Source of the DNA: an uncultured Methanomassiliicoccales archaeon
GTDB taxonomy: Archaea; Thermoplasmatota; Thermoplasmata; Methanomassiliicoccales; Methanomethylophilaceae
DNA length: 32,147 nt
Assembly (NCBI GenBank): GCA_949298875.1
Contig: CASFYI010000022.1
Coordinates: 1 to 32,147, forward strand
Reading direction: 5' to 3'
Shown here: positions 1 to 32,147 of the stretch, in pieces
Layout of the letters: each line of letters starts with the position of its first letter
How positions within the stretch are numbered: the stretch's first letter is position 1
Notes under the pieces: model-generated
What the model was told of the DNA's origin: nothing
What the model saw: the letters and a program-made list of their open reading frames with translations, nothing else
The model's database searches: none
Program-made: the position numbers and the translations under genes

Positions 1-211
1 CGGCAATCAGGGGAATCTGATCGGCAAGCCCCACCTGGGCCAGGGAGTCCATGAACATGTATTGGAGGACTCCGAACAACGCAGCGACAAGGGCCACCGA
101 TGCGAAGTAAGTCAGAGCATCGCGATTGCTGCTCTGCCTGTGGAACACTGCTCCGAGGCGCAGCTCCTCGCACAGCTGTATCTTCATGAGGGCTGCGATG
201 TCACTGCCCAT
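1..211 (-). CDS. ABC-2 type permease, N-terminal part (cut by window edge)
   Basis: Only about 70 codons are present, read on the minus strand from an ATG at 211, whose first bases overlap the end of the ATPase gene by 11 nt; a second ATG lies at 187. The visible protein starts with a polar stretch (MGSDIAALMKIQLCEELRLG) that looks cytoplasmic, then a hydrophobic segment at about residues 33-48, consistent with a first membrane helix. An ATPase gene followed immediately by a membrane protein is the usual layout of two-gene ABC-2 exporters. The permease assignment rests mostly on this context and the hydrophobic segment, since the family core lies outside the window. Confidence 0.6.
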   Translation of the reverse strand, partial: MGSDIAALMKIQLCEELRLGAVFHRQSSNRDALTYFASVALVAALFGVLQYMFMDSLAQVGLADQIPLIA

Positions 212-950
212 CGGCCATCAGCTCCAGGAACGCATCCTCAAGAGTGCTGTCGCCACGGACCTCATCCATGCCGCCGGATGCCACCAGCCTGCCGGACTTG
301 ATCACGGACACGGTGTCGCAGAGTCTCTCGGCCACGTCCAGGACGTGGGTCGAGAAGAACACGGCGCATCCCGAGTCGCACATCTCACGCATCATCATCT
401 TCAGGGAATGGGTCGACTCTGGATCGAGGCCGACGAACGGCTCATCGAGGATCAGGAGCTTCGGGCCGTGTGACAAGGCGCCGATGATGGCCAGTTTCTG
501 CTTCATGCCGTGGCTGTACGAACCGATGAGACTGCCAAGGTCGTCCTGGAGACCGAACACGGACGATAGCCTGTCGATCCTCTCGCGGCGATCCGCTTCG
601 GAGACGCCATATAAGTCGCATACGAAGTCGAGGTACTGGATTCCGGTGATGTAGTCATACAGGTCGGGGTTGTCCGATATGTATGCCAGAACCTTCTTGC
701 ATTGAACAGGCTCGTTCCTGATGGAGTGCCCGTCGATCGTGATCTCTCCCTCATCGAAATCCATCAGTCCGACCACTGCACGCAGTGTCGTGGTCTTCCC
801 GGCCCCGTTGCGTCCTATGAACGCGTGGATCTCCCCGGGACGGACATTCAGAGAAAGGTTCGACACTGCCTTCTTGTCCCCGTTGTAGGTCTTGGACAGA
901 TTGTCTATGCAGAGTATACTCTCGTTGTTCCGATTCCCACCCATGGTCAT
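201..950 (-). CDS. ABC transporter ATP-binding protein
   Basis: A 249-residue ABC ATPase of the ABC-2/drug-exporter type. It has a Walker A motif GRNGAGKTT at about residues 46-54, a degenerate signature (SYSHGMKQK in place of LSGGQ), a Walker B LLILDEPFVGLDP and a switch histidine in FFSTHVLD. It would hydrolyse ATP in the cytoplasm to power the permease encoded directly downstream, with which it overlaps by 11 nt. Two in-frame ATGs (950 and 944) are possible starts. An HTH regulator lies 77 nt upstream on the same strand, so the three genes probably form one self-regulated unit. The substrate cannot be read from the sequence; degenerate signatures like this one are common among exporters of drugs, peptides or lipids. 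Confidence 0.9.
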   Translation of the reverse strand: MTMGGNRNNESILCIDNLSKTYNGDKKAVSNLSLNVRPGEIHAFIGRNGAGKTTTLRAVVGLMDFDEGEITIDGHSIRNEPVQCKKVLAYISDNPDLYDYITGIQYLDFVCDLYGVSEADRRERIDRLSSVFGLQDDLGSLIGSYSHGMKQKLAIIGALSHGPKLLILDEPFVGLDPESTHSLKMMMREMCDSGCAVFFSTHVLDVAERLCDTVSVIKSGRLVASGGMDEVRGDSTLEDAFLELMADGQ

Positions 951-1027
951 CGGTTACCATGGTATCTCGATTCTGTATTTATTAAGCGTTAATCCAAGAT
1001 TGATACTAATCATCTAATAGTGAAGCA

Positions 1028-1585
1028 TCACGAGTGGGGCGGTGAGAGGATGAGGCCGATGGTGTGGAACTTGCGACCTTCGGCAGGTTCGTTCTCCCTG
1101 AGCCTCCTGATGATGTCGGCGATCTCCCTCATGGCGCCGTTGATCTCCTCGTTGGTTGCAAGGACAGGGCTCATGGAGAATCCGGCATCATGGGTGAGAT
1201 CGGCATCAGGGTTGTCGCAGAACTCACGGAACTGTTGCACGAAGCTCAGAACGTACTGCATGAACATGGAGAAGAACATCTCTGAGGGGTTCGACCGGAG
1301 GATGGATTCCATGTCTTCGAAGACACTTTTTACCGGAGCATAGGTGCGTTCCACGGTGCCACGTTTCTTCACTTCGTCGACGACTTCTATAAGCCCATCA
1401 TCGGTGAGGCGTTTGAGTTGACGATACATAGTGGCACGAGGTATGTTCGGGCATCTGCTGTGAAGTTCGCTGGCTTTGGAACATGTACCGCGGAGTATCT
1501 CAACGAACAGCTGGCATCTGTAAGGATCGGACAGGCAATCCACGATATGGCGGTTGAACTCATCAGCAGACTCAGCTTTCTCCAT
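1028..1585 (-). CDS. Winged-HTH transcriptional regulator (ArsR/PadR-like)
   Basis: A 185-residue protein. Its N-terminal half (about residues 8-75) fits a winged helix-turn-helix: a helix around LFVEILRGTCSKASELHSRC, a recognition-helix-like IPRATMYRQLKRLTDDGLIE and a wing KKRGTVERTYAP. The C-terminal half (about 80-185) is helical and probably a dimerisation or ligand domain. It lies just upstream of the ABC ATPase on the same strand, so a local regulator of that exporter is the natural reading. An AT-rich element (ATTAAT) lies about 26 nt upstream of the ATG with no clear Shine-Dalgarno, suggesting a leaderless transcript. The exact family (ArsR, PadR or an archaeal relative) cannot be settled by eye. 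Confidence 0.75.
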   Translation of the reverse strand: MEKAESADEFNRHIVDCLSDPYRCQLFVEILRGTCSKASELHSRCPNIPRATMYRQLKRLTDDGLIEVVDEVKKRGTVERTYAPVKSVFEDMESILRSNPSEMFFSMFMQYVLSFVQQFREFCDNPDADLTHDAGFSMSPVLATNEEINGAMREIADIIRRLRENEPAEGRKFHTIGLILSPPHS

Positions 1586-1779
1586 CGATCAGGAGATGGA
1601 GGCGAGATTAATGTGGATTGTTCATCAATCTCTGAGAATACACACTGTGTTTCGTTGTTTCATCGAGTCTCCATTCAATATCCCCCTACCGGATCTGACC
1701 TTCGATACGCTCGATTAATCCGATTCACGTATCTCGAACACCGCACGATAGCTCTTATGCGGACAATAAGCCCAAATGG

Positions 1780-1808
1780 ATCCTCCGGCGGGAGACCCGC
1801 CGGAGGAT
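1780..1808 (-). terminator. Perfect 13-bp hairpin after the sulfite reductase gene
   Basis: ATCCTCCGGCGGG and its exact reverse complement flank a 3-nt AGA loop. The hairpin begins 3 nt after the TGA of the sulfite/nitrite reductase gene and is followed on the minus strand by TTTGGG. Its position fits a transcript 3' end or processing signal for that gene. Confidence 0.7.
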
Positions 1809-1811
1809 GTT

Positions 1812-3335
1812 TCATGCTATGTAATCGGCCAGGACCTGCCTGATGTCGTTGGAGCTAAGCCACTCGTCGAAGCACTTTCCGCTGTCCCTGACGGCCTTCC
1901 CCAGAGCGACGACCATCTCCGGGATCCTGTCCTGAGCGATGGTGCCGACCTCCTCGCCCATGCGCTCCCTGCCCTCGGCTCCGCATCCGTTGATGGACAT
2001 CTTAAACGCAGGCACGGCCTGACCGTCGACGGTCTTCGAGGCTCCCTGGAGACCGATGATCCCGACCTGGTGGCATCCGCAGGACGAAGGGCATCCGGAG
2101 ATCCTGAACCTCGGGAGATACTCGCCGACACCGGCCTCGCGGACCGCCGCGATCATCGCGTTGAGCAGCCCGCTGGAGTCGCGGACCCCCTGCTGGCAGA
2201 TCGTCCCGCCGATGCACGACACGGACGTCTCGAACAAGTTCGCGGCGCCTCCCTCGGTGGCGTCCCTCACCCTGACCGCCTCCTCGCCGTCCAGGTTGAT
2301 GATGTACAGGGCGCTGTCGGGAGATACGCGTACCTCCGCGCCGTCGGCGTCGGCGATGGCGTCCCTGATCCTCTCCAGCATCTCCAGGGGCACGTCCCCT
2401 CCCACGGGATGGTACTCCACGTAGTACAGGCCCTCCTGGCTCTGCCTGTGGATCCTCTCCCCGGAGACCTCCATGATCTCCTTAATCGGGAACACCGACG
2501 GGGCGGGATGGATGTCCATGCCCCCGGCCTCCAGGAGCCTCGAGAGATGCTTCCCGTACTCCCTGGCGAACAGCTCGTCCCCGAGCCTGTCCCTCATGTA
2601 TCTGGTGCGGGCCTTGCCGCGGTTCTCGTAGTCGCCGTGCTCCATGAAGGTGTCCACCATGGCGCGCACATAGTACAGCACCTTGGAGGGATCCACGCCC
2701 TCGGCGAGCCTCATGCCGAACTTCGGGTTGTTCCCGAGGCCTCCGGCCCCCCAGACGTCGAATCTCCCGTCCGGCCTGGAGACGAAGCCCAGGTCCCTGA
2801 AGGTGGCGTGCGTCTCGTTCCTCGGGGAACTTGAGAACGTGACCTTCAGCTTGCGGGGCATCTTCACGTCGGGCATGATGTCCAGCAGGTACGTCTCGGC
2901 GGCCTTCGCATATGGGTACACGTCGAAGTTCTCCCCCGGCTCCACGCCGGACAGCGACGTCGCGGACACGTTCCTGGGGTTGTCCCCTCCCCCTCCCTGG
3001 GTGTTGATGCCGTGGTCCAGGGCGCGGTCCATGATCTCCGCGATCTCATCGCCTTTGAGGTTGTGCAGCTGCACGGTCTCGCAGGTGGTGGTGTGTATCC
3101 TCGACACGCCGTACCTCCTGCACTCGTCTATGATGAACGACAGCTTGTCCCTGTCCATGTGGCCGCCGCACATGCGGAGCCTGATCATGCCCAGCTCCCC
3201 GCCCCTCTGGGCGTAGCTGCCGAACCTCCCGGATATTCCCTTGTAGGTCTTGGCGTCCATCTCGCCGGAGAAGAACCTCCTCTCGGCTTCGACGAACTCC
3301 GGGATCCTCGACCTGAAGAACTCGCTGTCCCTCAT
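1812..3335 (-). CDS. Siroheme/[4Fe-4S] sulfite or nitrite reductase
   Basis: A 507-residue nitrite/sulfite reductase with the two-repeat ferredoxin-like and siroheme layout. The cluster/siroheme cysteines form CIGGTIC (C374, C380) and CPSSC (C415, C419), the complete C-X5-C...C-X3-C signature. Around residues 55-120 lies a substrate and siroheme-binding half with MCGGHMDRDK and TTTCETVQLHNL. The family performs six-electron reduction of sulfite to sulfide or nitrite to ammonia. The neighbours cysK and metA favour sulfite and assimilation, while cobO next door shares tetrapyrrole chemistry. I chose ATG 3335 because AGGTGG lies about 6 nt upstream; an in-frame GTG at 3344 would add three residues. 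No fused ferredoxin or F420H2 dehydrogenase domain is present, so it is not a full-length Fsr. The electron donor is unknown. Confidence 0.88.
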   Translation of the reverse strand: MRDSEFFRSRIPEFVEAERRFFSGEMDAKTYKGISGRFGSYAQRGGELGMIRLRMCGGHMDRDKLSFIIDECRRYGVSRIHTTTCETVQLHNLKGDEIAEIMDRALDHGINTQGGGGDNPRNVSATSLSGVEPGENFDVYPYAKAAETYLLDIMPDVKMPRKLKVTFSSSPRNETHATFRDLGFVSRPDGRFDVWGAGGLGNNPKFGMRLAEGVDPSKVLYYVRAMVDTFMEHGDYENRGKARTRYMRDRLGDELFAREYGKHLSRLLEAGGMDIHPAPSVFPIKEIMEVSGERIHRQSQEGLYYVEYHPVGGDVPLEMLERIRDAIADADGAEVRVSPDSALYIINLDGEEAVRVRDATEGGAANLFETSVSCIGGTICQQGVRDSSGLLNAMIAAVREAGVGEYLPRFRISGCPSSCGCHQVGIIGLQGASKTVDGQAVPAFKMSINGCGAEGRERMGEEVGTIAQDRIPEMVVALGKAVRDSGKCFDEWLSSNDIRQVLADYIA

Positions 3336-3425
3336 CTTTTCCACCTGCTGGCGAATCTCACCATACGTTTATACCGATGGCGGGGGACGGCAGACATTAA
3401 ACCCCTCTTTAGAGATTCATACCGC

Positions 3426-3980
3426 ATGTCAGGAACCACCGGGTGTCCGAAGGATGTCAAGGAGGGCCTGGGACTAGTCCAGGTCTACACGGGGAACGGC
3501 AAGGGCAAGACCACATGCGCACTGGGGCTCGCCTTCAGGGCGGTCGGATGCGGGCTGAACGTCATCATGATCCAGTTCCTGAAGCCCGACGGAGGGTACG
3601 GGGAGCACATCTCCGCCTCCAGGATGGAGGGGTTCGAGATCCTGCCGATGGGCGCGGACCACATGGACGAGAAGGTCCCCTTGGAGAGGGACCTGGAGCT
3701 CACCAGGGCCGCCATGGCGAAGGCCCGCGAGGTCCTCACCTCCGGCGAGTACGACCTGGTGATACTGGATGAGATCAACAACTCGCTGAAGTTCAACCAC
3801 GTCACACCGCAGGAGGTCATCGATCTGCTGGATTCGAGGGCTCCCCACACCGAGGTCGTGCTCACCGGACGCGGGGCGCCGCAGGAGATCATCGACTACG
3901 CCGACCTCGTGACCGAGATGAGGATGGTCAAGCACCCCATGGACAGGGGGATCCCGGCGAGAAGGGGAATCGAGTTCTGA
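3426..3980 (+). CDS. cobO: Cob(I)yrinic acid a,c-diamide adenosyltransferase
   Basis: A 184-residue CobO/BtuR-type corrinoid adenosyltransferase, which attaches the 5'-deoxyadenosyl group of ATP to cob(I)alamin-type corrinoids in the cytoplasm. An N-terminal P-loop GNGKGKTT (about residues 23-30) follows the typical LVQVYT strand, and the Walker B-like strand DLVILDEINNSL follows at about 113-124, as in the family. The length matches the usual 180-200. The reading frame is open further upstream, but ATG 3426 is the start that gives the family N-terminus; the upstream part is antisense to the divergent reductase gene. The intergenic region of about 90 nt must hold two divergent promoters. A strong hairpin follows the stop. 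Cobamide supply is relevant to the corrinoid methyltransferase genes elsewhere in the window. Confidence 0.92.
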   Translation: MSGTTGCPKDVKEGLGLVQVYTGNGKGKTTCALGLAFRAVGCGLNVIMIQFLKPDGGYGEHISASRMEGFEILPMGADHMDEKVPLERDLELTRAAMAKAREVLTSGEYDLVILDEINNSLKFNHVTPQEVIDLLDSRAPHTEVVLTGRGAPQEIIDYADLVTEMRMVKHPMDRGIPARRGIEF

Positions 3981-4004
3981 CCGCTCCGCCGAAGGGCGGG
4001 GCGG
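3981..4004 (+). terminator. GC-rich hairpin after cobO
   Basis: CCGCTCCGCC, a GAAG loop and GGCGGGGCGG form a 10-bp stem with one G-T pair immediately after the cobO TGA. It separates cobO from the cysK promoter. Confidence 0.6.
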
Positions 4005-4008
4005 AACC

Positions 4009-4017
4009 CCTAAATCG
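4009..4017 (+). promoter_or_regulatory. TATA-like element of cysK
   Basis: CCTAAATCG lies about 25-30 nt before the cysK ATG at 4041. With almost no room for a leader and no Shine-Dalgarno, the cysK-metA transcript is probably leaderless. Confidence 0.4.
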
Positions 4018-4040
4018 TACCCATAGGGTAGGCCACGCAT

Positions 4041-4949
4041 ATGACAGTCTACAACAGCATCACCGAGACGATCGGGGACACGCCGATGATCCGCCTCAAC
4101 AGCATGGCGCCGCCGGGATCCCACGTCTACGTCAAGAGGGAGAGCGTCAACCCCAGCGGCTCCATCAAGGACCGCGCCGCGCTGTCCATCATCGACGACG
4201 CGGTCGCCCGCGGTCTGCTGAAGGAGGGCGGGACGATCATCGAGCCCACCTCCGGGAACATGGGCATCGGCCTCGCGATGATAGCGGCAGCACGCGGCTA
4301 CAGGGCGGTCATCGTCATGCCGGACACCATGAGCAAGGAGCGCATATCCCTGATGCGTGCCTACGGGGCGGAGGTCGTTCTCTCCCCCGGCGCGCAGGGC
4401 ATGCAGGGCTCCGTGGACATGGCAAACGAGATCGCCAGGAAGCGCGGGGGATTCATCGCCGGACAGTTCGAAAACCCCGCCAACTCCGCCGCGCACCGCA
4501 CCGGGACCGGCAGGGAGATCCTCAGGGACCTCCCCGACGTGGACCTCGTCTACGCCGGCTTCGGCACCGGCGGAACGGCCACCGGGATCGCCATGGCCTT
4601 CAGGGACGCGGGGTCCAAGGCGCAGGTCATCGGGATAGAGCCGGCCGAGAGCCCCCTGGTCTCAGAGGGGAGGGCGGGCCCGCACGCCATCCAGGGCATC
4701 GGGGCCAACTTCGTCCCCGGGAACCTGAACAGGGACCTCCTCGGAGGAGTCGAGACCGTCACCGGCGATGACGCCGTACGCACGGCGGTCGAGCTCTGCA
4801 GGAGGGAGGGGATCTTCTGCGGCATATCTTCAGGCGCCAACGTGTTCGCGGCCATCCGCGCCGCCAGGGAGCATCCTGAGAAGCGCATCGTCGCCATCCT
4901 GCCGGACGGAGGGGACAGATACCTCAGCACCGGCATGTTCGACGAGTGA
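4041..4949 (+). CDS. cysK: Cysteine synthase (O-acetylserine sulfhydrylase family)
   Basis: A 302-residue fold-type II PLP enzyme making cysteine from sulfide and an activated serine. The PLP lysine is K43 in NPSGSIKDR; the phosphate-binding loop is [10 protein letters not shown] at about residues 172-181; the C-terminal SSGAN and [10 protein letters not shown] motifs are intact. The substrate loop reads TSGNMG (about 70-75) where TSGNTG is the common form, so one loop threonine is methionine. Archaeal relatives may accept O-phosphoserine instead of O-acetylserine; the sequence does not decide this. It is followed after 4 nt by metA and is probably co-transcribed with it. With the nearby sulfite reductase it supports sulfide incorporation. 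Confidence 0.92.
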
Positions 4950-4953
4950 TAGG

Positions 4954-5880
4954 ATGCCGGTCAAGATCCCGGACGACCTGCCGGCCGCGGCCGTGCTCGA
5001 ATCCGAGAACATATTCGTGATGTCCGCCAGGAGGGCGGACACCCAGGACATCCGTCCGCTGGAGATCCTCATCCTGAACCTCATGCCCACCAAGGTCGAG
5101 ACCGAGATCCAGATCCTCAGGTGCCTGAGCAACAGCCCGCTCCAGACCAACGTCACGCTGCTCCAGATGTCCTCCCACGAATCGAAGAACACCTCCGCGG
5201 AGTACCTGGAACGCTTCTACAAGACCTTCGACGACGTCAAGGGGATGAGGTTCGACGGGATGATCATCACCGGGGCCCCACTGGAATCGATCGAATACGA
5301 GGACGTGGACTACTGGCCCGAGTTCTGCGAGATCATGGACTGGACGCTCACCAACGTCTGCTCCACGCTCTACATATGCTGGGGAGCCCTCGCCGGACTG
5401 TACTACCACTACGGGATACCGAAGCACTCCATGGAATCGAAGGTCTCCGGGATCTTCGAGCATCGGGTACTCATACCGAACGAGCCCATAGTCAGAGGAT
5501 TCGACGACCGCTTCTTCATGCCCCAGTCGAGGCACTCCGAGGTCAGGGCGGAGGACATCGCGGCGAACCCGCACCTGCACATCATCTGCGCCTCCGAGGA
5601 CTCCGGCGTCGCCGTGGTCCAGTCGGAGATGAACCAGACGTTCATCACGGGGCATCTGGAATACGATGCCGCGACGCTGTCGTACGAGTACGAGAGGGAC
5701 CTGAACGCCGGCAAGAACCCGCACGTGCCGGACAACTACTTCGAGGACGACGACCCGCACAAGGACCCAGTTGTCAGATGGAGGGCTCATGCCACGCTCT
5801 TCTACACCAACTGGCTCAACTACTGCGTGTACCAGGAGACCCCGTACGACATCGACGAGATCGGCAGACGCCGATCGTGA
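4954..5880 (+). CDS. metA: Homoserine O-acyltransferase (MetA family, predicted acetyl-CoA type)
   Basis: A 308-residue MetA-family enzyme that acylates homoserine for methionine synthesis. The catalytic cysteine is C142 in ICWGALAG, and the His/Glu pair is H234/E236 in TGHLEYD, close to E. coli H235/E237. Residue 111, in [15 protein letters not shown], is glutamate. In this family Glu111 is known to favour acetyl-CoA and Gly111 succinyl-CoA, so the product is predicted to be O-acetylhomoserine despite the usual 'succinyltransferase' label. ATG 4954 gives the canonical [13 protein letters not shown]-terminus and lies 4 nt after the cysK TGA; the longer open frame overlaps cysK and is not used. 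A hairpin terminator follows. Confidence 0.94.
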
Positions 5881-5886
5881 AAACCA

Positions 5887-5910
5887 GGCGGTCCGAGGGA
5901 TCGGGCCGCC
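5887..5910 (+). terminator. Hairpin terminator after metA
   Basis: GGCGGTCC, an 8-nt loop and GGGCCGCC form an 8-bp stem (one G-T pair) 6 nt after the metA stop, followed by GTCCCCTTTC. It lies between the convergent metA and radical SAM genes and probably ends the cysK-metA transcript. Confidence 0.6.
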
Positions 5911-5974
5911 GTCCCCTTTCGATGTGTGTGTTCTCTGCCGGCATCGGCCGACCTCCGCGGAGATGTCCACGGGA

Positions 5975-7135
5975 TCATGATAAGGGCGCTGGGATCCGGG
6001 ATCGCTGGCTGACCACCCTGGGATTGACGAGCTTCCCGACGAGGGCGTCCCTGACGAACATGTTTATGCCCGAGTAGTCGCCGTCCGAATCCAGGAGCCT
6101 CTGGATCTCATCGGCTATGTGGGTGAAAACCTCGCGGAAGATCCTGCATGAGTCCCCGTCGGTGTTCTCGAGACCGACCTCGTGGTAGGCGTCCATGCTG
6201 CATCCGCCGTTGCAGTACCTGTAGATCGGGCAGGATGCGCACTTCTCCCTGCGGGCGACGGAGCCCGCCAGGATCCTGCGGAATCCCTCCGAGTGGAAGG
6301 CCTCGTCGAGGCTGGAGATGGAGTTCACATTGCCCATGCAGAACTCGGGCGGGCAGGCCTTGGCGCACGGGTAGATCGAGCCGTCGGGATTGACGCAGAT
6401 CCATTTGGTGAGACAGGACGTGTGGGCGCAGTCGGAGGGGGTGGGATCGCCCAGATAGTTGAGGACGTAGAGGTAGTGCGGGATCAGGGGGACCTTGCTG
6501 TCGGCGTCGTGGAGCCAGGTGTCGAAGGCCTCTATGCTGCCCCTGATGTACTCGTCCGCATCCGGGACGGTGCCGTTGCATCTGGCGCATCCCGCAGGGA
6601 TCACCGGGGACATGGAGATGTTGGTCCCCCTGTCGCGGTAGTACTCGTAGATCTCCCTCTGCTTCAGCGCCGTCTCGCGGGAGATGGTGGCGCTGACGGA
6701 ATACTTGTTCTCCTTGTCGGAGAGCATCGATATGGCTTTCTCTGGATCCAGCTCCCTCAGGACGCTGTTGTAGGGTCCCTCGCACGACACCCCGACGTTG
6801 ATCATCTTCTCGCGGCAGTACGCCATGAGACGGCGGTTGAGCAGCGTCCCGTTGGTCTGTATGGTGTTCCCCACACGGAAGGAGGACTTGCCGAAATGCT
6901 TCTCCTCCAGCTCGATGGCCTTCTTGTAGAACGACATCGGGACGGTGAGCGGCTCGCCCCCGTGCCATATGAACCAGACCGCCTGATACTCGGAGGCGAC
7001 CATGCCCATGAGGCGGTCGAGGGTCTCCAGGCTCATCTCCCCCCGGACACGCTCGTCCGGGGTATGATAGCAATGGCTGCAAGATTCGTTGCAGAAAAGG
7101 GTCGGTTTGATGACGACCGATATGTACGGCTTCAT
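5975..7135 (-). CDS. Radical SAM/SPASM peptide-maturase-like enzyme
   Basis: A 386-residue radical SAM enzyme. The [4Fe-4S]-SAM motif is C15-X3-C19-X2-C22 (LFCNESCSHCYHT), with the SAM-binding GGEP at about 59-62. A complete SPASM domain follows: C241-X10-G-X4-C257, C261 and C266, then the canonical C299-X2-C302-X5-C308-X3-C312 (CASCPIYRYCNGGC) and a late C330. This is the architecture of anaerobic sulfatase maturases and RiPP maturases (thioether or C-C bond formation). No sulfatase is in the window. A cysteine-rich peptide gene ends 17 nt upstream on the same strand, which makes a peptide-modifying role the best reading. ATG 7135 is chosen because it starts the family core; an open frame further upstream overlaps the peptide gene. 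Confidence 0.88.
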   Translation of the reverse strand: MKPYISVVIKPTLFCNESCSHCYHTPDERVRGEMSLETLDRLMGMVASEYQAVWFIWHGGEPLTVPMSFYKKAIELEEKHFGKSSFRVGNTIQTNGTLLNRRLMAYCREKMINVGVSCEGPYNSVLRELDPEKAISMLSDKENKYSVSATISRETALKQREIYEYYRDRGTNISMSPVIPAGCARCNGTVPDADEYIRGSIEAFDTWLHDADSKVPLIPHYLYVLNYLGDPTPSDCAHTSCLTKWICVNPDGSIYPCAKACPPEFCMGNVNSISSLDEAFHSEGFRRILAGSVARREKCASCPIYRYCNGGCSMDAYHEVGLENTDGDSCRIFREVFTHIADEIQRLLDSDGDYSGINMFVRDALVGKLVNPRVVSQRSRIPAPLS

Positions 7136-7152
7136 GGCCGGCTTCCGCCGGC

Positions 7153-7461
7153 TCAGAAGGGCCAGTAGGTCCAGACGCCGTTGAATCCGTTGGTGGCGTA
7201 GCAGCAGCAGATGCAGCAGACCACGACGCAACCGACGACGCAGGCGTGCCAGCCCATGCTGTTGCAGTATCCCTTCTCGGTGCAGCAGCAGTAGTCGCAC
7301 TTGGAATCTCCGCCGTGGTCCTCGTCGGCCGCCTTGTCGAAGCGCTCGTCGTGGGTGTGATCCTGGGGGAGTCCCTCCATCGCGAACGCGATGAAAGCCG
7401 ATGGGGACTGGCTCTCGTAAATTGCTGTCAGGTTGTCTACGGATTCCGCGTCGTAAGCCAT
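7153..7461 (-). CDS. Cysteine-rich peptide, candidate RiPP precursor
   Basis: A 102-residue protein with a sharp two-part build. Residues 1-54 have no cysteine and are acidic with His and Asp (leader-like). Residues 55-87 hold all 12 cysteines (55, 58-60, 66, 74, 78, 82, 83, 85-87), including CCC runs and a CCICCC block, and the tail is aromatic and glycine-rich (GFNGVWTYWPF). A Shine-Dalgarno-like GGTAGGTGA lies just upstream of ATG 7461, and a TATA-like element is about 55 nt upstream. The SPASM radical SAM gene follows after 17 nt. Leader/core contrast plus an adjacent maturase is the standard sign of a ribosomally made, post-translationally modified peptide. I recognise no known family (it lacks the SCIFF pattern). 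Alternatives are a metal-binding protein or a small membrane-associated protein, since VVGCVVVCCICCC is very hydrophobic. Confidence 0.72.
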   Translation of the reverse strand: MAYDAESVDNLTAIYESQSPSAFIAFAMEGLPQDHTHDERFDKAADEDHGGDSKCDYCCCTEKGYCNSMGWHACVVGCVVVCCICCCYATNGFNGVWTYWPF

Positions 7462-7512
7462 TGCTCATTCACCTACCACTGCTGGCTGGTTGAGGTTCCG
7501 AACCTATATTCC

Positions 7513-7528
7513 GTATTTATGACTTTTC
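7513..7528 (-). promoter_or_regulatory. TATA/BRE-like promoter of the Cys-rich peptide operon
   Basis: On the minus strand CGAAAAG (BRE-like) is followed by TCATAAATAC (TATA-like), about 52-67 nt upstream of ATG 7461. That leaves room for a leader of roughly 30 nt with the GGTAGGTGA ribosome binding site. Confidence 0.4.
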
Positions 7529-7589
7529 GGAACGGCCGTCGATGCGACAGCCCAGCGGAACCCTTATCCGCGCGATACGTTCACGGTGC

Positions 7590-8138
7590 ATGGACGACAG
7601 GACGCTCGGATACATCCTGATCGCCGCGGTCTTCGCCGTGGCGCTGATCGCCTCGTTCCTCCTGGCCCGGCGGATCCCGCCAAAGGAGCGAGACGGATCG
7701 CAGGGACGCACGGCATCCGTCCACCACACGCATACGGGCGAACGACATGTTCGGATACACCACCCCAGCTTACGGAAGGCTCTCCCCGGCCGACAACCGC
7801 ACCTACCGCAGATACTACTGCGAGGGATGCCATCAGCTCAGGGACGGCTACGGCCTCACCGGGACCGGGACGGTGAACTACGACATGACGTTCAACACCA
7901 TCCTCCTCGAGGGGCTGGTCTGCGACTGCCCCGACTTCGGGCCCACGACCCGCAGGATCTGCGTGCTCGACTCCCCCAAGGCGGACTCCAGACTCATGCA
8001 CGAGATGGCCGCCTACACACTCATACTCACGAAATGGGAGCTTTACGACGACGAGACCGATATGCCGTCGATGAAGACGAAGCTCATCTCCCTGACGCTG
8101 AACCGCGCCATACAGAAGGCAGTCTCCGAGTTCCCTGA
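7590..8138 (+). CDS. Possible small membrane protein (uncertain frame end)
   Basis: ATG 7590 opens a frame starting MDDRTLGYILIAAVFAVALI, a convincing single membrane helix (about residues 8-27) followed by a basic stretch. A TATA-like CCCTTATCC sits about 25 nt before the ATG, in the leaderless spacing seen elsewhere here. After about 50 codons the frame runs into the DUF5685-type gene in another phase and stays open to 8138; that part is low-complexity and looks like an out-of-frame shadow. Either a short membrane protein overlaps its neighbour or the helix is fortuitous. The function is unknown. Confidence 0.3.
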   Translation: MDDRTLGYILIAAVFAVALIASFLLARRIPPKERDGSQGRTASVHHTHTGERHVRIHHPSLRKALPGRQPHLPQILLRGMPSAQGRLRPHRDRDGELRHDVQHHPPRGAGLRLPRLRAHDPQDLRARLPQGGLQTHARDGRLHTHTHEMGALRRRDRYAVDEDEAHLPDAEPRHTEGSLRVP

Positions 8139-9132
8139 GTACGACAGGATGGTCGGTGAGGGATTCATGCGCCTGCGCGACATGGAGCTGGCCGGATGCA
8201 GGGACGCAATCTCGATGGGCAGGGAGTTCGGCAGGGGCCTGACGGGACCGCTCGAGGGCATCGCCGGCGACTTCTACACGGAGGATCTGGGAGATGTGTT
8301 CACCCAGCTGACCGCAGCGGTGTACGTCATGGATGCGATCGACGACCTGGACGACGACTTCATGGACGGTACCTACAACCCTCTGCTCCCCGAGACCGGC
8401 TACGTCAACGCGCGCACCTTGGTCGACAGGGATGTCATGAGGTTCACATCCCTGGTGTCCGAAGCGGTCGGATCCCTCCAGTCCGCCTACTCCAGGGTGC
8501 GCCCGTCCATGCGCGGGAACGTCTCCCTCTGCGACAACATCGTCTACTTCGGGATACCGGAATCGGCCAAGCGCGTCATAATGGGCGATGCGAAGGCCAA
8601 GGCCAGCGTCAAGAACATCCTGTCGAACAGGAAGGACAGGCTGGCATCGGAACGATCCGGCGGGGTCGAAGTCCGAGCACACGTCCAGGGAGTCCCTGGG
8701 CTCCGAATGCCTGGAGCACACGCCTCCGCTCCACGACCTGCAACTGCCACAGCATCCCGGACGGTATCTCCCGCATCCGTCCTCCGGCCCCGTCGGCCTG
8801 GATTCCGGCATGCACACCCATATGTCATCCGAATGCGCGCAGAGGCGGCACGTGCGGCACTTCCCGTAGCTCTCGTCCATGGACGGACATATGCGGAAGG
8901 ACCTTATCGGTTTCCGTCGGCCGTGAGACGGTCCAGCATCCATGACATCCCGCGCGCCATCCTGCCGGCCGGATCGGTGAAGTGGTTGCCGGGATTCATC
9001 TCCAGCACCACATCGGACACGTTCGGATCGCCCCCATACGCCGTCCTGACGGATCTTATCGCATCGCCTACCGATGCCATCACAGGGTTCCTCGCCTTCT
9101 CCTCCTTGGTCCCGAGGCTCAGGTACACGTAG
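7747..9132 (+). CDS. DUF5685-type protein with read-through tail
   Basis: The first 300 or so residues look like a DUF5685-type protein: an N-terminal MFGYTTPAYGRLS, a Cys pair motif YYCEGCHQL (about 24-32), a further CDC near 59-61, then long helices with an acidic AIDDLDDDF segment near 197-205 and CDNIVYFG near 262-269. The family has no established function. The expected end is near codon 302 (about 8655), but no stop occurs there. The frame continues to a TAG at 9130-9132 through sequence that is exactly antisense to a Cys-rich ORF and to the alpha/beta hydrolase, so the last 150 or so residues are probably not a real domain. A CGA codon stands at 8653-8655, where a stop would be expected. 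Confidence 0.7.
   Translation: MFGYTTPAYGRLSPADNRTYRRYYCEGCHQLRDGYGLTGTGTVNYDMTFNTILLEGLVCDCPDFGPTTRRICVLDSPKADSRLMHEMAAYTLILTKWELYDDETDMPSMKTKLISLTLNRAIQKAVSEFPEYDRMVGEGFMRLRDMELAGCRDAISMGREFGRGLTGPLEGIAGDFYTEDLGDVFTQLTAAVYVMDAIDDLDDDFMDGTYNPLLPETGYVNARTLVDRDVMRFTSLVSEAVGSLQSAYSRVRPSMRGNVSLCDNIVYFGIPESAKRVIMGDAKAKASVKNILSNRKDRLASERSGGVEVRAHVQGVPGLRMPGAHASAPRPATATASRTVSPASVLRPRRPGFRHAHPYVIRMRAEAARAALPVALVHGRTYAEGPYRFPSAVRRSSIHDIPRAILPAGSVKWLPGFISSTTSDTFGSPPYAVLTDLIASPTDAITGFLAFSSLVPRLRYT
8647..8880 (-). CDS. Small cysteine-rich protein without a local stop codon
   Basis: From ATG 8880 the minus strand encodes about 77 residues with paired cysteines: CRTCRLC (8-14), C23, C36, CCGSC (43-47), C55 and C68 before SDFDPAG. 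The pattern resembles small metal-binding or cysteine-cluster proteins with a C-X2-C...C-X(n)-C-SDF ending. It starts 23 nt after the alpha/beta hydrolase stop on the same strand. The frame has no stop at the natural end; codon 78 is CGA (8647-8649) and the frame stays open far into the antisense of the DUF5685-type gene. The coordinates given here stop at the likely end of the real protein. No Shine-Dalgarno is visible. The function is unknown. Confidence 0.45.
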
Positions 9133-9632
9133 GAACCCTCGGGGGCACAGCGTCCGGCCGCGTACTCCACCCATCCGGGATACCAAACGGACGGCGAGCA
9201 TGCCACCGCCCCTCTGAACAGGCCGGTCTCATGGAACGCCCAGAGGGAGAACAGTCCAGCCAGCGAGTATCCGCATACGGCGAGCGGGACGTCGTCCCCC
9301 GCATCCAGAGCGTCCCTCGCCCGGGGGACCCATGCATCCCTCAGACGCGCGAGGGTCTCCCCTCCGCGTCCCGAGAACGCCCTCGCGCCCATGACCGGTT
9401 CGGAGGGCCAGGGGGTGAGCCCGGAATCCCAGTCCCCCACCCTGCATTCGACGATCGCGAAGCGCGGATCCGCCGCCGAGAGCCTCACCTTCCGGATAAC
9501 ATCGTCCGCGATGCCCGCCTCATGCTCCCCGGTTATCCAGAACAGCACCGCGTCAGGACCTGGGTCCCCCGTGATGCGGATGTCGTCCGCCCAGACTCCG
9601 TCCATTGAGATCGAGTGCGCACCGCGGTTCAT
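8904..9632 (-). CDS. Alpha/beta hydrolase (putative esterase)
   Basis: A 242-residue alpha/beta-hydrolase of the putative-esterase type. The nucleophile elbow is GYSLAG (about residues 120-125), preceded by the strand VPLAVC. A glycine/serine-rich ACSPSVWYPGW follows, as in enterochelin-esterase/esterase-D relatives, and a C-terminal NPGNHFTD supplies the likely catalytic His. No signal peptide is visible, so it is probably cytoplasmic. ATG 9632 is the longest start; an internal ATG at 9605 fits better with the TATA-like TATATTTAAT at about 9637-9645, which may serve both this gene and the divergent 9663 gene. The 3' part overlaps the doubtful tail of the DUF5685-type ORF. The substrate is not deducible. 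Confidence 0.85.
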   Translation of the reverse strand: MNRGAHSISMDGVWADDIRITGDPGPDAVLFWITGEHEAGIADDVIRKVRLSAADPRFAIVECRVGDWDSGLTPWPSEPVMGARAFSGRGGETLARLRDAWVPRARDALDAGDDVPLAVCGYSLAGLFSLWAFHETGLFRGAVACSPSVWYPGWVEYAAGRCAPEGSYVYLSLGTKEEKARNPVMASVGDAIRSVRTAYGGDPNVSDVVLEMNPGNHFTDPAGRMARGMSWMLDRLTADGNR

Positions 9633-9633
9633 C

Positions 9634-9646
9634 GATTAAATATAGA
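9634..9646. promoter_or_regulatory. Shared TATA element between divergent genes
   Basis: GATTAAATATAG lies in a 30-nt gap between the hydrolase (minus) and the prephenate-dehydratase-like gene (plus). It is 17-29 nt before the plus-strand ATG at 9663 and at leaderless distance from the minus-strand ATG at 9605, so it may work in both directions. Confidence 0.4.
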
Positions 9647-9662
9647 ATGGGAATGGGGGTGC

Positions 9663-10229
9663 ATGGTCGTCAGGGTAGCGTACATGGGAATCCCGGGCTC
9701 CAACTCCGAGCAGGCGGCGACTGAGCTCGCCGGCGCCATGGGCTGGGATGTCTTCGTACTCATTCCTAAGGAGGACTCCAGGAACACTGTGGCAGCCCTC
9801 GATTCCGGGGAGGCGGACTACGGCGTCGTCGCGTCCCGCAACGTCACCGCCGGACCCGTCGAGGAGACGGAGAGGTCCCTCGAGGGGAGGGATGACATCG
9901 AGATCCTCAGGGCCCTCTGGCTGCCCATCCACCACTGCGTCTTCGTGAAGCATCCCGGGGTGAGTGTCAGACACGTCGCCTCCCACATCCAGGCCCTCCT
10001 GCAGACGAGGGAGCACCTCGGCACCCTCTATCCGGACTCCGACAGGGTCGAGGTCTCCGACACGGCCGTCGCGGCCGAGATGCTCTCGGACGGAAGGCTC
10101 TCCGAGGATACCGCGGTCGTATGCCGCCGCAACGCCGGGGAGATGTTCAGGCTCCACCTCGTCCACGAGAACATCGAGGACATGGAGGGGAACATGACGG
10201 AGTTCGAACTCCTGAGGCTCAGACGATGA
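9663..10229 (+). CDS. Prephenate-dehydratase-like protein lacking the TRF motif
   Basis: A 188-residue protein with the periplasmic-binding-like fold of prephenate dehydratase (PDT). The N-terminus VAYMGIPGSNSEQAA matches the PDT start, and GEADYGVVASRNVTAGPVEET matches the usual GEADYGVVPIENS.AG..E. A second lobe (HIQAL...VSDTAVAAEML) and HLVHENIEDMEGN follow. The catalytic PDT motif N-x-T-R-F appears as N-M-T-E-F (about 178-182): the threonine is kept but the arginine is glutamate. There is no ACT regulatory domain and no chorismate mutase domain. It may therefore be an altered-specificity or non-catalytic PDT relative and should not be assumed to make phenylpyruvate. Its stop overlaps the start of the coiled-coil gene (ATGA), so the two are probably translated together. 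Confidence 0.75.
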   Translation: MVVRVAYMGIPGSNSEQAATELAGAMGWDVFVLIPKEDSRNTVAALDSGEADYGVVASRNVTAGPVEETERSLEGRDDIEILRALWLPIHHCVFVKHPGVSVRHVASHIQALLQTREHLGTLYPDSDRVEVSDTAVAAEMLSDGRLSEDTAVVCRRNAGEMFRLHLVHENIEDMEGNMTEFELLRLRR

Positions 10230-10912
10230 TCGCCGAGCAGATAGAGGAGGACGCCCGCCGTCTCGACGAGATCATCGCCGAATACAACAGGGAGGCGAAC
10301 CGCGCCAAGCAGTCCAGGGACGAGTTCCACAGACGCGCCTCCGAGCTCGCGGACCGCAGGGACAAGCTCCAGAAGAAGGCCAAATCCCTCTCCGCGGAGG
10401 CTGCCGTCTACAAGGCACGCAGGGACGACGCCAACCTCACCGCCAAGGAATGCCGCACCCGCAGGGACGAGTGGAACGACCGCGGGGCCAGGATGCGCGC
10501 GTCCGGAGGACTCGGCGACGTCGGCGAGTGCAAGTCGCAGGCGAACAGCTGGCACCAGAAGGCGGTCAAGGCCTCCGAGGACGCCAACACCGCCCATGAG
10601 AAGATGCATCAGCTCTACGACGAGGCGGACAGGCTGAGGGCGGAGGCGCAGAAGTGCCACGAGCAGTACCTCGACTGCAAGAGGGGCGCCGACGCTGAGC
10701 ACACGCGGTACATCCAGGCCGTCAGGAGCATAGAGCGCGTGAGGGAGAACCTTCCCGATCGAGGGTGCAGCATCACATCCCCGCGCCTTATCGCCATGAA
10801 CCGGTACTCGCGCATCCTCCCGGTCTTCGGGTCCGGGAGCTCGAGGATTCCGGTCTCCCTGAAGTTCGATTTCTCCAGGCATCTTCCGGAAGCCTCGTTC
10901 TCGGTATCGTGA
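10226..10912 (+). CDS. Coiled-coil protein (archaeal COG1340/DUF7121-like)
   Basis: ATG 10226 overlaps the preceding stop (ATGA). Residues 1-175 or so form an almost unbroken charged helix with repeating R-D-E/K patterns (SRDEFHRRASELADRRDKL, ARRDDANLTAKE, TRRDEWNDR), like the archaeal coiled-coil proteins of COG1340. No transmembrane segment or enzymatic motif is seen. The expected end is VRENLPD near codon 178. Codon 179 is CGA (10760-10762) and the frame then runs on to 10912 as a non-coiled tail that is antisense to the GNAT gene, so the last 50 or so residues are suspect. Its pairing with the PDT-like gene suggests linked function, but the role is unknown. Confidence 0.7.
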   Translation: MIAEQIEEDARRLDEIIAEYNREANRAKQSRDEFHRRASELADRRDKLQKKAKSLSAEAAVYKARRDDANLTAKECRTRRDEWNDRGARMRASGGLGDVGECKSQANSWHQKAVKASEDANTAHEKMHQLYDEADRLRAEAQKCHEQYLDCKRGADAEHTRYIQAVRSIERVRENLPDRGCSITSPRLIAMNRYSRILPVFGSGSSRIPVSLKFDFSRHLPEASFSVS

Positions 10913-11310
10913 CGAGCCTGGATCCACTCGTAATCGGTGGTGTCGAACACGTAGTTCACCACCGCCCTCAGGGCCTCTGTCATGTAACCGCGGTCCCAGT
11001 GACGCTGGGAGAGACAGTATCCTATTTCGCAGTAGCCCTTCTCCGGATGCTCCCTCACCACCGTTATGCTGCCGATCGGTTCGTCACTTCCGCGCAGCGT
11101 TATGCACCAGTCCATGGTGCCGCTCGCATATTCGGACACCCACCCGGCTATCGTCCGGCGGCTCACCTCCTGATCGGGATGGGTCTCCCACGACAGGAAT
11201 CTGGTGACCTCGGGGTCGGACATCCAGTTCCTGAATGCGGCCTCGGCATCATCCTCCCTGAACCTCCTCAGCTGGAGGCGCTCGGTCAGGAGACGCGCCG
11301 TACCCCTCAT
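10615..11310 (-). CDS. GNAT N-acetyltransferase (RimJ/RimL type) with read-through tail
   Basis: ATG 11310 has a GGAGG about 8 nt upstream; the open frame extends further 5' but without a ribosome binding site. Residues 1-176 or so give a full RimJ/RimL-like acetyltransferase: TARLLTERLQLRRFREDD start, central EIGYCLSQRHWDRGYMTEAL acetyl-CoA-binding segment, then NEASGRCLEKSNFRETG and a closing EYRFMAIRR. Such enzymes acetylate protein N-termini, amino acids or antibiotics; the substrate is unknown. The natural end should be close to codon 183, but codon 184 is CGA (10759-10761) and the frame continues to a TAG at 10615-10617 as antisense of the coiled-coil gene. That tail is probably not functional sequence. 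Confidence 0.8.
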   Translation of the reverse strand: MRGTARLLTERLQLRRFREDDAEAAFRNWMSDPEVTRFLSWETHPDQEVSRRTIAGWVSEYASGTMDWCITLRGSDEPIGSITVVREHPEKGYCEIGYCLSQRHWDRGYMTEALRAVVNYVFDTTDYEWIQARHDTENEASGRCLEKSNFRETGILELPDPKTGRMREYRFMAIRRGDVMLHPRSGRFSLTRSMLLTAWMYRVCSASAPLLQSRYCSWHFCASALSLSASS

Positions 11311-11438
11311 CACGAAGCCTCCGCGATTGCTGGAAGGCCCGACTGAACATCCGACATCGGACCTCCGTATGCCGGGCATTAGAAAAATGGATGCGCCCCC
11401 TCCGTTCGACGGGACGCATCATGGAATTTGATCCGGGA

Positions 11439-11945
11439 TCACACCCGGGGCTCGGTGCCGGGGCTCCTGCGGTGGATTATCCCCCGGACGACGCTGTACG
11501 GGATGTCCATGGATAGGGATATGTCCAGGCATCCGCGGCCTCTGCGGTACTCCCTCATGACGTCGTCCTCCATCAGCATGGACATCTCCCTCGGGGGTAT
11601 CACGACCTCCGGCTCGATATCCCACAGACGGGTTCCGCAGGACGGGCAGCGCTTCGGCATATGGGAGCTCTTGGAATCCCAGGAGGCTCCGCACCTCAGG
11701 CACCTGTACGACCTCAGGGGGACGTTCCACTGATGGGATCCGCAGGACGGGCAGCGCTTGGGCTTGCCGTCATGGGAGTTCCATGTGTGGCCGCATCTTA
11801 CGCAGGTGACCTTCAGGTCCGGATTGTTCCATTTGACCGAACGGCAGCGTGGGCAACGCTTCGGTGGCTGTCCCCTGCGGGGCATCCACTCATAGGAGCA
11901 CCTGTGACACACCAACCTGGATTCTGGGGCGAACTGTGGATGCAT
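11439..11945 (-). CDS. Triple zinc-ribbon protein with C-terminal HTH-like segment
   Basis: A 168-residue protein with three tandem zinc ribbons, each a C-X2-C knuckle, a W, and a second KRCPxC knuckle: C13/C16 with C31/C34, C48/C51 with C65/C68, and C82/C85 with C100/C103. After a short linker, residues 125-160 (MEDDVMREYRRGRGCLDISL and SVVRGIIHRR) look like a helix-turn-helix. This suggests a nucleic-acid-binding regulator, but no family is recognised. A TATA-like CATATATCC about 26 nt before ATG 11945 and the lack of a Shine-Dalgarno suggest a leaderless mRNA. It lies downstream of the interrupted geranylgeranyl reductase gene, across an AT-rich gap of about 60 nt. Confidence 0.75.
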   Translation of the reverse strand: MHPQFAPESRLVCHRCSYEWMPRRGQPPKRCPRCRSVKWNNPDLKVTCVRCGHTWNSHDGKPKRCPSCGSHQWNVPLRSYRCLRCGASWDSKSSHMPKRCPSCGTRLWDIEPEVVIPPREMSMLMEDDVMREYRRGRGCLDISLSMDIPYSVVRGIIHRRSPGTEPRV

Positions 11946-12003
11946 AATAAATATTCTGCCTTATGGATATATGAACATTTGTACTTAGAAAATGAAACAA
12001 ACG

Positions 12004-13104
12004 TTATTGGACTGACGACTTTAGTCGATTTAAAATGCGACATCGCCATCCAAGATTGAATGCAATGTAGACAGACATGTACACTTCTGCCCATCTGGGT
12101 CTGCGCATCATCGCGTAGGCTCCGCGGGCGAGCGAGTATCCCTTGCGGAAAGGCCCCATGGCGTCGGCGATCTCCTCCGGCCCCCAGGACGCGAACGTGT
12201 CATGTGCGCCCATGAAATGGGGACTGAACATGGGGTTACGGGACACCCAGCGCTGATACCGTTCGAGCCTGCCGTCGGCCATCGCCCTGGCGGCCTCCCT
12301 CCCGGATAGGAGCGCAGCGCCTATGCCTCCGAAGCACAGGGGGTTGGCGAGGCATGCGGCATCCCCCACGATTGCGCAGCGCCCGTCCACGACCCTCTCC
12401 TAGACGCCGAACGGCAGGTCCCTGGCGCCCCAGTCCAGGATCCCCTCCACCTCGGACGGGTCGGTGTGACCCCTGGGGAAGCCCACGGACACCCTTCCGG
12501 GGCCGGAGGGGAAGCGCCAGCCGTAGAACCCGTCCCCGTATCCTCCGACCGTGAACGAGAGCACATCCTCCTCGCCCTCGGCTATGCAGTTGAACACCTG
12601 CAGCCTCCTCGTCGGACCGGTGCCGAAGACGTCCCTCCGCACCGCCGAATGCGCACCGTCCGCACCGATCAGGCCGCGGCAGCGGATCCTGCGTCCGTCG
12701 GTGAGCTCCAGACTGTAGCCGGCATCGTCCTCCGAGACCGAACGGACGGACCCACGGATGAGATCGGCATCGCAGCCTTCCATGAGCTCCGACAGCATCG
12801 ACGGGCGGTCGACGACCATACCGCCGACCGGGATGTCGACGGAGATCTCGTCGGAGAACGCTATGCGGATCGTGTCCACCCTGCGGACACAGCCGCTGGG
12901 CCTCCAGCCCAGCTTCCTGAACGTCCTGTCGCTGACCGCCTCCCCGCAAATCCTGTGGTAGCGGCCGAAGCCCTCGTCGTGGAGACGCTCGATGCACGCG
13001 ACGGAGAGCCCCCTCCCGGACAGCTCCCTGACCGCGGACGCCCCGGCGGGACCGGACCCGACCACCGCGACGTCGTACGTCACGCCAGGAGCTTCATCTG
13101 CCAT
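12004..13104 (-). CDS. Geranylgeranyl reductase family flavoprotein with in-frame TAG
   Basis: Two open frames in the same phase make one protein of 366 codons if the TAG at 12400-12402 (codon 235) is read through. Before it: the FAD-binding VVGSGPAGASAVRE, RICGEAVSDRTF, LIGADGAHSAVR and FPRGHTDPSEVEG segments. After it: the second FAD motif CAIVGDAACLANPLCFGGIG and a helical C-terminus. Both halves are needed for the geranylgeranyl-reductase/halogenase fold, which in archaea saturates isoprenoid chains of membrane lipids. The stop could be a nonsense mutation (pseudogene) or an amber codon decoded as pyrrolysine. ATG 13104 overlaps the cardiolipin-synthase gene by 25 nt; an in-frame GTG at 13083 would give a tight GTGA overlap and the common (M)TYDVAVVG start. 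Confidence 0.75.
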
Positions 13105-14564
13105 GATACCGCCATCCTGATCCTCATCATGAGCGTGCTCCTGCCGTACTCCTCGCAGGAGTACTCCGTGCTCCTCTCCAGGTCCGCCAGGAACTGGTCG
13201 GCCGCCTGGGTGTTGAGCCTGCGGGAGTACATCATGACGTTGGTCTCGAAGTTCAGGGTCAGGGACCTGTGGTCCAGGTTGGCCGACCCCACGGACACGC
13301 ACATGTCGTCCATCAGGATCATCTTCTCGTGGACGAAGCCGTCGTTGTATCTGAAGACCCTCACGCCCGACTTCATCAGCTCGTTCGCGCAGGTCAGATT
13401 GTTCCAGAATAGGAAGATGTGGTCCTTCTTGTCGGGTATGAGTATCCTGACGTCCACCCCCGACCTGGCCGCGTTGGCCAGGGCGACCATCATAGAATCA
13501 TCCGGGGACAGGTACGGGGTGGTGATGTAGAGGCGCCTGCGGGCGTTGACGATCATTGAGAGGTACTGCATCTGGACCGGATTGTTCGGCATGGTGTCCG
13601 GACCGCCGGAGACGAGCTGCATCCTGTCCCTGCCCCCGGCTCCGGCGAAGTCGATGTCCATGTAGTGCTCAACCGGGCGGAGCGGATCCCTCTTGGCGCA
13701 GTACTGCCAGTCGGCGCAGAAGCGGATCATCATCGGCAGTATGCCCTCGCCGACCACCTTCACGGTGGCGTCCCTCCAATGGCCCAGCGGCCCCTCGCCG
13801 CGGTACTCGTCCCCGATGTTGAACCCTCCGCAGTATGCCATGGAGCCGTCGATGATGGCGATCTTCCTGTGGTTGCGGTTGTTCTTCTTCGGACTGAGGA
13901 GCAGGTTCAGGGAGGAATGGAAGGTTGCGTAGTGCCCCCCTGCGTTCCTGAACCTGAAGATGCCCTCCTTCGGACCCTTCCCGATGCCGAAGGCGTCCGT
14001 CAGCAGACGGACCTCGACTCCCTCGCGGACCTTGGATATCAGGAGATCCATGAGCGCGTTGCCGTCGTGGTCGTTGCGTATGATGTAGTACTCGATGAGG
14101 ATGGACTTCCTCGCGTTGGCGATGTCCCTCATCATGTCATCGAACAGCGGCTCGCCCTCGGTGTACAGGGTGATGTCGTTGTTCGCGGAGTACGGCCATG
14201 CACCGGCGTTCTCCAGGGACTTGGCCATGTGGAAGATGTCCTCCCTGTCCGGATGCGCCGCATAGTCCTCCTCGATGCGACCCCTCTGCCACTGGTACGC
14301 CCTCATCATCTGCGTGTCGGTGATGTTCTTAGGTGTGAACCTGTGGCGGTTGTAGAACGTCGCGCCCATGTAGAGGTACAGGATGAACCCCACCGGCGGA
14401 AGGAAGATCAGAAGGATCAGCCAGGTCACGAAAACGCGGGGGTCGTACTTCTCGAGGAAGAGCATGATGAAGATGGCCACTACGTCCAGTACGACGAAAA
14501 GCATGACGAGGTCCGAGAACACGTTGGTCACGGACAGTACATCATCGACGGTGACCTCTTCCAC
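13080..14564 (-). CDS. Cardiolipin synthase-like phospholipase D family protein
   Basis: A 494-residue PLD-superfamily enzyme with two N-terminal membrane helices (about residues 18-37 and 44-66) and two HKD motifs: H232-x-K234-x4-D239 (NHRKIAIIDG, followed by GGFNIG) and H412-x-K414-x4-D419 (VHEKMILMDD, followed by GSANLDHRS). This is the layout of cardiolipin synthase ClsA, which joins phospholipid head groups at the membrane. In archaea such enzymes can make glycerol-bridged dimeric phospholipids. It overlaps the start of the geranylgeranyl-reductase-type gene, so the two form a lipid-related operon. The promoter region upstream is shared with the divergent transglutaminase-like gene and holds TCCAAT/ATTGGA repeats. 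Confidence 0.9.
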   Translation of the reverse strand: MEEVTVDDVLSVTNVFSDLVMLFVVLDVVAIFIMLFLEKYDPRVFVTWLILLIFLPPVGFILYLYMGATFYNRHRFTPKNITDTQMMRAYQWQRGRIEEDYAAHPDREDIFHMAKSLENAGAWPYSANNDITLYTEGEPLFDDMMRDIANARKSILIEYYIIRNDHDGNALMDLLISKVREGVEVRLLTDAFGIGKGPKEGIFRFRNAGGHYATFHSSLNLLLSPKKNNRNHRKIAIIDGSMAYCGGFNIGDEYRGEGPLGHWRDATVKVVGEGILPMMIRFCADWQYCAKRDPLRPVEHYMDIDFAGAGGRDRMQLVSGGPDTMPNNPVQMQYLSMIVNARRRLYITTPYLSPDDSMMVALANAARSGVDVRILIPDKKDHIFLFWNNLTCANELMKSGVRVFRYNDGFVHEKMILMDDMCVSVGSANLDHRSLTLNFETNVMMYSRRLNTQAADQFLADLERSTEYSCEEYGRSTLMMRIRMAVSWQMKLLA

Positions 14565-14597
14565 GCCCGACCATCCTGGAATGAATATAAAGACGAT

Positions 14598-14631
14598 TCC
14601 AATTTAAATCCATATTGGATTATACATCCAA
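14598..14631. promoter_or_regulatory. Candidate operator: TCCAAT/ATTGGA repeat cluster
   Basis: Within the divergent promoter between the cls-like and transglutaminase-like genes, TCCAAT (14598-14603), then the 17-bp palindrome TTGGATTATACATCCAA (14615-14631) give three half-sites. A palindrome differing at one base recurs upstream of the methyltransferase operon at 26528-26544. Confidence 0.45.
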
Positions 14632-14697
14632 TCTTGTTACACGTTTCCCGAAGAACCCATCAAGAAGGTTTTAAACGAGGAGAGGAGACGATTGGCC

Positions 14698-15978
14698 ATG
14701 CGTTGCGGCGAGTGCGGCAGAGAGATCGAGGACGGGTCCAGGTACTGCCCGTGGTGCGGTGCTACCTCCTCCTTCGTCCCCTCCGGCAGGAGGAGCGGCG
14801 GGAAGCGGATGGCCATAGCGGTAGCATTCGCCGTGGTGGCTCTTGTCATCGTGGCGGCGTTCGTAGCCTCCATGGACTACGACCGGACCGATGACAGGAC
14901 CCTGAACCCCCAGACCCAGCCCGACGGGGGATCCACGGTTGTCTTCACCGACGGCGTCTACTACGTCAGCGGTGAGGATGCGGACCTCTTCGACTTCGAA
15001 CTGACCGAAAGCGACGGGGCCAGACAGCTCGTCGTCACCCTCGACGAATCGGTCGCATCGCAATACGGCAGCTTCACATGGTACGTCAACGACGAGAGCA
15101 AGTGGCCGTGGGGATACCAGCAGATCGAGAAGACGGAACCCGTGCTCTACTGGACCCTGGGCGATGACACCGTCGGCGATTTCAGCGTCGGCGTGGTGTG
15201 CAGGGAATCCTCCGGCTTCCCGTCGTTCTTCCCCACCGGCGGCACGGAGTACTCGGTCGAGGTCTCCATAGACGGGACCTATGTCCAGCAGTACTCCTGG
15301 ACCTATCAGGGGGAGTCCTACCAGCTGTCGGTAGACTACACCTACTCCGACTTCATCGAGGTGTCCGGGTCCAACGGGGCGAGCCTCGCCAAGAGGATGG
15401 GGTACGGGAACGGGACCTATTCGGTCGTGACCGACTTCATCACCGTCGACGAGACCGTCACCGAGATGGAGCAGGGCCTCTCGGAGCTGTACCTGGGGAC
15501 CTACGGCGCGATGGATGATGCGGGATACGCGGAGTTCGTCCTGGCCTTCGTCCAGACCTGCTTCGGATACACCTACGACAGCGTCCTCTACGGACAGCAG
15601 GAGTACTACGCGTTCCCCCTGGAGACCATACACAACGGGGGAGGGGACTGCGAGGACACGTCCATCCTGTGCGCCGCACTCTACGAGGCAGCGGGATACG
15701 ATGCCGGCGTGTTCATCATCCCCGGCCACGCTATAGCCGCCGTCGCCCTGGACGGCTTCACACCGGCGGAGACCTCCGTCACGACGGTGTCGGTGTTCAG
15801 CCTCGAGATGGGCGGCAAGACCTATTACGGATGCGAGACGACCCTCGACTACAACACCTACGGCATCGGCTGGATCAACAGCGACTACACCATCACCGCG
15901 GACGGCACCGTGTACTACGAGGGGGAGGCCTACAGGAATCAGGGCTACGGGCTGTACTCCGTCAGCGAGAAGGATTGA
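14698..15978 (+). CDS. Zinc-ribbon, membrane-anchored transglutaminase-like protein
   Basis: A 426-residue protein in three parts. An N-terminal zinc ribbon has C3/C6 and C17/C20; one membrane helix spans about 38-58; the large C-terminal region is probably extracytoplasmic. That region is rich in Tyr, Asp and Gly and contains a transglutaminase-like core: C318 in GGGDCEDTSILCAAL, H344 in PGHAIAAVAL and a later Asp (around ETTLDYN). The fold is used by proteases, peptide N-glycanases and cross-linking enzymes; here it may act on cell-surface proteins or glycans. A GAGGAGAGGAG ribosome binding site precedes ATG 14698; an in-frame TTG at 14692 is a less likely start. A hairpin terminator follows. 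The substrate is unknown. Confidence 0.8.
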   Translation: MRCGECGREIEDGSRYCPWCGATSSFVPSGRRSGGKRMAIAVAFAVVALVIVAAFVASMDYDRTDDRTLNPQTQPDGGSTVVFTDGVYYVSGEDADLFDFELTESDGARQLVVTLDESVASQYGSFTWYVNDESKWPWGYQQIEKTEPVLYWTLGDDTVGDFSVGVVCRESSGFPSFFPTGGTEYSVEVSIDGTYVQQYSWTYQGESYQLSVDYTYSDFIEVSGSNGASLAKRMGYGNGTYSVVTDFITVDETVTEMEQGLSELYLGTYGAMDDAGYAEFVLAFVQTCFGYTYDSVLYGQQEYYAFPLETIHNGGGDCEDTSILCAALYEAAGYDAGVFIIPGHAIAAVALDGFTPAETSVTTVSVFSLEMGGKTYYGCETTLDYNTYGIGWINSDYTITADGTVYYEGEAYRNQGYGLYSVSEKD

Positions 15979-15990
15979 TCAAACGATTTA

Positions 15991-16009
15991 CCGGCCGTCC
16001 GATGGCCGG
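15991..16009 (+). terminator. Hairpin after the transglutaminase-like gene
   Basis: CCGGCC, a 7-nt loop and GGCCGG form a 6-bp stem 13 nt after the stop, followed downstream by T-rich sequence (CTTATCTTCGTGTCTTATTTC). It separates this gene from the trp promoter. Confidence 0.5.
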
Positions 16010-16151
16010 GCCCCTCATCTTATCTTCGTGTCTTATTTCTATAGACTACTTACGTCTTTTTAATCTATGATTCTTCTTCGTAGATTCAATCGTCTAATTC
16101 TATTGATTTCTACAAGATATCTGTCTAAATCATCGTCTCCGAATAATTTTT

Positions 16152-16185
16152 CACAATAATATACATTCATTCACAATAAAATACA
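16152..16185. promoter_or_regulatory. Two direct repeats in the trpE promoter, candidate trp operators
   Basis: CACAATAATATACA (16152-16165) and CACAATAAAATACA (16172-16185) are near-identical 14-mers spaced 20 bp apart, overlapping the TATA-like region 50-85 nt before the trpE ATG. A third copy, CATAATAATATACA, is in the trpB promoter at 22777-22790. The spacing of about two helical turns fits side-by-side binding of a repressor. Confidence 0.5.
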
Positions 16186-16236
16186 TTAAATAACAAAAGA
16201 GGCATCTCTCGATCACAACGAAAGAGAGAGGCGGAG

Positions 16237-17709
16237 ATGTACAGCCCAACGTTCGAAGAATCCAGGAAGTACGCATCCGAAGGATACGGCGCGATCCCCG
16301 TGTCGCGCACTATCCCCGCGGATGTCAGGACCCCGATCGAGACCCTCAGGGCGCTCATGAACGAGGATGACCACTGCTACATCCTCGAGAGCGTCGAGGA
16401 CAAGCAGAGATGGGGCAGGTACACCATCCTCGGATTCGAACCCGTGCTGGAGTTCGTATGCGACGACGGGAAGGTCAGGATCACAGAGGACGGGAGGACG
16501 GAGGAGTTCGAGACCGAGGACCCGTCCGAGGTCATCAGAGGGATCCTCGCGGATCACAGGAGCCCCCGCATCGACGGCCTCCCTCCCTTCACCGGAGGGC
16601 TCGTGGGCTACTTCGCCTACGACTACATCAGATACGCCGAACCGTCCCTGAGGATCACCGCCTCGGACGAGGAGGGGTTCAAGAACGCCGACCTCATGCT
16701 GTTCGACAAGGTCGTGGTCTACGACAACTTCCGTCAGACCGTGACGGTCATCGCCCATGCCGACGGAAGGGACATCGACGGCACCTATCCGAAGGCGACG
16801 GAGCAGGTCGAGAGGATCATCGGCATCATCCGCGGAGGAGCGCCGAAGGCGCATGACCCTGCCAGGCTGCTGTCAGATTTCGAGCCGTCCTGCTCAGAGG
16901 AGCAGTACTGCGACATGGTGAAGAAGGCGAAGGACCACATCCGCGAGGGAGACATCTTCCAGGTGGTCCTCTCCAACCGCCTGGGTGCGGAGTTCGAGGG
17001 GAGCCTCCTGGACGTCTACCGCGTGCTCCGCATGAGCAACCCCTCGCCCTACATGTTCTACCTCTCCGGCAGCGACATCGAGGCAGCCGGGGCGTCCCCC
17101 GAGACCCTGGTCAGGCTGGTCGGAGGGGAGCTACACACATTCCCCCTGGCGGGGACCAGGCCGCGCGGACGCACCGACGAGGAGGACAGGATGCTGGAGG
17201 AGGAGCTACTCTCGGACGAGAAGGAGCTCGCGGAGCACAACATGCTGGTGGACCTCGGGAGGAACGATATCGGCCGCGTGTCCGAGTTCGGATCCGTCAA
17301 GGTGGAGCGCTACCTCGAGATCGAGAGGTTCTCGCACGTCATGCACATCGGCTCCACCGTCCGCGGCAGGATACGCGGGGACATGGACGCCCTGGACGCG
17401 ATAGAGTCGGTCCTCCCCGCGGGGACCCTGTCCGGGGCCCCGAAGCTCATGGCATGCAGGATCATCGACGACCTGGAGGACTGCAAGCGCGGCATCTACG
17501 GCGGCGCGATCGGGTACATAGACCTCACCGGGAACATGGACGTCTGCATAGGCATCCGCCTGGCGTACAGGCGCGGAAGGCGCGTCTACGTTCGCTCCGG
17601 AGCGGGCATCGTGGCCGACAGCGTGCCGGAGAACGAGTACCGCGAATGCATCAACAAGGCGAAGGCCGTCATCGAGGCCTGCAGGATCGCATCGGAGGGA
17701 TTGGAATGA
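16237..17709 (+). CDS. trpE: Anthranilate synthase component I
   Basis: A 490-residue TrpE, which converts chorismate and ammonia from TrpG to anthranilate. The N-terminal tryptophan-binding region keeps the LES motif (YILESVEDKQRWGRYTILGF, about residues 45-64), so feedback inhibition is plausible. The chorismate-binding core has FQVVLSNR, PSPYMFYL, SPETLVR, PLAGTRPRGRTDEED, DLGRNDIGRV, SGAPKLMA and the terminal RSGAGIVADS. The start ATG 16237 is preceded by GGCGGAG. It is the first gene of trpEGDCF; its stop overlaps the trpG start as ATGA. The upstream AT-rich leader carries two repeated elements. The short leader also has complementary CTCTC and GAGAG arms, the latter beside the ribosome binding site. 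Confidence 0.97.
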   Translation: MYSPTFEESRKYASEGYGAIPVSRTIPADVRTPIETLRALMNEDDHCYILESVEDKQRWGRYTILGFEPVLEFVCDDGKVRITEDGRTEEFETEDPSEVIRGILADHRSPRIDGLPPFTGGLVGYFAYDYIRYAEPSLRITASDEEGFKNADLMLFDKVVVYDNFRQTVTVIAHADGRDIDGTYPKATEQVERIIGIIRGGAPKAHDPARLLSDFEPSCSEEQYCDMVKKAKDHIREGDIFQVVLSNRLGAEFEGSLLDVYRVLRMSNPSPYMFYLSGSDIEAAGASPETLVRLVGGELHTFPLAGTRPRGRTDEEDRMLEEELLSDEKELAEHNMLVDLGRNDIGRVSEFGSVKVERYLEIERFSHVMHIGSTVRGRIRGDMDALDAIESVLPAGTLSGAPKLMACRIIDDLEDCKRGIYGGAIGYIDLTGNMDVCIGIRLAYRRGRRVYVRSGAGIVADSVPENEYRECINKAKAVIEACRIASEGLE

Positions 17710-18281
17710 GCACCCTCCTCATCGACAACTATGACAGCTTCTCGTACAACCTGTACCAGATTCTGGGGTCCTCGGACCCGGACATCAGCGTCGTGAGGAA
17801 CGACGCGGTGACCGCCGACGACATCCTCGGCATGGGGATCGGCAGGATCGTCATCTCGCCCGGGCCCGGACGCCCGGTGGATGCCGGTAACTGCGTCGAC
17901 ATCGTCCGGAGATGCGCCGGAAAGGTCCCCATCCTCGGGGTGTGCCTCGGCCATCAGGCGATCTGCACGGCATACGGGGCCACGGTCACCTATGCCGGCA
18001 GACTGATGCACGGCAAGGCGTCTGAGTGCGACGTCGACGTCACCTCGGAGCTTTTCAGAGACACGGGACCCCGCATCACTGTGGGCAGATACCATTCGCT
18101 GGCGGTCGACCCGGCCACGCTGCCGGCCGACCTGAGGATTACCGCCCTCACGGACGAGGGCGAGGTGATGGCGGTGGAGGACCGCCGGAGGAGGGTGTTC
18201 GGACTCCAGTTCCACCCCGAATCCGTCCTGACGCCCGAGGGCGCCGGGATTCTCCGCAACTTCATGGAGGTGAGGATTTGA
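17706..18281 (+). CDS. trpG: Anthranilate synthase component II (glutamine amidotransferase)
   Basis: A 191-residue class I glutamine amidotransferase supplying ammonia to TrpE. The catalytic triad is C80 (GVCLGHQ), H170 and E172 (LQFHPES), with the oxyanion loop SPGPGRP at about 51-57. The start overlaps the trpE stop (ATGA), as expected of subunits made in equal amounts. A para-aminobenzoate synthase role (PabA) is possible for the family, but the operon position makes TrpG the clear choice. Confidence 0.96.
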   Translation: MSTLLIDNYDSFSYNLYQILGSSDPDISVVRNDAVTADDILGMGIGRIVISPGPGRPVDAGNCVDIVRRCAGKVPILGVCLGHQAICTAYGATVTYAGRLMHGKASECDVDVTSELFRDTGPRITVGRYHSLAVDPATLPADLRITALTDEGEVMAVEDRRRRVFGLQFHPESVLTPEGAGILRNFMEVRI

Positions 18282-19300
18282 GCACTATAGGCGAGGCCGT
18301 GTGCAAGCTGTCCCGCAGGGAGGACCTCGGATACGACGAGGCCCGTTCGGTGATGGATTCGATAATGAGCGGCGAATGCTCCGACGTCATGATATCGTCG
18401 TACCTGACGGCGCTGGCGCTGAAGGGGGAGACCGTCGAGGAGATCGCGGCATCCGCCGCGGAGATGAGGGAGCACGGGCTGATGCTCCCCGGCGACCACT
18501 CGGATGCGCTGGAGATCGTCGGCACCGGAGGGGACCGCTCCGGTTCCTTCAACATCTCCACCACCTCCGCTTTCGTGGTGGCATCCTGCGGCGTGCCGGT
18601 CGCCAAGCACGGCAACCGCGCGGCCAGCAGCCTCTGCGGGGCGGCCGACGTCCTCGAGGCGCTCGGCGCCAGGATCGACCTCTCCCCGGAGGATTCCGAG
18701 AGGATCCTGGGGGAGTGCGGCTTCGCGTTCATGTTCGCCCAGAGGTACCACCAGTCCATGCGCTTCGTCGCCCCCGTGAGGAGGGAGATCGGCATCCGCA
18801 CGGTGTTCAACATACTGGGGCCTCTCACCAACCCCGCCGGGGCCGGCAACCAGCTCTCGGGCGTGTTCTCGCCATCCCTCGTCAGACCGATGGCTGAGGT
18901 CCTCGACAGGCTCGGCGTGAGGAACGCCGTCGTGGTTTACGGTATTGACGGGCTCGACGAGCTCTCAGTCTCCGACAGGACCATCGTGGCCGAGCTCAGG
19001 CACGGGAGCCTGGAGGAGTACTCCGTCGAGCCTGAGGACTTCGGCATCCGCAGGAGCCCCCACTCCGATCTCGTGGGCGGTGGGCCGGCCGAGAACGCGG
19101 CCATCACCCGCTCCGTGCTCTCCGGGGCGCCCGGGGCCAGACGCGACGCCGTCCTCCTCAACGCTGGAGCCGGGCTGTTCACATGCGGAAGGGCGTCGAG
19201 CATCTCCGACGGGATCGAGATGGCCGCCCAGGCGATAGACTCCGGGAAGGCGCTGGAGACGATGGGGCGCTTCATAGAGCTCACGAGGGCGGCGGCATGA
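18278..19300 (+). CDS. trpD: Anthranilate phosphoribosyltransferase (TTG start)
   Basis: A 340-residue TrpD transferring phosphoribosyl from PRPP to anthranilate. The PRPP-binding glycine motif is GTGGDRSGSFNIST (about residues 82-95), followed by KHGNRAASS near 108-116, the R/H-rich RYHQSMRFVAPVRREIG region and NILGPLTNPAG. The start is TTG 18278, which overlaps the trpG TGA (TTGA); GGAGGTGAGG sits just upstream as a strong ribosome binding site, and the length then matches the family. The open frame extends upstream inside trpG, but that is antiphase shadow. The stop overlaps the trpC start (ATGA). Confidence 0.96.
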   Translation: MSTIGEAVCKLSRREDLGYDEARSVMDSIMSGECSDVMISSYLTALALKGETVEEIAASAAEMREHGLMLPGDHSDALEIVGTGGDRSGSFNISTTSAFVVASCGVPVAKHGNRAASSLCGAADVLEALGARIDLSPEDSERILGECGFAFMFAQRYHQSMRFVAPVRREIGIRTVFNILGPLTNPAGAGNQLSGVFSPSLVRPMAEVLDRLGVRNAVVVYGIDGLDELSVSDRTIVAELRHGSLEEYSVEPEDFGIRRSPHSDLVGGGPAENAAITRSVLSGAPGARRDAVLLNAGAGLFTCGRASSISDGIEMAAQAIDSGKALETMGRFIELTRAAA

Positions 19301-20118
19301 CATCCGAGGCGATGGACAGGCCGTCCCCGGTCGGCGGCGGGAACATCCTGGACAGGATAGTCGAGGACACCCGCAGGAGGAACGCCTTCGAGCGCACGAT
19401 AAGGCCGCTCCCGATGGTCATCGAGAGCTGCAGGTCGCTCCCTCGGAGGACCGGATTCCCGTTCGAACAGGCCCTCGGATCCGAGGACATGTCATTCATC
19501 TGCGAGGCGAAGAGGGCCTCCCCCTCGAAGGGGCTGATCTCCCCCGACTACCCGTACATAGACATAGCCAGGGGATATGAGTCGGCGGGAGCGTCAGCCG
19601 TATCCGTGCTCACCGAACCGCTCCACTTCAGAGGGAGCGACAGGCACCTGGAAGACATCTCGAGGGCCGTATCCATCCCCATCCTGAGAAAGGACTTCGT
19701 CATCGACGAGTACCAGATCTACCGCGCCAAGGAGATGGGCGCATCGGCGGTGCTCCTAATCGCCTCGATACTCGGCGACTCCCAGCTCGAGGGGTTCTCC
19801 TCGCTGGCCGGGTCCCTTGGCATGTCCGCGCTGGTGGAGACCCACACCGCCGACGAGGTGGAGCGCGCGGTATCCTGCGGCGCCCGCATAATCGGCGTGA
19901 ACAACAGGGATCTCGGCACGTTCACCGTGGACATCGGCAACAGCCTGAGGCTGGCCGACCTCATCCCCGACGGGACCGTGGCTGTGTCCGAGAGCGGGAT
20001 ACGCTCGCGCGACGATGTCGTCAGACTCCAAGAGGCGGGATTCGACGCCGTCCTCGTTGGTGAGACGCTGATGCGCAGCGCCGACAGGGCCTCCGCGCTC
20101 AGGGGCCTTATGCCATGA
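19297..20118 (+). CDS. trpC: Indole-3-glycerol phosphate synthase
   Basis: A 273-residue (beta/alpha)8 enzyme closing the ring of CdRP to indole-3-glycerol phosphate. It shows the N-terminal helix NILDRIVEDTRRRNAFE, the catalytic EAKRASPSKG (about residues 69-78), ILRKDFVIDEYQIY and the C-terminal phosphate-binding GVNNRDL...VSESGI. It is a stand-alone enzyme, not fused to TrpF as in enteric bacteria. The start (ATG 19297) overlaps the trpD stop and the stop overlaps the trpF start, giving tight translational coupling. Confidence 0.96.
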   Translation: MTSEAMDRPSPVGGGNILDRIVEDTRRRNAFERTIRPLPMVIESCRSLPRRTGFPFEQALGSEDMSFICEAKRASPSKGLISPDYPYIDIARGYESAGASAVSVLTEPLHFRGSDRHLEDISRAVSIPILRKDFVIDEYQIYRAKEMGASAVLLIASILGDSQLEGFSSLAGSLGMSALVETHTADEVERAVSCGARIIGVNNRDLGTFTVDIGNSLRLADLIPDGTVAVSESGIRSRDDVVRLQEAGFDAVLVGETLMRSADRASALRGLMP

Positions 20119-20711
20119 TCGTCAAGGTGTGCGGCCTCCGCACCGCGGACGATGCCGAGGCGGTCAACGAGGCCGGCCCGGACATGGCGGGTTTCGTCTT
20201 CTACGGGCCGAGCAGACGCTGCATAGACCGCGAGCTCGCCATCGAGCTGAGGCGGATCCTGGATCCCTCCATCGCCACCGTCGGCGTGTTCGTGGACGAG
20301 GACCCCCGCGTGATCGCCGGACTCGTGGAGGACCGCATCATCTCCGTGGTGCAGTTGCACGGGTCGGAGGACGGGATGTACATCCACGGCCTCCGCGCCA
20401 TGACCCACGCGCCGATAGTCAAGACATTCATAGCCAGACGCCCGGAGGACATGGAGGAGGCCAACCTCTCGCCGGCGGACATGGTCATGCTGGACGCCGG
20501 GAAGGGGTCCGGGAAGGGATTCGACTGGGATCTGGCACAGGCGATGCGCAGGCCGTTCATACTGTCCGGGGGACTCACGCCCGAGAACGTCGGCACCGCG
20601 ATAGCCAGAGTGTCGCCGGCGGGCGTCGACGTCAGCTCCGGTGTCGAGTCCGGCGGAGCCAAGGACCGCGCCAAGGTGCTCTCGTTCGTCGAGAGCGCGA
20701 GAATGGGATGA
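20115..20711 (+). CDS. trpF: Phosphoribosylanthranilate isomerase
   Basis: A 198-residue TrpF catalysing the Amadori rearrangement of PRA to CdRP. The catalytic base is C6 (KVCGLR) and the general acid D127 (MLDAGKGSGKGFDW); the C-terminal phosphate-binding LSGGLTPENV and DVSSGVES are present. It is the last gene of trpEGDCF, with an ATGA overlap to trpC. Only 6 nt separate its stop from the convergent trpA stop, and no hairpin terminator is apparent, so transcripts from the two trp units may run into each other. Confidence 0.96.
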   Translation: MIVKVCGLRTADDAEAVNEAGPDMAGFVFYGPSRRCIDRELAIELRRILDPSIATVGVFVDEDPRVIAGLVEDRIISVVQLHGSEDGMYIHGLRAMTHAPIVKTFIARRPEDMEEANLSPADMVMLDAGKGSGKGFDWDLAQAMRRPFILSGGLTPENVGTAIARVSPAGVDVSSGVESGGAKDRAKVLSFVESARMG

Positions 20712-20717
20712 CCTGGC

Positions 20718-21542
20718 TCACCTGACGGGGACGGCCTCGGGGGCCGGGCATCCGCCGGACACCCTTCCGCAGGCATCGATACCCGCCCTCATGGAGCGCA
20801 CGTACTCGGCCACATGCTGTGCGGAATCCCTGCCGTGCTCCGCGATGATGTCCACTATCGCAGAACCGACGATGACGCCGTCCGCGAAGGATGCGATCTC
20901 GGCCGCCTGCTCGGGCGTGGAGACGCCGAACCCCACGGCGCAGGGTACGTCGGAGACGGCCTTCACGGAGGCCACCATGTCCCTCAGATTGTTGCTGAAT
21001 CTCTGGCGCACACCCGTCACACCCATGGAGGACACCACGTAGAGGAATCCCTCCGCCTCTGATGCGATCATCGAGATCCTCTCCTCGGATGTGGGCGCTA
21101 TCATGGAGATGAGCCTCACCCCGTGGGCCCTGCATGCGGGAAGGAGCTCGCCCTTCTCCTCGTAGGGAACGTCGGGGACTATGACGGCACATATGCCGGC
21201 CCTGGCGCAGCGCTCCATGAACCTGTCCGGCCCGTAGACGAACACGGGGTTCATGTACGTCATCACCGCGAGCGGGACGTCGCATCCCCCGGCGCGTATG
21301 CGCTCGACCATGTCGAAGATGGCATCGGTCGTCACACCGTTGGAGAGCGCGCGGATGTCGGCCGCCTGTATGACGGGACCCTCCGCGATGGGGTCTGAGA
21401 ACGGGATGCCGATCTCGATGAGGTCCGCGCCGGCGTCCGCCATCTCCGGGATGATCCTCTCGGTGGTCTCGATGTCGGGATCCCCCGCCGTGACGAAGGC
21501 GATGAATGCCTTCCTCGAGAAGACGCGTCCGAGGTCACTCAT
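20718..21542 (-). CDS. trpA: Tryptophan synthase alpha chain
   Basis: A 274-residue TrpA, which cleaves indole-3-glycerol phosphate to indole. The catalytic residues are E43 ([11 protein letters not shown]) and D124 ([10 protein letters not shown]); the phosphate loop [11 protein letters not shown] and VGSAIVD are near the C-terminus. ATG 21542 gives an 8-nt overlap with the end of trpB; a longer open frame upstream lies within trpB. It is the second gene of the trpBA unit that converges on trpEGDCF. Confidence 0.96.
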
Positions 21543-22722
21543 GGAGATCCCTCCCCCTGTAGCGGGCGATGGCCGCCACATCCTTGTCCCCCCTCCCCGA
21601 GAGGTTGATGACCATCAGGTCGTCCTTGGACATGGTGGGCGCGAGCTCTCTGGCGTACGCGACGGCGTGGGAGCTCTCGATGGCTGGTATTATGCCCTCG
21701 GTCCTGGACAGGTACTCGAAGGCGGAGACCGCCTGGTCGTCGGTCACCGCGACGTACTCCGCGCGGTCAATGGATTTGAGGTAGGCGTGCTCCGGCCCTA
21801 TGCCGGGATAGTCCAGGCCCGCCGATATGGAATACACCGGGGCGATCTGCCCGTAGGCGTCCTGGCAGAACAGGGACTTCATGCCGTGGAAGATCCCCAC
21901 GGTGCCCTTGGTGAGGGTCGCGGCGTGCATGTCGGTGTCGACGCCCTTGCCCCCGGCCTCGCAGCCGATCATCCTGACCCCGGGCTCGTCTATGAACTCG
22001 TGGAACAGGCCGATGGCGTTGCTGCCTCCGCCGACGCAGGCGACCAGGCAGTCCGGCAGGCGCCCCTCGGCCTCGGCCATCTGGGCGCGGACCTCGCGCC
22101 CGATGACGGACTGGAAATCGCACACCATCGTGGGATAGGGATGGGGGCCCATCACGGTGCCGATGACGTAGTGCGTGTCGTCCACGCGGGTGGTCCACTC
22201 ACGGAGGGTCTCGTTCACCGCGTCCTTGAGGACGCCGGTGCCGGATGTGACCGGATGCACCTTGGCCCCGAGGAGCTCCATCCTGTAGACGTTCAGGGCC
22301 TGGCGCTCCACGTCCTTGGCGCCCATGAAGATCTCGCATTCGAGACCGAAGTAGGCCGCGAGGGTTGCGGTCGCCACGCCGTGCTGTCCTGCGCCGGTCT
22401 CGGCGATGACGCGGGTCTTGCCCATCTTCTTGGCGAGGAGGCACTGCCCGATGACGTTGTTGATCTTGTGGGAGCCCGTGTGGTTGAGGTCCTCCCTCTT
22501 GAGGTATACCTTGGCGCCGCCCAGATCGCGCGTCATGCAGTCGGCATAGTAGAGCGGGGAGGGCCTGTTGGTGTACCTGTGGTTGAGGTCGTCGACCTCC
22601 CTCAGGAACTCCGGATCCTTCCTGTACTTGGAATAGGCGTGGTCCAGCTCGATCACCGCGTTCATCAGTGTCTCGGGTACGAACTGTCCCCCGAACTCCC
22701 CGTACATGCCCTCGCCGCTCAT
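21535..22722 (-). CDS. trpB: Tryptophan synthase beta chain
   Basis: A 395-residue TrpB (the TrpA-dependent TrpB1 type), a PLP enzyme joining indole with serine. The PLP lysine is K86 in [21 protein letters not shown] holds the catalytic glutamate; [10 protein letters not shown] binds the PLP phosphate; and the C-terminus has [13 protein letters not shown] 22722 starts [17 protein letters not shown], the canonical N-terminus. The promoter lies in the AT-rich stretch 22735-22800 and contains a copy of the trp repeat element. It is followed by trpA with an 8-nt overlap. Confidence 0.97.
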
Positions 22723-22776
22723 GTATATCGAGGATGACTATCATTCGACAGTATTTGTAATTAATGTTCATCATAG

Positions 22777-22790
22777 CATAATAATATACA
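22777..22790. promoter_or_regulatory. Third copy of the trp promoter motif, before trpB
   Basis: CATAATAATATACA matches the trpE repeat CACAATAATATACA at 13 of 14 bases. On the coding strand of trpB it reads TGTATATTATTATG and overlaps the likely TATA box, 55-68 nt before the trpB ATG. Relative to its gene it is in the opposite orientation to the trpE copies. Confidence 0.45.
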
Positions 22791-22856
22791 AACAAAAATC
22801 TGATAGTTCCTCATCCGGCAGAACTCGTACTGATTAGACCCGGATCCTCCGAAAGT

Positions 22857-24434
22857 TCAGCGCACGTCAAAGAGCGAATGGTCGAACCTGTGCTCCGGGC
22901 AGTTCTCCGAGCACCTCTCGCACGCGGTGCCGAGGCATCTGCTGGCGTCTATCGAGAAGGTCCCTCCCTCGAAGGCCAGCGCCCTCTCCGGGCATCCCCT
23001 CACGCACGTCATGCATCCCGAACACTCCCACGAGGCGGTCATCCTGACCCCGGGATCTATGATCTCAACCCCGGAGCCGGCGTCGCGGATGTCCCTCTCG
23101 CAAACGCGATCCACGGAGGCATCCGCGCGGTCGTCGAGATAGCCGTCCAGCCCGTGCTCCGACAGCACGCGCCTGTAGCGCTCCACGGGCATCCCGCCCG
23201 TCCAGAGCCCGATCTCGTAGACGTAGAGGTCCCTGAACGTCTCGGAGGATGCGAACATGGTGTGCCTGGTGACCAGCCTCTCCCTGAGCTCGTTCAGCGG
23301 CCCCACGGCGTCCGGGTCCCGGGCCAGGTCCTTGGCCAGCTCGAGGGAGGTGTTCCCGACCTGTACCATCCTGGTGCACATCGGCACCACCATGCCCAGA
23401 TCCCTCGCCTTGAAGGGGTCCACGTAGGTGCCGCTCGCCCCGGCCATGTACATCGTCCGCACATCGCCCGGCGATATGCCCGCCTCCTCGATGAGCGTCA
23501 TGTGCCCGGCGCGGATCGCCCCGATGGCCTTGCCCGCCTCCTCGAGATCAGCATCGGTGAACGAGACCCTCCTGGATATGCGGATGGAGCCCCCGTCGAT
23601 CCTGCAACCCCTGATGCGCTCGTCGCGCATCGCCGCGTACACGAGGGCGATCACGCCGGTCCCGGTTATCCCGTCCGGCATCCTCCCCTCGGCGCGGGAG
23701 AACCCGCTGCGGAGGTTCACCAAGGGGCCGTCCACGGCGTCCAGACCCTCATCGAGCACCTTGGACCTCCATCCCTGCGGAGTGCGGACCAGGTCGCTCA
23801 TGGCGCCCGGGGCGGCGAGCATCCCGCACGATATCTCCTGCCCCTCGAGCGCCGGACCGGCGGCCGCTGATCCCGTGAAGATGTCGTCCCCGACCTTCAG
23901 GGCCATCTCCGCGTTGGTCCCGTAGTCCGTGACCATGCACATGTCGTCGTCGAGGAACCCGGACTTCAGCATCATGGCGAGGGCATCCGCCCCTATCTCG
24001 TGCCTCACCGCCGGCGGTACGACGAGGTCCACATGCTCCGGGAGGCCTATGGCGCCGGCGGAGGTCACATGGCCCCTGCGGTCGACGTTCCCGACGTGCT
24101 CGCTCTCCAGCTTGTTCTTGCCCGCGTACGCCAGGTCCCTGATCTCCACGCCCTCGAGGATGGACAGCTGTATGGGATTGCCGCAGACCGCCACCCTCAC
24201 CAGGGACTCCGGCGCGAGCATCCCTATCAGCTCCTGGACCGATCTTGTCAGGATCCTGTGCGCCAGGCCGGGGCCGCGCTCTATGGCGAATGACAGATGG
24301 TCCATCACGTTCGCCCCCGGGATCGGGTTCCTGGCCGTGATGCACGTGCGGAGCACCCTGCCCGTGCCGAGATCGATCAGCTGCCCCCTGATCCCGCTGG
24401 TGCCTATGTCCAATGCGATGGCCTGTCCGCCCAT
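22857..24434 (-). CDS. ramA: Corrinoid activation protein RamA-like (ATP-dependent reductase)
   Basis: A 525-residue RamA-type protein, which reductively activates the Co(II) form of methyltransferase corrinoid proteins using ATP. The N-terminus has an ASKHA-like ALDIGTSGIRG, followed by TDYGTNAEMAL and GITGTGVIALVYA. The C-terminus carries two [4Fe-4S] motifs: C471-X2-C474-X2-C477-X3-C481 and C500-X4-C505-X2-C508-X3-C512. The second has four residues rather than two between its first cysteines. ATG 24434 is chosen because GGAGGGATT lies just upstream; an earlier in-frame ATG adds ten residues without such a site. It is the third gene of the methyltransferase operon, behind a strong intergenic hairpin. 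Confidence 0.92.
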   Translation of the reverse strand: MGGQAIALDIGTSGIRGQLIDLGTGRVLRTCITARNPIPGANVMDHLSFAIERGPGLAHRILTRSVQELIGMLAPESLVRVAVCGNPIQLSILEGVEIRDLAYAGKNKLESEHVGNVDRRGHVTSAGAIGLPEHVDLVVPPAVRHEIGADALAMMLKSGFLDDDMCMVTDYGTNAEMALKVGDDIFTGSAAAGPALEGQEISCGMLAAPGAMSDLVRTPQGWRSKVLDEGLDAVDGPLVNLRSGFSRAEGRMPDGITGTGVIALVYAAMRDERIRGCRIDGGSIRISRRVSFTDADLEEAGKAIGAIRAGHMTLIEEAGISPGDVRTMYMAGASGTYVDPFKARDLGMVVPMCTRMVQVGNTSLELAKDLARDPDAVGPLNELRERLVTRHTMFASSETFRDLYVYEIGLWTGGMPVERYRRVLSEHGLDGYLDDRADASVDRVCERDIRDAGSGVEIIDPGVRMTASWECSGCMTCVRGCPERALAFEGGTFSIDASRCLGTACERCSENCPEHRFDHSLFDVR

Positions 24435-24486
24435 AATGAGAATCCCTCCGAACCTGTTTCCCAAGGGGTTTCCTAAGGTGTTTCTT

Positions 24487-24510
24487 GAGGGGGCGCGGGA
24501 ACGCCCCCTC
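24487..24510 (-). terminator. Intergenic hairpin between the corrinoid protein gene and ramA
   Basis: GAGGGGGCG, a 6-nt loop and CGCCCCCTC form a perfect 9-bp stem just after the corrinoid-protein stop. It lies inside the operon, so it may act as a partial terminator or RNA-stabilising end, keeping ramA lower than the structural methyltransferase genes. Confidence 0.55.
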
Positions 24511-24516
24511 GGGCCC

Positions 24517-25332
24517 TCAGCGGTAGTCCTCCCACTTCTTGCCCTCGTTGCACACGCCGTCGGCGACCTTGACGGTCTCCAGCGGGGACTTGGTGTACAT
24601 CGCGTTGTTGAAGGTGGATACGAACGCCTTCGAGACTGCAGCGCCGCCGCAGGCGACGGACACGCCGGTCTTCTGGAGCTCCAGCAGGAGCGCGGTGTCG
24701 ATGAGCCCGTGCTTGGTCGTGCTCATCAGGGTGGATCCGCAAGCCAGCTGGATGTTGTTCTCCTTGACAATCTGGAGCACCTTCTCCTTGGGCACGTCCC
24801 TCCCGATGTCGATGACGTTGAACCCGTTGGCCTTCAGGATGGCGGCGCAGATGTTCTTGCCTATGTCGTGGAGATCACCCTCGGCCACGAAGGAGGCCAC
24901 GTTGCCCTTGCTGGGGACGTCGCCGATCTGAACCTGGCACAGCCTTATGCCTCCCTGCATGGCGTCGTTGGACATCAGGATCTCCGGCACGTAGCTCTTG
25001 CCCATGTCGTAGAGCTCGCACTGCACCTGGATACCGGGCATCAGCGCGTGCGTGACCACGTCGACCGGGTCCTTGCCCGCGTCCAGCAGGTCCTTGACCA
25101 GCTTCTCCGTGACCTTCCTCTTGCCGTCCAGGACGGACTGGGAGACCGCGGCGTACTCCTTGTTCTCCGGGAAGAGCGACGCCTTGATCCTGTCTATCGT
25201 CAGCTCGTCCCCGGACTTCGGCTCGATGATGCCCAGCTCGAGGGCCATGCCCTCCTGGACCAGCTGGTTGAACCTCACCGGATCCTTCAAGCGCATCTCC
25301 TCGACGGCCTGCATCACGATATCCATGTGCAT
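24517..25332 (-). CDS. Methyltransferase corrinoid-binding protein (MtbC/MttC/MtsB-like)
   Basis: A 271-residue corrinoid protein carrying a methyl group on cobalt between methyltransferases. An N-terminal helical cap domain (about residues 35-140) is followed by the B12-binding Rossmann domain with D153-L-H155-D-I-G158, the D-x-H-x-x-G motif whose histidine is the lower cobalt ligand, then the STLMSTT and GGAAVSKAF segments. The first 35 or so residues form an additional N-terminal helix. The start ATG 25332 overlaps the methyltransferase stop (TGATG); a second ATG at 25326 is possible. No MtmB, MtbB, MttB or MtaB is adjacent in the window. The methyl substrate cannot be assigned from this protein alone. 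Confidence 0.92.
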   Translation of the reverse strand: MHMDIVMQAVEEMRLKDPVRFNQLVQEGMALELGIIEPKSGDELTIDRIKASLFPENKEYAAVSQSVLDGKRKVTEKLVKDLLDAGKDPVDVVTHALMPGIQVQCELYDMGKSYVPEILMSNDAMQGGIRLCQVQIGDVPSKGNVASFVAEGDLHDIGKNICAAILKANGFNVIDIGRDVPKEKVLQIVKENNIQLACGSTLMSTTKHGLIDTALLLELQKTGVSVACGGAAVSKAFVSTFNNAMYTKSPLETVKVADGVCNEGKKWEDYR

Positions 25333-26444
25333 CAGAACGCACCCCCTTCGACCTGGTAGTCGGCCATGGCCTTCAGATTCTTCGCCCTGGCCCTCCCGAG
25401 CGCACGGACGCAGTCGTCCACGTCGCAGCAGTCCGGCTTGGGCGTCTCCCTGCACGCCTGCACGTACGCCTTCAGGTTCGCCAGGGGCGTTCCGTTGGAG
25501 ACGTCGCATGCCGTTCCGACGACATCCACACCCTCGCGGATGCACTGGACGGTCCTGGCATAGACCTGCTCCGGCGTGCCGTTGGGCATGAGGTCGATGA
25601 CATCGAGGCTTCCCAGGCAGGTCATCTCGTTCCCGAGCTCCTTCCTGACATACCATGCGGGCGGTGCGTCGAATGAGAAGCAGTCCATGCCGCTCTTCCT
25701 GATGTAGGGCAGCAGCTTCTCCGTGTGCCCGCACATGTGCAGGATCTTCGGGGCGCTGATGGACCTGGCGAACCTCTGGTGGTAGGGCAGGACGAACTCC
25801 TGGTAGGTCTCCGGGGAGATGAGGTCTCCCGATGCCGACGGGTCCGCGGGGAACAGGATGTGCGCTCCGGCCGCGACCTGCTGCCTTCCGTACTCTATGC
25901 AGAAGTCGGTCGCGGCGCTGATGGCCTCGTGGGCCTTCTCCGGATCCGTCACCGTCATCATCACGAGCTTCTCCACGCCCATTATGTGGCCCGCCACCGT
26001 AAACGGTGCCGTGATGACCGGTATGATCGGAAGGTCTCCGCAGTATCTCTCCCTGAGAATGCTGATGGCCTCGAGGACCACGGCCGCCCTGTCCTTCTCG
26101 TAGAACTTGTCGTCCCAGGTTATGTCCTTGGGATCGGTGTAGGCGGGGCCCGTCACGGGAGGCCTGTCCGGCTTGTTCCAATCCAGCTTGCACCCGAGCA
26201 CCTCGGCCTCCAGGGATATGTCGAACTGCGGCCTCGCGGCCTCGATGCCCACGGTCTCCCATGGGGCAGCCGCCAGATCCGCCATCATCTTCGCATCCCT
26301 GTGCGCCTTGGGCCAGGACGCCTTGGCGAACTCCATCATGTCGACGGTCGTCTGGGCCAGGGGGTTCGCCGGAGGGACGTAGTCCGTCCTTCCGCCCAGA
26401 ACCGCGGCCAGAGCCCTGCGCGTCGGCGTCATCTCGCTTGCCAT
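25332..26444 (-). CDS. Methylcobamide:CoM methyltransferase (MtaA/MtbA/MtsA family)
   Basis: A 370-residue MT2 enzyme of the uroporphyrinogen-decarboxylase-like MtaA/CmuA family, transferring methyl from a corrinoid protein to coenzyme M. The zinc ligands are H236 and C238 in LHMCGH and C313 in [18 protein letters not shown] 26444 has GGAGGA 8 nt upstream; an earlier ATG at 26474 lacks a site. It is the first gene of an operon with a corrinoid protein and ramA. Because no substrate-specific MT1 follows, the pair resembles MtsA/MtsB of Methanosarcina, where the MT2 homolog itself demethylates methylated thiols. MtbA (methylamine) or MtaA (methanol) function remains possible. Confidence 0.9.
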
Positions 26445-26511
26445 CTGTGTCTTCCTCCTATCCTCAGTGTCCATAGGGACACCGATGGATTGACATCGTT
26501 CGGGAGACCCG

Positions 26512-26520
26512 TTATATACC
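26512..26520 (-). promoter_or_regulatory. TATA box of the methyltransferase operon
   Basis: On the minus strand GGTATATAAC lies about 70 nt before ATG 26444, leaving a leader of about 45 nt with the GGAGGA ribosome binding site. The palindrome at 26528-26544 abuts it on the upstream side. Confidence 0.5.
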
Positions 26521-26527
26521 CGATTGA

Positions 26528-26544
26528 TTGGACGTATAATCCAA
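26528..26544. promoter_or_regulatory. 17-bp palindrome upstream of the methyltransferase operon
   Basis: TTGGACGTATAATCCAA (reverse strand TTGGATTATACGTCCAA) has TTGGA/TCCAA arms. It differs at a single base from 14615-14631 and lies directly upstream of the TATA box, where an activator or repressor of the methyltransferase operon could bind. Confidence 0.45.
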
Positions 26545-26734
26545 CAATTTCACCTGTTACATCCAGGATCCGATACCAAAATCATACGAGATACGGGAGA
26601 ATCTGTCACTACGGGCCCCTTCGCGGGATACCCGTATATATGTTGAGACACAGTAGTTTCATTTTATTATACCGATGAGTCCCAGAACGGCAACCGGAAC
26701 GGAAACCGGATCCCTCATCGATGGTTTTGTGAGA

Positions 26735-26809
26735 TGGAGCCGCCTAGGGGATTTGAACCCCCGACCTGCTGATTACAAGTCAGCCGCTATACCCCTAAGC
26801 CAAGGCGGC
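26735..26809 (-). tRNA. tRNA-Thr (anticodon UGU)
   Basis: The minus strand folds into a full cloverleaf: acceptor GCCGCCT with AGGCGGC, anticodon stem GCTGA/TCAGC around loop CTTGTAA (anticodon TGT), and T arm GGGGG-TTCAAAT-CCCCT. The discriminator is T, and CCA is encoded at the 3' end (26735-26737). No intron is seen. Confidence 0.93.
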
Positions 26810-26911
26810 ACCGAGACCGCCCATGTCGGCATCGTTTAAATCCGTTTGCGCTGGATTCTCCGATTGTCCAATCGTTACCGACACCATTATATCAGAAAAA
26901 GCGTTGGGCGC

Positions 26912-26926
26912 GTTTAATTTAAATTA
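26912..26926 (+). promoter_or_regulatory. TATA region of the SlyD-like gene
   Basis: GTTTAATTTAAATTAAAGGTGA combines a TATA-like TTTAAATTAA and a ribosome binding site (GGTGA, about 8 nt before ATG 26940). The short distance suggests either a very short leader or that the true TATA box is the upstream ATTATATCAG. Confidence 0.35.
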
Positions 26927-26939
26927 AAGGTGAATCCAA

Positions 26940-27632
26940 ATGGCAGACACCAAGAAGCTCTTCCACATCAACTACACCGCCTCCTTCGCCGACACCGAGA
27001 AGATGTTCGACACCAACATCGAGTCCGTTGCCAAAGAGAACGACCTCTACAACGAGAAGATCACCTACGCCCCCATGCCGTACATCACCGGCTCCAAGAT
27101 GTTCTTCCCCGAGGTCGACGAGGCCATCGCCAACGGAGAGGTCGGAAAGGAGATCGAGATCACCGTCCCCTGCGAGAAGGCCGCCGGAGCCAGGAACCCC
27201 AAGAACATCGAGCTCCACGCCCTGAAGGACTTCTACAAGAACGAGATCAACCCCTACCCCGGCATGCCCGTCTCCCTCGGCAACCGCACCGGAGTCGTCA
27301 TGTCCGTCGGAGCCGGCCGTGTCAAGGTCGACTTCAACAGCCCCCTCGCCGGCCACGACATCACCTACAAGGTGACCATCGTCGACGAGATCACCGACGC
27401 CGTCGAGAAGGCCAAGGCCATCATGGGCATCCACTTCACCGCCGCCGACGACTTCGGCTACGCCGTCATGGAGGACAAGGTCGTCATCACCGAGGCCGAC
27501 GTCTGCAAGTTCCACGAGTCCTGGCCCATCGCCAAGTACTCCCTGGTCAGCGACTACCGCAACGTCTTCGGTGTCGACCGCGTCGAGTTCGTCCAGGTCT
27601 GGGAAACCGCCAAGAAGCCCGAGACCGAGTGA
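26940..27632 (+). CDS. FKBP/SlyD-type peptidyl-prolyl isomerase
   Basis: A 230-residue archaeal FKBP. The FKBP core is interrupted by a SlyD-like insert-in-flap region; visible markers are the PYITGSKMFFPEVDEAIANGEVG loop, GEVGKEIEITVPCEKA and the closing NSPLAGHDITYKVTIVDEI, the counterpart of NHPLAGKTLxFxVxV. A C-terminal domain of about 80 residues follows. It would speed proline isomerisation and help folding in the cytoplasm. Its codon choice is very strongly biased (GCC, ATC, GTC, AAG, AAC almost throughout), more than its neighbours, which predicts high expression. A GGTGA ribosome binding site precedes the ATG and a strong hairpin follows the stop. Confidence 0.9.
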   Translation: MADTKKLFHINYTASFADTEKMFDTNIESVAKENDLYNEKITYAPMPYITGSKMFFPEVDEAIANGEVGKEIEITVPCEKAAGARNPKNIELHALKDFYKNEINPYPGMPVSLGNRTGVVMSVGAGRVKVDFNSPLAGHDITYKVTIVDEITDAVEKAKAIMGIHFTAADDFGYAVMEDKVVITEADVCKFHESWPIAKYSLVSDYRNVFGVDRVEFVQVWETAKKPETE

Positions 27633-27640
27633 TTCTCAAC

Positions 27641-27660
27641 CAGGGGCCTCCGGGCCCCTG
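27641..27660 (+). terminator. Hairpin terminator after the SlyD-like gene
   Basis: CAGGGGCC, a TCCG tetraloop and GGCCCCTG form a perfect 8-bp stem 8 nt after the stop. It lies between convergent genes. Confidence 0.65.
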
Positions 27661-27703
27661 ACCCCAAACACCTTGACCTTGATTTCTGAAAAATTAAAAC
27701 GGC

Positions 27704-28183
27704 TCACTCCTGCGTGAACCTGACATCCGAGACGGGACCCTTGCGCAGGGCCCCGTTGATCTCGGATTCCATCCTGTCCGCGAATCCGCCCTCGTACACG
27801 ACCTCGATACTCCGCAACCTTACGGAGTCCATCGGCAGAGGTACGTTGCCCCCACAGTCCGTGTACGCATCCAACATGTTTGACAGCCGCTCAACGGCCT
27901 TCCTGACCCTGTCGGGGACGGTCCCGTGCTCCGACGACATCCTGATCTCGAGACACTCCGAGCGGAGAATCTCATCCATGACGTCCGTGAACTGATCCTC
28001 TATCTCGCATCTGCCCTTGTGATCAGTCAGGCACTTGACGCAGCCCCTGCATCTGCGTATGCGAAGGGTGCTCAGATCCGCATCGCAGGGCTTCCCCGGG
28101 AAATCCGCGAGCACGAAGCGTTCACTGTCCATGACCGGTGGATGGTTTCCCGCGATATCTTCATTCCCATGGCAGCACCGCAT
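27704..28183 (-). CDS. Iron-sulfur flavoprotein-like protein, probably truncated
   Basis: A 159-residue ORF with the cysteine cluster CRGCVKCLTDHKGRCEIED (about residues 45-63), which matches the [4Fe-4S] motif of NADPH-dependent FMN reductase/iron-sulfur flavoproteins. What follows is weak: the FMN-binding core normally present after this motif (PVYxGS...) is replaced by EHGTVPDRVRKAVERLSNML, and the N-terminal flavodoxin strand and GSPR loop are absent. The small ORF 10 nt upstream ends in GSRNVNTNSGINSILAYF, which loosely resembles the missing GSPRxxxNT...LL start but is in another frame. It is either a degenerate pseudogene or a divergent small ferredoxin-like protein. Confidence 0.5.
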   Translation of the reverse strand: MRCCHGNEDIAGNHPPVMDSERFVLADFPGKPCDADLSTLRIRRCRGCVKCLTDHKGRCEIEDQFTDVMDEILRSECLEIRMSSEHGTVPDRVRKAVERLSNMLDAYTDCGGNVPLPMDSVRLRSIEVVYEGGFADRMESEINGALRKGPVSDVRFTQE

Positions 28184-28193
28184 CCGGACCGCT

Positions 28194-28340
28194 TCAGTCG
28201 AAGTACGCGAGGATTGAGTTGATCCCGCTGTTGGTGTTCACGTTCCTGGATCCGCGTCCGACGGGACGCCTGCGGGAGTCCCTCTCGCTGAAACGCTGGG
28301 TGGGCTTGGGTATGATCAGTGTCTGCTGGTAGTATGCCAT
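28194..28340 (-). CDS. 48-residue hypothetical protein
   Basis: ATG 28340 follows GGAGAACGGAA, a good ribosome binding site, and opens a 48-codon frame starting MAYYQQTLIIPKPTQRF and ending SGINSILAYFD. The middle is very arginine-rich (residues 17-33). It lies 10 nt before the iron-sulfur-flavoprotein-like ORF on the same strand. I recognise no family. It could be an independent small basic protein, a leader-type peptide, or the frameshifted N-terminus of the flavoprotein. Confidence 0.4.
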   Translation of the reverse strand: MAYYQQTLIIPKPTQRFSERDSRRRPVGRGSRNVNTNSGINSILAYFD

Positions 28341-28350
28341 TTCCGTTCTC

Positions 28351-28367
28351 CTGCGGCCGTCAGGGCC
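28351..28367 (-). promoter_or_regulatory. Leader hairpin before the 48-residue ORF
   Basis: On the minus strand GCGGCC, a CTGAC loop and GGCCGC form a 6-bp hairpin directly upstream of the GGAG ribosome binding site, in the 5' leader implied by a TATA-like TTATTATAG about 50 nt before the ATG. It could affect translation of the small ORF. Confidence 0.3.
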
Positions 28368-28519
28368 GCGATATGACATTCCCCAGACACTATAATAACT
28401 GCTGGCTGTAATCTTGGTAATACTTGTAATATTAGTTAATTCTATAATTCGCATGGATCGACAGAACATGGCTCACGCTAGAGGGATCTGAATGAAAGAA
28501 GGCTGTCCGGGACCAAATG

Positions 28520-29323
28520 TCACTCGTCGGTGTAGAAGGTCCCAATGATGTTGCGGCCCTCGTCAGTGAGCACGTAGCGGGAACGGCGATCGTCCTTCTC
28601 CGCCCAGCCGAACTTCATCCATTTGGATATGAAGTCCCTCTGATAGTACACAGCCTCGGTCTGCCTCTGGTTGGACTTGATATCCTTTCCGCGGGATTCG
28701 GTATCCCTGTACCAGAGACCTGCCTCCTTCAGGGCAGCGACCATCTTGCCGCTGGTGACCGAGTCTCCGGCATCGTTCCTCTGGCTGAGGATCCTGAGAC
28801 CGCGGACCAGATGCTCCTCCGGCATCTCTATGACATAGCTGGGGAGCGTGCGAGGATCGTATGTGGACTTGGTGAGCCCGACGGGCTTCCCGTCCAGATA
28901 GTACACTTCGGGTATCCTCTCGGTGGGGACGGTGTACTCTTTCGATCCCACTGAGAACGGAATCGTGCCCGGCACCATCATGGACGCGATAGCCGAGGCG
29001 GCGGCATATTCCGGCGAACCGGCGGAGATGTTGACATAGATCTCGCAGCCGTCCTCAGAGGAGTTCTCTTCCTGGATGATGGAGAGGACCGTGCGGAGCA
29101 TCGTGGAGAAGTCGCTGACGCGCTCGTTGTGGTCTACAATCTCTATCGGAAGAGGGGACTCATTCTCGAGCAGCTCCTTGACGCGATTGCAGAAACTGTC
29201 GTAGACCTTTCCGCTCTCAGAGGCCGGATCCTTCACATAATGGATTATGTGGACCTTGTTGACCTCGTAGTAGAGAGCTGGCTCCACGACCTTCGAGGTC
29301 TCGAAGGTCACGCATGCTACCAT
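28520..29323 (-). CDS. CARF-like/winged-HTH regulator (DUF6293/HFX_2341 type)
   Basis: A 267-residue protein. The N-terminal half has the alternating strands and helices of a CARF-like Rossmann fold: KVHIIHYVKDP, then the conserved YVNISAGSPEYAAASAIASMM (about residues 102-122) typical of DUF6293 sensors. The C-terminal half (about 180-267) is a winged helix with RDFISKWMKFGWAEKDDRRSRYVLTDEGRNI. CARF domains usually sense cyclic oligoadenylates or other nucleotides and control CRISPR or stress responses, but no cas gene or CRISPR array is in this window. ATG 29323 is preferred: a TATA box (TTTATATC, about 29383) lies 60 nt upstream and AGAGG just before it; the longer frame would start upstream of the transcript. 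Confidence 0.75.
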   Translation of the reverse strand: MVACVTFETSKVVEPALYYEVNKVHIIHYVKDPASESGKVYDSFCNRVKELLENESPLPIEIVDHNERVSDFSTMLRTVLSIIQEENSSEDGCEIYVNISAGSPEYAAASAIASMMVPGTIPFSVGSKEYTVPTERIPEVYYLDGKPVGLTKSTYDPRTLPSYVIEMPEEHLVRGLRILSQRNDAGDSVTSGKMVAALKEAGLWYRDTESRGKDIKSNQRQTEAVYYQRDFISKWMKFGWAEKDDRRSRYVLTDEGRNIIGTFYTDE

Positions 29324-29379
29324 GATCCTCTTCTTGCGGCCAGACGGCAAAGTACATCCCGATTTGAGCATGAAACTAA

Positions 29380-29390
29380 TGATATAAATA
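29380..29390 (-). promoter_or_regulatory. TATA box of the CARF-like regulator
   Basis: TTATTTATATC on the minus strand, about 60 nt before ATG 29323. It places the transcript start downstream of the earlier in-frame ATGs and so decides the start choice. Confidence 0.5.
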
Positions 29391-29489
29391 ACTCTCATTA
29401 CAGGAAGAACTTGGATAACGAGCATTATCCATCAATCACATATTACGAAGATAACTTGCGATAGTTTAATAATATAGAGAGAAATCACT

Positions 29490-29607
29490 GTGCCAGTACC
29501 TCCCCCCGAGGTGCCAAGGGTAGCCCCATCCCAAGGAGCGGCTCATGAAAAGCAGGCCGGGGATCGAATCTTTTCGCATCTCCATCCATCAGATTCCCGG
29601 CCGACCC
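29490..29607 (+). ncRNA. Candidate structured RNA of unknown class
   Basis: A GC-rich, C- and G-run-rich stretch stands in AT-rich DNA without a supportable ORF. About 25 nt upstream lies TTTAATAATATAG, a TATA-like element. The segment contains several complementary arms: CCTC/GAGG near 29500-29514, and a long 10-bp stem GGCCGGGGAT (29555-29564) with ATTCCCGGCC (29593-29602). It matches no tRNA, 5S or RNase P signature I can recognise, and I cannot confirm SRP RNA. The strand is assigned from the TATA-like element only. Confidence 0.3.
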
Positions 29608-29611
29608 AAAT

Positions 29612-29620
29612 CCTTATATC
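29612..29620 (+). promoter_or_regulatory. TATA box of tRNA-Arg
   Basis: CCTTATATC centred about 30 nt upstream of the tRNA 5' end at 29646, the expected archaeal spacing. Confidence 0.6.
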
Positions 29621-29645
29621 CAACATCGTTATCGCTCGTCTCAAC

Positions 29646-29723
29646 GGACGGGTGGCCTAGTCTGGATATGGCGGCAGCCTCCTAAGCTGCAAGCCGGGGG
29701 TTCGAATCCCCTCCCGTTCGCCA
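29646..29723 (+). tRNA. tRNA-Arg (anticodon CCU)
   Basis: Cloverleaf with acceptor GGACGGG/CCCGTTC (one G-T pair), anticodon stem GCAGC/GCTGC around loop CTCCTAA (anticodon CCT, reading AGG, a very common Arg codon here), T arm GGGGG-TTCGAAT-CCCCT, G discriminator and an encoded CCA at 29721-29723. No intron is seen. Confidence 0.93.
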
Positions 29724-29762
29724 TTTATCCCATCATATTGCGATCAGCGTGAGTTCTAACCC

Positions 29763-30053
29763 TTAACACTCCGAACAAGGATTCATCGTCACGCATGTAC
29801 GCACAATGCTGGCAACACGCACCTTAGTACAACCGAGGACGGCATTGTGCATTGAGATTCCTGGATCAAGCTCATTGGGATCGACCAGACGGTAGTCGCC
29901 GAAAGTAACCTCTCTGACAAACACCGCGACATTCCCGGCCCCATCATTTAGCCGTGACAGAACAGAGGAATCGAAGTGCCAGACTGCGCAAGTAGGACAT
30001 GCCCTGCCGCATCCCCATAGAATATGTGTCTCAATATAGACAACATATGTCAC
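29763..30053 (-). CDS. Doubtful 96-residue ORF
   Basis: A GTG-started frame on the minus strand in the 430-nt gap between tRNA-Arg and the transporter gene. It contains GCGRACPTC, a knuckle-like cysteine motif near the N-terminus, and a few later cysteines. Its codon use is mixed rather than the strong G/C-third-base pattern of neighbours. I recognise no family; it may be a decayed gene fragment or not coding. Otherwise the gap holds only the transporter promoter. Confidence 0.2.
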   Translation of the reverse strand: MTYVVYIETHILWGCGRACPTCAVWHFDSSVLSRLNDGAGNVAVFVREVTFGDYRLVDPNELDPGISMHNAVLGCTKVRVASIVRTCVTMNPCSEC

Positions 30054-30096
30054 ATCCTAACACATCTGGTCGTAGACAAACGCATTGTCGGATTCC

Positions 30097-30105
30097 TATT
30101 ATATG
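30097..30105 (+). promoter_or_regulatory. TATA box of the transporter fusion gene
   Basis: TATTATATG about 50 nt before ATG 30151, giving a predicted leader of roughly 25 nt; the segment before the ATG (GGTTGGTATA) holds only a weak ribosome binding site. Confidence 0.45.
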
Positions 30106-30150
30106 CCATATCAAGGGATAGCCAGATAACCAGAACATCCGGTTGGTATA

Positions 30151-32147
30151 ATGGAAAAAAGGCAACTGATAGCGATCGTCGCCGTCATGTCGGTGATATG
30201 CCTCCTGGGGACATCCCTGTGCATATCATCCGATGTGGAGGCTGACGACGGAAGGACCCTGATAGTCGAGACGAGTCCAGACTTCGCTCCCTTCGACTAC
30301 CAGGTCGGCAAGGAATATGCCGGCATAGACATGGACATAGTCCGTGCCGTGTGCAACGACATGGGATGCAAGGTCGAATTCAGGACCAACACCTTCGACT
30401 CCATCCTCATGTCCGTGCCGTCCGGCAAGTGCGACATCGGCGCATCCGGTTTCAGCATCAACCCCGACAGGGAGAAGCAGGTCGATTTCTCGCTCCCCTA
30501 TGCGGAGATCAACCAGGTGGTCGTCGCACCCAAGGACACGACCATCCAGACCAAGGAGGATCTCGAGGGGAAGATCATCTCCGTCCAGAACGGCACCACC
30601 GGCGCCGACTACGCGGCGGAACGCTACTCTACTAGCAACATAAAATTCCAGAAGACGTACTCGGACGTCCTCCTGGATCTGAACACCGGCAAGGCCGATG
30701 CGGAGATCGTCGACAGCACCGTCGCCCTCGCCCAGTGCGCGGCCAACCCCAACCTCACGGTCCTCGACATCCTGGACGACTCCCCCGTCGAGCAGTACGG
30801 ATTCATCTTCTCCAAGGAGAACACCGCTCTTCGCGACGAGTTCAACGAGTCCCTCCAGCACATCATGGACAACGGCCTGTACGACATGATCATGGAGTAC
30901 TACGAGGACAACGGATACTCCGCTGACACCCCCTCGTTCTTCACCACCAAGGGCACCCTCGTCGTCGAGACCAGCCCCGACTTCCCGCCGTTCGACAACA
31001 TGCACGGCCAGGAGTACGTAGGCATCGACATGGACATCATGAGGGCCATCGGGTACCAGATCGGCTACAACATCGAGTTCAGGCAGAACACCTTCGACTC
31101 CATCGTCCTCTCCGTCCAGCAGGGCAAGTGCGACGTCGGGGCCTCCGGATTCACCATCGACGACGACAGGAAGGAGCAGGTCGACTTCTCCACCCCGTAC
31201 GCCGAGATCCACCAGGTCCTCGTCGTCAAGGAGGGCACGAATATCGAATCCAAGGAGGATCTGAAAGGCAAGACGGTCACATCCCAGCTCGGATCCAGTG
31301 GAGCCCAATACGCGACTGATCATCTTCCGGGCACCAACCTGGTGGCGCAGAAGGACTACACCACCGCGCTGCTGGACGTCATCAGCGGCAAAGCCATCGC
31401 CGAGGTCGTCGACAGCACCGTGGCCGAGGCCCAGGTCGCCGCGAACGACGGACTGAAGATCCTCGACATCCTCGACGACGCCGAGACCGAGTACTATGGA
31501 CTCATCTTCCAAAAGGGGGACACCGCGACCTACAACCTGGTCAACGACGCCCTTGAGGAGCTCATCGCGAACGGCACCGTGGACAAGATCATCAACTACT
31601 ACTCGTCGCACATCGGCGAGGACGTCGCCTCCTTCTACAGCGGCGATGCCGCCAGGGACGAGACGGACGGTGACGACACCGACAAGGACGACGAGGAGGA
31701 AGAGGACGTCGGATGGTGGCAGGAGCTCAAGGACCGCTTCCACAACGACTTCCTGAAGAACGACCGCTACCTGTACATCTTCGAGGGTCTGAAGAACACC
31801 CTCATCATCACAGTCATCGCGCTCATCATCGGTCTGATCATCGGATCCGTGGTCGCCATGGTCCGCAGCACCCACGACATGACGGGGAAGCTGAAGATCC
31901 TCAACGCGATATGCCACGTGTACATCACGGTCATACGCGGAACCCCTGTGATGGTCCAGCTGCTGCTGATCTACTACGTGGTGTTCGTGTCCTCGGACAA
32001 CGGCATCCTGATAGCGTCGGTGGCGTTCGGAATCAACTCCGGAGCCTACGTGGCCGAGGTCATCCGTTCCGGAATCACCGCGGTGCCCAAGGGACAGATG
32101 GAGGCATGCAGAAGCCTTGGTATGACCAATAGCATGTCCATGTCCAC
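30151..32147 (+). CDS. Fused double solute-binding protein and ABC permease (cut by window edge)
   Basis: At least 665 residues. A signal-peptide-like hydrophobic start (5-26) is followed by two tandem family-3 solute-binding domains: about 36-256 and 268-488. Each has VETSPDF.PFD, IDMDI, NTFDSI, GKCD.GASGF and Q-VDFS.PYAEI. An acidic linker (about 500-520, DDTDKDDEEEEDVGWW) leads into a HisM/GlnP-type permease with membrane helices near 549-571 and 600-613, the VIRGTPVMVQLL motif and the EAxxxLG coupling loop (GQMEACRSLG) at about 648-657. Together these make an amino-acid importer subunit in which binding domains are tethered to the channel. The ATPase gene is presumably just beyond the window. 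The two binding domains differ in detail, so they may bind different ligands. Confidence 0.9.
   Translation, partial: MEKRQLIAIVAVMSVICLLGTSLCISSDVEADDGRTLIVETSPDFAPFDYQVGKEYAGIDMDIVRAVCNDMGCKVEFRTNTFDSILMSVPSGKCDIGASGFSINPDREKQVDFSLPYAEINQVVVAPKDTTIQTKEDLEGKIISVQNGTTGADYAAERYSTSNIKFQKTYSDVLLDLNTGKADAEIVDSTVALAQCAANPNLTVLDILDDSPVEQYGFIFSKENTALRDEFNESLQHIMDNGLYDMIMEYYEDNGYSADTPSFFTTKGTLVVETSPDFPPFDNMHGQEYVGIDMDIMRAIGYQIGYNIEFRQNTFDSIVLSVQQGKCDVGASGFTIDDDRKEQVDFSTPYAEIHQVLVVKEGTNIESKEDLKGKTVTSQLGSSGAQYATDHLPGTNLVAQKDYTTALLDVISGKAIAEVVDSTVAEAQVAANDGLKILDILDDAETEYYGLIFQKGDTATYNLVNDALEELIANGTVDKIINYYSSHIGEDVASFYSGDAARDETDGDDTDKDDEEEEDVGWWQELKDRFHNDFLKNDRYLYIFEGLKNTLIITVIALIIGLIIGSVVAMVRSTHDMTGKLKILNAICHVYITVIRGTPVMVQLLLIYYVVFVSSDNGILIASVAFGINSGAYVAEVIRSGITAVPKGQMEACRSLGMTNSMSMS

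Follow-up and report, generated by a model that had tools for sequence, protein, structure and literature searches.

The window analysed here, the whole 32,147-nucleotide stretch of a contig from an uncultured archaeon of the family Methanomethylophilaceae (order Methanomassiliicoccales), contains what looks like a new peptide-modification system of three genes: one for a Cys-rich, precursor-like peptide (7153..7461, minus strand, 102 aa), one for a SPASM radical SAM enzyme, hereafter the maturase (5975..7135, minus strand, 386 aa), and one, divergent from the peptide, for a DUF5685 protein (7747..8655, plus strand, about 302 aa in relatives). We consider it somewhat likelier than otherwise that this is a vertically inherited, three-part locus that would give rise to a cross-linked, membrane-embedded Cys-rich peptide, possibly prenylated too. 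The basis for this reading is gene order, co-inheritance, purifying selection, invariant residues, cluster motifs and a hydrophobic stretch within the peptide. We found nothing in the literature on RiPPs of Methanomassiliicoccales, or on the function of DUF5685.

The peptide gene, its ATG preceded by an SD-like GGTGA, encodes an N-terminal leader followed by a Cys-rich core. The preliminary description of a 102-residue product with a Cys-free, acidic N-terminal half and 12 cysteines within residues 55–87 was accurate in every detail checked: the first half is acidic, residues 1–54 contain no Cys, the cysteines occupy positions 55, 58–60, 66, 74, 78, 82, 83 and 85–87, and the C-terminal end reads ...GFNGVWTYWPF. 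Library profile searches matched the peptide to no NCBIfam or Pfam family. In an alignment of 16 diverse sequences, the residues Y15, Q18, C55, C59, C60, C66, C86, Y88, W100 and P101 were invariant, comprising a leader motif Y..Q (Y15/Q18) and only five of the 12 cysteines. A sixth, C85, is conserved at 92% among the homologues, while the number and position of the non-invariant cysteines vary freely, giving totals of 8 to 14 per peptide. Around residues 69–87, between C66 and C86, lies a Cys-flanked hydrophobic stretch of ~19 aa, and the best 19-aa mean hydropathy was at least 1.6 in 49 of 49 peptides (median 2.1), values typical of a membrane segment. On either side of this stretch, C-x-Y-x-CC...C and CC-x-Y are invariant in all genera, and we think it likely that the peptide resides in the membrane. 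The count of 12 cysteines given previously was thus correct, but the invariance of only five of them, and the putative membrane-spanning character of the region that holds them, had gone unnoticed. Most homologues end in W-P-F, with N, Y or L as the final residue in a few; W and P are invariant, placing an invariant Trp third from the C-terminus. Across ten pairs, peptide dN/dS ranged from 0.04 to 0.33, indicating purifying selection that includes the core.

Similarity searches with the maturase and the peptide were run against 100 relatives. A homologous peptide was encoded 3–53 nt upstream of the maturase at all 49 loci of close maturase homologues, which span 48 genomes and 10 genera of one family, Methanomethylophilaceae, and are not independent events. 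In genera g2, g3, g5 and g6, a plain similarity search missed the peptide, and inspection of the sequence ahead of the maturase revealed a divergent Cys-rich ORF with the same layout; two far more distant SPASM proteins that we examined (G067 and G094) had no such peptide. The occurrence of the peptide upstream of all 49 close maturases, together with purifying selection, argues that the pairing is not due to chance, and bears out the precursor–maturase pair with conserved co-occurrence in related Methanomassiliicoccales that had been proposed earlier. It is also the arrangement by which a RiPP is recognised, a short precursor gene conserved beside the gene for a peptide-modifying enzyme. SPASM enzymes tightly linked to a peptide gene usually modify that peptide, and the maturase here very probably does so. 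Among 293 Thermoplasmatota genomes, no such peptide was found outside Methanomethylophilaceae, and the peptide and DUF5685 were confined to an identical set of 25 genomes, a count from which one sub-threshold DUF5685 fragment (in G106) was left out. Two near-complete genomes (G031 and G043) that lack one component lack all three. The peptide–maturase–DUF5685 locus is single copy and near-universal in the family, and the maturase tree keeps genera together, with weak support for the large genus g1; vertical inheritance is the best reading of its history.

This pattern of inheritance bears on the possibility that the product is a RiPP secreted as an antibiotic or signal, with export and cleavage left to enzymes from other loci. 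The leader/core layout and the linkage to a maturase would suit such a role, and a hairpin between the two genes (described below) fits the unequal expression expected of a precursor and its enzyme. However, the conserved neighbours include no gene for transport, proteolysis or immunity, the locus is near-universal in the family as a vertically inherited single copy, its genera stay together in the maturase tree, the core is under purifying selection, and the C-terminus has stayed conserved instead of diversifying. We regard a secreted product as very unlikely. Single-copy inheritance by descent, a conserved core and the lack of export genes point instead to a cell component held in the membrane, and the earlier suggestion that export and leader removal would rely on other loci therefore finds no support in a near-universal locus of this kind without transporter or protease.

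Between the peptide stop and the maturase start, the window has only a short inverted repeat, GCCGGC-GGAA-GCCGGC (7133..7152, minus strand). In 11 genus members, the same position is occupied by a longer hairpin, of 28 nt, that has five covarying pairs and a GCATCGT loop, the GCATCG core of which is invariant. Its covariation score was 0.422, compared with 0.178 in shuffles (0 of 500 as high), for a set that was chosen for having the hairpin and is biased towards it; slid versions showed nothing similar. Whole-genome scans placed every strong match in the peptide–maturase gap only, in a single copy per genome, and the hairpin had no Rfam match. Hairpin-bearing gaps include those of loci L025, L011 and L024. 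One possible role for the hairpin is to control how much peptide is made relative to enzyme.

The maturase gene, described previously as a full SPASM radical SAM gene 17 nt further on along the same strand, is indeed complete, with its ATG at 7135, 17 nt past the peptide stop, and Pfam matches to Radical_SAM (6e-11) and SPASM (3e-7). The protein contains the motifs CX3CX2C, CX10GX4C and CX2CX5CX3C and the last SPASM Cys, so that both CX3CX2C and the seven-Cys motif characteristic of SPASM radical SAM proteins are present. Its radical SAM domain begins almost at residue 1, leaving no room for an N-terminal RRE, and a family-specific C-terminal extension is conserved past the end of known profiles (N358, F360–D363, G367 and P372). 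The homologues keep the radical SAM and SPASM cysteines, and CX3CX2C is absent from a single one, in G032, the one genome representing genus g3, where the maturase (locus L092, about 7802–8905 in the orientation read) has lost the motif and the peptide, its invariant residues intact, and DUF5685 remain. This homologue is a candidate natural pseudoenzyme, and it suggests that one lineage has retained the peptide where radical chemistry is lost, which counts against a cross-linked product.

The nearest maturase profiles (DynA, anSME, TIGR04083 and GrrM) all scored far under their cut-offs. The locus resembles SCIFF/ranthipeptide systems (TIGR03973 with TIGR03974; PapB, NF047865) in that a short Cys-rich peptide adjoins a SPASM radical SAM enzyme, and in the lineage-wide conservation of the gene pair, as for SCIFF in Clostridia. 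In contrast to those systems, the peptide here has no SCIFF match, its cysteines are split by a membrane-type stretch, it ends in a W-P-F tail and it is partnered by DUF5685, while the maturase, lacking the N-terminal RRE, scored 67.5 bits against a TIGR03974 cut-off of 425 and 62.9 against 340 for NF047865 (PapB), upholding the earlier view that the pair does not fit the SCIFF pattern. Scores against sactipeptide/CcpM families were lower still (44.6 against a cut-off of 500 for TIGR04068, 35.1 against 625 for NF045574 and 36.7 against 525 for TIGR04463). The cyclophane maturases DynA, GrrM/OscB and AmcB are among the closest enzyme profiles, and the invariant Trp of the peptide followed by two residues (W-P-F/N/Y/L) may correspond to the three-residue aromatic motif of their precursors, but scores were again far under the cut-offs (164.8 against 450, 105.7 against 310 and 92.9 against 425, respectively), and the peptide is Cys-rich and of membrane type. 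We know of no co-occurrence of these three systems with DUF5685. SCIFF, CcpM and the other curated maturase families were rejected on these scores.

A different assignment would make the SPASM protein an anaerobic sulfatase maturase (anSME), with an unrelated small gene beside it. The second-best NCBIfam profile of the maturase is sulfatase_rSAM (145 bits), and its best PDB match, and best relative of solved structure, is anSMEcpe (4k36, 95 bits). The former score is far under the cut-off of 349, however, the anSME catalytic Asp that follows the SPASM Cys (YPCD) is replaced throughout the maturase family (YPC[A/S/G]K), and a PF00884 sulfatase was found in none of the 25 genus genomes searched, that of the window included, in line with the earlier remark that no sulfatase was adjacent. 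In two relatives outside the family (G070 and G073), unlike in the genus, sulfatases lie within a few kb of the SPASM matches. The replaced Asp and the lack of sulfatases refute an anSME for the genus, and we hold this assignment to be extremely improbable. The preliminary description had named maturases without the peptide, paired with sulfatases, as a finding that would overturn it; instead, 49 of 49 close maturases had the peptide and 0 of 25 genomes a sulfatase.

Clustering of ORFs around the locus identified DUF5685 as the one further family kept across all 10 genera. At almost every locus it adjoins the peptide gene, although the outer neighbours differ, and it is retained even where it has moved, 3.7 kb off in G033 and about 20 kb in G014. 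DUF5685 belongs to the peptide–maturase unit; the preliminary description, which had noted no adjacent sulfatase, transporter or protease, missed this gene (from 7747 onwards, plus strand) as the third part. The window copy scored 126.4 bits against PF18937 (Pfam gathering score 26.7), and no relative was found in viral contigs. At 8655–9132 (plus strand), the DUF5685 frame continues in the window where the stop of its relatives is missing, a possible stop loss or assembly error. Two small ORFs lie nearby. One, with a single membrane helix (MDDRTLGYILIAAVFAVALIASFLLARR..; about 7590–7746, plus strand), is just ahead of DUF5685 and was left out of the parts of the locus, being present only in the window and G021; the other encodes a Cys-rich zinc-ribbon-like protein (..YGKCRTCRLCAHSDDIWVC..; about 8640–8890, minus strand), is convergent to DUF5685 and is conserved in roughly five of the family's genera.

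Five Asp residues of DUF5685 (D101, D105, D196, D200 and D204), forming two Asp-rich motifs (D101–D105 and D196–D204), are invariant in 31 of 31 sequences, some of them bacterial. C25xxC28 and C72 are likewise invariant in this set. The best 50 PDB matches of a first AlphaFold2 model (pLDDT 61, pTM 0.65) were all isoprenoid synthases, as were the best ten of a second, poorer model (pLDDT 46). Confidence in these models is low to moderate and Foldseek E-values were weak (0.015 and 0.04 at best, >0.01), making an isoprenoid-synthase fold likely rather than shown, although we predict it with considerable confidence. In sequence comparisons, hmmsearch scores of DUF5685 against polyprenyl or squalene/phytoene synthases equalled those of shuffled decoys, and a PDB sequence search gave no match; hhalign with shallow alignments could not join the two known synthase families to each other, and this profile test was therefore without power.

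ComQ and PalQ act on a Trp at or near the C-terminus and have the fold predicted for DUF5685 (PMC5331326, PMC10853753, PMC13290415), and the prenylated Trp of ComX is 3rd or 4th from the C-terminus (PMC5331326). The locus is similar to these trans-IDS-like systems in two respects: the peptide is small and has Trp as its third-last residue, and its neighbour is a predicted isoprenoid-synthase-fold protein that contains a first Asp-rich motif. Trp prenyltransferases, however, are reported to have a conserved Gln that directly precedes the second Asp-rich motif (PMC13290415), whereas DUF5685 has a full second motif with an invariant Tyr (Y193-x-x-D196, 31 of 31 sequences); its partners in other lineages carry Cys, not Trp, near the C-terminus, and a SPASM enzyme is present here. 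Since the marker Gln is absent from all 31 sequences, we do not assign DUF5685 as a Trp prenyltransferase of the ComQ/PalQ type.

For bacterial DUF5685, the sample comprised G081 plus four plasmid records. The gene after DUF5685 in G081 and in two plasmid records from Clostridia codes for a J-domain protein whose Cys-rich C-terminus has Cys as its last residue (J-domain/TPR proteins at L106:5935-6570, L107:5897-6508 and L108, about 7101–7820), and in Nonomuraea and Nocardia (Actinobacteria) the DUF5685 protein itself carries a Cys-rich C-terminal tail (L175:6001-7179, 25 Cys in all; L176:6001-7008, 12 Cys in all). These five bacterial cases, though few, and the archaeal locus suggest a partnership of DUF5685 with Cys-rich tails that may be fused to it (in cis) or carried by another protein (in trans). 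Unlike in Clostridia and Actinobacteria, the tail in Methanomethylophilaceae is on a separate, leader-bearing peptide, and a SPASM enzyme is added. Neither the clostridial nor the actinobacterial tails have a terminal Trp; should DUF5685 be a transferase, Cys would therefore be a more general candidate than Trp for the acceptor.

The same cysteines could serve another end, with those on both sides of a membrane helix binding metal or an Fe-S cluster, the SPASM enzyme modifying only a non-Cys residue (e.g. in the W-P-F tail), and DUF5685 acting as a scaffold or metallochaperone. Such a metal-binding membrane peptide would account for the invariant Cys motifs flanking the hydrophobic stretch, for the CxxC and third Cys of DUF5685, and for the persistence of the G032 peptide beside an enzyme without the cluster motif, and if DUF5685 were an enzyme acting on the tail, its fusion to that substrate in Actinobacteria would be surprising. 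Against this, the remaining cysteines drift freely in number and position (8–14 per peptide), and closely linked SPASM enzymes mostly modify the adjacent peptide; we consider metal binding unlikely.

Under the cross-linked-peptide reading that we prefer, the peptide would be made with an N-terminal leader that the SPASM enzyme, having no RRE, probably recognises directly through Y..Q. The enzyme would cross-link the Cys-rich, putatively membrane-spanning C-terminal half by radical chemistry, the most likely acceptors being the invariant C55/C59/C60/C66/C86, as thioethers, or alternatively through C–C links at the invariant aromatic tail W100-P-F. We see even chances that the peptide cysteines are modification sites, and as only five of 12 are invariant, most need not be modified. 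DUF5685 would bind this Cys-rich tail or act on it, perhaps by attaching a prenyl group, although its being a prenyltransferase of the peptide is a tentative and rather unlikely assignment. The finished peptide would be a cell component that stays in the membrane.

A bolder extension is that the archaeal peptide is doubly modified, with cross-links added by the SPASM enzyme and prenyl by DUF5685, and that DUF5685 modifies Cys-rich C-terminal tails widely among prokaryotes, those of bacterial J-domain chaperones included. We think this distinctly unlikely. Eukaryotic DnaJ proteins are farnesylated, and if the extension were true, DUF5685 acting on J-domain tails would offer a prokaryotic parallel.

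In conclusion, a whole family of gut methanogens gains what looks like a conserved peptide-modification system, undescribed in the family libraries searched, and in archaea, Clostridia and Actinobacteria a widespread family, DUF5685, is linked with tails rich in Cys. The conserved residues identified here provide clear mutants for tests of both chemistry and purpose and, if DUF5685 transfers prenyl groups, lipidation of prokaryotic housekeeping proteins at Cys or Trp would become directly testable.

Follow-up and report, generated by a model that had tools for sequence, protein, structure and literature searches.

Does an amber codon within a reductase-like gene of a gut-type methanogen end translation, or is it read as pyrrolysine (Pyl)? 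The gene is part of the window, i.e. the whole stretch of DNA that was analysed (32,147 nt), which belongs to a genome of 1.34 Mb in 93 contigs that is about 80% complete (G000). The closest relative (G076; E16__bin99, Ca. Methanomethylophilaceae) is referred to as the sister. The relevant features of the window are:

12004..13083, minus strand: reductase-like gene, GTG start at 13083 (alternative ATG at 13104), TAA stop at 12006-12004
12400..12402, minus strand: in-frame TAG, codon 228 from the GTG at 13083; CAG (Gln) in the sister
12043..12045, minus strand: CGA at codon 347; most orthologs and the sister terminate at this position (...GW-stop), the sister with TGA
13080..14564, minus strand: PLD-family cardiolipin-synthase-like gene, 494 aa, upstream of the reductase-like gene

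The plus strand reads CTA at 12400-12402, i.e. TAG on the minus strand. When this TAG is translated as a sense codon, the frame is open from the GTG at 13083 to the TAA at 12004-12006, and the resulting 359 codons contain zero other stops. This confirms the TAG inside an otherwise intact frame, described in a first-pass annotation as the sole break in one flavoprotein. The second FAD motif (IVGDAA; IVGDAACLANPLCFGGIG) is indeed located after the TAG. The codon number given earlier was 235 instead of 228, because it was counted from the in-frame ATG at 13104. The stop of the PLD-family gene overlaps the GTG start of the reductase-like gene, and the two genes are adjacent in 11 members of the genus, G000 included. 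At the distal end the terminal TGA is lost (CGA), which adds 13 codons up to a TAA that is also present in the sister. The window also contains a gene for a RamA-type methylamine corrinoid activase (22857-24464).

The earlier claim that no other called gene ends in TAG is nearly right: apart from the reductase-like gene, 1 of the 28 gene calls in the window does so, i.e. a DUF5685 gene (7747-9132, plus strand). It ends in TAG only because its TGA was lost (CGA here; the sister keeps TGA at codon 303). About 159 codons lie between the lost TGA and this TAG, and reading the TAG as sense would add another 168 codons.

To which family does the protein belong? The match to TIGR02032 has a score of 111.7 bits (E 5e-32), below the curated cut-off of 158.8, and the protein is therefore filed only as a relative and not as a member. 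The two models for digeranylgeranylglycerophospholipid reductase, NF041080 and NF041160, yielded 55.7 and 38.2 bits, and their cut-offs of 580 and 780, respectively, were not reached. An AlphaFold2 model was built from 26 orthologs (mean pLDDT 87), and the top-ranked Foldseek matches are geranylgeranyl reductases (GGRs; 4opu, 4opt, 4opg, 3oz2, and 3atq), with TM values of about 0.72-0.76 by query. By sequence, the protein is closest to the geranylgeranyl-reductase superfamily, whose fold and motifs it shares, below membership scores, and it is a predicted FAD oxidoreductase. Designation as a lipid enzyme is not supported, as the protein is below the curated cut-offs of the models for both types of reductase.

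Clear orthologs are missing in several PylS-containing relatives (G052, G066, and G067), so that the gene is either dispensable or was missed in those assemblies; probably, it is not essential across the genus. No second copy was found on the viral contigs searched.

Protein conservation extends past the TAG, the sister being 94% identical over the whole length, so that a chance open frame can be discarded. Between the two genes, synonymous divergence amounts to about 0.21, with a dN/dS of 0.144 for the part before the TAG and of 0.065 for the part after it. This comparison, which had been proposed as a check, indicates that the downstream half is not decayed. Both halves appear to be under purifying selection in the sister pair, not necessarily since the TAG arose: because the sister has CAG, the TAG could be younger than most of the divergence, and dN/dS says little about selection since then. 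The second proposed check, an alignment of orthologs, revealed that the TAG is not conserved and that its column is variable in the 26 orthologs (V, I, D, L, P, Q, E, S, N, and M). Given this variability, nothing suggests a selected role for Pyl. In the AlphaFold2 model, residue 228 belongs to a predicted loop that lies apart from the invariant motifs.

Stop codons were surveyed in an ortholog group of 48 family members, the G000 gene included. Internal TAGs are present in 2 of the 48, in G000 and in G056 of the same genus, at different places, and both genomes encode PylS; an internal TAA or TGA was found in none of the 48. The TAG of G056 stands in a mostly Lys/Arg column. The orthologs examined from PylS-containing genomes all have TGA or TAA as their stop, and the sole TAG-ended ortholog belongs to G093, a genome without a PylS match over the cut-off. 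Further instances of “one stop inside” were discounted, as nearly all of them were ordinary terminal stops. In-frame TAGs also occur in two GGR paralogs, i.e. L079 (G014, a single-contig genome) and L080 (G009), at different positions, with Gln in the other species at each; relative to the window gene, the TAG-bearing gene of G014 is paralogous and not orthologous. The TAGs in G000, G056, G014, and G009 are as would be expected from single-base changes of CAG and AAG codons. A PYLIS-like downstream mRNA element was not detected, as the folding of the 101 bases from the TAG onwards is no stronger than that of shuffled sequences (z 0.14).

Does TAG behave as a sense codon genome-wide? A six-frame dicodon model was used to call genes in 355 kb of G000 and 726 kb of the sister (~1.1 Mb). 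The stops called were 290 TGA, 25 TAA, and 6 TAG in G000, and 553 TGA, 48 TAA, and 13 TAG in the sister, with several of the TAG cases being antisense artefacts. Continuation of coding past the stop was assessed for both samples, with inclusion only of genes whose last 40 codons look coding. Coding continues past TAG in 8 of 10 cases, compared with 38 of 790 (about 5%) for TGA (Fisher p = 2.7e-9 for TAG versus TGA) and 4 of 53 for TAA; among the 8 TAG cases are the reductase-like gene, two methylamine-methyltransferase-like genes of the sister, and one gene pair that was counted for each species. On visual inspection, many of the TGA and TAA cases resemble a following gene that shares the frame. 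One of the two methyltransferase-like genes is MtmB by Pfam.

Alignment of about 199 gene pairs of G000 and the sister yielded 53,418 codons, among which the TAG of the reductase-like gene is the only internal TAG; the number of internal TAA codons is zero, and three CGA-to-TGA changes were found (codons 281/292, 168/205, and 286/414). A TAG end is shared by only two of about 190 pairs, one read-through gene conserved in both species and one NAD synthase gene. At gene ends, TGA and CGA differ in about 3% of the sampled pairs in each direction, so that C-terminal extensions turn over quickly. For this reason, and because the orthologs of G056 and G061 also extend past the usual end, the loss of the terminal TGA is not read as decay. 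Decay was considered, because the gene both gained a TAG and lost its TGA, and is not favoured, such stop changes being common between the two species. The lost TGA and its 13 extra codons are nevertheless a possible sign of relaxed constraint and a weak point of the intact-gene reading.

Several other genes with TAG were observed. The NAD synthase gene has its TAG end followed by TGA five codons later in both species (L051, 8647-9495, plus strand; L074, near 8900-9736, minus strand), a tandem arrangement that would limit the effect of read-through. A gene of 285 codons has an in-frame TAG that is conserved in both species (L051, 188-1044, minus strand; L074, 17338-18192, plus strand). It has weak similarity to the DprA winged-helix and RecG C-terminal domains and, as a candidate for a retained Pyl, is preferable to the reductase-like gene. 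In the sister, two very large genes of about 2,300 and 3,470 codons (L060 from 2673 and L108 from 4771, respectively, both plus strand) have one in-frame TAG each, with a strong coding signal on both sides.

Is the machinery for Pyl present? The first-pass annotation had called for a search for pyl genes, and tRNA-Pyl(CUA), PylS, PylC, and PylD are present in G000. PylS has 263 bits (cut-off 178), and PylC and PylD are both above their curated cut-offs. The pylT gene encodes a 71-base tRNA with a CUA anticodon and a cloverleaf fold (L006, 18022-18092, minus strand) and is located directly upstream of pylS. ARAGORN did not detect a tRNA-Pyl; the gene was spotted on inspection of the sequence, and its fold and its copies in relatives confirm it, with 100% identity over 69-71 of the 71 bases in eleven further species of the genus. 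The PylS N-terminal domain had no match in G000. This is not evidence against Pyl, because the catalytic domain is present and a shortened PylS has been described for the order Methanomassiliicoccales (PMC3941956). The mtmB gene (G000:C9:22231-23583, 766 bits) contains one in-frame TAG, which is canonical.

The set pylTSBCD is thus represented by pylT, pylS, pylC, and pylD, and pylB was found neither in the ~80%-complete G000 assembly nor in that of the sister. The cluster order is pylT-S-C-D without pylB in both (L006, 15187-18092, on contig C92 of G000; about 65-69 kb of G076:C9). Across the genus, 27 of 31 genomes have a pylB above the cut-off, and in G073, G074, G077, and G052 it is on a contig other than that of pylS. 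G073 and G074 share the order pylT-S-C-D and have pylB beside or near a glutamyl-tRNA synthetase gene (identified by eye). The latter was not found in G000; in the sister it is at a contig end, preceded by what appears to be the end of a corrinoid protein gene and not by pylB. As the arrangement pylTSCD with a distant pylB, 0.7 Mb away, is also known from ‘Ca. M. alvus’ (PMC3941956), an incomplete assembly is the likely cause of the missing pylB. It is highly improbable that G000 and the sister truly lost pylB and kept pylT, pylS, pylC, and pylD. In that case, the amino acid inserted at UAG in methyltransferases and drifted proteins would be either Pyl synthesised from imported 3-methylornithine or a desmethyl form produced by PylC and PylD.

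The sequences very probably reflect a near-neutral CAG-to-TAG change in a lineage that decodes UAG as pyrrolysine, so that the protein is full-length and carries a single Pyl in a loop. A recent C-to-T transition would have converted a non-conserved CAG (Gln) to TAG. As UAG rarely serves as a terminator in this lineage, the change would be near-neutral, and it would be tolerated because of the reading of UAG as pyrrolysine. The tRNA-Pyl(CUA), charged by the short PylS, would insert Pyl at UAG, so that the full reductase-like flavoprotein is very probably still made, perhaps together with some truncated product. The Pyl would be placed in the loop between the substrate domain and the second FAD motif, as a residue without a special role, and the gene would be an intact single cistron. 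Reading of the TAG as pyrrolysine, as proposed earlier, is supported by pylT, pylS, pylC, and pylD, the genome-wide sense behaviour of TAG, the undecayed downstream half, and the in-frame TAG elsewhere in the G056 ortholog. From these data we infer the actual decoding, the inserted amino acid, the enzyme activity, and the neutrality.

A recent nonsense mutation, by which translation would end at the TAG and leave an early pseudogene or an inactive 227-residue fragment, is unlikely. The change is recent, as the sister has a sense codon, and a loss could be tolerated, as the normal stop is also lost (TGA to CGA) and the gene is absent from some relatives. However, G000 has the UAG-reading machinery and an mtmB that needs it. 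In addition, the gene is free of frameshifts and of further nonsense codons, dN/dS is no higher behind the TAG than in front of it, the G056 ortholog is intact apart from its TAG, and internal TAA or TGA is present in no ortholog examined.

A base error in the metagenome assembly, with CAG as the true codon, is very unlikely. It would require a single transition relative to the sister in a fragmentary assembly, and a second assembly of the same species was not found. Yet the surrounding 6.6 kb are 94% identical to the sister with few gaps and no sign of a poor stretch, and in-frame TAGs also occur in G056 and in the paralogs of G014 and G009.

We regard a selected, functional Pyl at codon 228 of the enzyme as most improbable: the presence of the codon is all that points to it, whereas the column is among the variable ones with Gln in the sister, the predicted loop is away from the invariant motifs, and the TAGs of other family members are at unrelated positions. 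Two proteins, i.e. a split flavoprotein with a stop at the TAG and re-initiation at a GTG four codons later, can practically be dismissed, as the GGAGAGG and GTG right after the TAG are ordinary coding sequence with the same residues (ERVVDG) in the sister, the tail alone is without the N-terminal FAD-binding motif, and no ortholog examined is split.

How does the proposed Pyl decoding in the reductase-like gene compare with known systems? The methylamine methyltransferases MtmB, MtbB, and MttB share the codon, the tRNA, and the synthetase with it, but their TAG is a conserved canonical Pyl site, whereas the position of the reductase TAG is not conserved. Pyrrolysine in a tRNA-His guanylyltransferase has reportedly arisen by neutral evolution, according to the title of a study by Heinemann et al. 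from 2009; this would be another protein, again a housekeeping-type enzyme with a neutral Pyl, as proposed here. A more recent report is said to describe archaea that read all TAG codons as Pyl. With Gln in the sister and TAG in G000, the reductase-like gene is a further well-polarised example of a Pyl codon gained by drift outside methylamine metabolism. It supports TAG as effectively a sense codon in Methanomethylophilaceae, and it is a warning that standard annotation will split genes with an in-frame TAG.

The same kind of case is already published in relatives (PMC4153887, PMC5011839). Of the earlier reading, Pyl decoding is supported, whereas “unusual” and “lipid enzyme” are not. In ‘Ca. 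Methanomethylophilus alvus’, 16 proteins other than the methyltransferases are predicted to contain Pyl, including digeranylgeranylglyceryl phosphate synthase; TAG represents 1.6% of its stops, and the authors regarded amber codons as stable under constant Pyl decoding (PMC4153887). It resembles G000 in the low usage of TAG as a stop and in the scattered in-frame TAGs in unrelated genes, and differs in the genes affected, its lipid gene being a synthase and not a reductase-like protein. The Methanomassiliicoccales strain ISO4-H5 has 46 genes with in-frame amber codons, two of which encode geranylgeranyl reductases (AR505_1433 and AR505_1618; PMC5011839, 2016). ISO4-H5 and G000 are different species, but these genes match the window gene in taxonomic order, gene superfamily, Pyl machinery, and a TAG outside methylamine metabolism.
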